From Pseudoxanthomonas broegbernensis (GTDB lineage Bacteria > Pseudomonadota > Gammaproteobacteria > Xanthomonadales > Xanthomonadaceae): a DNA stretch of 64,000 nucleotides. The notes beneath the pieces are model-generated. The model saw only the letters and a program-made list of their open reading frames with translations, was not told the origin of the DNA and ran no database searches. The DNA is taken from positions 62,001 through 126,000 of the forward strand of contig NZ_JACHGU010000001.1 of assembly GCF_014202435.1 (NCBI RefSeq), read 5' to 3'. Shown one piece after another: positions 1 to 64,000 of this stretch. The position numbers and the translations under genes were made by a program. The first letter of the stretch is position 1. Each line of letters starts with the position of its first letter.

Positions 1-1888
1 ACTGGTCGACCGCCTGGACGGGGACGTGGCCAGCCTGCTGTGCGCGCGCGCCGACGGCTGGCAGGTGCTGGAGCGGCTGGAGCAGCAGGGCGTGTTCCTG
101 ATCCCGCACCCGGGCGAGGGCCAGGCCTACCGCTACCACCAGTTGTTCGCCGAGTGCATGCGCGAGCGGCTGGCGCGGCAGGACCGCGCGCTGTTCGTCG
201 CCCTGCAGGGCGACGCCGCGCGCTGGTTCGCCGGGCGCGGCCACGTGACCGAGGCGGTCAACCACGCCCTGCAGGCCGAGGACGAAGCGTTGCTGGCCGG
301 CATCCTGGAGGATGCCGGCGCCTGGCGGCTGATCCCGCGCGGGCTGCAGAACGTGGCCGCGCGCGGCCTGGAGCGGCTGTCGGACGCGGCGGTGTCCGCG
401 CGCCCGCGGCTGGTGCTGGCGCGGGTGTACCTGGCGATCAAGCGCGGCGAGCTGGGCGCGGCCCGCGCCGACTACGACCGGCTGGCCGCGGCGATGGAGG
501 CCGAGCGGCCGCCGGCCGGGCAGGCCAACGAGATCCGGATCGTCGGCGACGTGCTGGCCGAGTACGAGAACGCGCCGGTCACGCTGGAGGACCTGCTCGC
601 GCGCGAGTCGCTGCTGCGCACCCTACCGTCCAGCGACCACCTGATGCTGGGCAACGTGTGCGAGTCACTGGGCGCCAAGTACTACGAGGGCGGCTGGCTG
701 GAGCGGGCGATGGAGCCGACCCTGGCCGCGCGCGAGCACCACCAGGCCCAGGGCTCGCTCTACAGCGACCTGTTCACCCGCTTCCTGGAGGCGCGCATCC
801 GCCGCGCCCAGGGCCGGCTGAAGGAGGCCACGGCGATCCTGGACGAGGCGCGCGCGCAGATCGCCGGCCACTTCGGCGACCGCTCCGACCTGGCCGCCAA
901 TTGCGCCGCCTTCGAGGCCGACCTGCTGTGCGAGCAGGACCGGCTGGCCGAGGCCGCGGCGCTGCTGGAGTGGTCGCTGCCGCACATGGAGCAGTCCGAC
1001 GGCTGGGTCGACGTGTACGCGGCTGCCTACCTCACCGCCGCGCGCATCGCCTGCGCCCGCGGCGCGATGGAGGAGGCGCAGGCGGTGCTGGCGCGCGCGC
1101 GCCGGCTGGCCCGGCGCCGGCGCCTGGACCAGCTCGAACTGCTGGCCTGGCTGTGCGAACTGCAGTTGCGGCTGCGCCATGACGGCGCCGGCGACGGCGC
1201 GCGCGAACTGGCCGCGCAGCTCGGCCTGGACGCGCTGGCCGACGAGATGGCGCGCGAGTCGGCGGTCTACCGCCAGGTCGCCATCGCCGCCTCGCTGTGC
1301 CGCTGCGAACTGGCGCTGCTGGAGGGCGAGGTGGACGCCGCGCTGGCGGAACTGGCCGCGTTGCGGCGCTGGGCCAGCCGCCACGGCGCCGGCCGGCTGC
1401 TGATCGAGGTCGACCTGCTGGCGGCCCACGGCCTGCTGCGCTCGGGCGAGGCCGCCGCCGCGCAGGCGCGCTTCGACGAGGCGGTGGGCATGGCCATGTT
1501 CCAGGGCATCGCGCGGCCCTTCGTCGATGCCTGGCACCGGATAGAACCGCTGGTCCGCGACGCGCTGCACGGCGGCCCGCAGGGCGACCGGTTCCGCGAG
1601 CAGTTCCTGAAGGGGCTGGCGCGCTCGGTGCCGGCGCGGCCGCCGGCCGCCGGCGCGGCCGGGCTGCTGAGCGAGGCCGAGCTGGCGGTGCTCGAACCGC
1701 TGTGCCGCGGGCGCTCCAACAAGGAGATCGCACGGCTGATCGGGATGTCGCCGGACACGGTGAAGTACCGGCTCAAGTCGCTGTTCCGCAAGATCGGGGT
1801 GAGCAAGCGCCGCGACGCGGTGCGCGTCCTGCGCGAGCGCGGCCTGGTCGCGGGCGAGGACGCGCCGGCGCCCGCGGGCGACGCCTGA
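1..1888 (+). CDS. LuxR-family transcriptional regulator, MalT/AcoK type (5' end outside window)
   Basis: The frame is open from base 2, so the N-terminal ATPase part lies before the window; about 628 residues are visible. The first part (VLERLEQQGVFL, YRYHQLFAECMRERL) matches the region after the ATPase domain of MalT-type signal-transduction ATPases. A long all-helical, TPR-like Ala/Leu/Arg-rich stretch follows, and the last 70 residues form a LuxR-type helix-turn-helix (LSEAELAVLEPLCRGRSNKE, then SPDTVKYRLKSLFRKIGVS). Known relatives bind an inducer and ATP and activate nearby catabolic or uptake genes. It lies 255 bases upstream of a co-oriented TonB receptor, which suggests that it controls the receptor-amidohydrolase-MFS set. 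That target is inferred; no operator was identified. Confidence 0.88.
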   Translation, partial: LVDRLDGDVASLLCARADGWQVLERLEQQGVFLIPHPGEGQAYRYHQLFAECMRERLARQDRALFVALQGDAARWFAGRGHVTEAVNHALQAEDEALLAGILEDAGAWRLIPRGLQNVAARGLERLSDAAVSARPRLVLARVYLAIKRGELGAARADYDRLAAAMEAERPPAGQANEIRIVGDVLAEYENAPVTLEDLLARESLLRTLPSSDHLMLGNVCESLGAKYYEGGWLERAMEPTLAAREHHQAQGSLYSDLFTRFLEARIRRAQGRLKEATAILDEARAQIAGHFGDRSDLAANCAAFEADLLCEQDRLAEAAALLEWSLPHMEQSDGWVDVYAAAYLTAARIACARGAMEEAQAVLARARRLARRRRLDQLELLAWLCELQLRLRHDGAGDGARELAAQLGLDALADEMARESAVYRQVAIAASLCRCELALLEGEVDAALAELAALRRWASRHGAGRLLIEVDLLAAHGLLRSGEAAAAQARFDEAVGMAMFQGIARPFVDAWHRIEPLVRDALHGGPQGDRFREQFLKGLARSVPARPPAAGAAGLLSEAELAVLEPLCRGRSNKEIARLIGMSPDTVKYRLKSLFRKIGVSKRRDAVRVLRERGLVAGEDAPAPAGDA

Positions 1889-2143
1889 GCGCGGCGTCCG
1901 GCCGCACCCGCCGCACACCCCGCGTCCCACCTTCCGCCTACGCCCCCCGCGCGTGGCGCCGCCCCCAGCGGTGCCCGCCGCGTTACCCGTATTGCGCCGC
2001 CCTTTTACCCGAAAAGCCGCCGTGCGCCGGTTGCGGCTGTAGTTCAATCGGCCCAGGGAAATCGTCTTTTCTGGAGCGCGCACGGCGGCATCGGCGACCA
2101 CGGATATCCGGCACACACCTGTAAACCTGGAGGGGGCTACGGC

Positions 2144-4357
2144 ATGAAGATCGGGGACACATCGAAGGCGGGCGCGACACGTTGTACCGGAGGCGCATCG
2201 GCCATGCGCCGGGTGGCCAAACTTTCGGCATGCTGCGCGCTGGCACTGTCGCCGGCGGCCTTCGGCCAGGAGGCGGCCCCGCCCGCCGACGCGCGGCAGA
2301 GCCCGACCGAACTGGACACCATCGTCGTGACCGTGGACCGCGCGCTCACCGGCACCAAGACCGACACCAAGCTGATCGAGACGCCGCAGTCCATCAGCGT
2401 GGTGGCCGCCGAGCAGATCGCCGAGCGCACCGCGCTCAACTTCCAGGACGTGTTCCGCTACAGCGCCGGCGTGGCCACCGAGAGCCAGGGCCTGGACGTG
2501 CGCGGCGACTTCTTCTCCGCGCGCGGCTTCGCCACGGTGCAATACCTGGACGGGCTCAACCGCATGCCCGACTTCGTCTACGGCGCGCGCCTGGAGCCGT
2601 TCACCCTGGAGCGCGCCGAAGTGCTGCGCGGCCCGTCCTCGGTGCTGTACGGCGCCGGCGGCGCCGGCGGCCTGTTCAACGCGGCCAGCAAGCGCCCGCA
2701 GCAGGCGTTCGCCGGCGAGGTCGGCGTGGTCGTGGGCAACTACGGGCTGCGCCAGGTGCAGGTGGACGTCACCGGCGGGCTGACCGATTCGCTGGCCGGG
2801 CGCGTGGTCGCCCTGGGCCGCGACGGCGAACTGCAGTGGGACACCCAGGCCAACGACCGCACCCTGGTCAACCCGTCGCTGTCGTGGACCGGGCAGGACA
2901 CCACGGTCACCCTGATCGGCCTGTACCAGAAGGACCGCATCGGCGTGATGAGCTACGCCCTGCTGCCCGAGCAGATGGACGCCAAGGGGCTGGACTACAG
3001 CAGCTTCTGGGGCGACACCGACTTCAACCGCATGAACACCGACTACACGTCGGCGACCCTGCTGGTGGACCACGCCTTCAGCGACCGCGTCCGCTTCGGC
3101 AGCCGCACCCGCTACTTCGACCAGCGCGTGGACTACCGCGAGCTGTACATCGACGTGGGCGACAGTTGGGAGTCGGTGTTCCTGGACCCGGCGCAGACCC
3201 TGCTCTCGCGCGAGTTCTACGTGCACGACGGCAGCTACAAGGGCTACAGCACCGACAACAGCGTGGCCTTCGACTTCGATACCGGCCCGCTCCGGCACAA
3301 GGTGCTGGTGGGCCTGGACTACACCGATTTCCGGCGCTCCACCCGCGAGGGCTATTCCTGCGACTGGGCCGAGGGCTATTGCTGGGGCGAGGCCGGCAGC
3401 ATGCCGGGCAGCGGCAGCCCGCCGCCGCTGGACCTGAAGGACCCGAACCACCGGGTCGACTTCTCCTACGGCTACCTGCCGTGGCCGGAGACCAACGTCC
3501 GCGCCGACAGCACCAGCCTGGGCTACTACCTGCAGGACCAGGTGCGCATCGCCGACCGCGTCTCCGCGCTGCTGGGCGTGCGCCGCGACAAGGTGGACAC
3601 CACCGTCAACGGCTTCAAGGTGCTGGACGGGCAGACCTCCACCACCTACCGCGTCGGCGTGATCGGCGAGGTCGGCGCGGGCTTCTCGCCCTACGTCAGC
3701 TATGCCGAGTCGTTCCTGCCGATCGTGGACGTGGACGTGTACGGCGACCCGTACAAGCCGCGCGAGGGCCGCCAGTACGAGGCCGGGGTGAAGTGGCAGC
3801 CCAACAGCTCGACCCTGGTCACCCTGTCGGCCTTCGACATCGAAGAAACCAACCACATGGTCCAGGACCCGGACAACCTGCAGAACTTCATCCAGGTCGG
3901 GTCGGTCGGCTCCAAGGGCTACGAGCTGGAGGCGGCGGTGCAGTTCAAGGGACTGGAGATCAACGCGGCCTGGAGCTACACCGACGCGCGCGTGCAGGAG
4001 GCCAGCGACGGCACCACCGGCCTGCGCGTGGGCGCGGTGCCGCAGCACCTGGCCTCGCTGTGGCTGAGCCGCTCGTTCTGGCTGGGCGACGACCTGCGCC
4101 TGCGGATCGGCGCCGGCGCGCGCTACACCGGCGACAAGTACGACACCTACATGCTCTACGAGACCGCGCCGGTGACCCTGTTCGACGCCGTGGCGAGCCT
4201 GGAGTACGGGGACTGGAGCCTGGCCCTGAATGGCTCCAACATCACCGGCAAGGACTACATGGCCCATTGCACCCTGTACCAGCCGCAGCTCAACCAGGGC
4301 GGCTGCTATGCCGGCGCTCCGCGGATCGTCACCGCGACCGTGCGCTACCGCTTCTGA
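2144..4357 (+). CDS. TonB-dependent outer-membrane receptor (siderophore-receptor type)
   Basis: 737 residues, normal for the family. A signal peptide (MRRVAKLSACCALAL, cleavage near AFGQ) is followed by a TonB-box-like stretch (ELDTIVVT), a plug domain (ETPQSISVVAAEQI, VLRGPSSVLYGAGGAGG) and a 22-strand-type barrel ending in the aromatic residue typical of outer-membrane proteins (VRYRF, stop). One extracellular loop has two close cysteines (YSCDWAEGYC). Two starts are credible: ATG 2144 behind GGAGGGGG, or ATG 2204 behind CCGGAGG; the second gives a more usual signal peptide. The family takes up Fe-siderophores, but the neighbours (exported amidohydrolase, aromatic-acid-type MFS) suggest that the ligand here could be a hydrolysable organic compound. 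The ligand is unknown. Confidence 0.93.
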   Translation: MKIGDTSKAGATRCTGGASAMRRVAKLSACCALALSPAAFGQEAAPPADARQSPTELDTIVVTVDRALTGTKTDTKLIETPQSISVVAAEQIAERTALNFQDVFRYSAGVATESQGLDVRGDFFSARGFATVQYLDGLNRMPDFVYGARLEPFTLERAEVLRGPSSVLYGAGGAGGLFNAASKRPQQAFAGEVGVVVGNYGLRQVQVDVTGGLTDSLAGRVVALGRDGELQWDTQANDRTLVNPSLSWTGQDTTVTLIGLYQKDRIGVMSYALLPEQMDAKGLDYSSFWGDTDFNRMNTDYTSATLLVDHAFSDRVRFGSRTRYFDQRVDYRELYIDVGDSWESVFLDPAQTLLSREFYVHDGSYKGYSTDNSVAFDFDTGPLRHKVLVGLDYTDFRRSTREGYSCDWAEGYCWGEAGSMPGSGSPPPLDLKDPNHRVDFSYGYLPWPETNVRADSTSLGYYLQDQVRIADRVSALLGVRRDKVDTTVNGFKVLDGQTSTTYRVGVIGEVGAGFSPYVSYAESFLPIVDVDVYGDPYKPREGRQYEAGVKWQPNSSTLVTLSAFDIEETNHMVQDPDNLQNFIQVGSVGSKGYELEAAVQFKGLEINAAWSYTDARVQEASDGTTGLRVGAVPQHLASLWLSRSFWLGDDLRLRIGAGARYTGDKYDTYMLYETAPVTLFDAVASLEYGDWSLALNGSNITGKDYMAHCTLYQPQLNQGGCYAGAPRIVTATVRYRF

Positions 4358-4448
4358 CGATGCGCGCGGCGGGGCGGCAGGCCGCGCCGATTCCTCCCCG
4401 ACCTCGTTTCCCGAGCCTGTTCCCCCGGGCTTGTTCCCAGGAGCCGGA

Positions 4449-6212
4449 ATGCCCGCCAATTTCCCCACCCCCGTCCGCGCGTGCGTCCGCCCGATCCTGT
4501 GCGCGCTGGCGCTGGCCGCCACGCCGGCCTGCCTGGCGTCGCCGCCGCCCGCCGCCGACCTGCTGCTGGGCAACGCCCGGGTCTACACCGTGGACCCGGC
4601 ACGGCCATGGGCGCAGGCGGTGGCCGTGCGCGACGGCCGCATCGTCGCGGTGGGCAGCGACGCCGAGCTGGCGCGCTGGAAAGGCGCCGCCACGCGCGTG
4701 GTCGACCTCGGCGGGCGCCTGCTGCTGCCGGCCTTCGGCGACGCCCACGTGCATCCGGTGTTCGGCGGGCTGAGCCATTCGCGCTGCTCGCTGCACGAGG
4801 GCGAGAGCGTGCAGGACTACGTGCGGCTCATCGCCGCCTGCGTCGCCGCCGCGCCGGGCACCGGCACGGTCTACGGCGTGGGCTGGCGCGACGGCCTGTT
4901 CCCGCCGGACGGGGTGCCGCGCAAGGAGGTGCTGGACGCGATCTCGGACCAGCGCGCGCTGATCTTCGCCTCCACCGGCGGGCACAGCCTGTGGCTGAAC
5001 TCGCGCGCGCTGCAGGTCGCCGGCATCGACCGCCGCACGCCGGACCCGGCCAATGGGCATATCGACCGCGACCCGGCCAGCGGCGAGCCGCTCGGCGGCC
5101 TGCAGGAGGCCGCGATGGAACTGGTGCAGGCGCAGATCCCGCCGCCCAGCGAGCGCGAGGTGGAGGATTCCATCGCCTGGGCGGCGCGGCACTTCAACCG
5201 CCTGGGCATCACCCACTGGCACGATGCCGGCATCGAGGTGAAGGCCGACGGCAGCAGCCCCACGCTGGAGGCCTACCGCGCCGTGCGCGACCGCGGCGAG
5301 CTGAGCGTGCGGGTGTCGATCGCCCTGGGCGGGTACGGCATGCAGTGGCAGGACGCGCGCGCGCTGGAGCAGTTGCCGGCGCTGTTCCGCGCCTCGGCGC
5401 ATGCCCGCGAGCTGGGCCTGGCGGCCGATGCCGTCAAGCTGTATCTGGATGGCGTCATCGTCCAGCGCACCGCGGCGATGCTGGAGCCCTACGAGGGCGG
5501 CGGCGAGCGCGGCCAGACCCAGATCCCGGAGGCGGTGCTGCGCCAGGCGGTGGAGCGGATCGATGCGCACGGCATGCAGGTCCACGTCCACGCCATCGGC
5601 GACCGCGCGGTGCGCCAGGCGCTGGACGCCTTTGCCGCGGCGGCCGCGCGCAACGGCGTCGGCGACCGTCGGCACATGATCTCGCACCTCAACGTGATCG
5701 ACCCGGCCGACCAGCCGCGCTTCGGCGAGCTGGGGGTGGCGGCGGTGTTCCAGCCGCTGTGGGCCTGCGAGGAGCCGTACATGCGGTTGACGATCCAGCG
5801 CATCGGCCCGCGCCGCAAGGCGCACGTCTACCCGGCCAACAGCGTGCTCCAGGCCGGCGGCCGGCTGGCCTACGGCTCGGACTGGCCGGTGGCCTCGGCC
5901 GATCCGCTGGAAGGGATCGAGGTGGCGCTGACCCGCGTCGCCCCCGGCGTGGACGGCACCGCGCCGCTGCTGCCCGAGCAGCGGGTGGGCCTGGCCGAGG
6001 CGATCAAGGCCTACACCCTGGACGTGGCCTACGTGAACCGGATCGACGGCATCGCCGGCTCGGTGGAGGTGGGCAAGAGCGCCGACCTGGTGGTGCTGGA
6101 CCGCGACCTGTTCGCGATCCCGGTGCGGGAGATTTCCAAGGCGAAGGTGCTGCTGACCCTGTTCCAGGGCCGGCCCGTGCATGGCGCGCTGGATGCGCTG
6201 GAGCGCGAGTGA
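4449..6212 (+). CDS. exported amidohydrolase, YtcJ-like (amidohydrolase 3 family)
   Basis: 587 residues. Start ATG 4449 is chosen because AGGAG lies just upstream and a signal peptide follows (PILCALALAATPACLA), so the enzyme probably works in the periplasm. Family features in order: beta-sandwich entry (LLLGNARVYTVD), metal-binding HVHP (H100/H102), a conserved Lys strand (DAVKLYLDG), HVHAIGDRAV, HMISHLNV, and GSDWPV with the catalytic Asp, then the C-terminal strand (GKSADLVVLDRDL). Members hydrolyse C-N bonds of amides, imides or cyclic compounds with one or two metals; the substrate cannot be read from sequence. It follows the TonB receptor by 91 bases and precedes an MFS carrier, which fits import, periplasmic hydrolysis and inner-membrane uptake. 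Confidence 0.88.
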   Translation: MPANFPTPVRACVRPILCALALAATPACLASPPPAADLLLGNARVYTVDPARPWAQAVAVRDGRIVAVGSDAELARWKGAATRVVDLGGRLLLPAFGDAHVHPVFGGLSHSRCSLHEGESVQDYVRLIAACVAAAPGTGTVYGVGWRDGLFPPDGVPRKEVLDAISDQRALIFASTGGHSLWLNSRALQVAGIDRRTPDPANGHIDRDPASGEPLGGLQEAAMELVQAQIPPPSEREVEDSIAWAARHFNRLGITHWHDAGIEVKADGSSPTLEAYRAVRDRGELSVRVSIALGGYGMQWQDARALEQLPALFRASAHARELGLAADAVKLYLDGVIVQRTAAMLEPYEGGGERGQTQIPEAVLRQAVERIDAHGMQVHVHAIGDRAVRQALDAFAAAAARNGVGDRRHMISHLNVIDPADQPRFGELGVAAVFQPLWACEEPYMRLTIQRIGPRRKAHVYPANSVLQAGGRLAYGSDWPVASADPLEGIEVALTRVAPGVDGTAPLLPEQRVGLAEAIKAYTLDVAYVNRIDGIAGSVEVGKSADLVVLDRDLFAIPVREISKAKVLLTLFQGRPVHGALDALERE

Positions 6213-6310
6213 GGCGCCGTGCGCGTGCGCGCCGCCGGGCCGGCGCCGTCGCGGCGGCCGCGAGGCCGGCCGGCACCGGTCGTTCGTCGTAGTTGCCGGG
6301 AGGGATGGGC

Positions 6311-7636
6311 ATGGATCCGAGAGAGGCGATAGACCGCCGGCCGATGAGCCGCCTGCAGATCGCGGTGGTGGCGCTGTGCATCGCGCTCAACGCGGTCGAC
6401 GGCTTCGACGTGCTGGCCATCAGCTTCGCCGCGCCGGGCATCGCGGCCGAATGGAGCATCGATCGCGCCACCCTGGGCGCGGTCCTGTCGATGGAGCTGC
6501 TGGGCATGGCCGCCGGCTCGGTGCTGATCGGCAACCTCGCCGACCGGATCGGCCGGCGCCCGGTGATCCTGGGCTGCCTGGCGGTGATGGCCGTGGGCAT
6601 GTTCCTGGCCGCCTGGGCCGACGGCGTGGCGACCCTGTCGGCGACCCGGCTGGTCACCGGCCTGGGCATCGGCGGCATGCTCTCGTCCACCAGCGCGATG
6701 GTCGCCGAGTTCTCCAACGCCCGGCGCCGCAGCCTCAACGTGGTCCTGAACATCGCCGGCTACTCGGCCGGCGCCATCGTCGGCGGCGTGATCGCCGCGG
6801 CGCTGCTGGAACGCACGGGGCAGTGGCGCTCGGTGTTCCTGGTCGGCGCGGCCGCCACCACCGCGCTGCTGCCGCTGGCGCTGCTGTTCCTGCCCGAGTC
6901 CATCGACTCGCAGATCGCACGGCGTCCGGACGGGGCGCTGGACAAGGTCAACCGCACCTTGCGCCGGCTGCGCCTGCCGCCCGCGCAGCGGCTGCCGGCA
7001 CCGCCGGCGCGGGCCGAGCGGCCGTCGATCCTGGCGCTGTTCTCATCCGGGCACGCCGCCCCGACCGTGCTGCTGACCGTGGCCTACTTCGCCCAGATCA
7101 TGGCGTTCTACTTCATCCAGAAGTGGACCCCGAAGGTGATCGTGGACATGGGTTTCGAGGCGGCCAGCGCCGGCCGCGTGCTGGTCTGCGCCAACATCGG
7201 CTGCCTGCTCGGCGCGCTGGCGGTGGGGCTGGCCTCGCAGCGCTTCCGCCTGCAGCCGCTGGTGGTGGGGTCGATGCTGCTCTCGTTCGCGGCGATCGCC
7301 GGCTACGGGCTGGTGCCGCGCGAACTGGGCTGGCTGGCGGCGGTGGCCGCGCTGGCCGGTTTCTTCACCAATGCCGGGGTGGTGGGCATGTACCCGGTGC
7401 TGGTGCGGGTGTTCCCGGCGCCGCTGCGCGCCAGCGGCACCGGCTTCGTGATCGGCGTCGGCCGCGGCGGCTCGGCGGTCGGGCCGATGCTGGCCGGCGC
7501 GCTGTTCGCCGGCGGCAGCGCGCTGGTGGTGGTGTCCACCACCATGGGCGCGGGCGCCTTGGTGGCGGCCTCGATGTTGCTGGCCTTGCAGCGGCAGCGC
7601 GGGCGCAGGATCGGTCCGGCGGCCGGGTCGACGTAG
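6311..7636 (+). CDS. MFS transporter, aromatic acid:H+ symporter (AAHS)-like
   Basis: About 441 residues with twelve predicted membrane helices. The first helix carries the DGFD motif (NAVDGFDVLAISFAAPGIA) characteristic of the AAHS group, and the loop between helices 2 and 3 has the MFS signature (GNLADRIGRRP). The start at ATG 6311 is preferred because GGGAGGG lies 7-8 bases upstream; ATG 6305 and TTG 6293 are in frame. Relatives carry benzoate, 4-hydroxybenzoate, vanillate and similar acids. The gene closes the receptor-amidohydrolase-MFS set and converges on the aminopeptidase gene; the 115-base gap has GC-rich dyads but no U-tract. Substrate unknown; an aromatic or carboxylic hydrolysis product is inferred. 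Confidence 0.88.
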   Translation: MDPREAIDRRPMSRLQIAVVALCIALNAVDGFDVLAISFAAPGIAAEWSIDRATLGAVLSMELLGMAAGSVLIGNLADRIGRRPVILGCLAVMAVGMFLAAWADGVATLSATRLVTGLGIGGMLSSTSAMVAEFSNARRRSLNVVLNIAGYSAGAIVGGVIAAALLERTGQWRSVFLVGAAATTALLPLALLFLPESIDSQIARRPDGALDKVNRTLRRLRLPPAQRLPAPPARAERPSILALFSSGHAAPTVLLTVAYFAQIMAFYFIQKWTPKVIVDMGFEAASAGRVLVCANIGCLLGALAVGLASQRFRLQPLVVGSMLLSFAAIAGYGLVPRELGWLAAVAALAGFFTNAGVVGMYPVLVRVFPAPLRASGTGFVIGVGRGGSAVGPMLAGALFAGGSALVVVSTTMGAGALVAASMLLALQRQRGRRIGPAAGST

Positions 7637-7751
7637 GGCCGGTCGCGGCGCCCGGGCATGCCGCGGGCACGCGGGCCACCTGGGTGTCCATGCTTGGCCG
7701 TTGCCGGTTGAGCGGGGACGTGCGGCGTGCCGCGCATCCCTGCGGGCGGGT

Positions 7752-9119
7752 TCAAGCGCCCGCGCGTGCCTTCAGCATCGCGTAGGCCGCGCGCAGGCCC
7801 AGCGCCTCGCCGCCGGGCGGGCGGCCGGGACGGGCGCTGTCGTTCCAGGCATAGGTGTCCAGGTGCGCCCAGGGCAGGCCTTCGGGCACGAACCGCTCCA
7901 GGTACAGCGCGGCGGTCACCGCGCCGGCCATGCGCGAGCCGGCATTGGCCAGGTCGGCCACGTCCGAGGTGAGGTAGCGCAGGTACGGGCGCCACAGCGG
8001 CATGCGCCACAGCGGGTCGCGGGTGGCGCGGCCGGCGGCCAGCCAGCTCTCGGCCAGGGCGTCGTCGTTGGCGAACAGCGCCGGCAGGTCCGGTCCCAGC
8101 GCCACGCGCGCAGCGCCGGTGAGGGTGGCGAAGTCCAGCACCAGGTCCGGCTTCTGCTCGGATGCGTAGGCCAGCGCGTCGCACAGGATCACCCGGCCTT
8201 CGGCGTCGGTGTTGTCGATCTCCACGCTCACGCCCTTGCGCGTGGCGACGATCTCGCCGGGGCGGAACGCATCGGGGCCGACCGCGTTCTCCACCGCCGG
8301 CACCAGCAGGGTGAGGCGCAGCGGCAGCCCGCGCGCCATCACCAGCCCGGCCAGGGCCAGCGCGTGCGCGGCGCCGCCCATGTCCTTCTTCATGTTGCGC
8401 ATGCCGTCGGCCGGCTTGAGGTCCAGGCCGCCGGTGTCGAAGCACACGCCCTTGCCAACGATGGCCACGTGCGGGTGCGAGGCCTCGCCCCAGCGCAGCG
8501 CGATCAGCCGCGGCGCGCGGTGCGAGGCACGGCCCACCGCGTGGATGGCGGGGAAGCCGTGTTCCAGCAGCGTCTCGCCGGCGAACACCTGCACCTGCGC
8601 GCCGTGCGCGGCGGCCAGCTCGCCGGCGATGGCCTCCAGGTGCTCCGGGCCCATGTCCTGGGTAGGCGTGTTGACCCAGTCGCGCACGCGCATGCATGCA
8701 TCCAGCACGTCCAGCGCCTCGGCGTCCAGCTCGGCCAGGCGCAGCCGCGCCGGCGTGCGCGGCGCCGCCTTGTAGCGCTCGAAGCGGTAGCTGCCCAGGC
8801 CCCAGCCCAGTTGCAGCGCGGCGCGCTCGGCCGGCGCCGGTTCGGCGGCGGGCACCCAGGCGCCGGACGGCAGCGCGGCGGGGCCGTGGGCATAGGCGTA
8901 GGGGTCCAGGCGGTCGCCGATGCCCAGCACCGCGCCGGCCACGCCGGCTTCGCCGGGCAGCAGCGCCGCGGTGCCCGGCGCGGCCTCGAAGCCCTGTGTC
9001 TGCAGCCAGGCGGCGGTGGCCGCCGGCAGGGCCGCAAGCCAGGCGGGGTAGCCGGCGCGATCCAGCAGGTGCAAGGGCAGGGCGGGGCCTTCGGTGCGGA
9101 CGTAGGCGGGATGGCTCAT
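7752..9119 (-). CDS. leucyl aminopeptidase family protein (M17)
   Basis: 455 residues. The catalytic half shows the M17 metal and catalytic motifs: VAIVGKGVCFDTGGLDLKP with the catalytic Lys and metal Asp, the MRNMKKDMGGAA segment, and the family signature NTDAEGRV. The N-terminal half is shorter and more divergent than PepA, as in PepB-like or single-copy M17 proteins of the Xanthomonadaceae. The enzyme releases N-terminal residues from peptides in the cytoplasm using two divalent metals. Its ATG overlaps the stop of the upstream HAD gene by four bases (ATGA), so the two are co-transcribed and translationally coupled. A short GC-rich dyad brackets the stop codon. Confidence 0.93.
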   Translation of the reverse strand: MSHPAYVRTEGPALPLHLLDRAGYPAWLAALPAATAAWLQTQGFEAAPGTAALLPGEAGVAGAVLGIGDRLDPYAYAHGPAALPSGAWVPAAEPAPAERAALQLGWGLGSYRFERYKAAPRTPARLRLAELDAEALDVLDACMRVRDWVNTPTQDMGPEHLEAIAGELAAAHGAQVQVFAGETLLEHGFPAIHAVGRASHRAPRLIALRWGEASHPHVAIVGKGVCFDTGGLDLKPADGMRNMKKDMGGAAHALALAGLVMARGLPLRLTLLVPAVENAVGPDAFRPGEIVATRKGVSVEIDNTDAEGRVILCDALAYASEQKPDLVLDFATLTGAARVALGPDLPALFANDDALAESWLAAGRATRDPLWRMPLWRPYLRYLTSDVADLANAGSRMAGAVTAALYLERFVPEGLPWAHLDTYAWNDSARPGRPPGGEALGLRAAYAMLKARAGA

Positions 9120-9844
9120 GCGCGGGTCGGGTCGCTCGGAGGGGTGGGCGGAAGGTGCGCGTCCAGCCAGTCGGCCAGGGCGGCGAGGGTGTCGAACTGC
9201 AGGTCCGGGCGCAGGTCCTCGCGCTCCCAGCGCGCGCCGGTGCGGTTGATCCAGCAACTGCGCAGCCCGGCGCGGGCGGCGCCGGCCACGTCCATCTCCG
9301 CGTGGTCGCCCACGTGCAGCACCTCGCCGTGGCCGCAGCCCAGGCGCGCGCAGGCGGCGTGGAAGATGCCGGCCTCCGGCTTGGCCGCGCCGTGCTCGCG
9401 CGCGCCCAGTTGGAACGCGAAGTGGTGCATCAGGCCGATGCGTTCCAGGTCGGCGTTGCCGTTGCTCAGCGCGGCCACCGGGACGCGCGCGGCGATGCGG
9501 GCCAGGGCGTCCAGCGCGTCGGGGTAGCACTGGACCTGGTTGCGCGCGGCGTAGAAGACCTCGTAGGCCGGTTCCAGGAGGTCCAGCGGGGCGCCGCTTC
9601 CTTCCAGCGCCTCGTGCAGGGTCAGCCGGCGCAGCGCCGACATGTCGTGGCGCAGGTGGAGGTTGTCGCGGAAGGCGCGCTCGCGCAGTTCGCGCATGGC
9701 CGCCACCGGGTACATCGCGGCGGTGGCCGGGCTGTGTTCGAGCAGCCATTCGTGCAGCACCTGGTCCACCCGCGCGCCGATCGGCGCGAACGGCCACAGG
9801 GTGTCGTCGAGGTCGAGGGTGATGGCGCGGACGGTGAAGCTCAC
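9116..9844 (-). CDS. HAD-superfamily hydrolase, YigB-like
   Basis: 242 residues starting at GTG 9844; no ATG in this frame gives a full domain, and the ribosome site is weak. All four HAD motifs are present: DLDDTLW (I), ALSNGN (II), AAKPEAGIF with the Lys (III) and HVGDHAEMDVAGA (IV). The alpha-helical cap lies between I and II, as in subfamily IA. Relatives dephosphorylate small sugar or nucleotide phosphates; E. coli YigB acts in flavin synthesis, but the substrate here is not determined. First gene of a two-gene unit with the M17 aminopeptidase (4-base overlap). Upstream lies a 0.7-kb non-coding tract full of palindromes. Confidence 0.9.
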   Translation of the reverse strand: MSFTVRAITLDLDDTLWPFAPIGARVDQVLHEWLLEHSPATAAMYPVAAMRELRERAFRDNLHLRHDMSALRRLTLHEALEGSGAPLDLLEPAYEVFYAARNQVQCYPDALDALARIAARVPVAALSNGNADLERIGLMHHFAFQLGAREHGAAKPEAGIFHAACARLGCGHGEVLHVGDHAEMDVAGAARAGLRSCWINRTGARWEREDLRPDLQFDTLAALADWLDAHLPPTPPSDPTRA

Positions 9845-9902
9845 CGCGGCATTGTAGGCTTCCGCCTGCGGGCGTGCTCGTGGCGGGGGTTGGGCGGCGG
9901 AG

Positions 9903-9966
9903 GCTCTTGCGGCAAGGGCAACCGCAACCGCAAGAGCATGGGGCTTGGCCGGCTCCGGATGGAGCC
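9903..9966. repeat. two hairpins flanking palindromic element copy 1
   Basis: Two perfect short dyads stand next to copy 1 of the palindromic element: GCTCTTGCGG (9903-9912) with CCGCAAGAGC (9928-9937), and GGCTCC-GGAT-GGAGCC (9951-9966). With the element itself they make about 170 bases of almost continuous potential secondary structure upstream of the HAD gene. They could be part of a larger mobile palindrome, of a transcribed leader, or of an RNA; the sequence alone does not decide. Confidence 0.55.
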
Positions 9967-10071
9967 GCGCCAGGCCCGGGATATCGCTCTCCCCTCGGGC
10001 GGGCATCCTGCCCGCACTCGGCGCCGCGGGACATCCATGTCCCGCTTGCCGCGATACCCCGGACCTGGCGC
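9966..10071 (+). repeat. palindromic three-way-junction repeat element, copy 1
   Basis: A closing stem is formed by 9966-9986 (GCGCCAGGCCCGGGATATCG...) and 10051-10071 (GCGATACCCCGGACCTGGCG...), pairing over about 18 of 21 positions. Inside are two hairpins: GCGGGCATCCTGCCCGC (10000-10016) and GCGGGACATCCATGTCCCGC (10026-10045). The core 9991-10053 is homologous to the reverse complement of 10400-10461, sharing CCCCTCGGGCGG, CCGCACTCGG and CATCCATGT. It has no coding potential and resembles a REP/MITE-like interspersed repeat. Confidence 0.7.
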
Positions 10072-10132
10072 GCCTCGCGCGCGGCGGGTTCGAGGTTTCT
10101 TTGGGCGTCCTTCGCAGAGCGGGATTCCTCGC

Positions 10133-10157
10133 CGTAGGAGCCGGCGGCCGGCAACCG
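10133..10157 (+). repeat. degenerate GTAGGAGCCGG-type REP
   Basis: GTAGGAGCCGGCGGCCGGC matches the head of the REP family seen better at 31756, 46662 and 55865 (minus). The stem GCCGG-CGG-CCGGC is intact but the tail differs. It stands alone in the non-coding tract between the two palindromic elements. Confidence 0.45.
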
Positions 10158-10382
10158 TCACGACCGACGGACCGCGGTCGTTGATCCATGCAGTTGTCGG
10201 AAGCCGGCTGCGAACGGCAACGGCAACGACCATGCGATACGCCCGCCTCCCCCGTCTTCGCGTCCGAAGGCGGTCTTGGCCGCATCGCCCGCCCTCTTCG
10301 TTCGCCATCGACACGGAATCGTCGCGTGCTTTGGCTTTTTCGCCAGGGCGGAAGAGGCGGGCCCGACGTTCGCGGAGGACGT
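10158..10382. other. non-coding stretch between palindromic elements
   Basis: The gap between the HAD gene and the membrane-protein gene runs from 9845 to 10575. In this central part I see no convincing gene, promoter or RNA: the open frames lack ribosome sites and known domains, and composition is slightly less GC-rich than in the genes. The remainder of the gap is taken by the two palindromic elements, their flanking hairpins and a degenerate REP. Confidence 0.5.
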
Positions 10383-10483
10383 CGTCCCATGGGGGGCATG
10401 GCGCAAGTGGCACATGGATGCGCCACGGCCCCGAGTGCGGACACGGAGGTCCGCCCGAGGGGTAAGCCGTGCCCCCATGGGAC
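10383..10483 (-). repeat. palindromic three-way-junction repeat element, copy 2 (inverted)
   Basis: Outer arms GTCCCATGGGGG (10383-10394) and CCCCCATGGGAC (10472-10483) are almost perfect inverted repeats. Inside lie a hairpin GCGGACACGGAGGTCCGC (10437-10454) and an imperfect one GTGGCACATGGATGCGCCAC (10407-10426). Read on the minus strand, the core 10461-10400 aligns with copy 1. The outer stem sequence differs entirely from copy 1 although the architecture is the same, and the first inner hairpin has changed on both arms, so the fold rather than the sequence looks conserved. Confidence 0.68.
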
Positions 10484-10575
10484 GGCGGCCCCTTCCGAAG
10501 CCGGCGCTTCTGCTTCGCTCCCGCCCGCCCGCTTGGCGCTGGCCTCCGCCCCGCTTCCAAGGACGAACGGCAGGA

Positions 10576-11703
10576 TCACTCCAGCAGCCGGGCCCACCCA
10601 TGCATGCCGTCCACCTGGGCCAGCACCAGCTTCACGCATACCAGCAGCGGCACCGCCAGCAGCAGGCCGATCATTCCCCACAGCGAGCCGAACAGCATCA
10701 GCGCCAGGATCAGCACCAGCGGCGACAGCGCCATCCGCCGCCCCAGCACGATCGGGGTGACCACCTGGCCCTCGAGCAGGTGCAGCAGCAGGTACAGCGC
10801 CGCCGGCAGCAGCGAGCGCCAGGTCTCGTCGAAGGCGATGAAGCCCACCAGCAGCATCAGGCAGGCGCCGATCAGCGGGCCCACGTAGGGCGCGTAGTTG
10901 AGCAGCATCACCACCGTGCCCCACAGCAGCGCCTCCTGCGGCGGGAAGCCCAGCAGGTACAGGATGCCGGCGAAGGCCAGCCCCACCACCGCGTTGATCA
11001 GGCTGATGGTCAGCACGTAGCGCGACACCTCGCGCTCGATCGCGTGCAGGATCTCCACCGTGAACTTCTTCTGCTGGCGCCCGGGCAGCAGCGCGATCGC
11101 GTTGCGCTGCAGGTTCTCGCCGTAGACCATGAAGAAGAACGTCAGCAGCGCCACCGCCAGCACCGAGGCGGCCAGGCGCGGGGTGCGGGCCAGCGCCGCG
11201 TACGGGTCGTCGACCCGGGTGCGCACCACCTGGACCTTGCGGCTGGCCTCGCCGGTGGCCGCGCGCGCCATGTCCTCGGCGATGCGGTTGGCCTCGTGCA
11301 TCGGCCTGGTCACGTCCTGGAGCTGGCGGCCCAGCTTGCGCGCCTCGCGGGGGGCCTGCTCGGCCCAGTCGGTGGCCGGGCCGACCAGTTGCATGCCCAG
11401 CGCGCCGGTGCCGGTCAGGCCGGCCAGCAGCACCAGCAGCGCGGCCAGGAAGCGCGGGACGTAGAGCCGGCGCAGCAGCCGGATCACCGGGTTGCCGATC
11501 AGGGCGAAGAACATCGCCAGCAGGATCGGCAGGATCACTTCCTGCGCGGCCCACAGCGTATAGCCCACGGCCAGGGTGGCCAGCACCAGCAGCGCGGCCG
11601 AGGCGCGCGGCCGCAGCGGGTGCGCATCGGCGGCCACGGGGGCGGGCCCCGGCGCCGCCGGCGCGGGGACGGGGACCGGATCGGCGTCAGGGATGGAAGG
11701 CAT
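10576..11703 (-). CDS. AI-2E / PerM family transporter (UPF0118)
   Basis: 375 residues from ATG 11703, which has GAGG five bases upstream; GTG 11727 is in frame but less likely. After a Pro/Ala-rich N-terminus come two membrane helices, a soluble segment of about 110 residues, and a C-terminal block of helices with the family pattern (ISLINAVVGLAFAGILYLLG, YAPYVGPLIGA, GQVVTPIVLGRRMALSPLVL). The family includes TqsA (autoinducer-2 export) and several proteins linked to ion or proton transport; this sequence does not separate these roles. It lies 60 bases downstream of three small stress-type membrane-protein genes on the same strand and may be the last gene of that unit. Confidence 0.9.
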   Translation of the reverse strand: MPSIPDADPVPVPAPAAPGPAPVAADAHPLRPRASAALLVLATLAVGYTLWAAQEVILPILLAMFFALIGNPVIRLLRRLYVPRFLAALLVLLAGLTGTGALGMQLVGPATDWAEQAPREARKLGRQLQDVTRPMHEANRIAEDMARAATGEASRKVQVVRTRVDDPYAALARTPRLAASVLAVALLTFFFMVYGENLQRNAIALLPGRQQKKFTVEILHAIEREVSRYVLTISLINAVVGLAFAGILYLLGFPPQEALLWGTVVMLLNYAPYVGPLIGACLMLLVGFIAFDETWRSLLPAALYLLLHLLEGQVVTPIVLGRRMALSPLVLILALMLFGSLWGMIGLLLAVPLLVCVKLVLAQVDGMHGWARLLE

Positions 11704-11763
11704 GCGGCCTCGCGATGGCTGGCGCACCCGGGAGGCGGCCGGCGTCGGCGTGGAGGAAGCGGA

Positions 11764-12210
11764 TCAGCGTTCGGAAATTTCGGTGGCCGCCTCGGCCGGG
11801 GCCGGCGGGCGCAGGTGGCCGGATGGATCGGAAGCCGGCGCACGCGTGTCCGCCGTGGCCGCGCCTGCGTCGTCGCTCGCCGGTGCAGGCGCCGGACCGG
11901 CCTGCGGTGAAGCCGTGTCCGCGGCGGCGGCATCGGCTTGCTGCGCGGCATCGGCGGCCTGCAGCGACGCCAGCAGGCTGGAAACGGTACCGAGCATCTG
12001 CAGCCAGCGTATGCCGCCCACCTTGGACAGCGGTTCGGCGCGGCCGACGAGAAAGCCGGACAGCAGCCCGGCGATCAGGATCCTTCCCGGCGACCAGGCG
12101 CGGCGCCAGGCCTGCCCAAGGGCGAGGCGCTGGGTTTGCGCCTGGTCGATGCGGCCGGCCACGCGCTGCTCGGCGCGCTCCACCCGCTGCCGCAGCAGTT
12201 CGAACCTCAT
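11764..12210 (-). CDS. small membrane-associated protein, YqjK-like position
   Basis: 148 residues. The N-terminal 50 are basic and helical (MRFELLRQRVERAEQRVAGR), followed by one hydrophobic stretch (RILIAGLLSGFLVG) and an Ala/Pro-rich disordered tail. The start overlaps the stop of the preceding holin-like gene by four bases (ATGA), so it is translated with it. In E. coli, yqjD-yqjE-yqjK have the same order and character, which is the reason for the comparison; sequence similarity by eye is weak and the function is unknown. Confidence 0.72.
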   Translation of the reverse strand: MRFELLRQRVERAEQRVAGRIDQAQTQRLALGQAWRRAWSPGRILIAGLLSGFLVGRAEPLSKVGGIRWLQMLGTVSSLLASLQAADAAQQADAAAADTASPQAGPAPAPASDDAGAATADTRAPASDPSGHLRPPAPAEAATEISER

Positions 12211-12758
12211 GCGCGCGGCTCCTCCATCGGTGCCGGGACGGAGGGGCCCTCGGCGGTGCCGCCACGGCCGGCGCGCGTGCCGCGGGCCTCGCCTGGCGCG
12301 TCGTCGTCCTCGTCGTCGTGTTCGTCGAACAGGCCCATGCGGCTGAGCTGGCGGCGGGTGGCGTGCAGGCCCATGTAGTCGAAGAAGCGCGCGGTGCGCC
12401 ATATCGCCAGGCAGGCGACCGCCAGGTTGAACAGCGCGGCGATGCTCAGCGAGGCCAGCCACGACAGGCCCAGCCACTGCATCAGGGCCACGCCCGCGGC
12501 GGTGGCCAGCAGCCAGCCCGAGGCGCCGAACACCACCGCCACCCCGGCCCAGGCCAGGCCGCGCCCCAATGCGCTGCGGGCCAGGGCCAGGTCGGCCGAG
12601 ACCAGGGCGCGCAGGGCGCGCGCAGCGCCGAACGAGGCGTCCAGGGCGGCGCGTCCGGCCTGCCCGACTTCGTGGATGCTCTGGTCCAGCGGCGGCGGGG
12701 AAGCGTCCGCGCCGTCGCCGGAGGCGGGTGTCCCTGGGCCGCGCTCCCCTTCGTTCAC
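12207..12758 (-). CDS. phage-holin-like membrane protein (YqjE-like)
   Basis: 183 residues from GTG 12758, the only start close to the upstream gene (13-base gap). An amphipathic N-terminal helix (LRALVSADLALARSALGRGL) is followed by two membrane helices (AWAGVAVVFGASGWLLATAA and LASLSIAALFNLAVACLAIW) and a cytoplasmic acidic tail (DEHDDEDDD). This topology is that of the YqjE / Actinobacteriophage-holin-like family found next to YqjD/ElaB-type proteins. It is not a lysis gene here: no phage genes are near. Likely a membrane partner of its two neighbours under envelope or stationary-phase stress. Confidence 0.78.
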   Translation of the reverse strand: MNEGERGPGTPASGDGADASPPPLDQSIHEVGQAGRAALDASFGAARALRALVSADLALARSALGRGLAWAGVAVVFGASGWLLATAAGVALMQWLGLSWLASLSIAALFNLAVACLAIWRTARFFDYMGLHATRRQLSRMGLFDEHDDEDDDAPGEARGTRAGRGGTAEGPSVPAPMEEPRA

Positions 12759-12771
12759 GACGTCGCGCCGG

Positions 12772-13131
12772 TCAGCGGTCGCGGCGGCTCAGCGCGGCCA
12801 CCAGCCAGCCGGCGGCGAAGGCCACGCCGAAGGAGGCCAGCGGGCGTTCGCGGATCAGCTCGGCGGCGCTGTCGACCAGGTCGCGGCCCTTGTCCATCAG
12901 CGCGTCCATCTGCTCGCGCGCGGCGTCCCCGCCCAGCTCGGCGGCGGCCAGCCCGGCCAGGGCGCTGTCGGCCAGCTCGGCCTTGACGTTGGCCTTGCCC
13001 AGGCGCAGTTCGTCGCCGGCCGCGCCGGCGGCGCCGCGGATGGCCTCGCCGGCCGCGCCGGCGGCCGACTTCAGGTGCGAGCCGGCTTCGCTCAGGTTGT
13101 CCTTCAGGTTCTCGGTGGAAGTGGGGCTCAT
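12772..13131 (-). CDS. DUF883 / ElaB-YqjD family inner-membrane protein
   Basis: 119 residues. Ala/Gly-rich amphipathic helices with heptad-like spacing fill the first 90 residues; the last 25 (RERPLASFGVAFAAGWLVAA then SRR) are the hallmark C-terminal membrane anchor of the ElaB/YqjD/YgaM group. In E. coli these tail-anchored proteins appear in stationary phase and bind ribosomes. GGAG lies seven bases before the ATG. It is the first gene of the trio, which is separated from degQ by 120 bases. Confidence 0.85.
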   Translation of the reverse strand: MSPTSTENLKDNLSEAGSHLKSAAGAAGEAIRGAAGAAGDELRLGKANVKAELADSALAGLAAAELGGDAAREQMDALMDKGRDLVDSAAELIRERPLASFGVAFAAGWLVAALSRRDR

Positions 13132-13251
13132 GGGAGGTCTCCGTTCAAGGGTTGGGGCGATGCCGGCATGGCGCGGACCGTCATGGAAGCATGCGCACGG
13201 TGTAGGCCCCGTTACGGCCGTGCCGGCGGCGCATTGCGCACGGCGCGCAGG

Positions 13252-14715
13252 TCACTGCATGGTCAGCCGTCCCTGCACGTTACCGCGGACGATCAGCAGC
13301 ACCAACTGCCGCGGCGGCTGGACCAGGGTGGCGCGCAACCCGGCCAGGTCGTCGAAGCCGCCGGCGCTGGTGGCGGTGATGACGTCGCCGCGGCGCAGGC
13401 CGTTCTGCGCGGCGCGGCTGCCGGCGGCCACGTCCTCCACCAGCACGCCGCGCCCGCGCGACTGGCGCAGCGCCTCGGGCAGCTCGGCCAGGCGCGCGCC
13501 GGCCATGCGCGGGTCCAGGGCGCCGCCGTCCAGGCTGCGCGGCGCCTCGCGCAGGGTGGCGGTGGCGGTGACCGCCTTGCCCTCGCGCAGCACCCGCAGC
13601 GGCACCCTGGCCCCGACCGGCTGCAGCCCTTCGTAGTTGTGCAGCGCCAGCGGGTTGGCGATGCGCTGGCCGCCGGCCTCGACGATCACGTCGCCCGGGC
13701 GCAGCCCCGCCGCCGCCGCGCCGGAGCCTTCGTGCACCCGCGCCACCAGTGCGCCCTGCTGTCCTTCCGGCAGGCCCAGCGAGCGCGCCAGGCGCGCGTC
13801 CAGCGGCTGCGCCTCCACGCCCAGGGTGCCGCGGCGCACCTCGCCCACCGTCACCAGTTGGTGGATCACGTCGCGCGCCAGGTTGGAGGGAATGGCCAGG
13901 CCCAGGCCGATGTTGCCGGCCGCGCTGCCTTGCGGGTTGAGGCTGGCGGTGTTGATGCCCACCAGCTCGCCGCGCAGGTCGACCAGCGCGCCGCCGGAGT
14001 TGCCGGGGTTGATGGAGGCGTCGGTCTGGATGAAGTTCTGGTAGCCCAGCCCGCGGATGCCGCTGCGGCCCACCGCCGAGACGATGCCCGAGGTCACCGT
14101 CTGGTTCAGGCCGAACGGGTTGCCGATGGCCACCACGTAGTCGCCCACCTGCAGCCGTCCGCTGTCGCCCAGCGGCAGCTCGGCCAGGTTCTCGGCCGGG
14201 ATCCGGATCAGGGCCACGTCGGTGTCCGCGTCCGAGCCGAGGAACTCGGCCTTGAGCGTGCGCCCGTCGGCCAGCGACACCGACACGTCGTCGGCGCCCT
14301 CGATCACGTGGTGGTTGGTCAGCACGTAGCCCTGCGCCGCGTCGATGATCACGCCCGAGCCCAGCGACTCGTTGATCCGCTCCTGCGGCACCTGCGGGAA
14401 CATGCGGCGGAAGAACGGGTCGTCGAAGAACGGGTTGCGGATGCGCACCCGCTGCTGGGTGTGCACGCTGACCACCGCCGGCATCACCCGCCGCAGCATC
14501 GGCGCCAGCGAGGGCAGCGGCTGGCCGTCCGCGGCGGCGGGCAGCGCGCCGGCGGCCATGGACGGCGCGGCGGCCGCGGCCGCAGGGGCGGGCGCGACGA
14601 TCGCGGCGGGCGCGGCCTGCGCGCGGTTGTCCAGCGTCTGGTGCAGGGCGATGGCGGCGAAGCCGCCGAACGCGGCGGCGGCGGTGAGGGCGAGCAGGGT
14701 GGTCGCGGGGCGCAT
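13252..14715 (-). CDS. Do-family periplasmic serine endoprotease (DegQ/MucD-like)
   Basis: 487 residues with an N-terminal signal or anchor sequence and a Pro/Ala-rich linker. The trypsin-like domain has the full triad: His136 (TNHHVI), Asp166 (DTDVAL), Ser240 (NPGNSGG), with a short LA loop as in DegQ. Two PDZ domains follow (about 290-380 and 400-487), with conserved LRPGDVI and LRRGDVI. The enzyme degrades or holds misfolded envelope proteins. ATG 14715 has GAGGAA nine bases upstream; an upstream in-frame start would lack a signal. The upstream gap is shared with the nrdJ promoter region. Whether degQ or mucD is the right name cannot be decided. Confidence 0.93.
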   Translation of the reverse strand: MRPATTLLALTAAAAFGGFAAIALHQTLDNRAQAAPAAIVAPAPAAAAAAPSMAAGALPAAADGQPLPSLAPMLRRVMPAVVSVHTQQRVRIRNPFFDDPFFRRMFPQVPQERINESLGSGVIIDAAQGYVLTNHHVIEGADDVSVSLADGRTLKAEFLGSDADTDVALIRIPAENLAELPLGDSGRLQVGDYVVAIGNPFGLNQTVTSGIVSAVGRSGIRGLGYQNFIQTDASINPGNSGGALVDLRGELVGINTASLNPQGSAAGNIGLGLAIPSNLARDVIHQLVTVGEVRRGTLGVEAQPLDARLARSLGLPEGQQGALVARVHEGSGAAAAGLRPGDVIVEAGGQRIANPLALHNYEGLQPVGARVPLRVLREGKAVTATATLREAPRSLDGGALDPRMAGARLAELPEALRQSRGRGVLVEDVAAGSRAAQNGLRRGDVITATSAGGFDDLAGLRATLVQPPRQLVLLIVRGNVQGRLTMQ

Positions 14716-15201
14716 GCAGCAGGGTTCCTCGCAGGCGGTGGGACGGATGGGCGGCCTGGGAACGGCCATGCTCATCAAACTGAACAGAGTCTGCTGCGCC
14801 TGGATTTAACGTCCGGTGAAGTAGCCTGCGTCCTTCGCCGTGGCGCACGGCCGGCCGGGTCCGGCGCCCGCCGCGGGGCCTTCGCCGGCAAGGGCCGCGC
14901 GCGGCCCGTGGCGCGGTTGACAGCCAGCAGGGTGGGGGTTAGCTTGACGGTCTGTTGCGCCACTAGATATAGCGTTTTCTCGAAAGAAAGACCCAATCGA
15001 TGGTGTTTTTCATGAATACGCATCAAAAGGTGCCAGAGCCGGAAGAGGCGACGGAATGAGGCAGGGAGTTGCCATCCACCGCCGCTGCGCCGGCTACCCA
15101 CGACCCAGTATTTGACCCGGTCCGCGGTGCGGCTGGCGGCCACGCCATGCCCGCGACGGGACATGGAGCAAGATCCAGATGCGGAAGGAGAACCCATCAG
15201 C
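14716..15201. other. intergenic region between degQ and nrdJa
   Basis: 486 bases without a supportable gene. It begins GC-rich and has an unusual AT-richer patch from about 14935 to 15050 (TAGATATAGCGTTTTCTCG, then ATGAATACGCATCAAAAGG), where the nrdJ promoter is placed. I looked for a cobalamin riboswitch (B12 box) because NrdJ uses B12 and saw none. A TTGACA at 14917-14922 is a second possible -35 element without a good -10. Confidence 0.55.
14944..14974 (+). promoter_or_regulatory. nrdJ promoter with NrdR-box-like site over the -10
   Basis: TTGACG at 14944-14949 is followed after 18 bases by TATAGC at 14968-14973. The -10 lies inside GCCACTAGATATAGCG (14959-14974), close to the NrdR box consensus ACACWATATCTWGTGT read on either strand. 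NrdR represses ribonucleotide reductase genes when dATP is high, and boxes normally overlap promoters. A second box at the usual spacing was not found, which lowers confidence. Confidence 0.55.
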
Positions 15202-17358
15202 ATGAGCACGGTGCGCCTCGAAGTGGTCCAGGACAACACCAAAGCCAGCGGGGAGATCCCCCTGCAGCCCGCGTCCCAGGACATCTGGGACAAGAAGTAC
15301 CGCCTGAAGACCAAGGCCGGCGTGCCCCTGGACGCGGACATCGACGGCACCTACCAGCGGGTGGCCCGCGCCCTGGCCGACGCCGAGCGGACCGACGACA
15401 AGCGCGGCTACTGGTACGAGCGCTTCCTGTGGGCGCTGCGCCGCGGCGCGATCCCGGCCGGCCGCATCACCTCCAATGCCGGCGCGCTGGAACACAAGCC
15501 GGCCACCAGCACGATCAACTGCACCGTCTCGGGCACCATCACCGATTCGATGGACGGCATCCTGGAGAAGGTCCACGAGGCCGGGCTGACCCTGAAGGCC
15601 GGCTGCGGCATCGGCTACGAGTTCTCCACGCTGCGCCCGCGCGGCGCGTTCGTGGCCGGCGCCGGCGCCTACACCTCCGGGCCGATGTCCTTCATGGATA
15701 TCTACGACAAGATGTGCTTCACCGTGTCGTCGGCCGGCGGCCGCCGCGGCGCGCAGATGGGCACGTTCGACGTGTCGCACCCGGACGTGAAGGACTTCAT
15801 CCGGGCCAAGCGCGAGGACGGGCGCCTGCGCCAGTTCAACCTCTCGCTGCTGATCACCGACGGCTTCATGCAGGCGGTGGCCGACGACGCCGACTGGCCG
15901 CTGGTGTTCCCGATCAACCGCAAGGAAGAGGGTGACATCGACATCGCCGACGCGGCCAAGGTGGTCTGGCGCGACTGGCCCACCCACGACAACTACATCG
16001 TGCGCGACGACGGCCTGGTGGCCTGCAAGGTGTACGGGCACATCCGCGCCCGCCACCTGTGGGACATGATCATGGTCTCCACCTACGACTACGCCGAGCC
16101 GGGCTTCATCCTGATCGACAAGGTCAACGAGATGAACAACAACTGGTGGTGCGAGAACATCCGCGCCACCAACCCCTGCGGCGAGCAGCCCTTGCCGCCC
16201 TATGGCGCCTGCCTGCTGGGCTCGGTCAACCTGACCACCTTCGTGCGCGACGCGTTCACCGACAAGGCGCGCTTCGACTGGGAGGAATACAAGGAAGTGG
16301 TGCGGGTGTTCACCCGCATGCTCGACAACGTCGTGGAAGTGAACGGCCTTCCCCTGCAGCAGCAGCGCGACGAGATCATGCGCAAGCGCCGCCACGGCAT
16401 GGGCTTCCTCGGCCTGGGCAGCACCCTGACCATGCTGAGGATGAAGTACGGCTCGGCGCCGAGCCTGGAGTTCACCGACCGCATCGCCCGTGACATGGCC
16501 GTGGCCGGCTGGGAAGTGGGCCTGTCGCTGGCCCGCGAGAAGGGCCCGGCGCCGATCATGGAGGAACGCTTCGCCGTGACCGCGCAGATGCTGCGCCAGC
16601 GCCCGGAGATGGCGAAGGATGGCTGGCGCGTGGGCCAGGAGATCGAGGGCAAGGTGCTGCACGCCCGCTACAGCCGCTACATGCAGCGCATCGCCTCGGT
16701 AGCGCCCGAGCTGGTGGAGGAACTGGCCGAGACCGGCGCGCGTTTCACCCACCACAGCTCCATCGCGCCCACCGGCACCATCTCCCTGTCGCTGGCCAAC
16801 AACGCCTCCAACGGCATCGAGCCGTCCTTCGCCCACCACTACAGCCGCAACGTGATCCGCGAGGGCAAGAAGAGCAAGGAGAAGGTGGACGTCTACAGCT
16901 TGGAGCTGCTGGCCTACCGCCACCTGGTCAACCCGAAGGCCATGCCCTTCGCCGAGACCGCCGATGCGCAACTGCCGGACTACTTCATCTCCGCCGACGA
17001 CATCCATCCCAAGGAGCACGTCGACGTCCAGGCCGCCGCGCAGAAGTGGGTGGACAGCTCCATCTCCAAGACCGCCAACGTGCCCACGGACTACCCGTAC
17101 GAGGATTTCAAGGACATTTACCGCTACGCCTACGAGCAGGGCCTGAAGGGCTGCACCACGTTCCGCTTCAACCCGGCCGCCTTCCAGGGCGTGCTGGTCA
17201 AGGAGAAGGACCTGGAGAACACCACCTACCGGTTCGAGCTGGAAGACGGCTCGGTGGTGGAGGTCAAGGGCAACGAGGAGATCGAGTACGACGGCGAGAC
17301 CCACACCGCCGCCAACCTGTTCGATGCGCTGAAGGAAGGGTATTACGGCAAGTTCTGA
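15202..17358 (+). CDS. nrdJ: adenosylcobalamin-dependent ribonucleotide reductase, large part (NrdJa, class II)
   Basis: 718 residues. It reduces ribonucleotides to deoxyribonucleotides with a B12-generated thiyl radical and needs no oxygen. The ten-stranded barrel motifs are visible: redox Cys107 (TINCTVSG), the barrel core (KAGCGIGYEFSTLRPRG), and the active-site loop NPCGEQPLPPYGAC with Cys326 and Glu328; further on are THHSSIAPTGTIS and the C-terminal TTFRFNPAAF. It stops before the C-terminal cysteine tail, which is encoded separately by the gene at 18317, as in the split NrdJa/NrdJb of Pseudomonas. AAGGAG lies 11 bases before ATG 15202. A NrdR-like box lies over the promoter. Confidence 0.94.
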   Translation: MSTVRLEVVQDNTKASGEIPLQPASQDIWDKKYRLKTKAGVPLDADIDGTYQRVARALADAERTDDKRGYWYERFLWALRRGAIPAGRITSNAGALEHKPATSTINCTVSGTITDSMDGILEKVHEAGLTLKAGCGIGYEFSTLRPRGAFVAGAGAYTSGPMSFMDIYDKMCFTVSSAGGRRGAQMGTFDVSHPDVKDFIRAKREDGRLRQFNLSLLITDGFMQAVADDADWPLVFPINRKEEGDIDIADAAKVVWRDWPTHDNYIVRDDGLVACKVYGHIRARHLWDMIMVSTYDYAEPGFILIDKVNEMNNNWWCENIRATNPCGEQPLPPYGACLLGSVNLTTFVRDAFTDKARFDWEEYKEVVRVFTRMLDNVVEVNGLPLQQQRDEIMRKRRHGMGFLGLGSTLTMLRMKYGSAPSLEFTDRIARDMAVAGWEVGLSLAREKGPAPIMEERFAVTAQMLRQRPEMAKDGWRVGQEIEGKVLHARYSRYMQRIASVAPELVEELAETGARFTHHSSIAPTGTISLSLANNASNGIEPSFAHHYSRNVIREGKKSKEKVDVYSLELLAYRHLVNPKAMPFAETADAQLPDYFISADDIHPKEHVDVQAAAQKWVDSSISKTANVPTDYPYEDFKDIYRYAYEQGLKGCTTFRFNPAAFQGVLVKEKDLENTTYRFELEDGSVVEVKGNEEIEYDGETHTAANLFDALKEGYYGKF

Positions 17359-17594
17359 GCGAGGCCCGCGGGAGGCCATGGGGAGGCGCGGCGCGGGGCC
17401 CGGGCGGGAAGCCGGTGCCGCCGGCCTGTCGCGGTCCCGGTGAAGGCCCAGGGGCCCCGCCGATTCGAAGGCCGCGGCGCGCGCTGTTCCGGGCGCCCGC
17501 CGTGGCCGGTTCCACCGCGGTACGGCGCCCGGAAAGACGTAGCGAGTGTCCCGCACCACATACAGGCAAGAGTAGCGCCCCCCAGGAGGGCCCC

Positions 17595-18206
17595 ATGAGC
17601 AATGGCAATGGTGTGACGGCGACTCTGTCCGAGGCCGCCGAAACCGTGAAGGAAACCGTCAGCGAGGTGGGCAGCAGCATCGCCGCCACCGCCAGCGAGG
17701 CCGTGGCCAGCGCCGGCGAGGCGGTGACCAAGGCCCGCAAGGCCGCATCCAAGCGCGCGGCCACGGTGAAGAAGGCCGCCACCCGCAAGGTCGCCGCCGC
17801 CAGGAAAGCGGTGAAGACCGACGTGGGCAAGGCGAAGAAGGTGGTGAAGAAGGCCGTGTCCAAGGCGAAGAAGAAGCTGACCGCCGCCAAGGACAGCGCC
17901 GCCGCCGAGGCCGCCGCCCTGCGCAGGAAGCTGGGCAAGAAGGCCCCGGCGAAGAAGGCGGTCGCCAAGAAGGCCGCCACGAAGAAGACGGCTGTCAAGA
18001 AGACGGCGACCAAGAAGGCCGCGAAGAAGCCAGTGGCGAAGAAGCCGTCCGCAAGGAAGGCCGCGCCCCGGAAGGCGGCCGGCCAGGCGCCGGCCAGGAA
18101 GGCCGCCGCGAAGAAGGCGGTGAAGAAAGCCGCGCCGAAGAAGGCCGCCAAGGCCGTGAAGAAGGCTCCGGCCAGGAAGGCGGTCGCCAAGAAGGCGAGG
18201 AAGTAA
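17595..18206 (+). CDS. histone H1-like Lys/Ala-rich DNA-binding protein (AlgP-like)
   Basis: 203 residues, from ATG 17595 with AGGAGGG ahead. The first 45 residues are acidic/neutral and helical (AAETVKETVSEVGSS); the rest is built of AKKA, KKAA and ARKA repeats, with roughly a third lysine and no cysteine or tryptophan. This is the make-up of bacterial H1-like proteins (AlgP of Pseudomonas, KAP/Hc-like proteins) that bind DNA without sequence preference. It sits between the two halves of the class II reductase, 236 bases after nrdJa and with a strong hairpin after it. A link between chromosome compaction and dNTP supply is only an inference from this position. Confidence 0.87.
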   Translation: MSNGNGVTATLSEAAETVKETVSEVGSSIAATASEAVASAGEAVTKARKAASKRAATVKKAATRKVAAARKAVKTDVGKAKKVVKKAVSKAKKKLTAAKDSAAAEAAALRRKLGKKAPAKKAVAKKAATKKTAVKKTATKKAAKKPVAKKPSARKAAPRKAAGQAPARKAAAKKAVKKAAPKKAAKAVKKAPARKAVAKKARK

Positions 18207-18217
18207 TCCCGCACCGA

Positions 18218-18258
18218 CACCCCTCCCCCTTCCGGCGAACACCGGGCGGGGAGGGGTG
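18218..18258 (+). terminator. strong hairpin between histone-like gene and nrdJb
   Basis: CACCCCTCCCC (18218-18228) and GGGGAGGGGTG (18248-18258) form an 11-bp perfect stem with a 19-base loop just after the histone-like stop codon. There is no U-tract, so it may act as an RNA-stabilising or partial terminator/attenuator element that lowers nrdJb expression relative to the genes ahead of it. Confidence 0.55.
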
Positions 18259-18316
18259 CCGCGGCGTCCGCGCCGCTCCACGCAAAGACCCGAGACACGA
18301 TAAGGAAACCGCCGCC

Positions 18317-19096
18317 ATGGCCGTCAAGATCGACCAGAAGATAAAGGGCTACGCCGTCGTCACCTCCGAGGACAAGGCGCGCGAGGCCGCCGCCCCGGTG
18401 CCGGCCGCCCCGGTCGACCGCGCCGGCGTTCAGGCCGAGGCCAAGGACAACGTCATCCACATGCACGAGCGCATCGAGCGCCCGGAAGTCCTGATCGGCA
18501 GCACCTACAAGATCAAGTCGCCGATGGTCGAGCACGCCATGTACGTGACCATCAACGACATCGTCCTCAATGCCGGCACCGAGCACGAGCTGCGCCGCCC
18601 GTTCGAGGTGTTCATCAACTCCAAGTCGATGGATCACTTCCAGTGGATCGTCGCCCTCACCCGGATCATGTCGGCCGTGTTCCGCAAGGGCGGCGACGTG
18701 ACCTTCCTGGTGGAGGAGATGAAGGCCGTGTTCGACCCGCGTGGCGGCTACTTCAAGGCTGGCGGCGTGTACATGCCCTCGCTGGTGGCCGAGATCGGCG
18801 CGATCGTGGAGGAGCACCTGAAGTCGATCGGCATGATCCACGACCCGGAGATGAGCGAGCACCAGAAGGCGCTGATCGCCGAGAAGCGCAGGCAGTTCGA
18901 GAGCCGCTCGAAAAAAAACAGTGAGGTGAGCGCGGCCCCGGCCGCCGCCGCCCGCGAGGAGGACGTCGCCGTGACCGGCGACGGCACCCGCTTCCCGCCC
19001 AGCGCCACCATGTGCCACAAGTGCAGCACCCAGGCGCTGGTGATCATGGACGGGTGCGCGACGTGCTTGAATTGCGGTTATTCGAAGTGCGGGTAA
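18317..19096 (+). CDS. class II ribonucleotide reductase C-terminal part (NrdJb), TSCPD-domain
   Basis: 259 residues. Residues 60-180 are the TSCPD-type domain that follows the catalytic barrel in unsplit class II reductases (KSPMVEHAMYVTINDIVLNA, RRPFEVFINSK). The last 25 residues hold six cysteines (CHKCSTQAL, GCATCLNCGYSKCG), the flexible tail that re-reduces the active-site disulfide. It therefore should pair with NrdJa 1 kb upstream. The linker between domain and tail contains an A8 run (18911-18918) that forms the heptamer A AAA AAC in frame at codons 199-201; a -1 slip meets TGA one codon later and yields a 202-residue protein without the tail. Confidence 0.9.
   Translation: MAVKIDQKIKGYAVVTSEDKAREAAAPVPAAPVDRAGVQAEAKDNVIHMHERIERPEVLIGSTYKIKSPMVEHAMYVTINDIVLNAGTEHELRRPFEVFINSKSMDHFQWIVALTRIMSAVFRKGGDVTFLVEEMKAVFDPRGGYFKAGGVYMPSLVAEIGAIVEEHLKSIGMIHDPEMSEHQKALIAEKRRQFESRSKKNSEVSAAPAAAAREEDVAVTGDGTRFPPSATMCHKCSTQALVIMDGCATCLNCGYSKCG
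18911..18945 (+). other. candidate slippery site (recoding or polymerase slippage) in nrdJb
   Basis: Eight A's in a very GC-rich gene give A AAA AAC in the zero frame. The -1 frame reads CAG TGA directly after, and the other frame reads ACA GTG AGG TGA, so both shifted frames stop within 15 bases. GCGGCC-CC-GGCCGC (18932-18945), a perfect dyad, starts 12 bases after the heptamer. The layout parallels the dnaX frameshift site of E. coli (A AAA AAG, then a -1 TGA and a stem-loop). Function is not shown by sequence. Confidence 0.5.
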
Positions 19097-19100
19097 AGGC

Positions 19101-19120
19101 GGGCAGGAGTTCCTGCCGCC
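19101..19120 (+). terminator. hairpin after nrdJb
   Basis: GGCAGGA-GT-TCCTGCC (19102-19117), extended outward by GGC/GCC with one bulge, begins five bases after the nrdJb stop codon. It lacks a U-run, so intrinsic termination is possible but not certain. Confidence 0.5.
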
Positions 19121-19241
19121 TGCCTGGGTGACGGCCTCCGCGGCGCGGGCGCGGCGCGAGGCGTGGCCCCCGCGATCGGAACCGCGCCGGTGCGGCAGGG
19201 CGTTGGAACGAGCCTTGGCATTGTGGATATCGGGGAACCGG

Positions 19242-19646
19242 ATGACGCGAAGCGTCCGCTCGATGTGTCGGCGGGGTCCGGCGATGGGCCTGATGGCGAT
19301 CGTGCTGCCGTGCATCGGCCTGGCCGGACACGCGACCGAGGCGCGGCAGCCGGGACCGTCGCCCGGGCGGGTGTCCTACGCGATCCTGTACAAGGATGGC
19401 GTTCCGCATCGCGAGGCGACTGCGGCCGCGCTGGCGGCGCGCTTTCCTCCGGGCAGCGACGTGGAGGAACTGCTGCTGTTCGTGCGCGAGCGCCTCGGGA
19501 CATCCCGCGTGCCGCCAGGGGCGGGGACGTTCTCGGTGGAGTTCGACCTGATTCCCTGCCTCTACTCGGCGGGCGCGAAAGGGACGATCGAGGGCGGCAG
19601 GATCCAGGCGATCCGCTTCGATGTGGCAACCTATTACTGCGACTGA
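19242..19646 (+). CDS. hypothetical secreted protein
   Basis: 134 residues, not recognised. From ATG 19242 (GGGGA six bases upstream) or ATG 19263 it has a hydrophobic signal segment (MGLMAIVLPCIGLAGHATEA) and a mature part of about 100 residues with two conserved-looking cysteines (LIPCLYSAG and TYYCD at the very end). Mixed alpha/beta composition (VEELLLFVRERLG, GTFSVEFDLIPCL). It stands alone downstream of nrdJb and 85 bases before the esterase-fold gene. Nothing in sequence or context gives a function. Confidence 0.55.
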   Translation: MTRSVRSMCRRGPAMGLMAIVLPCIGLAGHATEARQPGPSPGRVSYAILYKDGVPHREATAAALAARFPPGSDVEELLLFVRERLGTSRVPPGAGTFSVEFDLIPCLYSAGAKGTIEGGRIQAIRFDVATYYCD

Positions 19647-19731
19647 AGATCACGCCGGCGGGGCGGGCCGGCTTTCCCCGGCAACGACAAGCGCTACCCC
19701 GCCCCCGGTGTCCGCGCAGGAAAACCAAGAC

Positions 19732-20751
19732 ATGGCAGGAAATGCCCGCGTCCCTCCGCTTGCCCGTGTGCTGGCCTCGCTGATGGCCATGGCCCTGTGC
19801 ATGGCCGCCAATGCCGCCGAACCGGACGCCCGGCGGCCGGGCGACTATCCGCTCACCGCCGATTCGCTGAGCCACCCCGGCGTGCCGCACGGCCGGCTGG
19901 AGGGGCCGTTCGAGTTCCACAGCCGCATCCTCGCCGGCACCGTGCGCCGGTACTGGATCTACGTGCCGGTGCAGTACGACGGCAGCAAGCCGGCAAGCCT
20001 GCTGGTGTTCCAGGACGGCCAGCGCGCCACCAATCCACAGGGGCCGCTGCGCGTGCAGAACGTCCTGGACAACCTCATCCATCGCGGCGACATCCCCGTC
20101 ACCCTCGGCCTGTTCGTCACCCCGGGCAACCGTTCCGAGCGCTACCCGGACGACCTGGGCATGGGCAACCCGGATCACCGCGCAGAGGAATACGACGCCC
20201 TCGACGATACCTATGCGCGCATGCTCATCGACGAGATGCTGCCGCTCGTCGGTGCGCGGTACCGGCTCACCGACGATCCCGGGCAGCGTGCGATCGGCGG
20301 CACCAGCAGCGGCGCCATCTGCGCGTTCACCGTCGCATGGCATCGTCCCGACGCGTTCGGCAAGGTCATCAGCATGATCGGCAGCTATACCTCGATCGGC
20401 TACAGGCCCGCGCAGGAGGGCAAGCCCATGGTGCCCGGCGGTGACCTGTACCCGGGCCTGATCCGCAAGAGTCCGATCCGCCCGATCCGCATCTTCCTGC
20501 AGGACGGCTCCAACGACCTGGACAACGAGCACGGCAACTGGTTCCTCGCCAACCAGCAGATGCTCTCGGCGCTGGAATGGGCCAATGCCAATGCCGACAG
20601 GAACGGTCTTCCCGGCCCGCGCTACGAGGTGACGCATGCCTGGGGCGACGGCGGCCACTCCGACGGCCACGGCGGCTCGCTGCTGCCGGACATGCTGCGG
20701 TGGCTGTGGAGGACGGCCCCTGCGCCTCGCCCCGATCCGTCCGCCGGCTGA
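19732..20751 (+). CDS. exported alpha/beta-hydrolase esterase (enterochelin-esterase / esterase-D-like fold)
   Basis: 339 residues with a signal peptide (VLASLMAMALCMAANA). An N-terminal beta segment (EGPFEFHSRILAGTVRRYWI) leads into the hydrolase fold: YVPVQYDGSKPASLLVFQDG, then the nucleophile elbow GGTSSGAICAF with Ser in G-x-S-x-G-like context, an acidic LQDGSNDLDNEHG and a late His (GDGGHSDGHGG). This is the pattern of the Fes/IroE and PlpB-like esterase family, which cleave siderophore or other carboxylic esters in the periplasm. AGGAAA precedes ATG 19732. The substrate is unknown; a siderophore link with the distant TonB receptor at 2.1 kb is not supported by proximity. Confidence 0.82.
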   Translation: MAGNARVPPLARVLASLMAMALCMAANAAEPDARRPGDYPLTADSLSHPGVPHGRLEGPFEFHSRILAGTVRRYWIYVPVQYDGSKPASLLVFQDGQRATNPQGPLRVQNVLDNLIHRGDIPVTLGLFVTPGNRSERYPDDLGMGNPDHRAEEYDALDDTYARMLIDEMLPLVGARYRLTDDPGQRAIGGTSSGAICAFTVAWHRPDAFGKVISMIGSYTSIGYRPAQEGKPMVPGGDLYPGLIRKSPIRPIRIFLQDGSNDLDNEHGNWFLANQQMLSALEWANANADRNGLPGPRYEVTHAWGDGGHSDGHGGSLLPDMLRWLWRTAPAPRPDPSAG

Positions 20752-20801
20752 GGGCGTGCCGGTCGCCTGGCCGCCTCCGCGGCGGGACCGCCACACAGTC
20801 C

Positions 20802-21098
20802 ATGTCCAAGTTCCTCCTCGCCCTCCATGTCGCGCTCGGCGCCAGCCTGCTGCTCTGGCCGGCGCCTGCCTTCCTCGCGCTGTTCCTCCTCGATGCGCCG
20901 GGCATCGAGGGGAATCCCATGGCGCCGGCTTTCCTGGCGGCGCTGTTCGGTTATCCGGTTCCGGTTCTCGCCGGCGGCATCGCGTTCTGGCGGCTGCGCA
21001 GGGCCCGCCCGCGACGCCATCTCGCCGCATGGACCCTCGTCGCGTGTACCGGTCCCGCGGCGCTGTTCCTGTGCTGGGTCCTGGGCCGGTCGGCCTGA
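20802..21098 (+). CDS. small three-helix membrane protein, unknown
   Basis: 98 residues starting at ATG 20802. Three hydrophobic stretches (FLLALHVALGASLLLWPAPA, PAFLAALFGYPVPVLAGGIA, WTLVACTGPAALFLCWVLG) separated by short charged loops (RLRRARPRRHL) indicate an inner-membrane protein. It follows the esterase gene by 50 bases on the same strand. No family was recognised; membership in a DUF of small multi-helix proteins is likely. A weak ribosome site leaves the start slightly uncertain. Confidence 0.6.
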   Translation: MSKFLLALHVALGASLLLWPAPAFLALFLLDAPGIEGNPMAPAFLAALFGYPVPVLAGGIAFWRLRRARPRRHLAAWTLVACTGPAALFLCWVLGRSA

Positions 21099-21314
21099 GG
21101 CGCGGGCCGCGTTGCCGGCCACCGGGGAATCCCGGCGCCGGGGCGTCGTCGCCCGGGCCTCGGGTAACATGCCGTGCGGTGCCCGGTCCGCGATTCCCGC
21201 TCGCGGCCCTGTCGCCCGCGCCCGTCTCGCCGGTACTCGGCCTGGCCCCGGCGGCGGTCTTCGCCATGGCGCGGGCCCTCGGTTTTCGTGCCAGGAACTA
21301 GGAATCCCACAGAT

Positions 21315-22358
21315 ATGCCCCGCATGGATATGTCCCGCGTCGCCCGCCGCCACCGCGTCCCCGGCGTTGCGCTTGCCGGCGCCTTGATGCTGGCGCTGTT
21401 CCCCGCCATGGCCGAATCCATCGATCCGGCGCCCGCCGCCGCAGCCGATCCGGCGCCTGCATGGTCCACGCCGGCCGCTCATGGAACGCCGACGGCGCGC
21501 CACGAGAACGGCCTGGTCGCGGTGGGCGGCCGCCTGTACCTGCTGGGCGGGCGGGATGAGCGCCCCCTGGACATCTTCGATCCGGCGACCGGGGCCTGGA
21601 GCCGGGGCGCCCGCCCGCCGCGCGAGATCCATCACATGCAGGCCGTCGCGCACGACGGCAGGCTCTACGTCGTCGGCGCCTTCACCGGCGGCTTTCCGGA
21701 GGAACGGCCGCTGACCCATGTGCTGGTCTACGATCCGGCCACCGACCGGTGGAGCGAGGGCCCCGAGGTTCCGGCGCATCGTCGCCGTGGCGCCGCGGGC
21801 GTGGCGGTGCACGATGGCCGCATCTATCTGGTCGGCGGCAATACCCGCGGGCACATGAGCGGGTACGTGCCGTGGCTGGACGTGCTCGACCCATGGACCG
21901 GGCAGTGGCGCGAACTGGCCGATGCGCCGCATGCGCGCGACCATTTCCATGCGGCGGTGATCGACGGGCGGATCTATGCGGCCGGCGGGCGCAAGACCTC
22001 GCACGACACCGGCGACACGTTGTCCATGACGATCGCGCAGGTGGACGTGTACGACATCGCCTCCGGGCAGTGGCAGACGCTGGAAGCGCCGCTGCCCACC
22101 CAGCGCGCCGGGGCCGGCACGGTGGCGATGGACGGCAAGCTGGTGGTGCTGGGCGGCGAGAGCGTGCGCCAGGTGCCCGGCCACAGCGAAGTGGAAGCCT
22201 ACGATCCGGCCACGGCGCGGTGGACGACGCTGGCTCCGCTGCCGAGGGGCCGCCACGGCACCCAGGCGACCATGATCGGCCCCGCCCTGCACATGGTGGC
22301 AGGCAGTGGCGACCGTGGCGGCGGTCCGGAACTCGAGGATCACCTGGTATTCGAGTGA
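21315..22358 (+). CDS. exported kelch-repeat protein
   Basis: 347 residues with a signal peptide (VPGVALAGALMLALFPAMA). The mature part is built of about six kelch blades, each with the GG doublet and spaced Tyr/Trp: VGGRLYLLGGRDE with YDPATGAW-like partner FDPATGAWSRG, HDGRLYVVGAF / YDPATDRWSEG, HDGRIYLVGGN / LDPWTGQWREL, IDGRIYAAGGRK / YDIASGQWQTL, MDGKLVVLGGE / YDPATARWTTL. It should fold as a beta-propeller in the periplasm. Some relatives are sialate mutarotases (NanM) or galactose-oxidase-like, but no copper ligands are evident, so the role is open. AGGAA lies 10 bases before the ATG. Confidence 0.83.
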   Translation: MPRMDMSRVARRHRVPGVALAGALMLALFPAMAESIDPAPAAAADPAPAWSTPAAHGTPTARHENGLVAVGGRLYLLGGRDERPLDIFDPATGAWSRGARPPREIHHMQAVAHDGRLYVVGAFTGGFPEERPLTHVLVYDPATDRWSEGPEVPAHRRRGAAGVAVHDGRIYLVGGNTRGHMSGYVPWLDVLDPWTGQWRELADAPHARDHFHAAVIDGRIYAAGGRKTSHDTGDTLSMTIAQVDVYDIASGQWQTLEAPLPTQRAGAGTVAMDGKLVVLGGESVRQVPGHSEVEAYDPATARWTTLAPLPRGRHGTQATMIGPALHMVAGSGDRGGGPELEDHLVFE

Positions 22359-22567
22359 GAGCGCTTCGGTTCGGGCCATCGGAGGCGATGGCCGGGCGGT
22401 GCGGTCGAGGTGGGACGCGCCGCGGCGCTTGCGTACCGGCGGGAATGGAGTGGGCGAGGTCGAGCCTTCCGGCGCGCGCATGCGCGCCCGCGCCCGGAGC
22501 GGCTTTGTCCAGCCGCCGAAGCATTGATATCCTGCCGCCGCATTTCAATTCTCGGGGGAGGTGGTGC

Positions 22568-23275
22568 ATGAGGTGGGGAACGATTCTGGGCATGGCCGTA
22601 CTGATGTCGGCGATGCCCGCGTGGGGACAGACGCCGCTGCAGGAGTTCGCCTTCAGCCGCGGCACCATCGCCGTGGAATACGAGCGCGCCACGAGCGGGG
22701 AGGGTGAGGTCGCCCGCCTGGCGGCGGCGCGGGAGTCGATGCCGGTGCGGGTGGTGGTCATGGGCGAAGACACCCCGGACGTGGACGACGAAGTGGCCAA
22801 GGCCTACACCGAGGGTCTGCGTGCGCTGTTCGCCGACGTGGCGCGCAGCGAGGACGGCCGGGTGCCGGCCACCGGATACCTGGCCGTGGTCACGGTCGCC
22901 GCGGCCGACGAGGAGGTCGAGGGCCGCGAGCAGGTCTTCCAGATGCGCCAGCCCGGAGTGTCCTGCCGCAGCGCCGGCAATTCGGTCGAGTGCGGGGACT
23001 TCGGCGGGGTCGCCGTGCCGGTCGGCACGCGGAGCACGACGGAGACGGGCAAGCGCGTCGATACGGTGATCCAGTTCCATCGCCTCGACGGCAAGGGCGG
23101 ATGGGTGACCGTGTTCGAGGAAAGCTATTCCCTCCATTACCGCGAACCGGAATGCAGGAACGGCATCACCGCCGCGGCCGTCCTGGCCGGTGCCCTGGCC
23201 GGGCAGGCGCTGTCCGAGCAGCCGAGGAAGATCCAATTCAACAGCAACGCCGAATTGCTGCGTTGCCGGAAATAG
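22568..23275 (+). CDS. hypothetical exported protein
   Basis: 235 residues, not recognised. Start ATG 22568 has GGGAGG seven bases upstream and gives a clear signal peptide (ILGMAVLMSAMPAWG, cleavage before QTPLQ). The mature protein is rich in beta-forming segments, has four cysteines (VSCRSAGNSVECGDF, PECRNG, LLRCRK), suggesting two disulfides, and a small-residue hydrophobic stretch near the end (ITAAAVLAGALAGQAL). It lies 209 bases downstream of the kelch gene in a run of exported proteins. Confidence 0.65.
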   Translation: MRWGTILGMAVLMSAMPAWGQTPLQEFAFSRGTIAVEYERATSGEGEVARLAAARESMPVRVVVMGEDTPDVDDEVAKAYTEGLRALFADVARSEDGRVPATGYLAVVTVAAADEEVEGREQVFQMRQPGVSCRSAGNSVECGDFGGVAVPVGTRSTTETGKRVDTVIQFHRLDGKGGWVTVFEESYSLHYREPECRNGITAAAVLAGALAGQALSEQPRKIQFNSNAELLRCRK

Positions 23276-23396
23276 GCGCGTAGCAACGGCATCCGGCGGC
23301 CGCCGCACGGCCGCCGGGTGGGCACGCGCATGCATGAAGGCGGCGCGCCGGCCGCAGCGGTTATCGTGGGGGCCTGTTCCTGTGGATGGCCCGCCC

Positions 23397-24347
23397 ATGA
23401 AGTCCGCGATCCCGATGTCCCTGGTCGCCGCGTTCGCGCTTGCGGCGTGCTCGCCCTCGCCGCCACCGCCGGCCGGAGCGTCCGCCGGCCCGGTCGCCGC
23501 CGCGACGCACGGCGAGGACGATGGCGCCTATCGCGCCTCGATCGAGCGATGGCGCGCCGAGCGCGAGCGGAAACTGCGCGATCCCGACGGCTGGCTCAGC
23601 TTCGCCGGGTCGGGCCAGGTCATGCCGGGGGCGCACACGGTGGGCAGCGCCGACGACAACGCCATCGTCGTGCCCGGCGGGCCGGCGCACTGGGGCGTGC
23701 TGCGGCTCGGGGCGCAGGGCGCGCTGGCCTTCCAGGCCGCCCCGCGGGCCGGGCTGAGCGTGGATGGCAAGCCGTTCGCCGGCGGGCCGTTGCTGACCCA
23801 ACTGGACGAAGGCGGCCCGACCGGCATCCATGCCGGTAACCAGCGCTTCTACGTGGTGAAGACCGGGCAGGTGCACGGCTGGCGTTTCCGCGACCCCGAG
23901 GCGCCGGCGCTGAAGGCGTTCGCGGGCGTACCGCATTTCCCGGTCGACCCCTCCTGGCGGATCGAGGCGCGCTGGCAGGCCTTCGACGCGCCGCGCACGC
24001 TGGAGCTGGTCACCACCAACGGCACGCTGGAACAGGCGCGGGTGCCAGGCCGGGTGGAGTTCGAGCGCGACGGGCGGCGCCACACGCTCCTGCCGGTGCA
24101 GGAGAAGGAGGGCGACGACCTGTTCTTCATCGTCGCCGACCGTACCAGCGGCAGGGAGACCTACGGCGGCGCCCGCTTCCTGTATACGGAGCCGGCGCGG
24201 GACGGCACGGTGGTGCTGGACTTCAACAAGGCGCAGAACCCGCCCTGCGCGCTCAACGGCCACGTGGTGTGCCCCACCGCGCCGCCGGAGAACCGGCTGG
24301 ACCTGCGCATCGCCGCGGGCGAGACGACCTACCCGCGCGTGGATTGA
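23397..24347 (+). CDS. DUF1684 domain lipoprotein
   Basis: 316 residues. The N-terminus has a lipobox (FALAACSPS), so the protein is probably a lipoprotein. The DUF1684 signature is plain near the C-terminus: ADRTSGRETYGGARFLY followed by VVLDFNKAQNPPCALNG and PPPENRL-type residues (APPENRLDL). An N-terminal helix (YRASIERWRAERERKLRDPD) with the RDPDGWL motif starts the domain. The family is widespread and of unknown biochemical function; the fold was likened to a beta-rich domain with FHA-like regions. The final CALNGHVVCPT differs from the usual CAFTPYATCPL-like end but keeps both cysteines. Confidence 0.87.
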   Translation: MKSAIPMSLVAAFALAACSPSPPPPAGASAGPVAAATHGEDDGAYRASIERWRAERERKLRDPDGWLSFAGSGQVMPGAHTVGSADDNAIVVPGGPAHWGVLRLGAQGALAFQAAPRAGLSVDGKPFAGGPLLTQLDEGGPTGIHAGNQRFYVVKTGQVHGWRFRDPEAPALKAFAGVPHFPVDPSWRIEARWQAFDAPRTLELVTTNGTLEQARVPGRVEFERDGRRHTLLPVQEKEGDDLFFIVADRTSGRETYGGARFLYTEPARDGTVVLDFNKAQNPPCALNGHVVCPTAPPENRLDLRIAAGETTYPRVD

Positions 24348-24580
24348 GGCGCGGCGGCCGGCGCCCGCCGGCACCTTCCAGGGCCGTCGTTCCACGCCGC
24401 CGTCGCGGGGCCTCATTGCACGGCCGGGCGACCTGCGAGGCAGGGGTGGGTGGGTTCTTCAGTCAATCCATACTCATGGTCAAGTAGTCAGGACTTTTCA
24501 TCGCCATTGGTCCTGGGTGATGCCGCATTCTTTTCTCCACTGGCCCAGCGGCCAGCCCCCCACGAGAAAAGGAGATCGTC

Positions 24581-25381
24581 ATGCAGTCGTTCAAGTTCCT
24601 CGCCCTGGCCTCCGCCATCGCCGCCGCTGCCTTCGGCCCCAACGCCGCGGCCGCCGATGCGCCGGACTCCTCCCGGACCACGGTCATCCTGGTGCACGGC
24701 GCCTTCGCCGAGTCCGCCAGTTGGGACGGCGTGGTCCCGCGCCTGGCCGCGCAGGGTTACCGCGTAGTGGCCGCCGCCAACCCGCTGCGCAGCGTGGCCG
24801 GCGATGCGGAGTCGATCGACGGCCTGGTCGAGCAGGCGCCCGGCCCGGTGGTGCTGGTCGGCCATTCCTACGGCGGTGCGGTGATCTCCAACGCCCGCGC
24901 CAACTCCAAGATCAAGGCGCTGGTGTACGTGGCCGCGTTCGCGCCGGACCAGGGTGAGAGCGTGCTGGAACTGACCGGCCGCTTCCCCGGCAGCACCCTG
25001 CCGGGCACGCTGGCCGAACCGGTGCAGCGCGCCGGTGGCGGCGAGGACCTGTACATCCGCCAGGATGCGTTCTGGCAGCAGTTCGCCGCCGACGTGCCGC
25101 AGGCGCAGGCGGCGGTGATGGCGGCCACCCAGCGCCCGGTGGCGAAGGCCGCGCTGGTCGAGGCGAGCGGGCAGCCGCGCTGGAAGGAGGTCCCGTCCTG
25201 GTTCGTCTACGGCGATGCCGACCGCAACATCCCGGCCGCGGCGCTGCAGTCCATGGCCGACCGCGCCGGCTCGCGCGGCACGGTGGTGATCCCGGGCGCC
25301 TCGCACGTGGTGATGACCTCGCAGCCGCAGCAGGTGGCGGCGCTGATCGGCCAGGCGGCGGAGCAGGCCGCGAACAGGTGA
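24581..25381 (+). CDS. exported alpha/beta hydrolase
   Basis: 266 residues with a signal peptide (FLALASAIAAAAFGPNAAAA). The short, single-domain hydrolase fold has an oxyanion segment VILVHGAFAESASWDG, nucleophile elbow VGHSYGGAVI with Ser, and late acid/His region YGDADRNIP and GASHVVMTS. This is the YcgJ/salicylate-esterase-like group of 230-260 residues. AAAAGGAGA gives a strong ribosome site. The 230-base upstream gap has an AT-richer patch (24450-24500) that probably holds its promoter, but no clear -35/-10 pair was found. Substrate unknown. Confidence 0.85.
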   Translation: MQSFKFLALASAIAAAAFGPNAAAADAPDSSRTTVILVHGAFAESASWDGVVPRLAAQGYRVVAAANPLRSVAGDAESIDGLVEQAPGPVVLVGHSYGGAVISNARANSKIKALVYVAAFAPDQGESVLELTGRFPGSTLPGTLAEPVQRAGGGEDLYIRQDAFWQQFAADVPQAQAAVMAATQRPVAKAALVEASGQPRWKEVPSWFVYGDADRNIPAAALQSMADRAGSRGTVVIPGASHVVMTSQPQQVAALIGQAAEQAANR

Positions 25382-25529
25382 GGCAGGGGGTGCGGCGGTC
25401 GTGCCGATCGCCGCACCCGGTCCCGGCTCCAACCCTGAACGCTCCCGTTCCCCGCCTTCAAGAACCCGTTTCCCACGCCGATAACCGGCGCGACCCGGCA
25501 TGGGCCGGAGAGCAGGCAGGAAGGAAGCA

Positions 25530-25940
25530 ATGGATATCCAGAGGTACCATCGGGACCACGTGCGCATCCTCGGGCAGATCGAGTCGCTGCGGGCGCTGGC
25601 ACGGGGAGGCGTACGCGAGAATGCCGAGGAAATCGGCGAATTGATCGTCAGCACCGCCAGCCACATCAAGTTCCACCTCGCCGCCGAGGACCAGGTGCTG
25701 TATCCGGCGCTGGCCCGCTCCGGCGATCCGGACCTGGCCAGGATGAGCGAGCGCTACAAGGCGGAGATGCAAGGACTGGCCGAGGCGTTTGCCGGCTTCG
25801 TCAAGCAGTGGCGCGTGCCGGCGCGGCTGGCCGCCGATCCGGAGGGCTTCCGGCACGGCGCCAACACCGTGCTCAAGGCGCTGTTCGAGCGCCTGCAGCG
25901 GGAGAACGCCGAGCTCTACCCGGCGGCCGAGAAGGCCTGA
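25530..25940 (+). CDS. hemerythrin domain protein
   Basis: 136 residues forming one four-helix bundle. Candidate di-iron ligands lie at the expected places: YHRDHVRIL on helix 1, HIKFHLAAEDQVLYP on helix 2, and HGANTVLKA plus ENAELYP on helix 4. AAGGAAG precedes ATG 25530. Such single-domain hemerythrins bind O2 or NO, or help repair iron centres. It stands between two unrelated enzymes; a DUF2249 gene, often linked to hemerythrins in nitrosative-stress loci, lies 28 kb away and is not adjacent. Confidence 0.85.
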   Translation: MDIQRYHRDHVRILGQIESLRALARGGVRENAEEIGELIVSTASHIKFHLAAEDQVLYPALARSGDPDLARMSERYKAEMQGLAEAFAGFVKQWRVPARLAADPEGFRHGANTVLKALFERLQRENAELYPAAEKA

Positions 25941-26040
25941 ACGGGCGTTCCTCGCGGCGGCTACGACCAAAGCCGTGTCGCCGCATCGCGGCGGCGGGAC
26001 TACGATGGCATGCAGTCCCTCCCCCGCACGCCCAGGACAC

Positions 26041-27033
26041 ATGGAAGGCCGCCATCCGCCGGGTGTCGCCGTGCACCGGCCCTCTCGCGCGAGCGACGCC
26101 GCGCACGCCCACGGCATCCACACCATCGATACCGGACATGTGCGCCCGCGCTTCGATGCGGCCTACCTGGTCGTCGAGGACGGCCGCGCGGCGTTCGTGG
26201 ACTGCGGCACCCGGCACAGCGTCGCGGCGATGCTGGCCGCGCTGGAGGCGGCCGGGCTGGCCGCGCGGGACGTGGACTGGCTGATCCTCACCCACGCCCA
26301 CCTGGACCACGCTGGCGGCGCCGGCGCATTGATGCGGCACCTGCCGGCGGCGCGGCTGGTCGCCCACCCGCGTGCGGCACCGCACATGATCGACCCCTCG
26401 CGGCTGGTGGCCGGCGCCACCGCGGTCTACGGCGCGGAGGAGTTCGCGCGCCACTACGGCCAGGTGCTGCCGGTGCCGGCCGAGCGCGTGGTGGTGGCCG
26501 GCGACGGTCACGTGGTCGACCTGGCCGGGCGCGCGCTGCGCTGCATCGATACGCCCGGCCATGCCCGCGACCACCTGTGCGTGTGGGACGCGCGCAGCGC
26601 CGCCTGGTTCACCGGCGACGCCTTCGGCCTGTCCTACCGCGAGATGGACGGCGCGCGCGGCGCCTTCATCCTGCCCACGTCCTCGCCGGTGCAGTTCGAG
26701 CCCGAAGCGATGCAGGCCTCGATCCAGCGGATGCTGGCCGAATCGCCGCAGGCCATGTACCTGACCCACTACGGCCGCGTCGCCGGCGTGGCGCGGCTGG
26801 CGGCCGAGCTGCACGAGCAGATCGACGCCATGGTCTCGCTGGCCCAGGCCTGCGACGGCGGCGCGGACCGGCACCGCGCGCTGGTGGCGGCGCTGTCGGG
26901 CTACTACCTGGAGCGCGCGCAGGCGCATGGCTGCCCGCTGGACGATGCCGGCGTGCTGCGGCTGCTGGAGGTGGACATCCAGCTCAATGCGCAGGGGCTG
27001 GAGATCTGGCTGGACCGCGCCCGGCGTCCGTAG
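26041..27033 (+). CDS. metallo-beta-lactamase-fold hydrolase
   Basis: 330 residues from ATG 26041 (AGGA ahead); ATG 26005 is an alternative. The MBL signature THAHLDHAGGAG binds two metals, followed by RLVAHPRAAPHM, DTPGHARDHL and TGDAFGLSYREM with the remaining His/Asp ligands. The C-terminal 120 residues are helical and unlike glyoxalase II, as in the larger MBL proteins often annotated as hypothetical hydrolases. It would cleave a thioester, lactone or phospho-ester; nothing in the neighbourhood identifies the substrate. It converges on the 2-oxoacid dehydrogenase operon with a 73-base gap. Confidence 0.87.
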   Translation: MEGRHPPGVAVHRPSRASDAAHAHGIHTIDTGHVRPRFDAAYLVVEDGRAAFVDCGTRHSVAAMLAALEAAGLAARDVDWLILTHAHLDHAGGAGALMRHLPAARLVAHPRAAPHMIDPSRLVAGATAVYGAEEFARHYGQVLPVPAERVVVAGDGHVVDLAGRALRCIDTPGHARDHLCVWDARSAAWFTGDAFGLSYREMDGARGAFILPTSSPVQFEPEAMQASIQRMLAESPQAMYLTHYGRVAGVARLAAELHEQIDAMVSLAQACDGGADRHRALVAALSGYYLERAQAHGCPLDDAGVLRLLEVDIQLNAQGLEIWLDRARRP

Positions 27034-27106
27034 GCATGGCGGTCGCCGGCTGTGTCCGGCTCCTGCATGCCTTCCTGCAGCCTTCGCTCCGTCGCCGGGC
27101 CGGCCC

Positions 27107-28417
27107 CTAGGCCGGCAGCTCCAGGTCGTCCAGCAGTGCGCGCAGGAAGCGTGCGGCCTCGCCGCCGGTGGCGGCGCGGTGGTCGAAGGTCAGCGAGATC
27201 GGCAGCCGGCGGTGCACCTCGATGCCGCCCATCACCGCGACCACGTCGTGGCCCAGGCGCCCGGCGCCGACGATGGCCACGCACGGCGGCACCACCACCG
27301 GGCTGGCGTAGCGGCCGGCGAACATGCCGAAGTTGGACAGCGAGAGGGTGTAGCCGCCCAGCTCGCTGGCCGGGATGCTGCGGTCCAGGACCTGGGCGCG
27401 CAGGCGGTCGATGCCGGCGCGGATGCCGTGCGCGTCGAGCATGTCGGCGTTGCGCAGCACGGGCACGAACAGGCCGTCGTCGGTATCCACCGCGATGCCC
27501 AGGTCCACCTGCGGGTGGTGGGTCACCGTCAGCGCCTGGCCGTCGAACCAGGCGTTGAGCGCGGGTACCGCGCGCGCGGCGGCGGCGATCGCGCGGACCA
27601 GGCGCACGGTGATGTCCTGCTTGCCGATCCAGGCGTGCAGGTCGGCATCGTCCACCAGCGTGGTCGGCACCACCTGCGCGTGCGCATCGGCCATGACCCG
27701 GGCCATGTTGCGGCGCACGCCCTTGAGCTGCTCGGGCTGGCCGCTCGCATCGGCCGAACCCGGCGGGCGGGTGCGCATCGGGCGCCCGGACGCGGACAGC
27801 GCGGTGCGCCGCGCCGCCTCGCGCATCTGCTGCGGTGCGGGGAGGGGCGCGGATGCGGAGGGAGATGCCGCCGCCGCCGCGCTTCCGTCGGCCGCGGCCC
27901 GCTGCACGTCCGCCAGGGTCGCGGTGCCGTCCGGGCCGCTTGCGCGCACGCGCGAAAGATCCACGCCCAGCTTCCTCGCCAGCGCGCGCACGGCGGGCAT
28001 GGCCTTCACCCCGCCCACGGCCACCGCCTGTTCGCTGCGCACCGCGTCGGAGGACTGCATCGCGCCGACCACCGTGCCGGCGTCGTCGCGCCCGGCCGCG
28101 CCGGCGGGCGCCTCCGCCGCGCCGCCATGATGGTGGCCGGTGTCCTGGCCTTCGGCACGCTGGGGCCTGGCGGGGTCGGGCGCGAACACCGCCAGCACCG
28201 CGCCGGTGGCGATCACCGCGCCGGCCTCGCCGCCCAGCTTCACTACGGTGCCGGACACCGGCGAGGGTACCTCGACCACGGCCTTGGCGGTCTCCATCGA
28301 GACCAGCGGCTCGTCCAGGCCGATGCTGTCGCCTTCCTTCACGTACCACTCCACGATGGTCGCGTCCGGCAGGCCCTCGCCCAGGTCGGGCAGGTGGAAG
28401 GGGGTGTGCTCGCTCAT
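27107..28417 (-). CDS. 2-oxoacid dehydrogenase E2, dihydrolipoamide acyltransferase (BkdB-like)
   Basis: 436 residues. A single lipoyl domain (1-80) carries the lipoylated Lys in METAKAVVEV; a Pro/Ala linker follows; a peripheral-subunit-binding domain lies near 145-180 (VRALARKLGVDLSRVRASG); the rest is the catalytic trimer-forming domain. The usual catalytic HxxxDG near the C-terminus reads DHRAATGG, so the Asp is Thr. It is encoded after E1alpha and E1beta and transfers branched-chain acyl groups to CoA; branched acyl-CoAs prime iso-fatty acids, abundant in Xanthomonadaceae. No E3 gene is in the window. Substrate class is inferred from the alpha2beta2-type E1. Confidence 0.9.
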   Translation of the reverse strand: MSEHTPFHLPDLGEGLPDATIVEWYVKEGDSIGLDEPLVSMETAKAVVEVPSPVSGTVVKLGGEAGAVIATGAVLAVFAPDPARPQRAEGQDTGHHHGGAAEAPAGAAGRDDAGTVVGAMQSSDAVRSEQAVAVGGVKAMPAVRALARKLGVDLSRVRASGPDGTATLADVQRAAADGSAAAAASPSASAPLPAPQQMREAARRTALSASGRPMRTRPPGSADASGQPEQLKGVRRNMARVMADAHAQVVPTTLVDDADLHAWIGKQDITVRLVRAIAAAARAVPALNAWFDGQALTVTHHPQVDLGIAVDTDDGLFVPVLRNADMLDAHGIRAGIDRLRAQVLDRSIPASELGGYTLSLSNFGMFAGRYASPVVVPPCVAIVGAGRLGHDVVAVMGGIEVHRRLPISLTFDHRAATGGEAARFLRALLDDLELPA

Positions 28418-28478
28418 CTGGTTCCTCTTCGGTGATCCGGGCGCGCGCGGGCGGGGAAAGGGCGTGGGCCGCGCGCCG

Positions 28479-29465
28479 TCAGCCGTGTTCCAGCGTCCGC
28501 CGCGCCGCGGCGACGATCCGCGCCACGCTGGGCAGGTACTTCATCTCCAGCCGGAACAGCGGCACGTGGGTGTCGTAGCCGGTGACCCGCTCCACCGGGG
28601 CCAGCAGGTCGAACATGGAGCGCTCGGCCAGGCGCGCGGCGACCTCCGCGCCGAAGCCGGCGCTGCGCGGGGCCTCCTGCACGATCACGCAGCGGCCGGT
28701 GCGCGCCACCGATTCGGCGATGGTGTCGAAATCCAGCGGGCGCAGGGTGGCCACGTCTATCACCTCGGCGCTCACGCCTTCCCGGGCCAGCGCGTCGGCC
28801 GCCTCCAGCGCCTCCTTCACCTGCGCGCCCCAGGCCACCAGGGTCACGTCGCTGCCGTCGCGCAGCACGAAGCACACGTCCAGCGGCAGCGCCTGGCCGT
28901 CGTCGGGCACGTGTTCCTTGTACTGGCGGTAGATGCGCTTGGGTTCGTAGTACACCACCGGGTCCGGGTCGCGGATGGCGGCCAGCAGCAGGCCGTAGGC
29001 GCGCTGCGGCGAGGATGGCATCACCACGCGCAGGCCGGGCACGTTGGTGAACATGGCCTCGTTGGCCTCGCTGTGGTGTTCCGGCGCGCGGATGCCGCCG
29101 CCCCAGGGCACGCGCAGCACCATCGGGCAGTGCAGGCGGCCGCGGGTGCGGTTGCGCAGGCGCGCGGCGTGGCTGACCACCTGGTCGATCATCGGGTAGA
29201 CGAAGCCGTCGAACTGGGCCTCGGCCACCGGCTTCATGCCCTGCGCGGCCAGGCCCACGCTCAGGCCGGCGATGGCGGTCTCGTCCAGCGGCGTGTCGAG
29301 CACGCGCTGCGCGCCGAAGCGCCGCTGCAGTCCGGCGGTGGCGCGGAACACGCCGCCATTCACGCCCACGTCCTCGCCCAGCACCAGCACCGCCGGGTCG
29401 TGCGCCAGTTCCCAGGCCAGGGCCTGGGTCACGGCCTCGATCAGGGTGATGGGGGTGTCGGTCAT
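28479..29465 (-). CDS. 2-oxoacid dehydrogenase E1 beta subunit (branched-chain type)
   Basis: 328 residues; transketolase-type pyrimidine-binding domain with [31 protein letters not shown] and [12 protein letters not shown], then the C-terminal transketolase domain ([31 protein letters not shown]). With E1alpha it forms the thiamine-diphosphate decarboxylase of the complex. Start ATG 29465 is supported by GGAG eight bases upstream and by the usual N-terminus ([11 protein letters not shown]); an in-frame ATG at 29561 overlapping the E1alpha stop would add 32 low-complexity residues. 61 bases separate it from E2. Confidence 0.92.
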
Positions 29466-29553
29466 CGGCTTTTCTCCGTGGCCGCCGGACGGGACGGGCT
29501 GGGCCTCGCCGGCGTCGGCGGGCGCGGGATGCAGCGCATCGCCGTGGCGCGGT

Positions 29554-30639
29554 TCATCCATGGCCGGCCTCCAGGGCGATGGCCGCCGCGCGCTGGGCCA
29601 GCACGTCCGGCGGCGGGTCGGCGTAGAGATGGTCGAACATGGCCTCCACCGGTTGCGACGGGGTGGCCAGGTAGGCGTCGACCTCGATCCCGATCAGGCG
29701 TTCGCACTCGGCCTTCCATGCCGCTTCCTCCTCCGCGCTCCAGGCGCCCTGCGTGGTCAGCCACGCGCGCAGGCGCGCGATCGGCTCGCGCTCCCAGGCG
29801 GCCTTGACCTGTGCGTCGTCGCGGTAGCGGCGCGCATCGTCGGCGGTGGTGTGGTCGGACAGGCGGTAGGTCATGAACTCGATCACCGTGCCGCCGCGCC
29901 CGGCGCGCGCGCGCTCGATGGCCAGGCGCATGGACTCCAGCACGGCCACCAGGTCGTTGCCGTCCACCTGCAGGCAGTGCAGGCCGCCGGCGATGCCCTT
30001 CTGCGCCAGGGTCTGGGCGCCGGTCTGCGCCTCGCGCGGCACCGAGATGGCCCAGCCGTTGTTGATCACCGCCAGCACCAGCGGCAGGTCGTAGGCGCCG
30101 GCGGAGTTGAGCGCGGCGTAGAAGTCGCTCTTGGAACTGCCGCCGTCGCCGCAGGCGGCCACCGCCACGTGCGGCTGCCCGCGCAGCTTGAACGCCAGCG
30201 CCGCGCCGGCCGCGTGCAGGCACTGGGTGGCGATGGGCACGCAGATGGGGAAGTCGATGGCCGCGTCGCTGTCGCGCGGGTAGTCGCTGCCGCGCTCGTC
30301 GCCGCCCCAGTACAGCAGCACGTCGCGCGGGCGCACGCCGCGCTCGAACATGGTGCCCACCTCGCGGTAGCTGGGCGCGAACACGTCGCCCGCGCGCATC
30401 GCCGCGCCGATGCCGATGTGGGTGGCCTCATGGCCCAGGCAGGGCGGGTAGGTGCCCAGCTTGCCGGTGCGCTGCAGGGCCACCGCCTTGGCGTCGAAGG
30501 CGCGGGCGAACAGCATGCGCCTGAACGCCGGCACCAGCGCGGCCGGGTCGCGCAATGCCACGGGCAGCTCGCGCACCGGCCGGCCGTCGGCGCCGAGGTA
30601 CTGCAGGTATTCGATCTGGAAGCTTGCGGCGAGGGTCAT
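29554..30639 (-). CDS. 2-oxoacid dehydrogenase E1 alpha subunit (branched-chain type)
   Basis: 361 residues. Thiamine-diphosphate motif is clear: [20 protein letters not shown] ending in NN ([11 protein letters not shown]). The dehydrogenase E1 pattern [14 protein letters not shown] and the phosphorylation-loop equivalent [17 protein letters not shown] match BCKD/PDH alpha2beta2 enzymes. It decarboxylates the 2-oxoacid and hands the acyl group to E2. First gene of the operon, divergent from kynA over 219 bases. Ribosome site before ATG 30639 is weak; GTG 30651 is a possible alternative. Whether the enzyme prefers branched-chain oxoacids or pyruvate cannot be proven, but split E1 in this clade usually means branched-chain. 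Confidence 0.92.
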
Positions 30640-30858
30640 CGCGTGCGTCACCAGCGCGGGAGTGCCTGCGGGAAGGTTGCATATGGTACGGACCGGCGCC
30701 GCAAATCCTGCCGTGCAGCGCAACAACGCTTTCAATCCATGTACTTGCGTGTGGCGCGCGGTCCAACCATGGCACCGATGATAACGGCGATGGGCCTTGG
30801 CCGTGACCACGCTGCGTTAACCTTGCCGTTTCGCGCCGCCGCGCCCGCCCCCACGCCG

Positions 30859-31722
30859 ATGACCCTCGACCAGAACCAGCGCCCGCTCGAACCGGGCATC
30901 CACACCGACCTGCAGGGCCGGATGACCTACGCCGGCTATCTGCACCTGGACCGGCTGCTGTCGGCGCAGCAGCCCCTGTCGCAGCCGCCGCACCACGACG
31001 AGATGCTGTTCATCATCCAGCACCAGACCTCGGAGCTGTGGCTGAAGCTGCTGATGCACGAGCTGCAGGCCGCGCGCGCCTTCCTCAAGGGCGACCAGGT
31101 CTGGCAGTGCCGCAAGGTGATGGCGCGCAGCAAGCAGGTGCTGCGCCAGTTGACCGAGCAATGGTCGGTGCTGGAGACGCTCACCCCTTCCGAGTACATG
31201 GGCTTCCGCCACCTGCTGGGGCCGTCGTCGGGCTTCCAGTCGCTGCAGTACCGCGCGGTGGAGTTCCTGCTGGGCAACAAGAACCCGGCCATGGTGAAGG
31301 TGTTCGCCCACGACCCGGACGGTCAGGCGGCGCTGCGCCTGGAGCTGGAGGCGCCGAGCCTGTACGAGGAATTCCTGCGCTACCTGGCCCGCTTCGGCCA
31401 CCCGATCCCGCAGCGCTACCTGGGCGAGGGCCACGACTGGACCGCCGCGCACGTGTCCGACCCGGCGCTGTTGCCGGTGTTCGAACACATCTACCAGGAC
31501 ACCGACCGCTACTGGCGCGAATACTCGCTGTGCGAGGACCTGGTCGACCTGGAGACCCAGTTCCAGACCTGGCGCTTCCGCCACATGCGCACGGTGATGC
31601 GGATCATCGGCTTCAAGCGCGGCACCGGCGGGTCCAGCGGCGTGGACTTCCTGAAGAAGGCGCTGGAGCTGACCTTCTTCCCGGAGCTGTTCGAGGTGCG
31701 CACCAGCATCGGCGCGGCGTAG
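30859..31722 (+). CDS. kynA: tryptophan 2,3-dioxygenase
   Basis: 287 residues, the normal size. Haem enzyme that opens the indole ring of L-Trp to N-formylkynurenine, first step of the kynurenine pathway. Characteristic stretches: [35 protein letters not shown] (distal His and substrate contacts), [17 protein letters not shown], and the C-terminal haem-ligand region [18 protein letters not shown] with GTGGSSG. Start ATG 30859 matches relatives ([18 protein letters not shown]); the ribosome site is poor and upstream in-frame ATGs exist. Divergent from the 2-oxoacid dehydrogenase operon; kynB/kynU are not in the window. Confidence 0.96.
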
Positions 31723-31755
31723 GCCGCCGGCCGCCGCCGCCGCCGCTGCCACGCC

Positions 31756-31785
31756 GTTGCAGGAGCCGACTCCAGTCGGCGGCAT
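31756..31785 (+). repeat. REP element, GTAGGAGCCGACTTC family
   Basis: GCAGGAGCCGACTCCAGTCG with the 7-bp stem GCCGACT-CC-AGTCGGC (31765-31780). Same family as 46662 (plus) and 55865 (minus) and common in intergenic DNA of this group. It lies between kynA and the peptide transporter. Confidence 0.65.
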
Positions 31786-31925
31786 GGCTCCGAATGCCGG
31801 AAACCGGGTCGGAAACCGGCTTCGGCGGCGGTGTTCGCATTGACGCCCGGCGGGGTCGTCGGTGATTCTCGGCCCACTCCGAAGGGCCGCAGGCCCTCCA
31901 ATCCCATTCGCATCCAAGGATTCCC

Positions 31926-33437
<1,512 letters not shown>

Positions 33438-33439
33438 GG

Positions 33440-34054
33440 ATGACGGTAACCGGCGGCGGAAGCGGACGCGTGGTCGCCGGCATCGCGCTGGCCCTGCTGC
33501 TGGCGGCCTGTGCCGGCGAGGAACCGCCGGCCGTGTCCGGGCCGCCGCTGCCGGTGGACACCTCGCCGCAGAAGCCGGCGGTGGCCGACGCGAACGAGCC
33601 GGTGGCCTCGGGCAACACCCGCGCGGCGGCCGACGTGGCCGCCATCGCCGCGCTGGGCGCCGCGTTCGATCCGGCGCGCGACGCGGCGGCCGACCTGGAG
33701 ACGGCCAAGGTGGAGGCCAAGCGCGGCCGCCGGCGCATCGTGCTGGAACTGGGCGACGCCTCCTGTACGCAGTGCGCCGCGCTGGACGCACTGATCGAGG
33801 GCCAGGCGCCGCTGCGCCACCTGCGCGACGCCGGCTTCGTGTGGGTCAAGGTGGACCGCAGCGCACCGGGCAACGCGGGGCTGCTGGCGGGCTATCCGGG
33901 AGGCACGGACGCGCCGGCGCCGTACCTGCTGGTACTCGATGCCGACGGCCAGGTGCTGCACGCGCAGCCGGGCCAGGACCTGATGCGCGATGACCGGCCG
34001 TGGCAACGCCAGGTGCGTGGGTTCCTCGAACGCTGGGCCCCGCCGGCGCCCTGA
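33440..34054 (+). CDS. thioredoxin-like lipoprotein
   Basis: 204 residues. Lipobox LLLAACAG gives a lipidated Cys near residue 24. A disordered segment to about residue 65 is followed by a thioredoxin fold with the redox pair CTQC (GDASCTQCAALDALI), a short helix, and a VDRS strand in place of the usual DxxxN. It may reduce or isomerise disulfides at the inner or outer membrane, or act as a DsbD-like partner. Translation is probably coupled to the peptide transporter (2-base gap, GTGAGG overlapping the stop). A functional link to peptide uptake is not obvious. Confidence 0.78.
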   Translation: MTVTGGGSGRVVAGIALALLLAACAGEEPPAVSGPPLPVDTSPQKPAVADANEPVASGNTRAAADVAAIAALGAAFDPARDAAADLETAKVEAKRGRRRIVLELGDASCTQCAALDALIEGQAPLRHLRDAGFVWVKVDRSAPGNAGLLAGYPGGTDAPAPYLLVLDADGQVLHAQPGQDLMRDDRPWQRQVRGFLERWAPPAP

Positions 34055-34131
34055 GCGTCCGATGGCCTGCGTCGGCCGCATCCGCTGCCTCACCGCCGCC
34101 CGCCGTCGTATCCGTCGCGCAAGCCCGCAGG

Positions 34132-34225
34132 AGCGCCCTTGGGCGCGATGCCTCCCCCGCACCGCTGCCGGGTGCGGCCAATGTGCGACGGCCATCGTGG
34201 GCAACGCATCGCGCCCAAGGGCGCT
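34132..34225. repeat. inverted pair of REP-like palindromes (BIME-like)
   Basis: The 20-base core AGCGCCCTTGGGCGCGATGC occurs at 34132-34151 and again, inverted, at 34206-34225. Each has the self-complementary stem GCGCCC-NN-GGGCGC. The pair, 54 bases apart, could itself fold into a long hairpin. It occupies the 311-base gap (34055-34365) between convergent genes (lipoprotein and marR); the rest of that gap shows no gene. Confidence 0.72.
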
Positions 34226-34365
34226 GTCGTGTCCATGCGGCGGGCAGCGGCCATCCCCGGCGCCGATGCGCCGGAACGAAGCCTTCCGGTTCTTTCCCTT
34301 GCTCCCCGGCACGGGCGCCCCGACGGCGCCGGCGTGCGTTTCGCCCTTCCCGGGCGCCGCGTCGC

Positions 34366-34878
34366 TCAGACGCCGTCGCGCAGCGCCGCCAGGCCCGGCC
34401 CGGCGAGCTTGCGCAGCAGCCGGTCGAGCACGGCCCGTTCCTGTTCGTCCAGCGTGGCCACCAGGCGCTGCTCGCAGGCCAGCGCCATCGGCGCGATCTC
34501 GTCGTAGACCGAATAGCCCACTTCCGACAGCGCCAGCACCGAGCGGCGGCGGTCGTCGCTGTGGATCTCGCGCTTGATCAGGCTGCGCTCCAGCAGGCGG
34601 GCCACCGCACGGCTGACGGCCACCTTGTCCATCGCGGTGCGCTCGGCCACCTCGTTGGCCGACAGGTCGGAGAAGCGGCCGAGCACGGCCATCACCCGCC
34701 ATTCGGTGATCGCCAGGCCGAAGCGCTTCTGGTAGATGTCGGCGATGGTCTGACTGACGCGGTTGGACAGCACGCTCAGGCGGTAGGGAAGGAAGTGTTC
34801 CAGCTCCAGTTGCGCATGGCCGGCGGAGGCGTCGGCGTGGCGGCTGCCGGAGACTTCAGGGTCGGAAGAAACGGTCAT
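34366..34878 (-). CDS. MarR-family transcriptional regulator, divergent from hpd
   Basis: 170 residues. Winged-helix core: FGLAITEWRVMAVLGRFSDL, SANEVAERTAMDKVAVSRAV (recognition helix), and the wing LIKREIHSDDRRRSVLALSE with the DxR motif. N- and C-terminal helices for dimerisation flank it. ATG 34878 is taken; an upstream in-frame start overlaps the operator. It is divergent from hpd-hmgA, and the 92-base gap holds a promoter with a 20-base pseudo-palindrome between -35 and -10, so it most likely represses hpd-hmgA and is released by a tyrosine catabolite. The effector is inferred. Confidence 0.9.
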   Translation of the reverse strand: MTVSSDPEVSGSRHADASAGHAQLELEHFLPYRLSVLSNRVSQTIADIYQKRFGLAITEWRVMAVLGRFSDLSANEVAERTAMDKVAVSRAVARLLERSLIKREIHSDDRRRSVLALSEVGYSVYDEIAPMALACEQRLVATLDEQERAVLDRLLRKLAGPGLAALRDGV

Positions 34879-34892
34879 TGCTGCGGGATACC

Positions 34893-34921
34893 TTGCATGT
34901 GGTTGCACACGTAACTATAAA
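34893..34921 (+). promoter_or_regulatory. hpd promoter with MarR operator
   Basis: TTGCAT (34893-34898), 17-base spacer, TATAAA (34916-34921): a strong sigma-70-type pair 50 bases before the hpd ATG. The spacer overlaps the pseudo-palindrome TGCATGTG-GTTG-CACACGTA (34894-34913), arms matching at six of eight positions. A MarR dimer bound here would block RNA polymerase and could also control its own gene on the other side. Confidence 0.7.
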
Positions 34922-34970
34922 GGGACCTTACCAGGCCCCGATCCCCGTCGGGGATGCTCAGGAAGCCATC

Positions 34971-36095
34971 ATGAGCGTGCAACCGCAAGTGCTTTCGTCC
35001 AGTTCGCCCTCTCCCGGCGGCGCGGCCGCAGGGCGGCTCGAGAACCCCATGGGCATCGACGGCTTCGAGTTCGTCGAATTCGCCGCGCCGGCCGGGCAGG
35101 GTGCCGCGCTGCACGACTATTTCCGCAGGCTGGGCTTCGTCCGCATCGCCCGGCACCGCAGCCGGCCGATCAGCACCTACCGCCAGGGCGACTGCACCTT
35201 CCTCGTCAACGAGGACCCGGACTCCTTCGCCGCCGCCTTCGCCGCGCAGCACGGCCCCAGCGCCTGCGGCTTCGCCATCCGGGTCAAGAAGCTGGCCGAC
35301 TGGGTGCGCACCCAGGCGCTGCGCAACGGCGCCGAGCCGTTCGGCGAGCGCGAGCAACTGGGCAAGGCGGTGGCCGCGCCGGTGATCAAGGGCATCGGCG
35401 GCTGCATGCTCTACATCGTCGACCGCTACGACGAGGCGGGCACCATCCACGACCCGGACTACGAATACCTGGCGGGCGCCGAGCGCATGCCCAAGGGCTT
35501 CGGCCTGACCTTCATCGACCACCTCACCCACAACCTCTACCCGGGCAACATGGCCAAGTGGGCGGACTACTACGAGCGGCTGTTCAATTTCCGCGAGATC
35601 CGCTATTTCGACATCAAGGGCGCCAAGACCGGGCTGCTGTCCAAGGCGATGACCGCGCCGGACGGCATGGTCCGCATCCCGCTCAACGAATCGACCGATC
35701 CCAAGTCGCAGATCAACGAGTACCTGGACGCCTACCGCGGCGAGGGCATCCAGCACATCGCCTGCTTCACCGAGGACATCCACGACACGGTGGAGAAGAT
35801 GCGCGCGGCCGGGGTGGAGTTCCTGGACACGCCGGACACCTACTTCGACGTGATCGACCAGCGCATCCCCGACCACGGCGAGGACGTGGCGCGGTTGCGC
35901 CGCAACCGCATCCTGATCGACGCCGACCCGGAGACGGGCACCCGCAAGCTGCTGCAGATATTCACCCAGAACGCGGTCGGGCCGATCTTCTTCGAGATCA
36001 TCCAGCGCAAGGGCAACGAAGGCTTCGGCGAGGGCAACTTCCAGGCGCTGTTCGAGAGCATCGAGCGCGACCAGATGCGCCGCGGGGTGCTTTGA
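34971..36095 (+). CDS. hpd: 4-hydroxyphenylpyruvate dioxygenase
   Basis: 374 residues in two vicinal-oxygen-chelate halves. It converts 4-hydroxyphenylpyruvate to homogentisate with Fe(II) and O2. Iron ligands expected at [12 protein letters not shown] (His), [11 protein letters not shown] (His) and [12 protein letters not shown] (Glu); the C-terminal gate helix ends in [23 protein letters not shown] five to six bases before ATG 34971 fixes the start. Followed by hmgA after 88 bases, so the product goes straight to ring cleavage. Confidence 0.96.
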
Positions 36096-36183
36096 ACGGC
36101 CGCCTCGAAACGCCGGATCCGCGAAGCGGCGGCCCGGCCCGGCGCCCGGCACGAAGCGTGGCACGACATACAGCGAGGCGAGC

Positions 36184-37482
36184 ATGACCCCCGAGCGTTC
36201 CGCCTACATGACCGGCTTCGGCAACGAGTTCGCCACCGAGGCGATTCCCGGCACCCTGCCCGAAGGCCAGAACTCGCCGCAGCGCGCCGCCCGTGGCCTG
36301 TACGCCGAGCAGTTCTCGGCCACCGCCTTCACCGCCCCGCGCGCGCACAACCGCCGCAGTTGGCTGTACCGCATCCGCCCGGCGGCCGTGCATGGCGACT
36401 TCGCCCCGTTCGCCCAGCATGCCTTCCACAACGACTTCGGCCGCGGCCCGGTGGCGCCGGACCAGATGCGCTGGGACCCGCTGCCGTCGCCGAAGGCGCC
36501 GACCGACTTCGTCGAGGGCCTGTACACGGTGGCCGGCAACGGCTCGGCCGAGGCGCAGCAGGGTGTGGCCATCCACCTGTACGCGGCCGACCGCGGCATG
36601 GCCGGCCGGTTCTTCTACGACGCCGACGGCGAACTGCTGCTGGTGCCGCAGCAGGGAAGGCTGCGCATCGCCACCGAGCTGGGCGTGCTGGAGCTGGAGC
36701 CGCAGCAGGTGGCGGTGATCCCGCGCGGCATCCGCTTCCGCGTCGAGCTGCCCGACGGGCCGTCGCGCGGCTACGTGCTGGAGAACTTCGGCGCGCACCT
36801 GCGCCTGCCGGAACTGGGGCCGATCGGTTCCAACGGCCTGGCCAACCCGCGCGACTTCCAGGCCCCGGTGGCCGCCTACGAGGACGTCGAGGGCGAGTTC
36901 GAGCTGGTGGCCAAGTTCCAGGGCCACCTGTGGCGCGCGGACATCGGCCACAGCCCCCTGGACGTGGTGGCCTGGCACGGCAACTGCGCCCCGTACCGCT
37001 ACGACCTGCGCCGCTTCAACGCCATCGGCTCGATCAGCTTCGACCACCCGGACCCGTCGATCTTCACCGTGCTCACCTCGCCCAGCGACACGCCGGGCAC
37101 GGCCAACGTCGACTTCGCCATCTTCCCGCCGCGCTGGCTGGTGGCGCAGCACAGCTTCCGCCCGCCCTGGTTCCACCGTAACGTGGCCAGCGAGTTCATG
37201 GGCCTGGTGCACGGCGCCTACGACGCCAAGGCCGAGGGCTTCCAGCCGGGAGGCGCGTCGCTGCACAACTGCATGAGCGGGCACGGCCCGGACGCGGCGA
37301 CGTTCGACAAGGCCTCGAATGCGGACCTGTCCATGCCCGACGTGATCGCCGACACCATGGCCTTCATGTTCGAGACCCGCGCGGTGCTGCGCCCCACCGC
37401 GCAGGCGCTGGCGGCCCCGCATCGCCAGCAGGGCTACCGCCAGTGCTGGGCCGGGCTGAGGCGCAACTTCCAGCATCCGTAG
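36184..37482 (+). CDS. hmgA: homogentisate 1,2-dioxygenase
   Basis: 432 residues, full length. It opens homogentisate to maleylacetoacetate. The N-terminus ([20 protein letters not shown]) is typical, and the C-terminal iron site is recognisable in [18 protein letters not shown] (His, Glu) and [15 protein letters not shown] (His). Second gene of the tyrosine/phenylalanine catabolic unit behind hpd. The next steps (maleylacetoacetate isomerase, fumarylacetoacetase) are not in the window. Loss of this gene usually gives brown pyomelanin. Confidence 0.96.
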
Positions 37483-37641
37483 GGCCGGGCGTGCGGGCCG
37501 GCGGCCCGCGATGCCGGCGCGCGGCCATTCCCGGCTTCGGGGCGGTGCCGGTCCTGGTGGGAGGCGCGGCGCATGCTGCGCTCTTCGCCTGGCGTTGACG
37601 ACGCCTTTGCCAGCCTGCCCGCATCCACCGCGGGGAACACC

Positions 37642-38286
37642 ATGCCGTTGCGATTGCCCGATGCCGCCACGCCCGGCGTGGCCCTGTTCCTGGCCCTGTT
37701 CCTGGCCGCCTGCACCCAGCCGCCGCCGGCCGCCGGCCGCTCCGACGCGCAGGCCGACGATCCGTTCATGGACCAGCCGGCCGAGGCCGTGCCGCCCGCC
37801 ACCGCCCCCGGCGCGGCCGCCGCGCTGGCGCCGCCGACGGCAGACTTCTCCGGCCTCGGCCCGGTGCCCTTCGGTGCCGAGGCCGAGGCACTGAGGCGCG
37901 CCTGGGACGGGCCGCTGGAAGGCGCCCCCGATCCGGCCGATGCGGCGGCCTGCCATTACCTGTTCCCGCCGCCGCGCTCCGGGCAGGGCTACGGCACCGC
38001 GTTCATGGTCGAAGGCGGCCGCTTCGTGCGGGTGGACGTGGACGACCGCGCGGTCATCGCGCCCGGCGGCGGCCGCATCGGCATGCAGGCGGAGGACATC
38101 GCCCTGCTGTACGCGGGACGGATCGAGGAGCGCCCGCACAAGTACGTGGAAGGCGGCCGCTACCTGCGCATCGCCGGCGAGGGCAGCGACGCGGTGCTGG
38201 TGTTCGAGACCGATGCGCAAGGCACCGTACAGGCGTGGCGCATCGGCCTGCCGCCGCAGGTGGACTACGTGGAAGGCTGCAGTTGA
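37642..38286 (+). CDS. hypothetical lipoprotein
   Basis: 214 residues from ATG 37642 (GGGGAA ahead). Lipobox FLAACTQ marks a lipoprotein; a Pro/Ala-rich linker to residue 70 precedes a beta-rich domain that begins DFSGLGPVPFGAEAEALRRA, a pattern seen in small periplasmic proteins that compare a value against a LysM-free beta-sandwich. Conserved-looking AACHYLFPP and a C-terminal VDYVEGCS supply two cysteines, possibly a disulfide. Co-directional with the antiporter gene 86 bases downstream. No function recognised. Confidence 0.72.
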   Translation: MPLRLPDAATPGVALFLALFLAACTQPPPAAGRSDAQADDPFMDQPAEAVPPATAPGAAAALAPPTADFSGLGPVPFGAEAEALRRAWDGPLEGAPDPADAAACHYLFPPPRSGQGYGTAFMVEGGRFVRVDVDDRAVIAPGGGRIGMQAEDIALLYAGRIEERPHKYVEGGRYLRIAGEGSDAVLVFETDAQGTVQAWRIGLPPQVDYVEGCS

Positions 38287-38372
38287 TCCGCCGCCGGCCG
38301 TGGCATGCGGCCGGTGGCCACGGCCGCCGCCGGGCATAGAATCGCCCGGGGAAGAACCGCGAGGGGATTGCA

Positions 38373-39320
38373 ATGGCCGAGGCATTGGGATGGTTCGCGC
38401 TGGGCTTGCTGCTGCTGGGCCTGGGTGGCGATTCGGCGGTCAAGGGCGTATCCGGGCTGGCCCAGCGGCTGGGGATGCGCCCGTTCGTGGCCGGCCTGCT
38501 GCTGCTGGCCTTCGGCACCTCGCTGCCGGAACTGGCGGTCAACCTGCGCGCGCTGGCGCAGCAGCAGCCGCACCTGGCGCTGGGCAATGCCGTCGGCAGC
38601 AACCTGGTCAACCTGGGCCTGACCCTGGGCCTGGCGGCGCTGGCCGCGCCGCTGCTGCAGCGGGCGCGGATGCACGTGCCTCTGCTGGTGCTGCTGGCGG
38701 TGGCCTCGCTGGCGCTGATGGTGTTCGGCCTGGACGGCTATGTGGACCGCATCGAGGGCGCGGTGCTGCTGGCCGGCTTCGTGGCGGCGGTGGCGTTCCT
38801 GCTGCGCCAGGCGCGGCGCGAAGCGGGCGAGGTGCAGGGCGCGATCGCCGCCTTCGCCGCCACCCGCACGGAACTGGCGCTCAACCTGCTGCGCCTGGCC
38901 ATCGCCATCGCGCTGCTGTTCTACGGCGCGCGCTGGGTGGTGGCCGGCGGCCTGGCCCTGGGCGAGGCCTGGGGCCTGACCCCGCTGATGGCGGGCCTGC
39001 TGCCGGTGGCCATCGGCACGGCGCTGCCGGAGATCGCCGCGGCGGTGATGGCCGCGCGGCGCGGGCAGGGCGACCTGGTGGCCGGGCACGTGATCGGTTC
39101 GAGCCTGTTCAACCTGCTGGTGATCGTGGGCGGCATGGCGGTGCTGCAGCCGCTGGCGCTGCCGGCCTCGTTCGTGAAGCTGGAGCTGCCCGCCGCCGTG
39201 GTGCTGGTGCTGGTGCTCTATCCGATGCTGCGCAGCGACCACCGGGTCGGCCGCGGCGAGGGGGCGGTGCTGGTCGCGGTGTTCGCGGCCTGGGTGGCGC
39301 TGGAGCTGCTGTTGATCTGA
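38373..39320 (+). CDS. calcium/sodium antiporter, CaCA family (YrbG-like)
   Basis: 315 residues, ten membrane helices in two inverted halves. Each half has the alpha-repeat with the ion-binding acidic residue: LLLAFGTSLPELAVNLRA plus GNAVGSNLVNLGL, and LLPVAIGTALPEIAAAVMAA plus GHVIGSSLFNLLVI. This GTSLPE / GTALPE pair is diagnostic. It exchanges Ca2+ for Na+ or H+ across the inner membrane. Its neighbour on the other strand is the Mrp Na+/H+ antiporter, so this is an ion-homeostasis area. Confidence 0.92.
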   Translation: MAEALGWFALGLLLLGLGGDSAVKGVSGLAQRLGMRPFVAGLLLLAFGTSLPELAVNLRALAQQQPHLALGNAVGSNLVNLGLTLGLAALAAPLLQRARMHVPLLVLLAVASLALMVFGLDGYVDRIEGAVLLAGFVAAVAFLLRQARREAGEVQGAIAAFAATRTELALNLLRLAIAIALLFYGARWVVAGGLALGEAWGLTPLMAGLLPVAIGTALPEIAAAVMAARRGQGDLVAGHVIGSSLFNLLVIVGGMAVLQPLALPASFVKLELPAAVVLVLVLYPMLRSDHRVGRGEGAVLVAVFAAWVALELLLI

Positions 39321-39446
39321 TCGGCTCCGACGCCGGTAGCCCGTGGCGCGACGGCCCCATCCGAAGTCGGCTTCCCAACAGCAGCGTTGCCGCCGCCACC
39401 CGGCTCCATGCCGCGCACAAGGCCGGCCCCGTCGATCCGTCCCGGC

Positions 39447-39809
39447 TCAACTCGCCGCCGGATCGCCCTCGTCCGTGTCCGCTTCCGGCTCCACGCCGGG
39501 CTGCGGCGGGCGCTCGGCCATGTGCAGCGACAGCGCCGCCTTGGCCATCAGGTGCGCGCTGATCGGCGCGGTGATGAACAGGAAGGCGGTGATCAGCAGC
39601 TCGCGCGGCTGCGGGTCGGTGTCGGCCAGCACGTGGTAGCCGACCGAGGCCAGCAGCACGCAGCCCACGCCCAGGGTGCTGGCCTTGGTCGGCCCGTGCA
39701 GGCGCTTGAAGAACTCCGACAGCTTCACCAGGCTGTACGAGCCGACCAGGATGAAGAAGCAGCCCATGGCCAGCAGCAGGGTGAGCACGATGGCGAAGAC
39801 CCAGCTCAT
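39447..39809 (-). CDS. mrpG: Mrp-type cation/H+ antiporter subunit G
   Basis: 120 residues, three membrane helices. The family motif KRLHGPTKASTLGVGCVLLAS is intact. Last gene of the six-gene Mrp (Pha) operon; its ATG overlaps the mrpF stop by four bases. The charged C-terminal tail (GVEPEADTDEGDPAAS) is longer than usual. Subunit G is needed for assembly of the whole Na+(K+)/H+ antiporter complex in the inner membrane. Confidence 0.93.
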   Translation of the reverse strand: MSWVFAIVLTLLLAMGCFFILVGSYSLVKLSEFFKRLHGPTKASTLGVGCVLLASVGYHVLADTDPQPRELLITAFLFITAPISAHLMAKAALSLHMAERPPQPGVEPEADTDEGDPAAS

Positions 39810-40090
39810 TCGACGATGTCCCGGCGCAGCACGTACTTGCTCAGCACCACGGTGCCGACGAAGCCGAGCATGGCGATGATCAGCGCCACCTCGAAGTACA
39901 CCGCCGTGCCCAGATGCATGCCGAACAGGATGGTCTGGGCGATGGTGGCCACGAACAGCGTGTCCAGCGCCAGGATCCGGTCCGGCACCGTGGGCCCGCG
40001 CAGCAGCCGGTACAGGGCCAGCAGCATGCCCACCCCCACCAGGTGCATGGCCACGATAATGGCGCAGGCCACCAGGTACTGCGGCGTCAC
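39806..40090 (-). CDS. mrpF: Mrp-type cation/H+ antiporter subunit F
   Basis: 94 residues from GTG 40090, whose GTGA overlaps the mrpE stop. Three membrane helices with the conserved RLLRGPTVPDRILALDTL segment (Asp needed for activity in homologues). Small membrane subunit of the antiporter, translationally coupled on both sides. Confidence 0.92.
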   Translation of the reverse strand: MTPQYLVACAIIVAMHLVGVGMLLALYRLLRGPTVPDRILALDTLFVATIAQTILFGMHLGTAVYFEVALIIAMLGFVGTVVLSKYVLRRDIVE

Positions 40091-40587
40091 GGGAAGATCT
40101 CCATCAGCGGCACCTCGTAGCGCGACTTGATTTCGGCGATCACCGCCTCCGGGTCCTTCAGGTCCAGCACGTGGACCAGGAGGTGGCGGCGGTCGTCGGA
40201 CAGCGAGGCCGAGACCGTGCCCGGGGTCAGGGTGATGATGCTGGTCAAGGTGGCGATGCCGTGGATGTTGTCGATGTCCAGCGGCAGCCAGACGAAGCCC
40301 GGGGTGATCTTCGCCTCGTCGCCCAGCACCTGCCGGGCCACGGTGATGTTGCAGCGGACGATGTCCAGCAGGATCGTCGCCACCAGCCGCGGCAGCCGGT
40401 ACAGGCGGCCGATCCTGGCGAACTCGCGGTCCAGGCGCGCGGCGAACGGCGGGATCAGCAGCGCCAGCAGCAGCGCCATCGCCACCTGGCCGGCGCTGAT
40501 CTCGTCGTTCATCAGCAGCCAGAAGCAGAACACCATCACGCTCAGGGGAGGCGAGGGCAGCCAGCGCTTGCGCCATTTCCAGGCCAT
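40087..40587 (-). CDS. mrpE: Mrp-type cation/H+ antiporter subunit E
   Basis: 166 residues. Two N-terminal membrane helices (PLSVMVFCFWLLMN and QVAMALLLALLIPPFAARL) and a soluble C-terminal domain with the family pattern LLDIVRCNITVARQVL and TLTSIITLTPGTVSA. ATG 40587 is used; GTG 40593 would overlap the mrpD stop. Located between mrpD and mrpF as in other Mrp operons; required for stable complex assembly. Confidence 0.93.
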   Translation of the reverse strand: MAWKWRKRWLPSPPLSVMVFCFWLLMNDEISAGQVAMALLLALLIPPFAARLDREFARIGRLYRLPRLVATILLDIVRCNITVARQVLGDEAKITPGFVWLPLDIDNIHGIATLTSIITLTPGTVSASLSDDRRHLLVHVLDLKDPEAVIAEIKSRYEVPLMEIFP

Positions 40588-40589
40588 GC

Positions 40590-42155
40590 TCACGGCTCCC
40601 TGCGCACGGGCACGGTCCCGCGCACCTGCTGCACGTAGTCGCCCGGCGCCTGCAGTTGCGCCGCCGCGGCGCGGGTGTAGTCCAGCAGCGGCGCGGCGGC
40701 CAGCGCCATCGCGATGCCGTAGCCCACCAGCAGCATCGTGGCCGCCGTCTCCAGCGGCCGGCTGGGCGCCGGCGCCAGGGCGTCGGCCGGGGTGTATTCG
40801 GCCAGGCGCTCCGGCGTGGCGTCGGGCCAGGGCTCCACCCGCCAGAACAGGCGGGTGCCCGCGCGCGCCAGCCCGACCAGCATCATGAAGCTGCTGCCCA
40901 GCACCAGCAGCCAGATCCAGAACGTGCGCGGGCCGGCGGGGACCGCCTCCAGCAGCATGAGCTTGCCGATGAAGCCCGACAGCGGCGGCAGCCCCGCCAG
41001 CGAGACCGCCACCAGCAGGAACAGCACGCCGGGGACGGCGCGGTTGGGCAGCGCGGCGATGCGGTCCTTGTGGTCGTCCGCCCGGCCGCGGCGGCGGCGG
41101 ATCAGGTCGGCCAGCAGGAACAGGGCCGCCCCGGCGAACGTGCTGTGCGCCAGGTAGTACAGCCCGGCGGCGACGGTGCCGGGTCGTGCCAGGGCGAAGG
41201 CGACGAACAGCGTCGCCGCCGAGGCCAGCACCAGGTAGGCGGCCAGCGCGCGCAGCCGCTGCACCGCCAGCACGCCCAGCGACGCCAGCGCCAGCGTGGC
41301 CGCGCCCAGCAGCAGCAGCGCCGGCCAGGCGAATCCGTCCAGCGGACCGGCCGCGCCGAAGCTCAGCGTGCCCACGCGCAGCACGGCGTACAGGCCCACC
41401 TTGGTCATCACCGCGAACAGCGCGGCCACCGCCGCCGGCGCATGGGTATAGGTTTCCGGCAGCCACAGGTACATCGGCAGCAGCGCGGCCTTGGCACAGA
41501 ACACCACCAGCAGCAGGCCCGCGGCGGCCTGCACCAATGCCTGGTCCTGCGCCGGCGCTTCGGCCACGCGCACCGCCAGCTCGGCCAGGTTGAGCGTGCC
41601 CAGCAGCCCGTACAGCAGGCCCAGCGCGATCAGGAACAGGGTCGAGGCGGCGATGTTGAACGCCACGTAGTGCAGGCCGGCGCGCAGCCGGTCGCCGCGG
41701 CCGCCGCTGAGCAGCAGCCCGTAGGAGGCGATCAGCAGCACCTCGAAGAACACGAACAGGTTGAACACGTCGCCGGTGAGGAAGGCGCCGTTGAGGCCCA
41801 TCATCTGGAACTGGAAGAACGCATGGAAGTGCGGCGCGCGCCGGTCCCAGCCGGCGCAGGCGTGCAGCAGGCAGGCCACCGCCAGCAGCAGGCCGACCAG
41901 CAGCATCAGCGCCGACAGCCGGTCCACCATCAGCACGATGCCCAGGCGCGAGGGCCAGTCGCCCAGCAGGTACACGGCGATGCGGCCGCTGTCGGCCTCG
42001 CGCGCCAGCAGGCAGGCCACCGCCAGCATCGCCGCCAGCGAGGTCCAGGCCACGATGCGCTGCGGCAGCATGCCGAAGCGGCGGTGCTCGAAGAACAGCG
42101 CCAGCGCCGCGGCGAACAGCGGGATCAGCACCGGCAGCAGCGGCAGGTGGTTCAT
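40590..42155 (-). CDS. mrpD: Mrp-type cation/H+ antiporter subunit D
   Basis: 521 residues, about 14 membrane helices, homologous to complex I NuoM/N. The proton-path Glu is in LFVFFEVLLIASYGLLL and the broken helix with Lys in FCAKAALLPMYLWLPETYTH; HSTFAGAALFLLADLI follows. One of the two proton/cation-translocating subunits. ATG 42155 overlaps the mrpC stop by four bases. Confidence 0.95.
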   Translation of the reverse strand: MNHLPLLPVLIPLFAAALALFFEHRRFGMLPQRIVAWTSLAAMLAVACLLAREADSGRIAVYLLGDWPSRLGIVLMVDRLSALMLLVGLLLAVACLLHACAGWDRRAPHFHAFFQFQMMGLNGAFLTGDVFNLFVFFEVLLIASYGLLLSGGRGDRLRAGLHYVAFNIAASTLFLIALGLLYGLLGTLNLAELAVRVAEAPAQDQALVQAAAGLLLVVFCAKAALLPMYLWLPETYTHAPAAVAALFAVMTKVGLYAVLRVGTLSFGAAGPLDGFAWPALLLLGAATLALASLGVLAVQRLRALAAYLVLASAATLFVAFALARPGTVAAGLYYLAHSTFAGAALFLLADLIRRRRGRADDHKDRIAALPNRAVPGVLFLLVAVSLAGLPPLSGFIGKLMLLEAVPAGPRTFWIWLLVLGSSFMMLVGLARAGTRLFWRVEPWPDATPERLAEYTPADALAPAPSRPLETAATMLLVGYGIAMALAAAPLLDYTRAAAAQLQAPGDYVQQVRGTVPVRREP

Positions 42156-42604
42156 GCGCCGCCCCCGGTCGGTGCGCCGCCGGCGTCCGCGGCCGCTTCC
42201 TCGGCGGCCTGCGCGGCCTCGCGCGCCTCTTCGAGGCGCCGCCGCTCGGCGCGCTGGAACTCCAGTTCCGCGCGCCTGCCGTCGACGTGGTCGCTGTGGT
42301 TGTCGGCGCGGCTGCGGATCGCCAGGACGATGCTCACCGCGGTCATGGCGAAGGCGATGACGATGGCGGTCAGCACCAGCGCCTGCGGCAGCGGGTCGGT
42401 GTGGTGGGCCAGGTCGGCGGCCACGCCGTCGCGCAGCACCGGCGGCATGCCCGGCACCAGCCGCCCGCCGGCGAAGATCAGCAGGTTGGTCGCATACGAC
42501 AGCAGGGTCAGGCCCAGGATCACGTCGAAGCTGCGCGCGCGCAGCAGCAGGTACACACCCGCGGCGGTGAGGATTCCGATCGCGCTGGACATGGCCAGTT
42601 CCAT
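42152..42604 (-). CDS. mrpC: Mrp-type cation/H+ antiporter subunit C (extended tail)
   Basis: 150 residues; NuoK-like, three membrane helices (GILTAAGVYLLLRAR, GLTLLSYATNLLIFAGG, QALVLTAIVIAFAMTAV). Usual MrpC ends near residue 110-115; here a charged helical tail follows (ELEFQRAERRRLEEAREAAQ), likely coiled coil. ATG 42604 shares a base with the mrpAB stop (TGATG). Part of the Mrp operon. Confidence 0.93.
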   Translation of the reverse strand: MELAMSSAIGILTAAGVYLLLRARSFDVILGLTLLSYATNLLIFAGGRLVPGMPPVLRDGVAADLAHHTDPLPQALVLTAIVIAFAMTAVSIVLAIRSRADNHSDHVDGRRAELEFQRAERRRLEEAREAAQAAEEAAADAGGAPTGGGA

Positions 42605-45441
42605 CAGGCGTTCGGCTCCGCGGTGCGGGTGGAGCGCAGGCCCGGCTCGACGATGCCGGCATGCGCCAGGCGGGTGCGCGAAGGCTTGATCGTACCCAGC
42701 ATCGACAGGATCAGCATGGCCCCGCCGAACACCACCAGGTACACGCCCGTGTCGAAGCCGATGGCGCTGGCCAGCGGCACCTGGCCGACCACCGGCAGGC
42801 GCAGGTCCAGGTGGCCGCTGGTCAGGAACGGCGCGTCGAACAGCAGCGAGGCCGCGCCGCTCAGCCCGGCCACCAGCAGGCCCACGCCGATGCAGCGGAT
42901 GTAGTCGAAGCCGAAGCGCGACTCCACCGAGGCCGCGCCCTGGATCACGTACTGGATCAGCAGCGGCACCGCCAGCACCAGGCCGGCGATGAAGCCGCCG
43001 CCGGGCGCGTTGTGCCCGCGCAGGAACAGGAACACCGATACGGTCAGGGTCAGCGGGAACATCAACTGGGCCAGGTCGGCCGGCACCGGCAGCTTGATCG
43101 GCGGGCCGAACATGACCTTGTCCGGCGCCATCCGCGCGCGCCGCAGCAGGGCGTGCACGATCAGCGCGGCCACGCCGAACACGGTGATCTCGCCGAAGGT
43201 ATCGAAGCCGCGGAAGTCCACCAGGATCACGTTGACCACGTTGCGGCCGTAGGCTTCCGGCAGCGAACGCGCCAGCATCTCCACGCTGGCCGGGTCGCCG
43301 AGCGGGCGGGTCATCACCGCATAGGCCAGCAGGCCGATGCCCAGGCCGGCGGCGGCGGCCACCGCGATGTCGCGCAGGCGCCGGCGCGGGGTGCGCTCGG
43401 GCGGCGAGCGCGGCGGCAGGTAGTGCAGGCCCAGCAGCAGCAGGGCCAGGCTGACCATCTCCACCAGCAACTGGGTCAGGGCCAGGTCCGGCGCGGACAG
43501 GAACACGAAGGTCAGGCTGACCACCAGCCCGGCGCCGCCGAGCACGACCAGCGCCAGCAGGCGCTGCCGGTACAGGCGGATCGTCCACGCGGTGCAGGCC
43601 ACCAGCACCAGCCACAGCAGCCAGCCCAGCAGCGGCATCGGCTGCGGCGCGTGCCACTGCAGCGGCTCGTGCGCGCCGGACAGGAACGGCGCCGCGCCCG
43701 CGGCCACCGCGGCCAGCACCAGCCACACCAGGCTGCGCTGGAGGCTGCCGTTGGCCACGCGGGTGGTGAAGCGCTCGGCCAGCGCGTACAGCGCGTCCAT
43801 GTTCCAGCGGAACAGGCGCCGGCCCAGCGAGCGGCGCACGATCGCGTGCAGGTTCAGCAGCCGGCGCAGGCCGAAGTACAGGGCGATGCCCCCGGCGATG
43901 CCGGCCAGGCTCATCAGCAGCGGGACGTTGAAGCCGTGCCAGGCCGACAGGCTGTAGGCCGGCATGGCCGGGCCGAGGATGGCGGCGGCGGCGGCGTGCA
44001 GCACGGGCGCCACGGTCCAGGTGGGGAACACGCCCACCGCCACGCACAGCAGCACCAGCACCTCCACCGGGATCTTCATCCAGCGCGGCGGCTCGTGCGG
44101 CTCGTGCCTGACCGCGCGCGGGCCACGGCCGAAGAAGGTCTCGTGCACGAAGCGCAGGCTGTAGGCCACGCCGAACATGGCGTACAGCAGCGCGGCCACG
44201 CCGATCGCCTGGCGCATGGCCTGGTGGCCGGAGATCTCCAGCGCCTGGGCGAAGAACATCTCCTTGGACAGGAAGCCGTTGAGCAGCGGGATGCCGGCCA
44301 TCGCCAGCGAGGCGATGATCGCCAGCGCGCTGGTCATGGGCATGAACCGGCGCAGGTTGCCCAGCCGGCGCATGTCGCGGGTGCCGGTCTCGTGGTCGAT
44401 GATGCCGGCGGCCATGAACAGCGAGGCCTTGAACGTGGCGTGGTTGATGATGTGGAACACGCCGGCCACCACCGCCATCGGCGTGGACAGGCCGAACAGC
44501 AGGGTGATCAGGCCCAGGTGGGAGATGGTCGAGTAGGCCAGCAGGCCCTTGAGGTCGTGCTGGAAGATGGCGAACCAGGCGCCCAGCAACAGGGTGATCG
44601 CGCCGACGCCGCTGACCACGTAGAAGAACAGGTCGGTGCCGGCCAGTGCCGGATGCAGCCGCGCCAGCAGGAACACGCCGGCCTTCACCATGGTGGCCGA
44701 GTGCAGGTAGGCCGACACCGGCGTCGGCGCGGCCATCGCGTGCGGCAGCCAGAAGTGCAGCGGGAACTGCGCGCTCTTGGTGAACACGCCGGCCAGCACC
44801 AGGCCCAGCGCCCACGGGTACAGTTCGCTGGCGCGGATCGCGTCGCCGGCGGCCAGCACCGCGTCCAGTTCGTAGCTGCCGACGATGCGGCCGATCAGCA
44901 GCACGCCGCCCAGCAGGGCCAGGCCGCCGCCGCCGGTGATCGCCAGGGCCATGCGCGCGCCCTCGCGCGCGTCCTGGCGCTGGTACCAGAAGCCGATCAG
45001 CAGGAACGAGCTGATGCTGGTCAGTTCCCAGAACACCAGCATCAGCAGCAGGTTGCCGGCCACCACCACGCCCAGCATCGAACCCATGAACAGCAGCAGG
45101 CAGCCGAAGAAGCGCGGGGCGCTGTCCTCCTCGGCCAGGTAGTAGTGCGCGTACATCACCACCAGCGCGCCCATGGCCAGCACCAGCCCGGCGAACATCC
45201 AGGCCAGGCCGTCCAGGCGCAGGCTCAGGTTCAGGCCGATCTGGGGAATCCAGGCATGGTCCGCGCGCGGCACCCAGCCCTGCAGCACCGCCGGGGTCAG
45301 CCAGGCCAGCAGCGCCAGGCCCAGCAGCGGGGCGGCGGCGGCGAGCCAGGCGCTGGCCGCCCGCGAGCGCGGGCGCAGCCACGCTATCGCCCCAGCCGCC
45401 ACGAACGGCAAGGCGAGCAGGATTTCCAGGAATGGGATCAT
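42604..45441 (-). CDS. mrpA: Mrp-type cation/H+ antiporter fused subunits A and B
   Basis: 945 residues. The N-terminal 780 are MrpA (NuoL-like: LVFWELTSISSFLLIGFWY with the Glu, GVFTKSAQFPLHFWLPHAM with the Lys, and the DUF4040/MrpA C-terminal domain with VDFRGFDTFGEITVFG). The last 150 are MrpB (FLFLRGHNAPGGGFIAGLVL and GFDTGVYLVVFGGAML). Such AB fusions define group-2 (Pha/Sha) Mrp operons. Start ATG 45441 fits the conserved N-terminus but lacks a good ribosome site; ATG 45507 is an in-frame alternative. First gene of the operon; the complex expels Na+ or K+ for H+ and supports pH and salt tolerance. Confidence 0.94.
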   Translation of the reverse strand: MIPFLEILLALPFVAAGAIAWLRPRSRAASAWLAAAAPLLGLALLAWLTPAVLQGWVPRADHAWIPQIGLNLSLRLDGLAWMFAGLVLAMGALVVMYAHYYLAEEDSAPRFFGCLLLFMGSMLGVVVAGNLLLMLVFWELTSISSFLLIGFWYQRQDAREGARMALAITGGGGLALLGGVLLIGRIVGSYELDAVLAAGDAIRASELYPWALGLVLAGVFTKSAQFPLHFWLPHAMAAPTPVSAYLHSATMVKAGVFLLARLHPALAGTDLFFYVVSGVGAITLLLGAWFAIFQHDLKGLLAYSTISHLGLITLLFGLSTPMAVVAGVFHIINHATFKASLFMAAGIIDHETGTRDMRRLGNLRRFMPMTSALAIIASLAMAGIPLLNGFLSKEMFFAQALEISGHQAMRQAIGVAALLYAMFGVAYSLRFVHETFFGRGPRAVRHEPHEPPRWMKIPVEVLVLLCVAVGVFPTWTVAPVLHAAAAAILGPAMPAYSLSAWHGFNVPLLMSLAGIAGGIALYFGLRRLLNLHAIVRRSLGRRLFRWNMDALYALAERFTTRVANGSLQRSLVWLVLAAVAAGAAPFLSGAHEPLQWHAPQPMPLLGWLLWLVLVACTAWTIRLYRQRLLALVVLGGAGLVVSLTFVFLSAPDLALTQLLVEMVSLALLLLGLHYLPPRSPPERTPRRRLRDIAVAAAAGLGIGLLAYAVMTRPLGDPASVEMLARSLPEAYGRNVVNVILVDFRGFDTFGEITVFGVAALIVHALLRRARMAPDKVMFGPPIKLPVPADLAQLMFPLTLTVSVFLFLRGHNAPGGGFIAGLVLAVPLLIQYVIQGAASVESRFGFDYIRCIGVGLLVAGLSGAASLLFDAPFLTSGHLDLRLPVVGQVPLASAIGFDTGVYLVVFGGAMLILSMLGTIKPSRTRLAHAGIVEPGLRSTRTAEPNA

Positions 45442-45733
45442 CCGGGAGGCGGGGATCGGTGGTCTTTCGGGGGCGCCCGAGTGTAGCAGCCAGGCGCTGA
45501 ATCCCATGGCAGCGCGGCTCGCGGATGCAAGGCGAGCGGCCTCGACCCCGCGCCCCCAGGAGTGCGGACGGCGGCGGCGCTCGCGGGCGCACCCGCGCGA
45601 TGAGCGGTCGCGCCGGACGGATGATTCGTTCCTCCGGCGGCGGGCGGGCGCTGCCCGCGCTTCCCGGTCGATGGGAATGGAGCGCCGCTATCCTGTGCCC
45701 TGGCGGACGGCATCGGCAGGACGGGGGGGCGGC

Positions 45734-46621
45734 ATGGGCGGGCAGGCGCGGTGCGCGCTGGTGTTCGGGGGCAGCGGTCCGATCGGCCGCCGGGTCTGCG
45801 CGCGGCTGGTCGCGCGCGGCTGGCGGGTGACCGCGGTTTCGCGCGCCCCGGGGCTGGCGTCGGCCGGCGTGGAATGGCGGCGGGGGACGTTGCCGGCGGC
45901 GGGGGCCGGCGAGGGCTTCGACGCGATCGTCAGTTGCGGCCCGCTGGATCTTTTTTCGCGGTGGTACGCGGATACGCCGGCCGGCGCGGCGCGGGTGGTC
46001 GCGTTCGGGTCGACCAGCCTGCACGTCAAGCGCGATTCGTCGGACCCGTCCGAGCGCGACGTGGCCGCGCGCCTGGCCGATGCCGAGGCGCGGGTGGCCG
46101 CGGCGGCGCGGGCGCGGGGCGCGGCCGCCACGCTGCTGCGGCCGACCCTGGTGTACGGCGCCGGCGGCGACCGCAGCCTGAGCCGGGTCGCCGCGCTGGC
46201 GCGCCGCCATGGTTTCTTCGTGCTGCCGCACGATGCGCGCGGCCTGCGCCAGCCGGTGCACGTGGACGACCTGGCCGATGCGGCGCTGGCGGCGCTGGAG
46301 CGCCTCGCGGTGGACGTGCGCGCCTACGACCTGCCCGGCGGGGAGGCGCTGGCCTATCGGGAGATGGTGGCGCGGGTGCTCGCCTCGCTGCGTCCGCCGG
46401 TGCGGCTGTGGGTGTTGCCGGGGGCGCTGTTCGGCCTGGCCGCGGCGCTGGCGCGCCGGCTCGGCGCGCACGACGCCGGTGCGGCGGTACTGGCGCGGAT
46501 GCGCGAGGACCTGGCATTCGATGCCGCGCCCGCACGCCGCGACCTGGGCTATGCCCCGCGCGGCTTCCGTCCCGAGGCGGGCATGTTCGAGCCGCCGCAG
46601 GCAGGCTCGACGCCGCGCTGA
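45734..46621 (+). CDS. NAD(P)-binding SDR/epimerase-like protein
   Basis: 295 residues. Rossmann nucleotide-binding loop at the N-terminus (ALVFGGSGPIGRRVCARLVA). FGSTSLHVKRDS and LLRPTLVYGAGGDRSLSRVA resemble the atypical extended SDR group, where the catalytic YxxxK is lost: no Tyr-xxx-Lys is seen. The C-terminal half (QPVHVDDLADAALAALE, YDLPGGEALAYREMVARVLA) matches epimerase-like ubiquinone or sugar enzymes. ATG 45734 has a G-run ahead. Function unknown; a REP element follows the gene. Confidence 0.82.
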   Translation: MGGQARCALVFGGSGPIGRRVCARLVARGWRVTAVSRAPGLASAGVEWRRGTLPAAGAGEGFDAIVSCGPLDLFSRWYADTPAGAARVVAFGSTSLHVKRDSSDPSERDVAARLADAEARVAAAARARGAAATLLRPTLVYGAGGDRSLSRVAALARRHGFFVLPHDARGLRQPVHVDDLADAALAALERLAVDVRAYDLPGGEALAYREMVARVLASLRPPVRLWVLPGALFGLAAALARRLGAHDAGAAVLARMREDLAFDAAPARRDLGYAPRGFRPEAGMFEPPQAGSTPR

Positions 46622-46661
46622 TCGTCGAGGTGCGGCGCTCGCGCCATGCGCACGCCTCGCC

Positions 46662-46690
46662 TGTAGGAGCCGGCTTCGGTTGGCGATCCC
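46662..46690 (+). repeat. REP element, GTAGGAGCCGGCTTC family
   Basis: TGTAGGAGCCGGCTTCGGTT followed by GGCGA; imperfect stem with G-T pairs. Member of the same family as 31756 and 55865. It lies between convergent genes. Confidence 0.65.
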
Positions 46691-46795
46691 TGGCCCGCGC
46701 GATTCGGCGGCATCGGCACGCCAGCCCGCGGTCGCCGGCCGTGCCCGGCGCCTATGGCCGGCCCGGCCGTGCGCGCGGCCGCTTCGCCTGCCGGC

Positions 46796-47275
46796 TCAGT
46801 ACTTCCAACCCATCTGCCGGTAGAACTTGGCCAGCACCCAGGCCGGGCCGATCAGCAGGTAGACCAGGTCGGTGAGGAAGCTGGGCTTGCGGCCCTCGTA
46901 CTTGTGGCCGATGAACTGCGCGATCCAGGCGAGCACGAACACCGCCACCGCCAGCCCCAGCAGCGCCGGCAGGCCCAGGCGGGCCTCCAGCAGCCGGCAC
47001 AGGCAGCCGCAGAAGAAGAACACCGCCAGCATCCCCAGCCCCAGCGGCCGCGACATCCGGTAATAGAACATCCAGGCGAAGAACATCGCCAGCGCCGCCC
47101 ACACCCCCGTCTTCAGCAGGGTGCCGAACACCGGGACGCACCACACCAGGGCCACCACCGACCACAGGATCGCGGGCACCGCGACCACGTGGATGCGCTG
47201 GTTCAGCCGGTTGCGGTGGTCGCTGGAGTAGCTGGCGAAGTAGCGGTCGATCGGACGTTCGGTGACGGCGTGCAT
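46796..47275 (-). CDS. DUF962 (Mpo1/YGL010w-like) membrane protein
   Basis: 159 residues, four membrane helices. The DUF962 fingerprint is clear: YASYSSDHRNRLNQRIHVVAVPA at the N-terminus (with conserved His residues) and QFIGHKYEGRKPSFLTDLVY near the end. The yeast homologue Mpo1 is an Fe-dependent dioxygenase in 2-hydroxy fatty-acid alpha-oxidation, and the conserved His pattern is kept here, so a lipid role is possible but unproven in bacteria. Confidence 0.88.
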   Translation of the reverse strand: MHAVTERPIDRYFASYSSDHRNRLNQRIHVVAVPAILWSVVALVWCVPVFGTLLKTGVWAALAMFFAWMFYYRMSRPLGLGMLAVFFFCGCLCRLLEARLGLPALLGLAVAVFVLAWIAQFIGHKYEGRKPSFLTDLVYLLIGPAWVLAKFYRQMGWKY

Positions 47276-47363
47276 CGGCTTCCCTCCCAGGCGTGCAGGC
47301 GAGCATACCTTCGCCGCCGGCCCCTTGCCCCGGCCGGGGCGCCGCCGCGGGACCGGCCGGCGC

Positions 47364-48317
47364 TCAGTCCAGCGCGATCCCGGCCAGCCTGCGCAGCGCC
47401 TCGGCGTAGCGGGCGCGGGTGCGCTCGATCACTTCCGCCGGCAGCCGCGGGCCGGGGGGCGTCTTGTCCCAGTCCCGGGTCTCCAGCCAGTCGCGCACGA
47501 TCTGCTTGTCGTAGCTGGGCGGGCTGGTGCCGACCCGGTATTCGTCGGCCGGCCAGTAGCGCGAGGAATCGGGGGTGAGCATCTCGTCCATGATGTACAG
47601 GCGGCCGTCGGCGTCGGTGCCGAACTCGAACTTGGTGTCCGCCAGCAGGATGCCGTGCTCGGCCGCATGGGCGGCGGCGTAGCGGTACAGGCGCAGGGTG
47701 GCGTCGCGCACGCGCTCGGCCAGTTCGCCGCCCACCGCGCGCACCATCGCGTCGAAGTCGATGTTCTCGTCGTGGTCGCCCACGGCGGCCTTGGTCGAGG
47801 GGGTGAAGATCGGCTCGGGCAGGCGCTCGGCCTGGCGCAGGCCGTCGGGCAGGGCGATGCCGCTGACCTGGCCGGTGCGCAGGTAGTCCTTCCAGCCGCT
47901 GCCGATGAGGTAGCCGCGGGCGATGGCCTCCACCGGCACCGGGCGCAGCTTGCGGGTCACCACCGCGCGCTTGGCGTACAGCGCCGGGTCCACGCCTTCC
48001 GGCAGCACCGACGCCACGTCGATGCCGGTGAGGTGGTTGGGCATCAGGTGCGCGGTCTTGCCGAACCAGAAGTTGGAGATCTGGCACAGCATCTCGCCCT
48101 TGCCCGGGATCGGGTCCGGCAGGACCACGTCGAACGCGGACAGGCGGTCGGTGGCGACCATCAACAGGTAGCCGTCGGGCGAGACGCCCTCCTGGCCGGC
48201 GGCGGCCAGCGCCGCGTCGGGGATCGCCTCGCGCGGCAGGTCGAACACGTCGCGCACCTTGCCGCGATGGCGCAGCGGCAGGCCGGGGAGGTCGGACTGG
48301 AGCAGGGTGGTGGACAA
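47364..48317 (-). CDS. purC: phosphoribosylaminoimidazole-succinocarboxamide synthase
   Basis: 317 residues, the longer SAICAR synthase form. It joins CAIR and aspartate with ATP in purine synthesis. Motifs: [11 protein letters not shown] (ATP loop), [12 protein letters not shown], the substrate-binding [11 protein letters not shown], and signature LADTKFEFG. The start is TTG 48317: GGAG lies six to seven bases upstream and the protein then begins [18 protein letters not shown] as in relatives; no ATG fits. Divergent from the J-domain gene. Confidence 0.95.
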
Positions 48318-48452
48318 CGCAGTCTCCGGTGCAGGGCGGGGAACGTCCCGGCCCGCGCCAGACGGTGCGTCGTGCGGCGGCCGGTCGCACAGTGTACGGC
48401 GAGCGGGGGCGGCTGTGACGTAGAATCGGACGCTCCGCACGCTGCCCGCCGA

Positions 48453-48788
48453 ATGAACCGCTGGTACGGAAAACTCCTGGGCCTGATCGCAGGCGCGCTG
48501 CTGTTCCGCCCCAACCCGCTGTTCGGCGCGGTGGTCGGCCTGCTGGTGGGCCATGCCTTCGACAGCGACTGGTTCGGCCTGCGCCGCCACGGCGACCCCT
48601 GGGCGGAGCTGGGCGTGGACGCCGACGCCAGCGACGAGGAGATCGAGCAGGCTTATCGCCGGCTGATCTCGCAGTACCACCCGGACAAGGTGGCCGGCGC
48701 CGCGCCGGAACTGCGCGCCCAGGCCGAGCAGCGCTCCCGCGCGATCAACGCCGCCTACGGCCGCATCCGCCGCCTGCGCGGGCGCTGA
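48453..48788 (+). CDS. small membrane-anchored J-domain protein
   Basis: 111 residues. A short N-terminal hydrophobic segment ([20 protein letters not shown]) anchors it; residues 45-111 form a J domain with the essential HPD (SQYHPDKV) and helix 1 [17 protein letters not shown]. It resembles the ends of DjlA without its middle. It would stimulate DnaK at the membrane. Between purC and rpe; 31 bases separate it from rpe. Confidence 0.85.
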
Positions 48789-48819
48789 GCCCCTTCCTTC
48801 CCCCTCCCGCGAGCCGAGC

Positions 48820-49506
48820 ATGCAGCCCACCGTCATCGCACCGTCCATCCTCTCGGCCGACTTCGCCCGCCTGGGCGAGGAAGTGGACGCGGTGCTGGCC
48901 GCCGGCGCCGACTGGGTCCATTTCGACGTGATGGACAACCACTACGTGCCCAACCTGACCATCGGCCCGATGGTCTGCCAGGCGCTGCGCAAGCATGGCG
49001 TCAGCGCGCCGATCGACGTGCACCTGATGGTCGAGCCGGTGGACCGCCTGGTCCCGGACTTCGCCCAGGCCGGCGCCAGCCTGATCAGCTTCCACCCCGA
49101 GGCCAGCCGCCACGTCCACCGCACCGTGCAGTTGATCAAGTCGCACGGCTGCCAGGCCGGCCTGGCGCTCAACCCGGCCACCCCGGTGGAGGCGCTGGAC
49201 TGGGTGCTGGAGGAACTGGACCTGGTGCTGCTGATGTCGGTCAACCCCGGCTTCGGCGGCCAGGCCTTCATCCCCTCGGCGCTGGACAAGCTGCGCGCGG
49301 TGCGGGCCATGATCGACAGGACCGGCCGGCCGATCCGGCTGGAGATCGACGGCGGGGTCAAGGCCGACAACATCGCCGACATCGCCGCCGCCGGCGCGGA
49401 CACCTTCGTGGCCGGCTCGGCGATCTTCAACGAGCCGCGGACCCGCGAGCACTACGCGGACGTGGTCGGGAAGATGAAGGCGGCGGTGGCCGCCGTGCGC
49501 GGCTGA
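48820..49506 (+). CDS. rpe: ribulose-phosphate 3-epimerase
   Basis: 228 residues, TIM barrel. Interconverts ribulose-5-P and xylulose-5-P in the pentose phosphate pathway. Catalytic and metal residues are in [13 protein letters not shown] (Ser, Asp), [19 protein letters not shown] (His/Asp), [13 protein letters not shown] (His) and [12 protein letters not shown] (Asp). Full length. Upstream of trpE, an arrangement common in proteobacteria, where rpe-gph-trpE clusters occur; gph is absent here. Confidence 0.96.
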
Positions 49507-49852
49507 GCCCGTGCCGGCCGGCGGCGCTTGCGCGCGCCGCCGGCCCCGCGAGAAACGGGAGGCAATCCCGCCTCCGCCCGTCGTCCCTGCTATGGCCTCC
49601 CATGCTGCGGGCCATCGGTGACAGGACGATGACCGCGCGCGGCCCCGCCGTCCGCCATCGCGCGGTTCCCGCGCCCGGCCTTTCCGGCGGCGGCCGGCCG
49701 GGCCGGCTGCGCAATGGGCGCCAATGCGGTTAAAGTTGGCGCCATGTTCGGCCAGACGATCAGGCTTCCCCGTTCTTCCGCGCGCCCGTGCTGGCGATGG
49801 CGGCCCCTTGCCGTCGTTTGCCATGCCCCGTTCCGCCGGAAGGAAGCCCGTC
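49507..49852. other. rpe-trpE intergenic region
   Basis: 346 bases. It holds the 27-base dyad at 49717-49743 and an open reading frame from ATG 49744 with two Trp codons (CWRW) that runs into trpE but has no ribosome site. No intrinsic terminator for rpe and no clear -35/-10 pair were found. Confidence 0.45.
49717..49743. promoter_or_regulatory. perfect inverted repeat upstream of trpE
   Basis: GGCGCCAA (49717-49724) and TTGGCGCC (49736-49743) enclose TGCGGTTAAAG. The only AT-rich spot in the gap is this loop. It could be an operator or an RNA hairpin in the trpE leader; no known TrpR operator pattern (CTAG core) is seen. Confidence 0.45.
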
Positions 49853-51340
49853 TTGATCACGCCCGAACAGTTCCAGCGCCACGCCGCTGAACACCGCGAC
49901 CGCGCCCGCCACGCCCGCGTCCCCGTCGTCCGCGAGGTGCTGTCCGACCTGGACACGCCGCTGTCGGTCTACCTGAAGCTGGCCGACGCCCCGCACACCT
50001 ACCTGCTCGAATCGGTCGAGGGCGGCGAGCGCTTCGGCCGCTATTCCATCATCGGCCTGCCGGCCAAGCGCACGGTGGCCTTCCGCGGCCACGCCATGGA
50101 GCTGCGCGAGGACGGCCAGGTGGTGGAGACGCGCCAGGTCGAGGACCCCTTCGCCGAGGTCGAGGCCCTGCGCGCGTCCTACGCGGTGCCCAGGCTGGAA
50201 GGCCTGCCCGGCTTCACCGGCGGCCTGGTCGGCTGGTTCGGCTTCGAGTGCATCGGCTACATCGAGCCGCGCCTGGCCGGCGAGGACAAGCCCGACGAAC
50301 TCGGCACCCCGGACATCTACCTGATGCTGTCCGAAGAACTGGCGGTGTTCGACAACCTCAAGGGCCGGCTGTACCTCATCGTCCACGCCGACCCGCGCGA
50401 GCCCGGCGCCTGGGACCGCGCCCAGTTGCGCCTGGACGCGCTGACCGACAAGCTGCGCTGCCCCGGCAGCTACCCGCCGCCGCTGAGCCGCAACGTGCTG
50501 GACGAGAGCCACTTCGTCTCCGGCTTCACCCGCGAGGGCTTCATCGACGCGGTCGAGCGGTCCAAGGAGTACATCCGCTCCGGCGACGTGTTCCAGGTGG
50601 TGCTCAGCCAGCGCCTGAGCGTGCCGTTCAACGCGCGCCCGGTGGACGTGTACCGCGCCCTGCGCGCGCTCAATCCCTCGCCGTACATGTATTTCCTGGA
50701 CACCGGCCAGGTGCAGGTGGTGGGTTCCTCGCCGGAGATCCTGGTGCGCCAGCAGGCCGGCGAGGTGACGGTGCGCCCGATCGCCGGCACCCGCCCGCGC
50801 GGCGCCACCCCGGCCGAGGACCAGGCGCTGGAGCAGGACCTGCTGGCCGACCCGAAGGAGCTGGCCGAGCACGTGATGCTGATCGACCTGGGCCGCAACG
50901 ACGTCGGCCGGGTCTCGGAGGCCGGCAGCGTCGAGCTGGGCGAGCGCTTCGTGATCGAGCGCTACAGCCATGTCATGCACATCGTCAGCGAGGTCACCGG
51001 CACGCTGCTGCCCGGGCTGAGCTACGCCGACGTGCTGCGCGCCACCTTCCCGGCCGGCACCGTCAGTGGCGCGCCGAAGATCCGCGCGCTGGAAGTGATC
51101 CGCGAGCTGGAGCCGATCAAGCGCAACGTCTACGCCGGCAGCATCGGCTACATCGGCTGGCACGGCGACGCCGACACCGCCATCGCCATCCGCACCGCCG
51201 TCATCAAGGACGGCCGCCTGCACGTGCAGGCCGGCGCCGGCATCGTCTACGACTCGGACCCGCAGAAGGAGTGGGACGAGACCATGAACAAGGGCCGCGC
51301 GCTGTTCCGCGCGGTGGCGCAGGCGGCCAAGGGGCTGTGA
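49853..51340 (+). CDS. trpE: anthranilate synthase component I
   Basis: 495 residues from TTG 49853, chosen because AAGGAAG lies six to seven bases upstream and relatives start LITPEQFQRH; ATG 49823 is the alternative. It makes anthranilate from chorismate using ammonia supplied by TrpG. Chorismate-binding motifs: PSPYMYFLDTG, VRPIAGTRPRGATPAEDQAL, LIDLGRNDVGRVS, TFPAGTVSGAPKIRA, and HVQAGAGIVYDSDP. The N-terminal Trp feedback site (LLESVEGGERFGRYS) is intact. Four bases separate it from an exported-protein gene that sits before trpG. Confidence 0.96.
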   Translation: MITPEQFQRHAAEHRDRARHARVPVVREVLSDLDTPLSVYLKLADAPHTYLLESVEGGERFGRYSIIGLPAKRTVAFRGHAMELREDGQVVETRQVEDPFAEVEALRASYAVPRLEGLPGFTGGLVGWFGFECIGYIEPRLAGEDKPDELGTPDIYLMLSEELAVFDNLKGRLYLIVHADPREPGAWDRAQLRLDALTDKLRCPGSYPPPLSRNVLDESHFVSGFTREGFIDAVERSKEYIRSGDVFQVVLSQRLSVPFNARPVDVYRALRALNPSPYMYFLDTGQVQVVGSSPEILVRQQAGEVTVRPIAGTRPRGATPAEDQALEQDLLADPKELAEHVMLIDLGRNDVGRVSEAGSVELGERFVIERYSHVMHIVSEVTGTLLPGLSYADVLRATFPAGTVSGAPKIRALEVIRELEPIKRNVYAGSIGYIGWHGDADTAIAIRTAVIKDGRLHVQAGAGIVYDSDPQKEWDETMNKGRALFRAVAQAAKGL

Positions 51341-51344
51341 CCGG

Positions 51345-52139
51345 ATGGACGGGAAGATCGTGACCAGGGGCGGGATGGCGGGATGGATGGCGCGCTGCCT
51401 GCTGGCGGCATGCGTGGTGCCGGCGGCGTGGGCGGACGAGGCCGCGCAGGTCCACCTGCGCGGCGAGACGATCGTGTACCGGGGCGACCTGTCGGACGAG
51501 GCCAACGCGCGGGTCCGCGCGCTGCTGGACGGCGGCCACGCCATCCGGTGGCTGGAGATCACCTCCGGCGGCGGCGACATCGCGCTGGGCATGGACCTGG
51601 GCGAGCTGGTGCGCGACCACGCGCTGGGCGTGGCGGTGCGCGACTACTGCGCGTCCTCCTGCGCCAACTACGTGTTCCCGGCCGGCAAGCGCAAGCGGCT
51701 TCCCGCCGATTCGGTGGTGGTCTGGCATGGCTCGGCGATCCAGGCCGGGATCGACGACATCGCCACGATGGATTTCTCGCAGGTCGAGCGGCAGATGGGG
51801 CGCGCGCTCGGCGACGAAGAGAAGGCGGCGCTGGCGGCGCAGGCCGGGCTGTCCGCGCACTTCGACGGCCTCAGGCAGCGGCAGGAGGCGTTCTACGCGG
51901 CCATCGGCGTGGACCCGCGGGTGACGGTCTTCGGCCAGGACGTGGGCTGCGACTGCGAATGGACGGTGCCGGTGGAGGACATGCGGCGCTTCGGCATCGA
52001 CGCGGTGGAGGCGCCGGACGGCTATGGCGCGCACCTGCGGCCCAAGGGCCGGGCGGTGGCGCTGCTGCGGCTGGAGGATTATCCCGATTACGCGGCCGGC
52101 GCCGGTACGCCGCGCCCGCACGCGGCGGCGGGGGAGTAG
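51345..52139 (+). CDS. exported ClpP/crotonase-fold-like protein (COG3904-like)
   Basis: 264 residues with a signal sequence ([16 protein letters not shown]). The order of elements is that of periplasmic ClpP-fold proteins: [52 protein letters not shown] with a Ser-containing SSC loop, then VVWHGSAIQ. Known relatives are of unknown function. It is inserted between trpE (4-base gap) and trpG (4-base gap), within one transcription unit, although tryptophan synthesis needs no exported protein. Catalytic activity is not proven by the motifs. Confidence 0.75.
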
Positions 52140-52143
52140 AGCC

Positions 52144-52722
52144 ATGCTTTTGATGATCGACAACTACGACAGCTTCACCTTCAACCTCGTGCAGTACCTG
52201 CAGACGCTGGGCGCGGAGGTGGAGGTGGTGCGCAACGATGCGATGACGGTGGAGCAGATCGGCAGGCTTGCGCCCGAGCGGATCGTCATCTCGCCCGGCC
52301 CGTGCACGCCCAACGAGGCGGGCGTGTCGCTGGAGGTGATCCGCAGGCTGGGGCCGGGCACGCCGATTCTGGGCGTGTGCCTGGGCCACCAGAGCATCGG
52401 CCAGGCCTATGGCGGCAAGGTGGTCCGCGCGGACAACATCATGCACGGCAAGACCTCGGCGATCCGGCACGGGGGCAAGGGCGTGTTCGCCGGCCTGGCG
52501 GACGGCTACCAGGCCACCCGCTACCACTCGCTGGTGGTCGAGCGCGGCTCGCTGCCCGCCGAGCTGGAGATCACCGCCTGGACCGAGAACCCGGACGGTT
52601 CGTTCGAGGAGATCATGGGCCTGCGCCACCGCGAGCACCCGGTGGAGGGGGTGCAGTTCCATCCCGAGTCCATCCTCACCGAACACGGCCACGCGCTGCT
52701 GAAGAATTTCCTGGAGCGCTGA
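52144..52722 (+). CDS. trpG: anthranilate synthase component II (glutamine amidotransferase)
   Basis: 192 residues. Class I glutaminase with triad Cys79 ([12 protein letters not shown]), His173 and Glu175 ([12 protein letters not shown]). N-terminus [18 protein letters not shown] and [13 protein letters not shown] are typical. It feeds ammonia to TrpE. GGGGGAG seven bases ahead of ATG 52144. It may also serve PabB (folate), as in bacteria with one amphibolic TrpG/PabA. trpD and trpC are not downstream; the next gene is on the other strand. Confidence 0.95.
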
Positions 52723-52798
52723 AGGCGCGATCCCCGGTCGTCCCGCGTCGCGGCGCTCCGCGGCGGGAGGGCGTGCCGGGCCCGACGCCCCGTGTCCG

Positions 52799-53413
52799 TC
52801 AGCCCGCGATAGGGCGCACCCGCACCACCGCCGGGTCGTCCGCGTGGTCCAGCAGCAGGCGCCGCACCCGCGCCTGCCAGGCTTCGCCGAAGCGGCGGCG
52901 CTGCATGGCGTCGGCGCCGCCCTGCATCACCGCGGCCAGCAGGATGCGCTGTTCCGGGTCGGCGGGCACCGGCGAGGCGTCCAGTTCCACCTCCACCGTG
53001 GCCCCGGTATCGAGCCGGCGCAGGCGCAGCGCGCCGGCCCGCGCATCGCCGTAGCGCAGCAGGGCGTTGCGCGCGTGGCGCCCGCCCAGGCCCTTGAAGC
53101 CGCCCGCGCCGGCCGCGCCGGTGACCAGGGTCAGCACCTGGCCGACGACGCCGGCCACGCCCGCGTCCTCGGCCTCGGGCAGGCTCACCGCCACCCCGCC
53201 ACGCTCGGGCAGGTCCTGGCCGTACAGCGCGCGCAGGCCGGCGCGGGCGCACAGCCAGGCGCCGGCCACGGTGGGGCAGGAGTGGCCGGCCAGGCGCACG
53301 GCATCGGCGTAGCGGTATTCGACGATGCCGTCCGGCGCGGCGCCGAGCAGTTCGGCCAGCCCGTCGCGCAGGCGCAGCACCGGCGCCTGGTCGAAGAATG
53401 CGGGGAAGGCCAT
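52799..53413 (-). CDS. FmdE-domain protein
   Basis: 204 residues. The start MAFPAFFDQAPVL leads to YADAVRLAGHSCPTVAGAWL, the FmdE (formylmethanofuran dehydrogenase subunit E-like) GHxCPxxxxG motif with His/Cys likely to bind metal. No methanogen pathway is present, so the name only tells the fold. It lies three bases after the DUF2249 gene in the same operon. Such pairs are seen near nitrogen-oxide and heme-copper oxidase loci; here a possible Anr/Dnr box lies upstream. Confidence 0.82.
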   Translation of the reverse strand: MAFPAFFDQAPVLRLRDGLAELLGAAPDGIVEYRYADAVRLAGHSCPTVAGAWLCARAGLRALYGQDLPERGGVAVSLPEAEDAGVAGVVGQVLTLVTGAAGAGGFKGLGGRHARNALLRYGDARAGALRLRRLDTGATVEVELDASPVPADPEQRILLAAVMQGGADAMQRRRFGEAWQARVRRLLLDHADDPAVVRVRPIAG

Positions 53414-53416
53414 GGC

Positions 53417-53674
53417 TCAGGCCCGCACCACGAAGTCGATCACGATGGCGCCCTGCTGGCGCTGTCGGTACAGGATCTCGATGCGGTCGCCGAAGCGCTC
53501 GCTCAGTTGGGCCAGCAACGGCAGCGGGTCGTGGTCGTTGACGAAGCGCATCGCCTCGCCCGGCTCCAGCGCGCCCAGCGCGCCGAAGATGGCCGAATGG
53601 CGGAAGCGCCGGGCGATGCCGCGGGCGTCGAAGGGGTGGGCGGTGTAGTCGGGTGCGGCGGTGGAATCGCTCAC
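53417..53674 (-). CDS. DUF2249 protein
   Basis: 85 residues from GTG 53674, with GGAG six bases upstream. The domain pattern HPFDARGIARRFRHSAIFGA, LEPGEAMRFVNDHDPLPLLAQL and a C-terminal beta strand fits DUF2249, a sulfur-carrier (SirA-like) fold family found with hemerythrins and NO-related genes. First gene of a two-gene operon with the FmdE-domain gene. Confidence 0.85.
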   Translation of the reverse strand: MSDSTAAPDYTAHPFDARGIARRFRHSAIFGALGALEPGEAMRFVNDHDPLPLLAQLSERFGDRIEILYRQRQQGAIVIDFVVRA

Positions 53675-53730
53675 GGCGGTCTCCTGGTGGAAGGAGCGTC
53701 CAGCCTGCGGCCGCGCCGGCGCGGCGGCCC

Positions 53731-53742
53731 TGATCCAGGTCA
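53731..53742 (-). promoter_or_regulatory. possible Anr/Dnr (FNR-type) box
   Basis: TGACCTGGATCA on the minus strand (TGATCCAGGTCA on plus), close to the FNR-family site TTGAY-NNNN-RTCAA but with weaker outer T/A pairs. It lies 57 bases before the DUF2249 start, near the position expected for activation. Confidence 0.45.
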
Positions 53743-53811
53743 TGTCGGCCGCAGTCGGCCCGGGTCCGGCGGGGCCGCGGGACACCCGGCGCGCGCGTCC
53801 GGCGGATGCGC

Positions 53812-54195
53812 TCAGCGGTACACCAGCCGCCGCATGAGGAAGAAGTTGGCCAGGGCCAGCCCGCCCTCGACCACCGGCTTGGCCAGCCAGGCCCAGCGCA
53901 GGCCCAGCCGCGCTTCCACCAGGCTCACCAGCAGCGTGCTCAGCGCGGTCATCGCCAGCCACAGCAGCCAGAAGCGGACGAAGCGGCGCCAGCCCAGGCG
54001 GCAGCCTTCGTCGCCGGCGAAGGTGTAGCGGCCATTGAGCCAGAAACCCAGCATCGCCCCGCCGCTGCGGCCGAGCACGTTGGCCGGGGCGGCGGGCATG
54101 CCGGCCGCGGTCGCCGCCACGAACACCGCCCAGTCCAGCAGCAGTTGCAGCAGGCCGAATGCGAGGTACTGGCTGCCCTGGCGAAGGAGCGGCAT
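53812..54195 (-). CDS. GtrA-family membrane protein
   Basis: 127 residues, four membrane helices. Family features: QYLAFGLLQLLLDWAVFVAA, GGAMLGFWLNGRYTFAG, and the terminal NFFLMRRLVYR. GtrA-like proteins flip lipid-linked glycosyl units, usually with a bactoprenol glucosyltransferase, which is not adjacent here. Independent gene between the DUF2249 promoter and glmU. Confidence 0.88.
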   Translation of the reverse strand: MPLLRQGSQYLAFGLLQLLLDWAVFVAATAAGMPAAPANVLGRSGGAMLGFWLNGRYTFAGDEGCRLGWRRFVRFWLLWLAMTALSTLLVSLVEARLGLRWAWLAKPVVEGGLALANFFLMRRLVYR

Positions 54196-54401
54196 GGAGA
54201 TGGGGTCCTGGTGGGCGGGTCGGGGGCCGGTGCGCTGCGCAGTCTAAACCCGCGGCCATCGCCGTCCCGCGGAGGCGGCCGTGCCCGTCGGTGAAGGCTG
54301 CGGTTGCGGACCGGCATGCCGCCCGGCGCGCGCGTCACTGCCGCCTTGCGGCGGCCGTATAGAATCCGGGGCTGGCGCACACCGTCCAGGAAGCGGATCG
54401 C

Positions 54402-55775
54402 ATGACCCAGGCATTGCACGTGGTGATCCTCGCCGCCGGCGAAGGCAAGCGGATGAAGTCGGCGCTGCCCAAGGTGCTGCAGCCGGTGGGCGGGCGGCCG
54501 ATGCTGGCCCACGTGATCGACACCGCGCGCGCGCTGCGGCCGGCCGGCATCCACGTGGTCTATGGGCATGGTGGCGAGGCGGTGCGCGCCGCGTTCGCCG
54601 GGCAGGCGGACCTGGACTGGGCCGAGCAGGCCGATCAACTGGGCACCGGCCACGCGGTGCAGCAGGCGCTGCCGCAGATCCCGGCGGCGGTGGACGTGCT
54701 GGTGCTGTACGGCGACGTGCCGTTGACCGCGCCCGCCACCCTGCGCCGCCTGCTGGCCGCGCCCGGCCTGCTGCGGGTGCTGGTGGCCGAGCCGGACGAC
54801 CCGGGCGGCTACGGCCGCATCGTGCGCGACTCGCAGGGCCGGGTGGCCGCCATCGTGGAGCATCGCGACGCCGACGAGGAGCAGCGCCGCATCGGCATCG
54901 TCAACACCGGCATCGTGGCCGCCGAGTCCGACGCGCTCAAGCGCTGGCTGGAGCGGCTGTCCAACGACAACGCGCAGGGCGAGTACTACCTCACCGACAT
55001 CTTCGCCATGGCCGCCGAGGAGTACAACGCGGCCGAGCTGGTGGCGGTGGCCGACCCGCTGGAGGCCGAGGGCGCCAACGACCCCTGGCAGTTGGCGCAC
55101 CTGGAGCGCGCGTTCCAGCGGCGCTGCGCGCGTGCGCTGTGCGCGCAGGGTGCGCGCCTGCTGGACCCGGCGCGCTTCGACCAGCGCGGCATCGTGCGCG
55201 TGGGCTACGACGTGGAGATCGACGCCAACGTGGTGCTGGAGGGCGAGGTGGAGCTGGGCGACGGCGTGCGCATCGGCCCGTTCACCCGGCTCAAGGACGT
55301 GCGCCTGGGCGCGGGCACCGTGGTGCGCGCGCACTGCGACCTGGACGGCGTGATCAGCGAAGGCGCCGCGCAGATCGGCCCCTACGCCCGGCTGCGCCCG
55401 GGCACGGTGCTGGCCGACGGCGTGCACATCGGCAACTTCGTCGAGACCAAGAAGACCGTGCTGGGCGTGGGCAGCAAGGCCAACCACCTGGCCTACCTGG
55501 GCGATGCGCAGGTGGGGGCGGGGGTCAACATCGGCGCCGGCGCCATCACCTGCAACTACGACGGGGCGAACAAGTCGGCCACGATCATCGGCGACGGCGT
55601 CTTCGTCGGTTCCAACGCCGCGCTGGTGGCGCCGGTGGAGATCGGGGCGGGCGCCACCATCGGCGCCGGCTCGGTGATCACCCGCAACGCGCCGGCCGGC
55701 ATCTTGACGGTATCGCGTTCGCGCCAGACCAGCGTCGAAGGCTGGAAGCGGCCGCAGAAGAAGCCGAAGCCCTGA
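54402..55775 (+). CDS. glmU: bifunctional GlcNAc-1-P uridyltransferase / GlcN-1-P acetyltransferase
   Basis: 457 residues, full length. N-terminal uridyltransferase: [39 protein letters not shown], and [17 protein letters not shown]-terminal left-handed beta-helix: repeated hexapeptides (GEGVEL..., [13 protein letters not shown]) with the acetyl-CoA site and [20 protein letters not shown] and NYDGANKS. It makes UDP-GlcNAc for peptidoglycan and LPS. AGGAAG is eight bases ahead of ATG 54402. Convergent with the histidine kinase. Confidence 0.96.
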
Positions 55776-55864
55776 CTCCCGCCGCGTCCCCCGCCGTCGC
55801 AGGCGCCCGGTCCAGCCGGCGACCCGGGCGCAGGGCGCACCAGGCAGTCGCCCGTGCCGAGTGG

Positions 55865-55896
55865 CGTGCCGCCGGTTGAAGCCGGCGCCTGCAGGG
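55865..55896 (-). repeat. REP element, GTAGGAGCCGGCTTC family (inverted)
   Basis: On the minus strand CTGCAGGCGCCGGCTTCAAC then CGGCGGCAC; stem GCCGG / CCGGC. Lies between convergent glmU and the kinase gene, as REPs often do. Confidence 0.65.
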
Positions 55897-55922
55897 CGAT
55901 ATCGGGCGGCGCGCCGGGCCCG

Positions 55923-57263
55923 TCAGGCCTCGGCCGCGGGCAGCATCACCGCCACGCACAGGCCGCCGCTGCCGCGGTTGCGCAGCGACAGGCGCCCGCC
56001 ATGCGCCTCGACGATCTCGCGGGCCAGGGCCAGGCCCAGGCCGGTGCCGTTGCGCTTGGTCGAATAGAACGGCAGCAGCGCGTTGTGCAGCACCGCCTCG
56101 TTCATGCCCGGCCCGCGGTCCAGCACTTCCAGCCGCGTCCAGCCGGGCAGGTGCAGCAGGCGCACCCGCACCTCGCCGCCCGGCTCCGCCGCCTCGGCGC
56201 CGGCCTCGTGCGCGTTCTTGAGCAGGTTGAGCAGGGCCTGCTCCATCTGCGCCGGGTCCAGGCGCGCGTGCACCCCGGATACGGTGCCTTCCAGCTCGAA
56301 GCCGATCTGGCACTGCAGGCGGCCGAGGAACTGCGCCCACGGCACGCGCTGCAACTGCGGCTGCGGCAGCTTGGCGAAGCGCGCATAGCCGCGGATGAAG
56401 CCCTCCAGGTGGCGGGCGCGGTCCTCGATGGTGGAGAACACCTCGCCCAGCCGCTCGTGGCGGCCGCGCCGGACCAGCTCGGCGCCCGAATGGGCCAGCG
56501 AGGCGATGGGCGCCAGCGAGTTGTTCAGTTCGTGGCTGATCACCCGGATCACCTTCTTCCAGGTATGCACTTCCTGCCGCCGCAGCTCGGGAGTGAGCAG
56601 GCGCACCAGCAGCAGGTCGTGGCGGCGGCCGTTGAGGCTGAAGCGGCGCCGCGACAGGTGGTAGACCTCCTCCTCGTCGCCCTCGCCGGGGACGGCGAAC
56701 AGGCTGTCGCCTCCCCGCGCCATCGCCTCGCGCAGCTCCACCGGCAGCGCGTCCAGCAGCGGCCCCATGCGCTGGCCTTCCAGCTTGCGGCCGTCGTTGA
56801 GCAGCTTGCGCGCGGCCAGGTTGGCGTAGACCACGCGGTGCAGGCCGTCGCCGCCCTCGGCCGACAGCAGCATGGCCACCGGCGTGTTCTGGACCATGGT
56901 GTCCAGCAGCAGTTCGCGCTGGACCAGGGCCTGGCGCTGCTCGCGCAGGACCCGGCCCAGCTCGGCATGGGCGCCGACCAGTTCGCCCAGTTCGTCGTCG
57001 CTGCGCCAGTGGACCCCGGAGTTGAACTCGCCGTCGCGGTAGGTGTTGACGCTGCCGGCCAGCGCCCGGAACAGCGCGCGCATCGGCGCCAGCGCGCGGT
57101 GCAGGCTCCACCACATCAGCGCCAGCAGCACCGCCAGCGAGGTGCAGGCCAGCACCCAGCCGCGGTCGATCCAGTAGGCGAACGCCCACGGCAGCGCCGC
57201 GGCCAGGGCCAGCACCGGCAGCAGGCGCAGGAACAGGCGCAGGGTGAGGGTGCGGCGGATCAT
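55923..57263 (-). CDS. NtrY-like sensor histidine kinase
   Basis: 446 residues. Two membrane helices near the N-terminus with almost no periplasmic loop (LLPVLALAAALPWAFAYWI, WVLACTSLAVLLALMWW) suggest sensing inside the membrane. A HAMP-like linker and a PAS-like region follow, then HisKA with phospho-acceptor His244 (RVISHELNNSLAPI), and the ATPase N, G1, F and G2 boxes (NLLKNAHEA, DRGPGMN, PFYSTK, GTGLGLALAREI). Last gene of the ABC-permease operon, 13 bases after the response regulator, so the pair should act on this operon or be acted on by it. Confidence 0.93.
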   Translation of the reverse strand: MIRRTLTLRLFLRLLPVLALAAALPWAFAYWIDRGWVLACTSLAVLLALMWWSLHRALAPMRALFRALAGSVNTYRDGEFNSGVHWRSDDELGELVGAHAELGRVLREQRQALVQRELLLDTMVQNTPVAMLLSAEGGDGLHRVVYANLAARKLLNDGRKLEGQRMGPLLDALPVELREAMARGGDSLFAVPGEGDEEEVYHLSRRRFSLNGRRHDLLLVRLLTPELRRQEVHTWKKVIRVISHELNNSLAPIASLAHSGAELVRRGRHERLGEVFSTIEDRARHLEGFIRGYARFAKLPQPQLQRVPWAQFLGRLQCQIGFELEGTVSGVHARLDPAQMEQALLNLLKNAHEAGAEAAEPGGEVRVRLLHLPGWTRLEVLDRGPGMNEAVLHNALLPFYSTKRNGTGLGLALAREIVEAHGGRLSLRNRGSGGLCVAVMLPAAEA

Positions 57264-57276
57264 CCGGGCCGGCGGC

Positions 57277-58614
<1,338 letters not shown>

Positions 58615-58651
58615 GCGCATCCTGTGGTGGGTAGGAAGCCGGTGCGCCAGC

Positions 58652-59884
58652 TTAAACGCTGCGGGTGGCGATCGCCGGCGGCACCGAGGCCGCCCTGCGC
58701 GCCGGTGCGTAGACCGCAAGCTGGCCCAGGCCCCACAGCAGCGCCGCGCCGACCGGCAGGTAGTACAGCGGCAGCCGGGCCATCTCGTACTTGCCCATCA
58801 GCCACTGGTTGATGGCGAAGGCCAGCAGCATGCCCAGGACGATGCCGATGCCGGCCAGCAGGAAGTTCTCCATCTGGAAATAGCGCAGGATCTGCCCGCG
58901 GGTGGCGCCCAGCGCGCGGCGCACGCCGATCTGCTTGGTGCGCTGCTGCACCCAGAAGCTGGCCAGGCCGACGATGCCCAGCGCGGTGATCAGCAGCAGC
59001 GTCACGCAGACGATGCCCAGGAGCCAGGCCATCGAGCGCGGACCCTGGTAGAACTCGCTGCGCAACTGTTCCATGGTCTTGCTGTCGTCGTCGATGATGA
59101 TGCGGTCGGCGCCACCGCCGCGCAGCACGGCCTTGGCCGCCTCCAGCACCTCGGCGCGCCGCTCGGGCATGGTGCGGATCACGTAGTTGCCGCCGAGGTT
59201 GTAGTGCGGGCGCAGCGGGAACACCATCGAGTACTCGCGCGCGGCCGGTCCGCCGAACTGGCTGGGGCGCACCAGGTGCTCGACCACGCCCACCACCCGG
59301 ATCGGCTCCTCGCCCCAACTGTAGAAGCTCTTGCCGATGGGGTCCTGGCCCGGGAACAGACGCTCGGCCAGGGAGCGGGTGATGATCGTGGCGGGGATCG
59401 AATCCAGCCCGCTGGCGCCGTCCAGCAGCGAGGCGGCCTCGCGGTACTCCTCGGCGGTGAAGTCGCGGCCGGCCGCCAGGGTCAGGCCCAGGGTCTCCAC
59501 GAACCGGTCCTCGGCCATGTAGGTGGTGGCGTTGAGGGTGGACTGGCGCTGGTCGGCGCTCAGGCGCACGCCGCTGTTCCACGAGGAATTGACGAACGGC
59601 ACCTGGTTGACCACGGTCGCGTCCTTCACCCCGGGCAGGGCGCGCAGCGCGGCCAGGTCGGCGCGGGTGCGCGCGGACTGCTCCGGGTTGTCCAGGCCGG
59701 CGACCTGCACCCGGACCAGCTCGTCCTCGGCCAGGCCGCTGACCTCGCGCACCTGGGCCAAGCGGTCGCCGATCATGAACAGCGCGTTGCAGATGATCGC
59801 GCAGGTCAGCGCGATCTCGACGACGATCAGCGCCGCGGCGGTCTTGTGCCGCATCAGGGTGGAGAGGATGGGGCGGATGTCCAT
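58652..59884 (-). CDS. FtsX/MacB-type ABC transporter permease, second unit (short type)
   Basis: 410 residues. N-terminal helix (RHKTAAALIVVEIALTCAII) and three C-terminal helices (IVCVTLLLITALGIVGLASF, LLAGIGIVLGMLLAFAIN, YYLPVGAALLWGLGQL) with a large periplasmic MacB-PCD-like region between, plus the cytoplasmic coupling motif RTKQIGVRRALGATRGQIL. It is a paralogue of the 61252 protein (same IRPILSTL start, same RRALGATR). Last permease before the response regulator. Confidence 0.93.
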   Translation of the reverse strand: MDIRPILSTLMRHKTAAALIVVEIALTCAIICNALFMIGDRLAQVREVSGLAEDELVRVQVAGLDNPEQSARTRADLAALRALPGVKDATVVNQVPFVNSSWNSGVRLSADQRQSTLNATTYMAEDRFVETLGLTLAAGRDFTAEEYREAASLLDGASGLDSIPATIITRSLAERLFPGQDPIGKSFYSWGEEPIRVVGVVEHLVRPSQFGGPAAREYSMVFPLRPHYNLGGNYVIRTMPERRAEVLEAAKAVLRGGGADRIIIDDDSKTMEQLRSEFYQGPRSMAWLLGIVCVTLLLITALGIVGLASFWVQQRTKQIGVRRALGATRGQILRYFQMENFLLAGIGIVLGMLLAFAINQWLMGKYEMARLPLYYLPVGAALLWGLGQLAVYAPARRAASVPPAIATRSV

Positions 59885-59901
59885 GGAAGGCCTCCGTTGT
59901 G

Positions 59902-59933
59902 CCCGCCGTTCCCACGAAAGCGGGGACGGCGGG
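59902..59933 (-). repeat. hairpin between permease genes
   Basis: CCCGCCGTTCCCAC and GCGGGGACGGCGGG pair over 12-13 of 14 positions around a four-base loop. It fills the 52-base gap between the last two permease genes and resembles a widespread GC-rich intergenic palindrome; it may stabilise or attenuate the transcript. Confidence 0.55.
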
Positions 59934-59936
59934 AGG

Positions 59937-61238
59937 TCATTGGGATTTGAGCTGGATCGCCGGCGCCACCTGCATCGCCCGCCAGGCCGGCAGCAGCCCG
60001 GCCAGCACGCTGGCCGCGATGGCCAGGGCGAAGGTCAGCAGCAGCATGCCCAGGTCCAGCCGGGCCAGTCCGGCGTAGCTGGCCGGCTGCTGGCGCACCG
60101 CCCACAGCCCCAGCAGCGACAGCCCCAGGCCGAGGATGCCGCCGGCCAGCCCGACCGTGCCGGCCTCGACCAGGCACTGGGCGAAGATCGCCCCGCGCGA
60201 GGCGCCCAGCGCGCGGCGCACGCCGATCTCGCTGCCGCGGCGCAGGAACTTGGCCAGCAGCAGGCCGACGGTGTTGACCAGGCACACCAGCAGGAAGCCC
60301 ATGCCCAGCCACAACTGCATCACCACGTCCCCCGGCACGACCTTGGCGAACGCCAGCCACTCCATCACGTCGCGCAGGCGCACGTTGGTCGGGCGCTTGT
60401 AGCGGCCGGCCGCGCGCTGCTGGTCGGAGTAGTCGACCAGGTAGTCCCGGTAGGCGGCGGCCTTGGCCGGGGAGTCCAGCTCCACCCAGTACTGGATCCA
60501 TACGCAGGGCGCATTGGGGCCAGTGGAGTCACCGCCGCTGTCGCCCCAGCAGTCCATGCTGCCGCTGCGGCTCATCTTCAGGTCGCGCGAGGTGGTGAAC
60601 GGCAGGAATACATCCTCCAGCTCGCCGTAGCGGTCGCTGTTCATGTCGTAGAAGCGAGGAGTCGGCCGCCATTCGTCGATCACGCCGACCACGGTGAAGT
60701 CGGTCCGGTCGATGCGCAGTTGCTTGCCGGTGCTGTCGCCATCGCCGAATACCCGATTGTTGAGCGCGCTGGAGATGACCACGACCCGCGCATGGTCCTC
60801 GTCTTCCTTCGCGTTCCAGCCCCGGCCATGGAGCATGGGCGCGTCGAACATCGCGAAGAAGTCGGCGCTGGTGTAGCGCGCGCTGCGCATGAACGGCGCC
60901 ATGCCATCGCGGTCCGGGGTGATGGAGACGCCGCCGCCGGTCATCATCGCCTGGCGATCGCCGCGCTTTTCGCGCAGCAGCGCCTCGGCGTCGTGGCGGG
61001 TGACCTGAAGGGCGGGTTCCTCGCCCGGGGTGTAGTCGTTCATCTCCGCCGGGTCCAGCTGCACGTAGAACAGCCGGTCGCTCTTGCCCGGCATCGGGTC
61101 GCCGGACAGCACGTGGAACACGGTCAGCGTGGTCATGCACGCGCCGATGCCCAGGGCGATGGCCAGCACCATCAGCACGGTCAGGGCCTTGTCGCGGCGG
61201 AAGCTGCGCAGGGCCAGGTTGCAGTAGTAGGCGAACAT
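59937..61238 (-). CDS. FtsX/MacB-type ABC transporter permease, second unit (long type)
   Basis: 433 residues with the FtsX topology: helix 1 (TVLMVLAIALGIGACMTTLT), a periplasmic domain of about 230 residues, and three C-terminal helices (VVMQLWLGMGFLLVCLVNTV). Coupling motif GSEIGVRRALGASRGAIF. It shares with the 62524 protein the stretch TVFHVLSGDPMPGKSDRLF and the C-terminus IQLKSQ, so the two arose by duplication. 13 bases after the 61252 gene. Confidence 0.93.
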   Translation of the reverse strand: MFAYYCNLALRSFRRDKALTVLMVLAIALGIGACMTTLTVFHVLSGDPMPGKSDRLFYVQLDPAEMNDYTPGEEPALQVTRHDAEALLREKRGDRQAMMTGGGVSITPDRDGMAPFMRSARYTSADFFAMFDAPMLHGRGWNAKEDEDHARVVVISSALNNRVFGDGDSTGKQLRIDRTDFTVVGVIDEWRPTPRFYDMNSDRYGELEDVFLPFTTSRDLKMSRSGSMDCWGDSGGDSTGPNAPCVWIQYWVELDSPAKAAAYRDYLVDYSDQQRAAGRYKRPTNVRLRDVMEWLAFAKVVPGDVVMQLWLGMGFLLVCLVNTVGLLLAKFLRRGSEIGVRRALGASRGAIFAQCLVEAGTVGLAGGILGLGLSLLGLWAVRQQPASYAGLARLDLGMLLLTFALAIAASVLAGLLPAWRAMQVAPAIQLKSQ

Positions 61239-61251
61239 GGGCGTCCTCCGG

Positions 61252-62475
61252 TCACAGTCCGCGGGTGGCGATGGCCGGCGGCACGCCGGCGGCCTTGCGC
61301 GCCGGGCCGAACACCGCCACCTGGCCGATCGCCCAGAGCGCGGCGGCGCCGGCCGGCAGGTACTGCAGCGGCAGGCGCGGCAGTTCGTAGTGGCCCATCA
61401 GCCACTGGTTGAGGGCGAAGGCCAGCAGCATCCCCAGGGCGATGCCGGCGCCGACGATGAGGAAGTTCTCGGTCTGGAAGTACCGCGTGATCTGCGCCCG
61501 GGTGGCGCCCAGCGCGCGGCGCACGCCGATCTGGCGGGTGCGCTGCTGCACCCAGAAGTTCGCCAGGCCCGCGATGCCCAGCGCGGTGACCAGCAGCAGC
61601 GCGAGCGTGACCGTGACCAGCAGGCCGATCATCTCGCGGTCGTTCCGGAAGTAGCCGTTGCGCACTTCCTCGTAGCTGCGCCGCTCCTGGACCAGGCGGT
61701 CGGGATCGATCCGCTCCAGCGCGGCCACGGCCTGCTCCAGGATCTCGTCCCGGCGCGCCGGGTCGGCCACGCGCAACAGGTAGAGGCCGCCGTTGTCGTA
61801 GTTGAGGCGGACCGGGAAGACGACCGAATGGCTGGTATTGCCGTCCATGACCCCGGGCCGGGCCAGGGTGTCGACGACGCCCACGATGGTCAGCGGTATC
61901 GTCCCCAGGTAGACGGTCCTGCCCACCGCGCCCTGCTCGGGGAACAGGCGCCGGGCGGCGGAGGCGCTGACGATGATGGTGCCGCGCACGCCGCTGAGGT
62001 CCTCCATCTGGTACAGCTTGGAGCCGTCCTCGTATTCGTCCGCCAGGAAGTCGCGGCCGGCGACCAGGCGCAGGCCGAAGGTGTCCAGCAGGCCGGGATG
62101 GGTGTCGTACTTGGCCGCGCTCAGGGTCGGGTTCACCTGGTCGGGCGACAGCGACAGCACGGTGTTGGACCCATGGCCGTGGAACGGCACCTGGTTGGCG
62201 ACGGTGGCGCTGGCCACGCCGGGGATGGCGCGCAATGCGGCCAGGTCCTCGGCGGTGCGCGCGTCGGCGTCGGCGCGGCTGCCGATGCCGCCCAGCCGGA
62301 TCTGCAGCAGTTCGCTCTCGGCGATGCCGCTGGGCTGGCCGATGTTGTCCAGCCGCTGCGAGACCAGGAACAGCGCATTGCACAGGATCGCGCAGCTCAA
62401 CGCGATCTCCAGGACGATCAGCGCGGTGGCGATCTGGTTCTTGCGCAAGGTGGAAAGGATGGGGCGGATTTCCAT
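61252..62475 (-). CDS. FtsX/MacB-type ABC transporter permease, first unit (short type)
   Basis: 407 residues; same layout as 58652: KNQIATALIVLEIALSCAIL, a periplasmic region rich in beta segments, RTRQIGVRRALGATRAQIT, then LIVGAGIALGMLLAFALN and LQYLPAGAAALWAIGQ. The family exports peptides, lipids or antibiotics, or transmits force (FtsX); substrate unknown. GGGGAGGAAAA ahead of the ATG comes out of an intergenic hairpin. Confidence 0.93.
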   Translation of the reverse strand: MEIRPILSTLRKNQIATALIVLEIALSCAILCNALFLVSQRLDNIGQPSGIAESELLQIRLGGIGSRADADARTAEDLAALRAIPGVASATVANQVPFHGHGSNTVLSLSPDQVNPTLSAAKYDTHPGLLDTFGLRLVAGRDFLADEYEDGSKLYQMEDLSGVRGTIIVSASAARRLFPEQGAVGRTVYLGTIPLTIVGVVDTLARPGVMDGNTSHSVVFPVRLNYDNGGLYLLRVADPARRDEILEQAVAALERIDPDRLVQERRSYEEVRNGYFRNDREMIGLLVTVTLALLLVTALGIAGLANFWVQQRTRQIGVRRALGATRAQITRYFQTENFLIVGAGIALGMLLAFALNQWLMGHYELPRLPLQYLPAGAAALWAIGQVAVFGPARKAAGVPPAIATRGL

Positions 62476-62497
62476 GGCGGCGGTCTTTTCCGGTTTT

Positions 62498-62516
62498 CCT
62501 CCCCGCTCGGGGGAGG
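62498..62516 (-). repeat. hairpin between first two permease genes
   Basis: CCTCCCC (62498-62504) and GGGGAGG (62510-62516) with a five-base loop. On the minus strand the 3' arm carries GGGGAGG and is followed by AAAA, so it could also mask or present the ribosome site of the 61252 gene (ATG 62475). Confidence 0.45.
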
Positions 62517-62523
62517 GGGCGGG

Positions 62524-63843
62524 TCATTGGGATTTGAGCTGGATGGCCGGGGTCACCTGCATGGCCCGCCATGCCGGGAGCGCTCCGGCCAGCATGCTGG
62601 CGGCGACCGCCAGGACGAAGGTCAGCGCCAGCATCGGCAGGTCGATGTGCGCCAGCGCGGCGTAGCCGGTTGGCCGCTGCCTGACCGCCCACAGCCCGAT
62701 CAGCGCAAACCCCAGGCCCACCAGGCCGCCGGCCAGGCCGATGGCGCCGGCTTCCATCAGGCATTGCTTGAAGATCTCCGCCCGGGTGGCTCCCAGTGCG
62801 CGGCGCACGCCGATCTCGCCGCTGCGGCGCAGGAACTTGGCCAGCAGCAGGCCGACGGTGTTGAGCAGGCACACCAGCAGGAAGCCGAACGCCAGCCACA
62901 GTTGCAGGCGCACGTCGCCCGGCACGATCCGGTGGTGGTCCAGCCACTGCATCACGTTGCGCAGCCGGGTGTTGGGCGGGCGCTCGAAGCGGCCGGCGTC
63001 CCTTTGCTGGGCGGAATACTGGTCCAGGTAGGCCTTGAATTCCCCCGCCTGCGCGGGCCGCTCCAGCTCCACCCAGTACTGCACCCAACTGCAGGGCTTG
63101 TTGAGGGCGGTGTAGTCGCCGCTGACCGGCTGGTGGCTGAAGCAGTTCATCAGGCCGCTGCGGTTGAGGTGCAGGTCCACCGCGGTCTGGAACGGGACGA
63201 AGACCTGCTCGGTGTCGCCGAAGCTGCGCATCCACAGGTTGTAGAAATGCGGTTGCGGCGCCCATGCATCGAGCACGCCGACGACCTGGAACGCGTGGCC
63301 GTCGATGCGCAGCTCGCGGCCGGTGCTGTCCGCGCCGCCGAACAGCTTCTCGTTCAGCTCCGGCGCGATCACCGCCACCCGCGCACGCGCCGCGTCGTCC
63401 CCGGCCGACCAGCCCCGCCCGTGGCGGAACGGGACCTCGAACATGGCGAAGAAGTCCGAGGAGGTGAAGTGCATCGACACCGAGAACGGCTTGAGCGTGC
63501 GCCCGTCCGGATGGACGATGCCGTTGCCGCCGGCCATCATCGCCTGCCGCCGCGCCCGTTTCTGGCGCAGCAGTTCCTCGGCGTCGAAACGGGTCAGCAT
63601 CCGCTCCGGCTCCTCCCCGGGCACGCGGTTGGCGGCCGGGCGCGGGTCGAGCTGGACGACGAACAGGCGCTTGCTCTTGCCGGGTATCGGGTCGCCGGAC
63701 AGCACGTGGAACACGGTCAGCGTGGTCATGCACGCGCCGATGCCCAGGGCGATGGCCAGCACCATCAGCGCGGTCAGCACCCGGTTGCGGCGGAAGCTGC
63801 GCAGCGCCAGCAGGGAGTAGTAGCCGAACAGGGCCCGGTTCAT
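62524..63843 (-). CDS. FtsX/MacB-type ABC transporter permease, first unit (long type)
   Basis: 439 residues, homologous to 59937 along its whole length (TALMVLAIALGIGACMTTLT, TVFHVLSGDPIPGKSKRLF, SGEIGVRRALGATRAEIF, IQLKSQ end). Its ATG overlaps the stop of the ATP-binding protein by four bases, so it is coupled to the ATPase. With 61252 it makes the first of two paralogous permease pairs. Confidence 0.93.
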   Translation of the reverse strand: MNRALFGYYSLLALRSFRRNRVLTALMVLAIALGIGACMTTLTVFHVLSGDPIPGKSKRLFVVQLDPRPAANRVPGEEPERMLTRFDAEELLRQKRARRQAMMAGGNGIVHPDGRTLKPFSVSMHFTSSDFFAMFEVPFRHGRGWSAGDDAARARVAVIAPELNEKLFGGADSTGRELRIDGHAFQVVGVLDAWAPQPHFYNLWMRSFGDTEQVFVPFQTAVDLHLNRSGLMNCFSHQPVSGDYTALNKPCSWVQYWVELERPAQAGEFKAYLDQYSAQQRDAGRFERPPNTRLRNVMQWLDHHRIVPGDVRLQLWLAFGFLLVCLLNTVGLLLAKFLRRSGEIGVRRALGATRAEIFKQCLMEAGAIGLAGGLVGLGFALIGLWAVRQRPTGYAALAHIDLPMLALTFVLAVAASMLAGALPAWRAMQVTPAIQLKSQ

Positions 63844-64000
63844 GCGTGGCTCGCCTGCGACGGGGGCGCATGCGCCGCGCGCAGCCCCGGCTCCACCGAC
63901 AAGTCGGTGGCCACGCCGTCGACGATGTGCACGTTGCGCTGCGCGCGCGCGGCCAGCTCCGGGTCGTGGGTGACCATCACGATGGTGGTGCCTTCGGCGT
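63840..64000 (-). CDS. ABC transporter ATP-binding protein, MacB/LolD type (N-terminal part outside window)
   Basis: Only the last 53 residues are visible. They hold the end of the Walker B region and the H-loop (TTIVMVTHDPELAARA) followed by RNVHIVDG, typical of the MacB/LolD/FtsE group of ATPases. The C-terminal tail is Ala-rich. Stop overlaps the start of the first permease (ATGA). It should energise the permeases of this operon. Confidence 0.9.
   Translation of the reverse strand, partial: AEGTTIVMVTHDPELAARAQRNVHIVDGVATDLSVEPGLRAAHAPPSQASHA

Follow-up and report, generated by a model that had tools for sequence, protein, structure and literature searches.

A conserved adenine run with stops in both shifted frames marks a predicted transcriptional-slippage site in nrdJb of a bacterial order

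Ribonucleotide reductase (RNR) is among the most tightly controlled enzymes. In Pseudomonas aeruginosa, NrdJa and NrdJb are reported to form a 1:1 complex, with Kd values of 54 to 690 nM by surface plasmon resonance depending on the ligand, and NrdJb to supply thiol–disulfide exchange (PMC4520616). The cysteine-rich domain of Stackebrandtia NrdJd, described as identical to the NrdJb subunit, is reported to act in oligomerisation and electron transfer, with zinc and a redox pair in its last residues (PMC5704485). The nrdJb gene considered here shares its protein pair and domain layout with these enzymes, and the parts of the two accounts drawn on mention no second, tail-less NrdJb (PMC4520616, PMC5704485).

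A protein can lose its C-terminal part through transcriptional slippage, and Thermus dnaX is reported to yield about 50% short product in this way (PMC1088944, PMC5009743). The RNA:DNA hybrid is given as 9–10 bp (PMC5009743), and in A/T runs of E. coli and Buchnera insertions are described as rising exponentially with run length and as being mostly of a single base (PMC5574713). A 2005 survey of A9/T9 runs retained, by its account, only genes whose product slippage would make longer, and held dnaX-like shortening to be hard to judge by comparison (PMC1088944).

Here, we analyse an adenine run in nrdJb of Pseudoxanthomonas broegbernensis and its relatives. At the level of sequence, what is conserved is the run, its length across registers, the stops in both shifted frames and the loss of these features together. 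The evidence suggests that cells may deliberately make a short NrdJb without the redox tail, and we put at about two in three the probability that the run serves as a site of programmed transcriptional slippage (realignment), one that would yield both a full-length and a tail-less protein.

The nrdJb gene and its adenine run

The window, that is, the whole stretch of 64 kb of DNA that was analysed, encodes the second subunit of a split class II RNR (cysteine-rich domain; 259 amino acids) at 18317..19096 (+). It has the two parts that mark such an NrdJb, in a gene separate from nrdJa: a TSCPD domain (residues 63–168, 18503..18820, +; Pfam PF12637, E 1.7e-7), which is also matched by the first 200 residues alone, and a C-terminal six-cysteine tail (residues 226–259, 18992..19093, +), whose cysteines (C233, C236, C247, C250, C253 and C258) are invariant across 34 aligned sequences. 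The partner gene nrdJa, encoding the catalytic subunit (Pfam PF02867, NCBIfam TIGR02504), lies at 15112..17358 (+), coordinates that are those of the open frame, within which the real start may be internal. Between the two genes is a Lys/Ala-rich, histone H1-like open frame (17592-18203, +) whose best Pfam match, HC2 at E 7.5e-4, is under the curated cut-off. The organism also has class I genes, namely NrdB and a second large-subunit gene. The AlphaFold model of NrdJb is modest (mean pLDDT 71.8, pTM 0.47) and places the A-run near the end of helix 181-206, ahead of a low-confidence segment at 205-222; with it, Foldseek found nothing at E ≤ 0.001, and no solved relative turned up in a profile search at E ≤ 1.

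An earlier note on this DNA had pointed to an A8 run that is unusual in the gene, lies between the TSCPD domain and the tail, and sets A AAA AAC in frame, and all of this is confirmed. The run, our predicted slippage site, occupies 18911..18918 (+) and is the only run of at least seven A on either strand of the window, where A7 matches twice (the two overlapping) against 0.05 expected, a count of two being reached by 1 in 100 shuffles. The codons read TCG AAA AAA AAC AGT GAG GTG AGC and contain an in-frame X XXY YYZ heptamer (18913-18919) with a stop in the −1 frame. The stops that the note had read after the run are likewise there: the −1 reading is CAG TGA, its TGA starting 3 nt on (18922..18924, +) and reached by a transcript with one additional A, and a TGA in the +1 frame starts 8 nt on (18927..18929, +), reached by a transcript with one A fewer or two more. 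Translated in silico, window transcripts with A7, A8, A9 and A10 give 203, 259, 202 and 204 amino acids, respectively. Both predicted forms would retain the TSCPD domain, and the six-cysteine tail would be missing from the short one; the note's proposal of proteins of about 202 and 259 residues, without and with the redox tail, gains support from the conservation of this frame-loss site.

Conservation of the run and of the off-frame stops

A scan of genome contigs returned 350 stretches encoding a relative, the best 80 of which were used; their titles name nearly all as Lysobacteraceae or Lysobacterales, apart from a Thiobacillaceae metagenome-assembled genome (L017) and two given only as Proteobacteria (L015, L056). 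An order-wide search found a match in 333 of 397 genomes, and 162 further loci of the order, including the window's own, were added. The resulting 242 loci correspond to 220 distinct nrdJb genes, for which a tree was built with FastTree from an alignment that leaves out the linker.

Taking the longest linker A-run of each gene, we found a length of 10 in 6, 9 in 161, 8 in 3 (the window, L049 and L183), 7 in 1 and at most 6 in 49. Of the 220 genes from the order, 167 thus carry A9 or A10, whereas synonymous redraws, made for the run-bearing genes other than L182 (dropped for its zero-frame stop), predict 0.12 of 169; with crude k-mer clustering, A9 or more is found in 127 of 172 clusters. The run is absent or short (≤7) in 50 genes, and the 170 with A8 or more are counted here as run-bearing. 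Third positions in the run-bearing genes are 88% G/C, and outside the site lysine is coded by AAA in 12.6% of cases (AAG 87%), serine by TCA in 1.5% and valine by GTA in 1.7%. The place where the run ends falls into three registers, of 155, 12 and 3 genes, and the tree implies at least 9 changes of register, while the run stayed 9–10 long. The run's presence has changed at least 29 times, from which it follows that the run was often lost or, less likely, regained.

These data bear directly on the idea that a Lys-Lys-Asn peptide is what is conserved and that the adenines merely follow from it. SKKN and SKKK are common at the start of the linker, as that idea would have it, but the codons that are fixed are rare ones elsewhere in these genes, the other registers keep the adenines with different peptides, and four genes (L010, L014, L216 and L280) code KK with AAG. 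Codon use and register changes together contradict a conserved peptide motif as the cause, and we give it a probability close to nil.

The sequence after the run is constrained as well. The main register typically reads TCA AAA AAA AA(C/G) NNT GAN GTR AGC, in which the −1 frame ends at CNN TGA and the +1 frame at ANG TRA. A −1 stop is found within 9 nt past the run in 167 of 170 run-bearing genes (14.4 of 169 expected from synonymous redraws), a +1 stop in 134 (31.3 of 169) and both in 131 (2.5 of 169), counts that, like those of run length, refer to the longest linker run in genes chosen for that run; in 25 of the 170, no +1 stop lies within 15 nt. Because genes lacking the run have no matched place in such counts, the comparison was repeated with a fixed measure, the first 75 nt of the linker, in which both stops occur in 164 of 170 genes with the run compared to 5 of 50 without. 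Ten supported independent pairs of genes differ in the run; on average, the stops change in the same direction in 9.4 of the ten, with a median p of 0.002. When the 252 codon columns of the 153 main-register genes whose run is A9 or longer are ranked by A or T at the third position, the top four are the three of the run, which have A by selection of the genes, and the NNT column, which was not selected and has T in 147 of 153. The 12-gene register reaches its stops by other arrangements (TGACTGA, TGAGCTGA), both lying within 15 nt in 9 of the 12. By synonymous redraws, register changes and independent pairs alike, the predicted frame-loss site as a whole is conserved beyond coding constraint and far beyond chance.

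Contingency loci, too, are laid out as a homopolymer with stops behind it in the two other frames, and replication slippage on the run would then toggle the tail on and off between cells. One gene looks the part: in L182 (G412), a zero-frame stop comes right after the A9 (2089-2097) and the tail lies in another frame, so that either its full-length NrdJb depends on slippage or the assembly is in error, as it may be since the G412 draft is 90% complete and split into 180 contigs. The tail is, however, reached in frame by 169 of the 170 run-bearing genes, L182 being the sole exception among those listed, and the few genes whose run is not 9 long are in frame, all of this in a set with one genome per species. 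Phase variation of this kind therefore seems very improbable.

That the run should recur in relatives, on which the earlier note had staked its reading, holds for most of the order and less well for the window's own genus. There, 16 of 17 genomes have a match: 7 of the 16 have A9, the window has A8, 6 have no run, and the remaining two are a copy broken by stops with A7 (G787) and a fragment that does not include the site (G785). The three copies closest to the window's (91–92% identity) have TCA and A9, where the window has TCG, so that a change from TCA to TCG is the most likely origin of its A8; being A8, the site is probably weaker in this species. Beyond the order, A9 occurs within the 60 codons before the tail in none of 66 nrdJb loci, taken from 170 matching genomes; one of these outside genes, L320, has an A8 farther upstream.

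How the frame might be lost

In the process we favour, RNA polymerase would slip on about nine A, the length of its RNA:DNA hybrid, and give a mixed pool of nrdJb mRNA. Messages with the templated number of A, or a number differing from it by three, would encode full-length NrdJb, and those with other numbers would reach a stop within a few codons, yielding an NrdJb of about 202–204 residues, with the TSCPD part kept and the six-cysteine tail, which passes electrons to the active site, lost. Since insertions in such runs are mostly of one base, the −1 stop would be the one reached, and it is the better conserved of the two. That slippage occurs, and that the polymerase rather than the ribosome is its agent, we infer from a run that is about as long as the hybrid, keeps its length whatever the register, is followed by stops in both frames and has no conserved structure beside it.

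The ribosome could make largely the same short proteins, by −1 frameshifting on A AAA AAC or A AAA AAG, as in E. coli dnaX, or by sliding on AAA, and we regard this as possible but rather unlikely. In its favour, 158 of the 220 genes have the A AAA AAN heptamer in frame, and, the run aside, no feature is better kept than the −1 stop. E. coli dnaX itself is reported to use A AAA AAG (PMC5009743), and ribosomes to slide on iterated AAA (PMC4363877). The main register, however, offers just two AAA, on which E. coli ribosomes reportedly do not slide in vivo (PMC4363877). The heptamer also has no need of the further A at the wobble base before it, which is nevertheless kept in 153 of the 158 genes; of the other five, three (L171, L174 and L182) extend to 9–10 A at their 3′ end and two (L049 and the window) have A8. 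The +1 stops, kept at over four times the expected number, are superfluous for −1 frameshifting.

Nor is there a conserved downstream structure of the kind that stimulates frameshifting in E. coli dnaX. The perfect GC dyad to which the earlier note had drawn attention does exist (GCGGCC-CC-GGCCGC, 18932-18945), but as a stem-loop after the run it had to be rejected: the stretch at 18919-18975 folds like its shuffles (z 0.12), and relatives show no trend. Among 71 run-bearing relatives sampled, the mean z is +0.30 for downstream structure (the window alone, −1.09) and +0.17 for an upstream hairpin, neither being conserved, and the codons flanking the run vary among the relatives listed. Folding like shuffles and lacking a counterpart in relatives, the dyad looks like chance in a GC-rich linker. 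The note's parallel with the E. coli dnaX mechanism, heptamer plus stem-loop, is not supported: the stem-loop is unconserved, and what is kept is nine A rather than seven, in several registers and with stops in both frames. Nor does a slippery run of the dnaX type show in the organism's own dnaX (L406), the 4,053 bases around that gene having no A/T run of 6 or more and no G/C run of 7 or more.

Elsewhere in these genomes A9 is scarce; 2 of 40 genomes of the family have none, and G652 and G586 each have just one, which lies in nrdJb. Among 60 listed A9 sites, 3 belong to nrdJb and a crude ORF/GC3 rule picked out 7 more as apparently coding. A tblastx comparison within the 60 paired two of these 7, L358 with L361, both from one genome, and the Lys-rich, H1-like L364 with L390, and left the other five without a partner. 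Most of the 15 A9 contexts viewed by eye lie before hairpins or in repeats. In two genomes (L349, L370), A9 stands directly before a GC hairpin that is the same in both and looks terminator-like, and G762 has several copies of a repeat (GTCCGCAAAG...GGGCGC; L377, L379, L381, L382 and L384) ending in A9–A11.

This scarcity matters for the view that the run has some other purpose at the DNA or RNA level, with stops that only guard against junk from accidental slippage and a short protein that has no role. Off-frame stops would make accidental slippage cheap, and losses of the run are common. Another purpose within a coding region is not apparent, however, runs of nine A are otherwise rare, and AAG codons, as used in the four genes noted above, would be the simpler safeguard; we consider a mere safeguard distinctly improbable.

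Ribonucleotide reductase context and known slippage sites

If transcriptional slippage does occur, the short NrdJb would be expected to be stable and to bind NrdJa, and to tune the RNR most simply, and most likely, by occupying NrdJa as a protein of about 202 residues without supporting turnover. The ratio of short to full-length form might be fixed or condition-dependent.

No link to class I RNR was seen: NrdB was not found in 12 of 40 run-bearing and, similarly, in 10 of 40 run-lacking genomes, and a tie between the run and the absence of class I RNR was rejected on these numbers. The 12 run-bearing genomes in which NrdB (PF00268) was not found, some of them incomplete drafts, are G380, G385, G388, G389, G394, G399, G405, G406, G415, G437, G443 and G446, and the main RNR of these genomes may be the class II enzyme. 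One conjecture, which we think quite unlikely, is nucleotide sensing, in which slippage on A9 would depend on NTP supply, so that RNA polymerase, in transcribing the gene of an RNR subunit, would gauge the nucleotide pool and set the ratio of tailed to tail-less NrdJb, feeding back on dNTP synthesis. Were it true, such feedback would be a layer separate from allostery and NrdR, acting on what may be the main RNR in 12 of 40 sampled run-bearing genomes.

Should the main reading hold, RNR would have a second subunit form set by polymerase slippage across much of a bacterial order, and the joint conservation of run length and both-frame stops across register changes would offer a way to find shortening sites. 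No earlier report of slippage or frameshifting in nrdJ or nrdJb was found among the papers that the literature searches listed, subscription papers being mostly outside these. The mechanism of transcriptional slippage is already known, and the gene and the lineage appear to be new.

Thermus belongs to a different phylum from the nrdJb lineage described here. As reported in part for Thermus thermophilus dnaX, nrdJb in the order carries about nine A in the coding strand of a long ORF, with close stops in both other frames, and would give a shorter product without C-terminal domains (PMC1088944, PMC5009743). The two differ in that nrdJb encodes an RNR subunit, of different function, in that the register of its run varies among lineages, and in that its slippage and short product are predicted from sequence. 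With E. coli dnaX, nrdJb shares the A AAA AAN heptamer in frame, a −1 stop after it and a like layout of products, but it has no conserved stem-loop, and nine A and +1 stops are also kept. On present evidence, the putative slippage site of nrdJb fits transcriptional slippage of the Thermus dnaX type better than frameshifting of the E. coli dnaX type.
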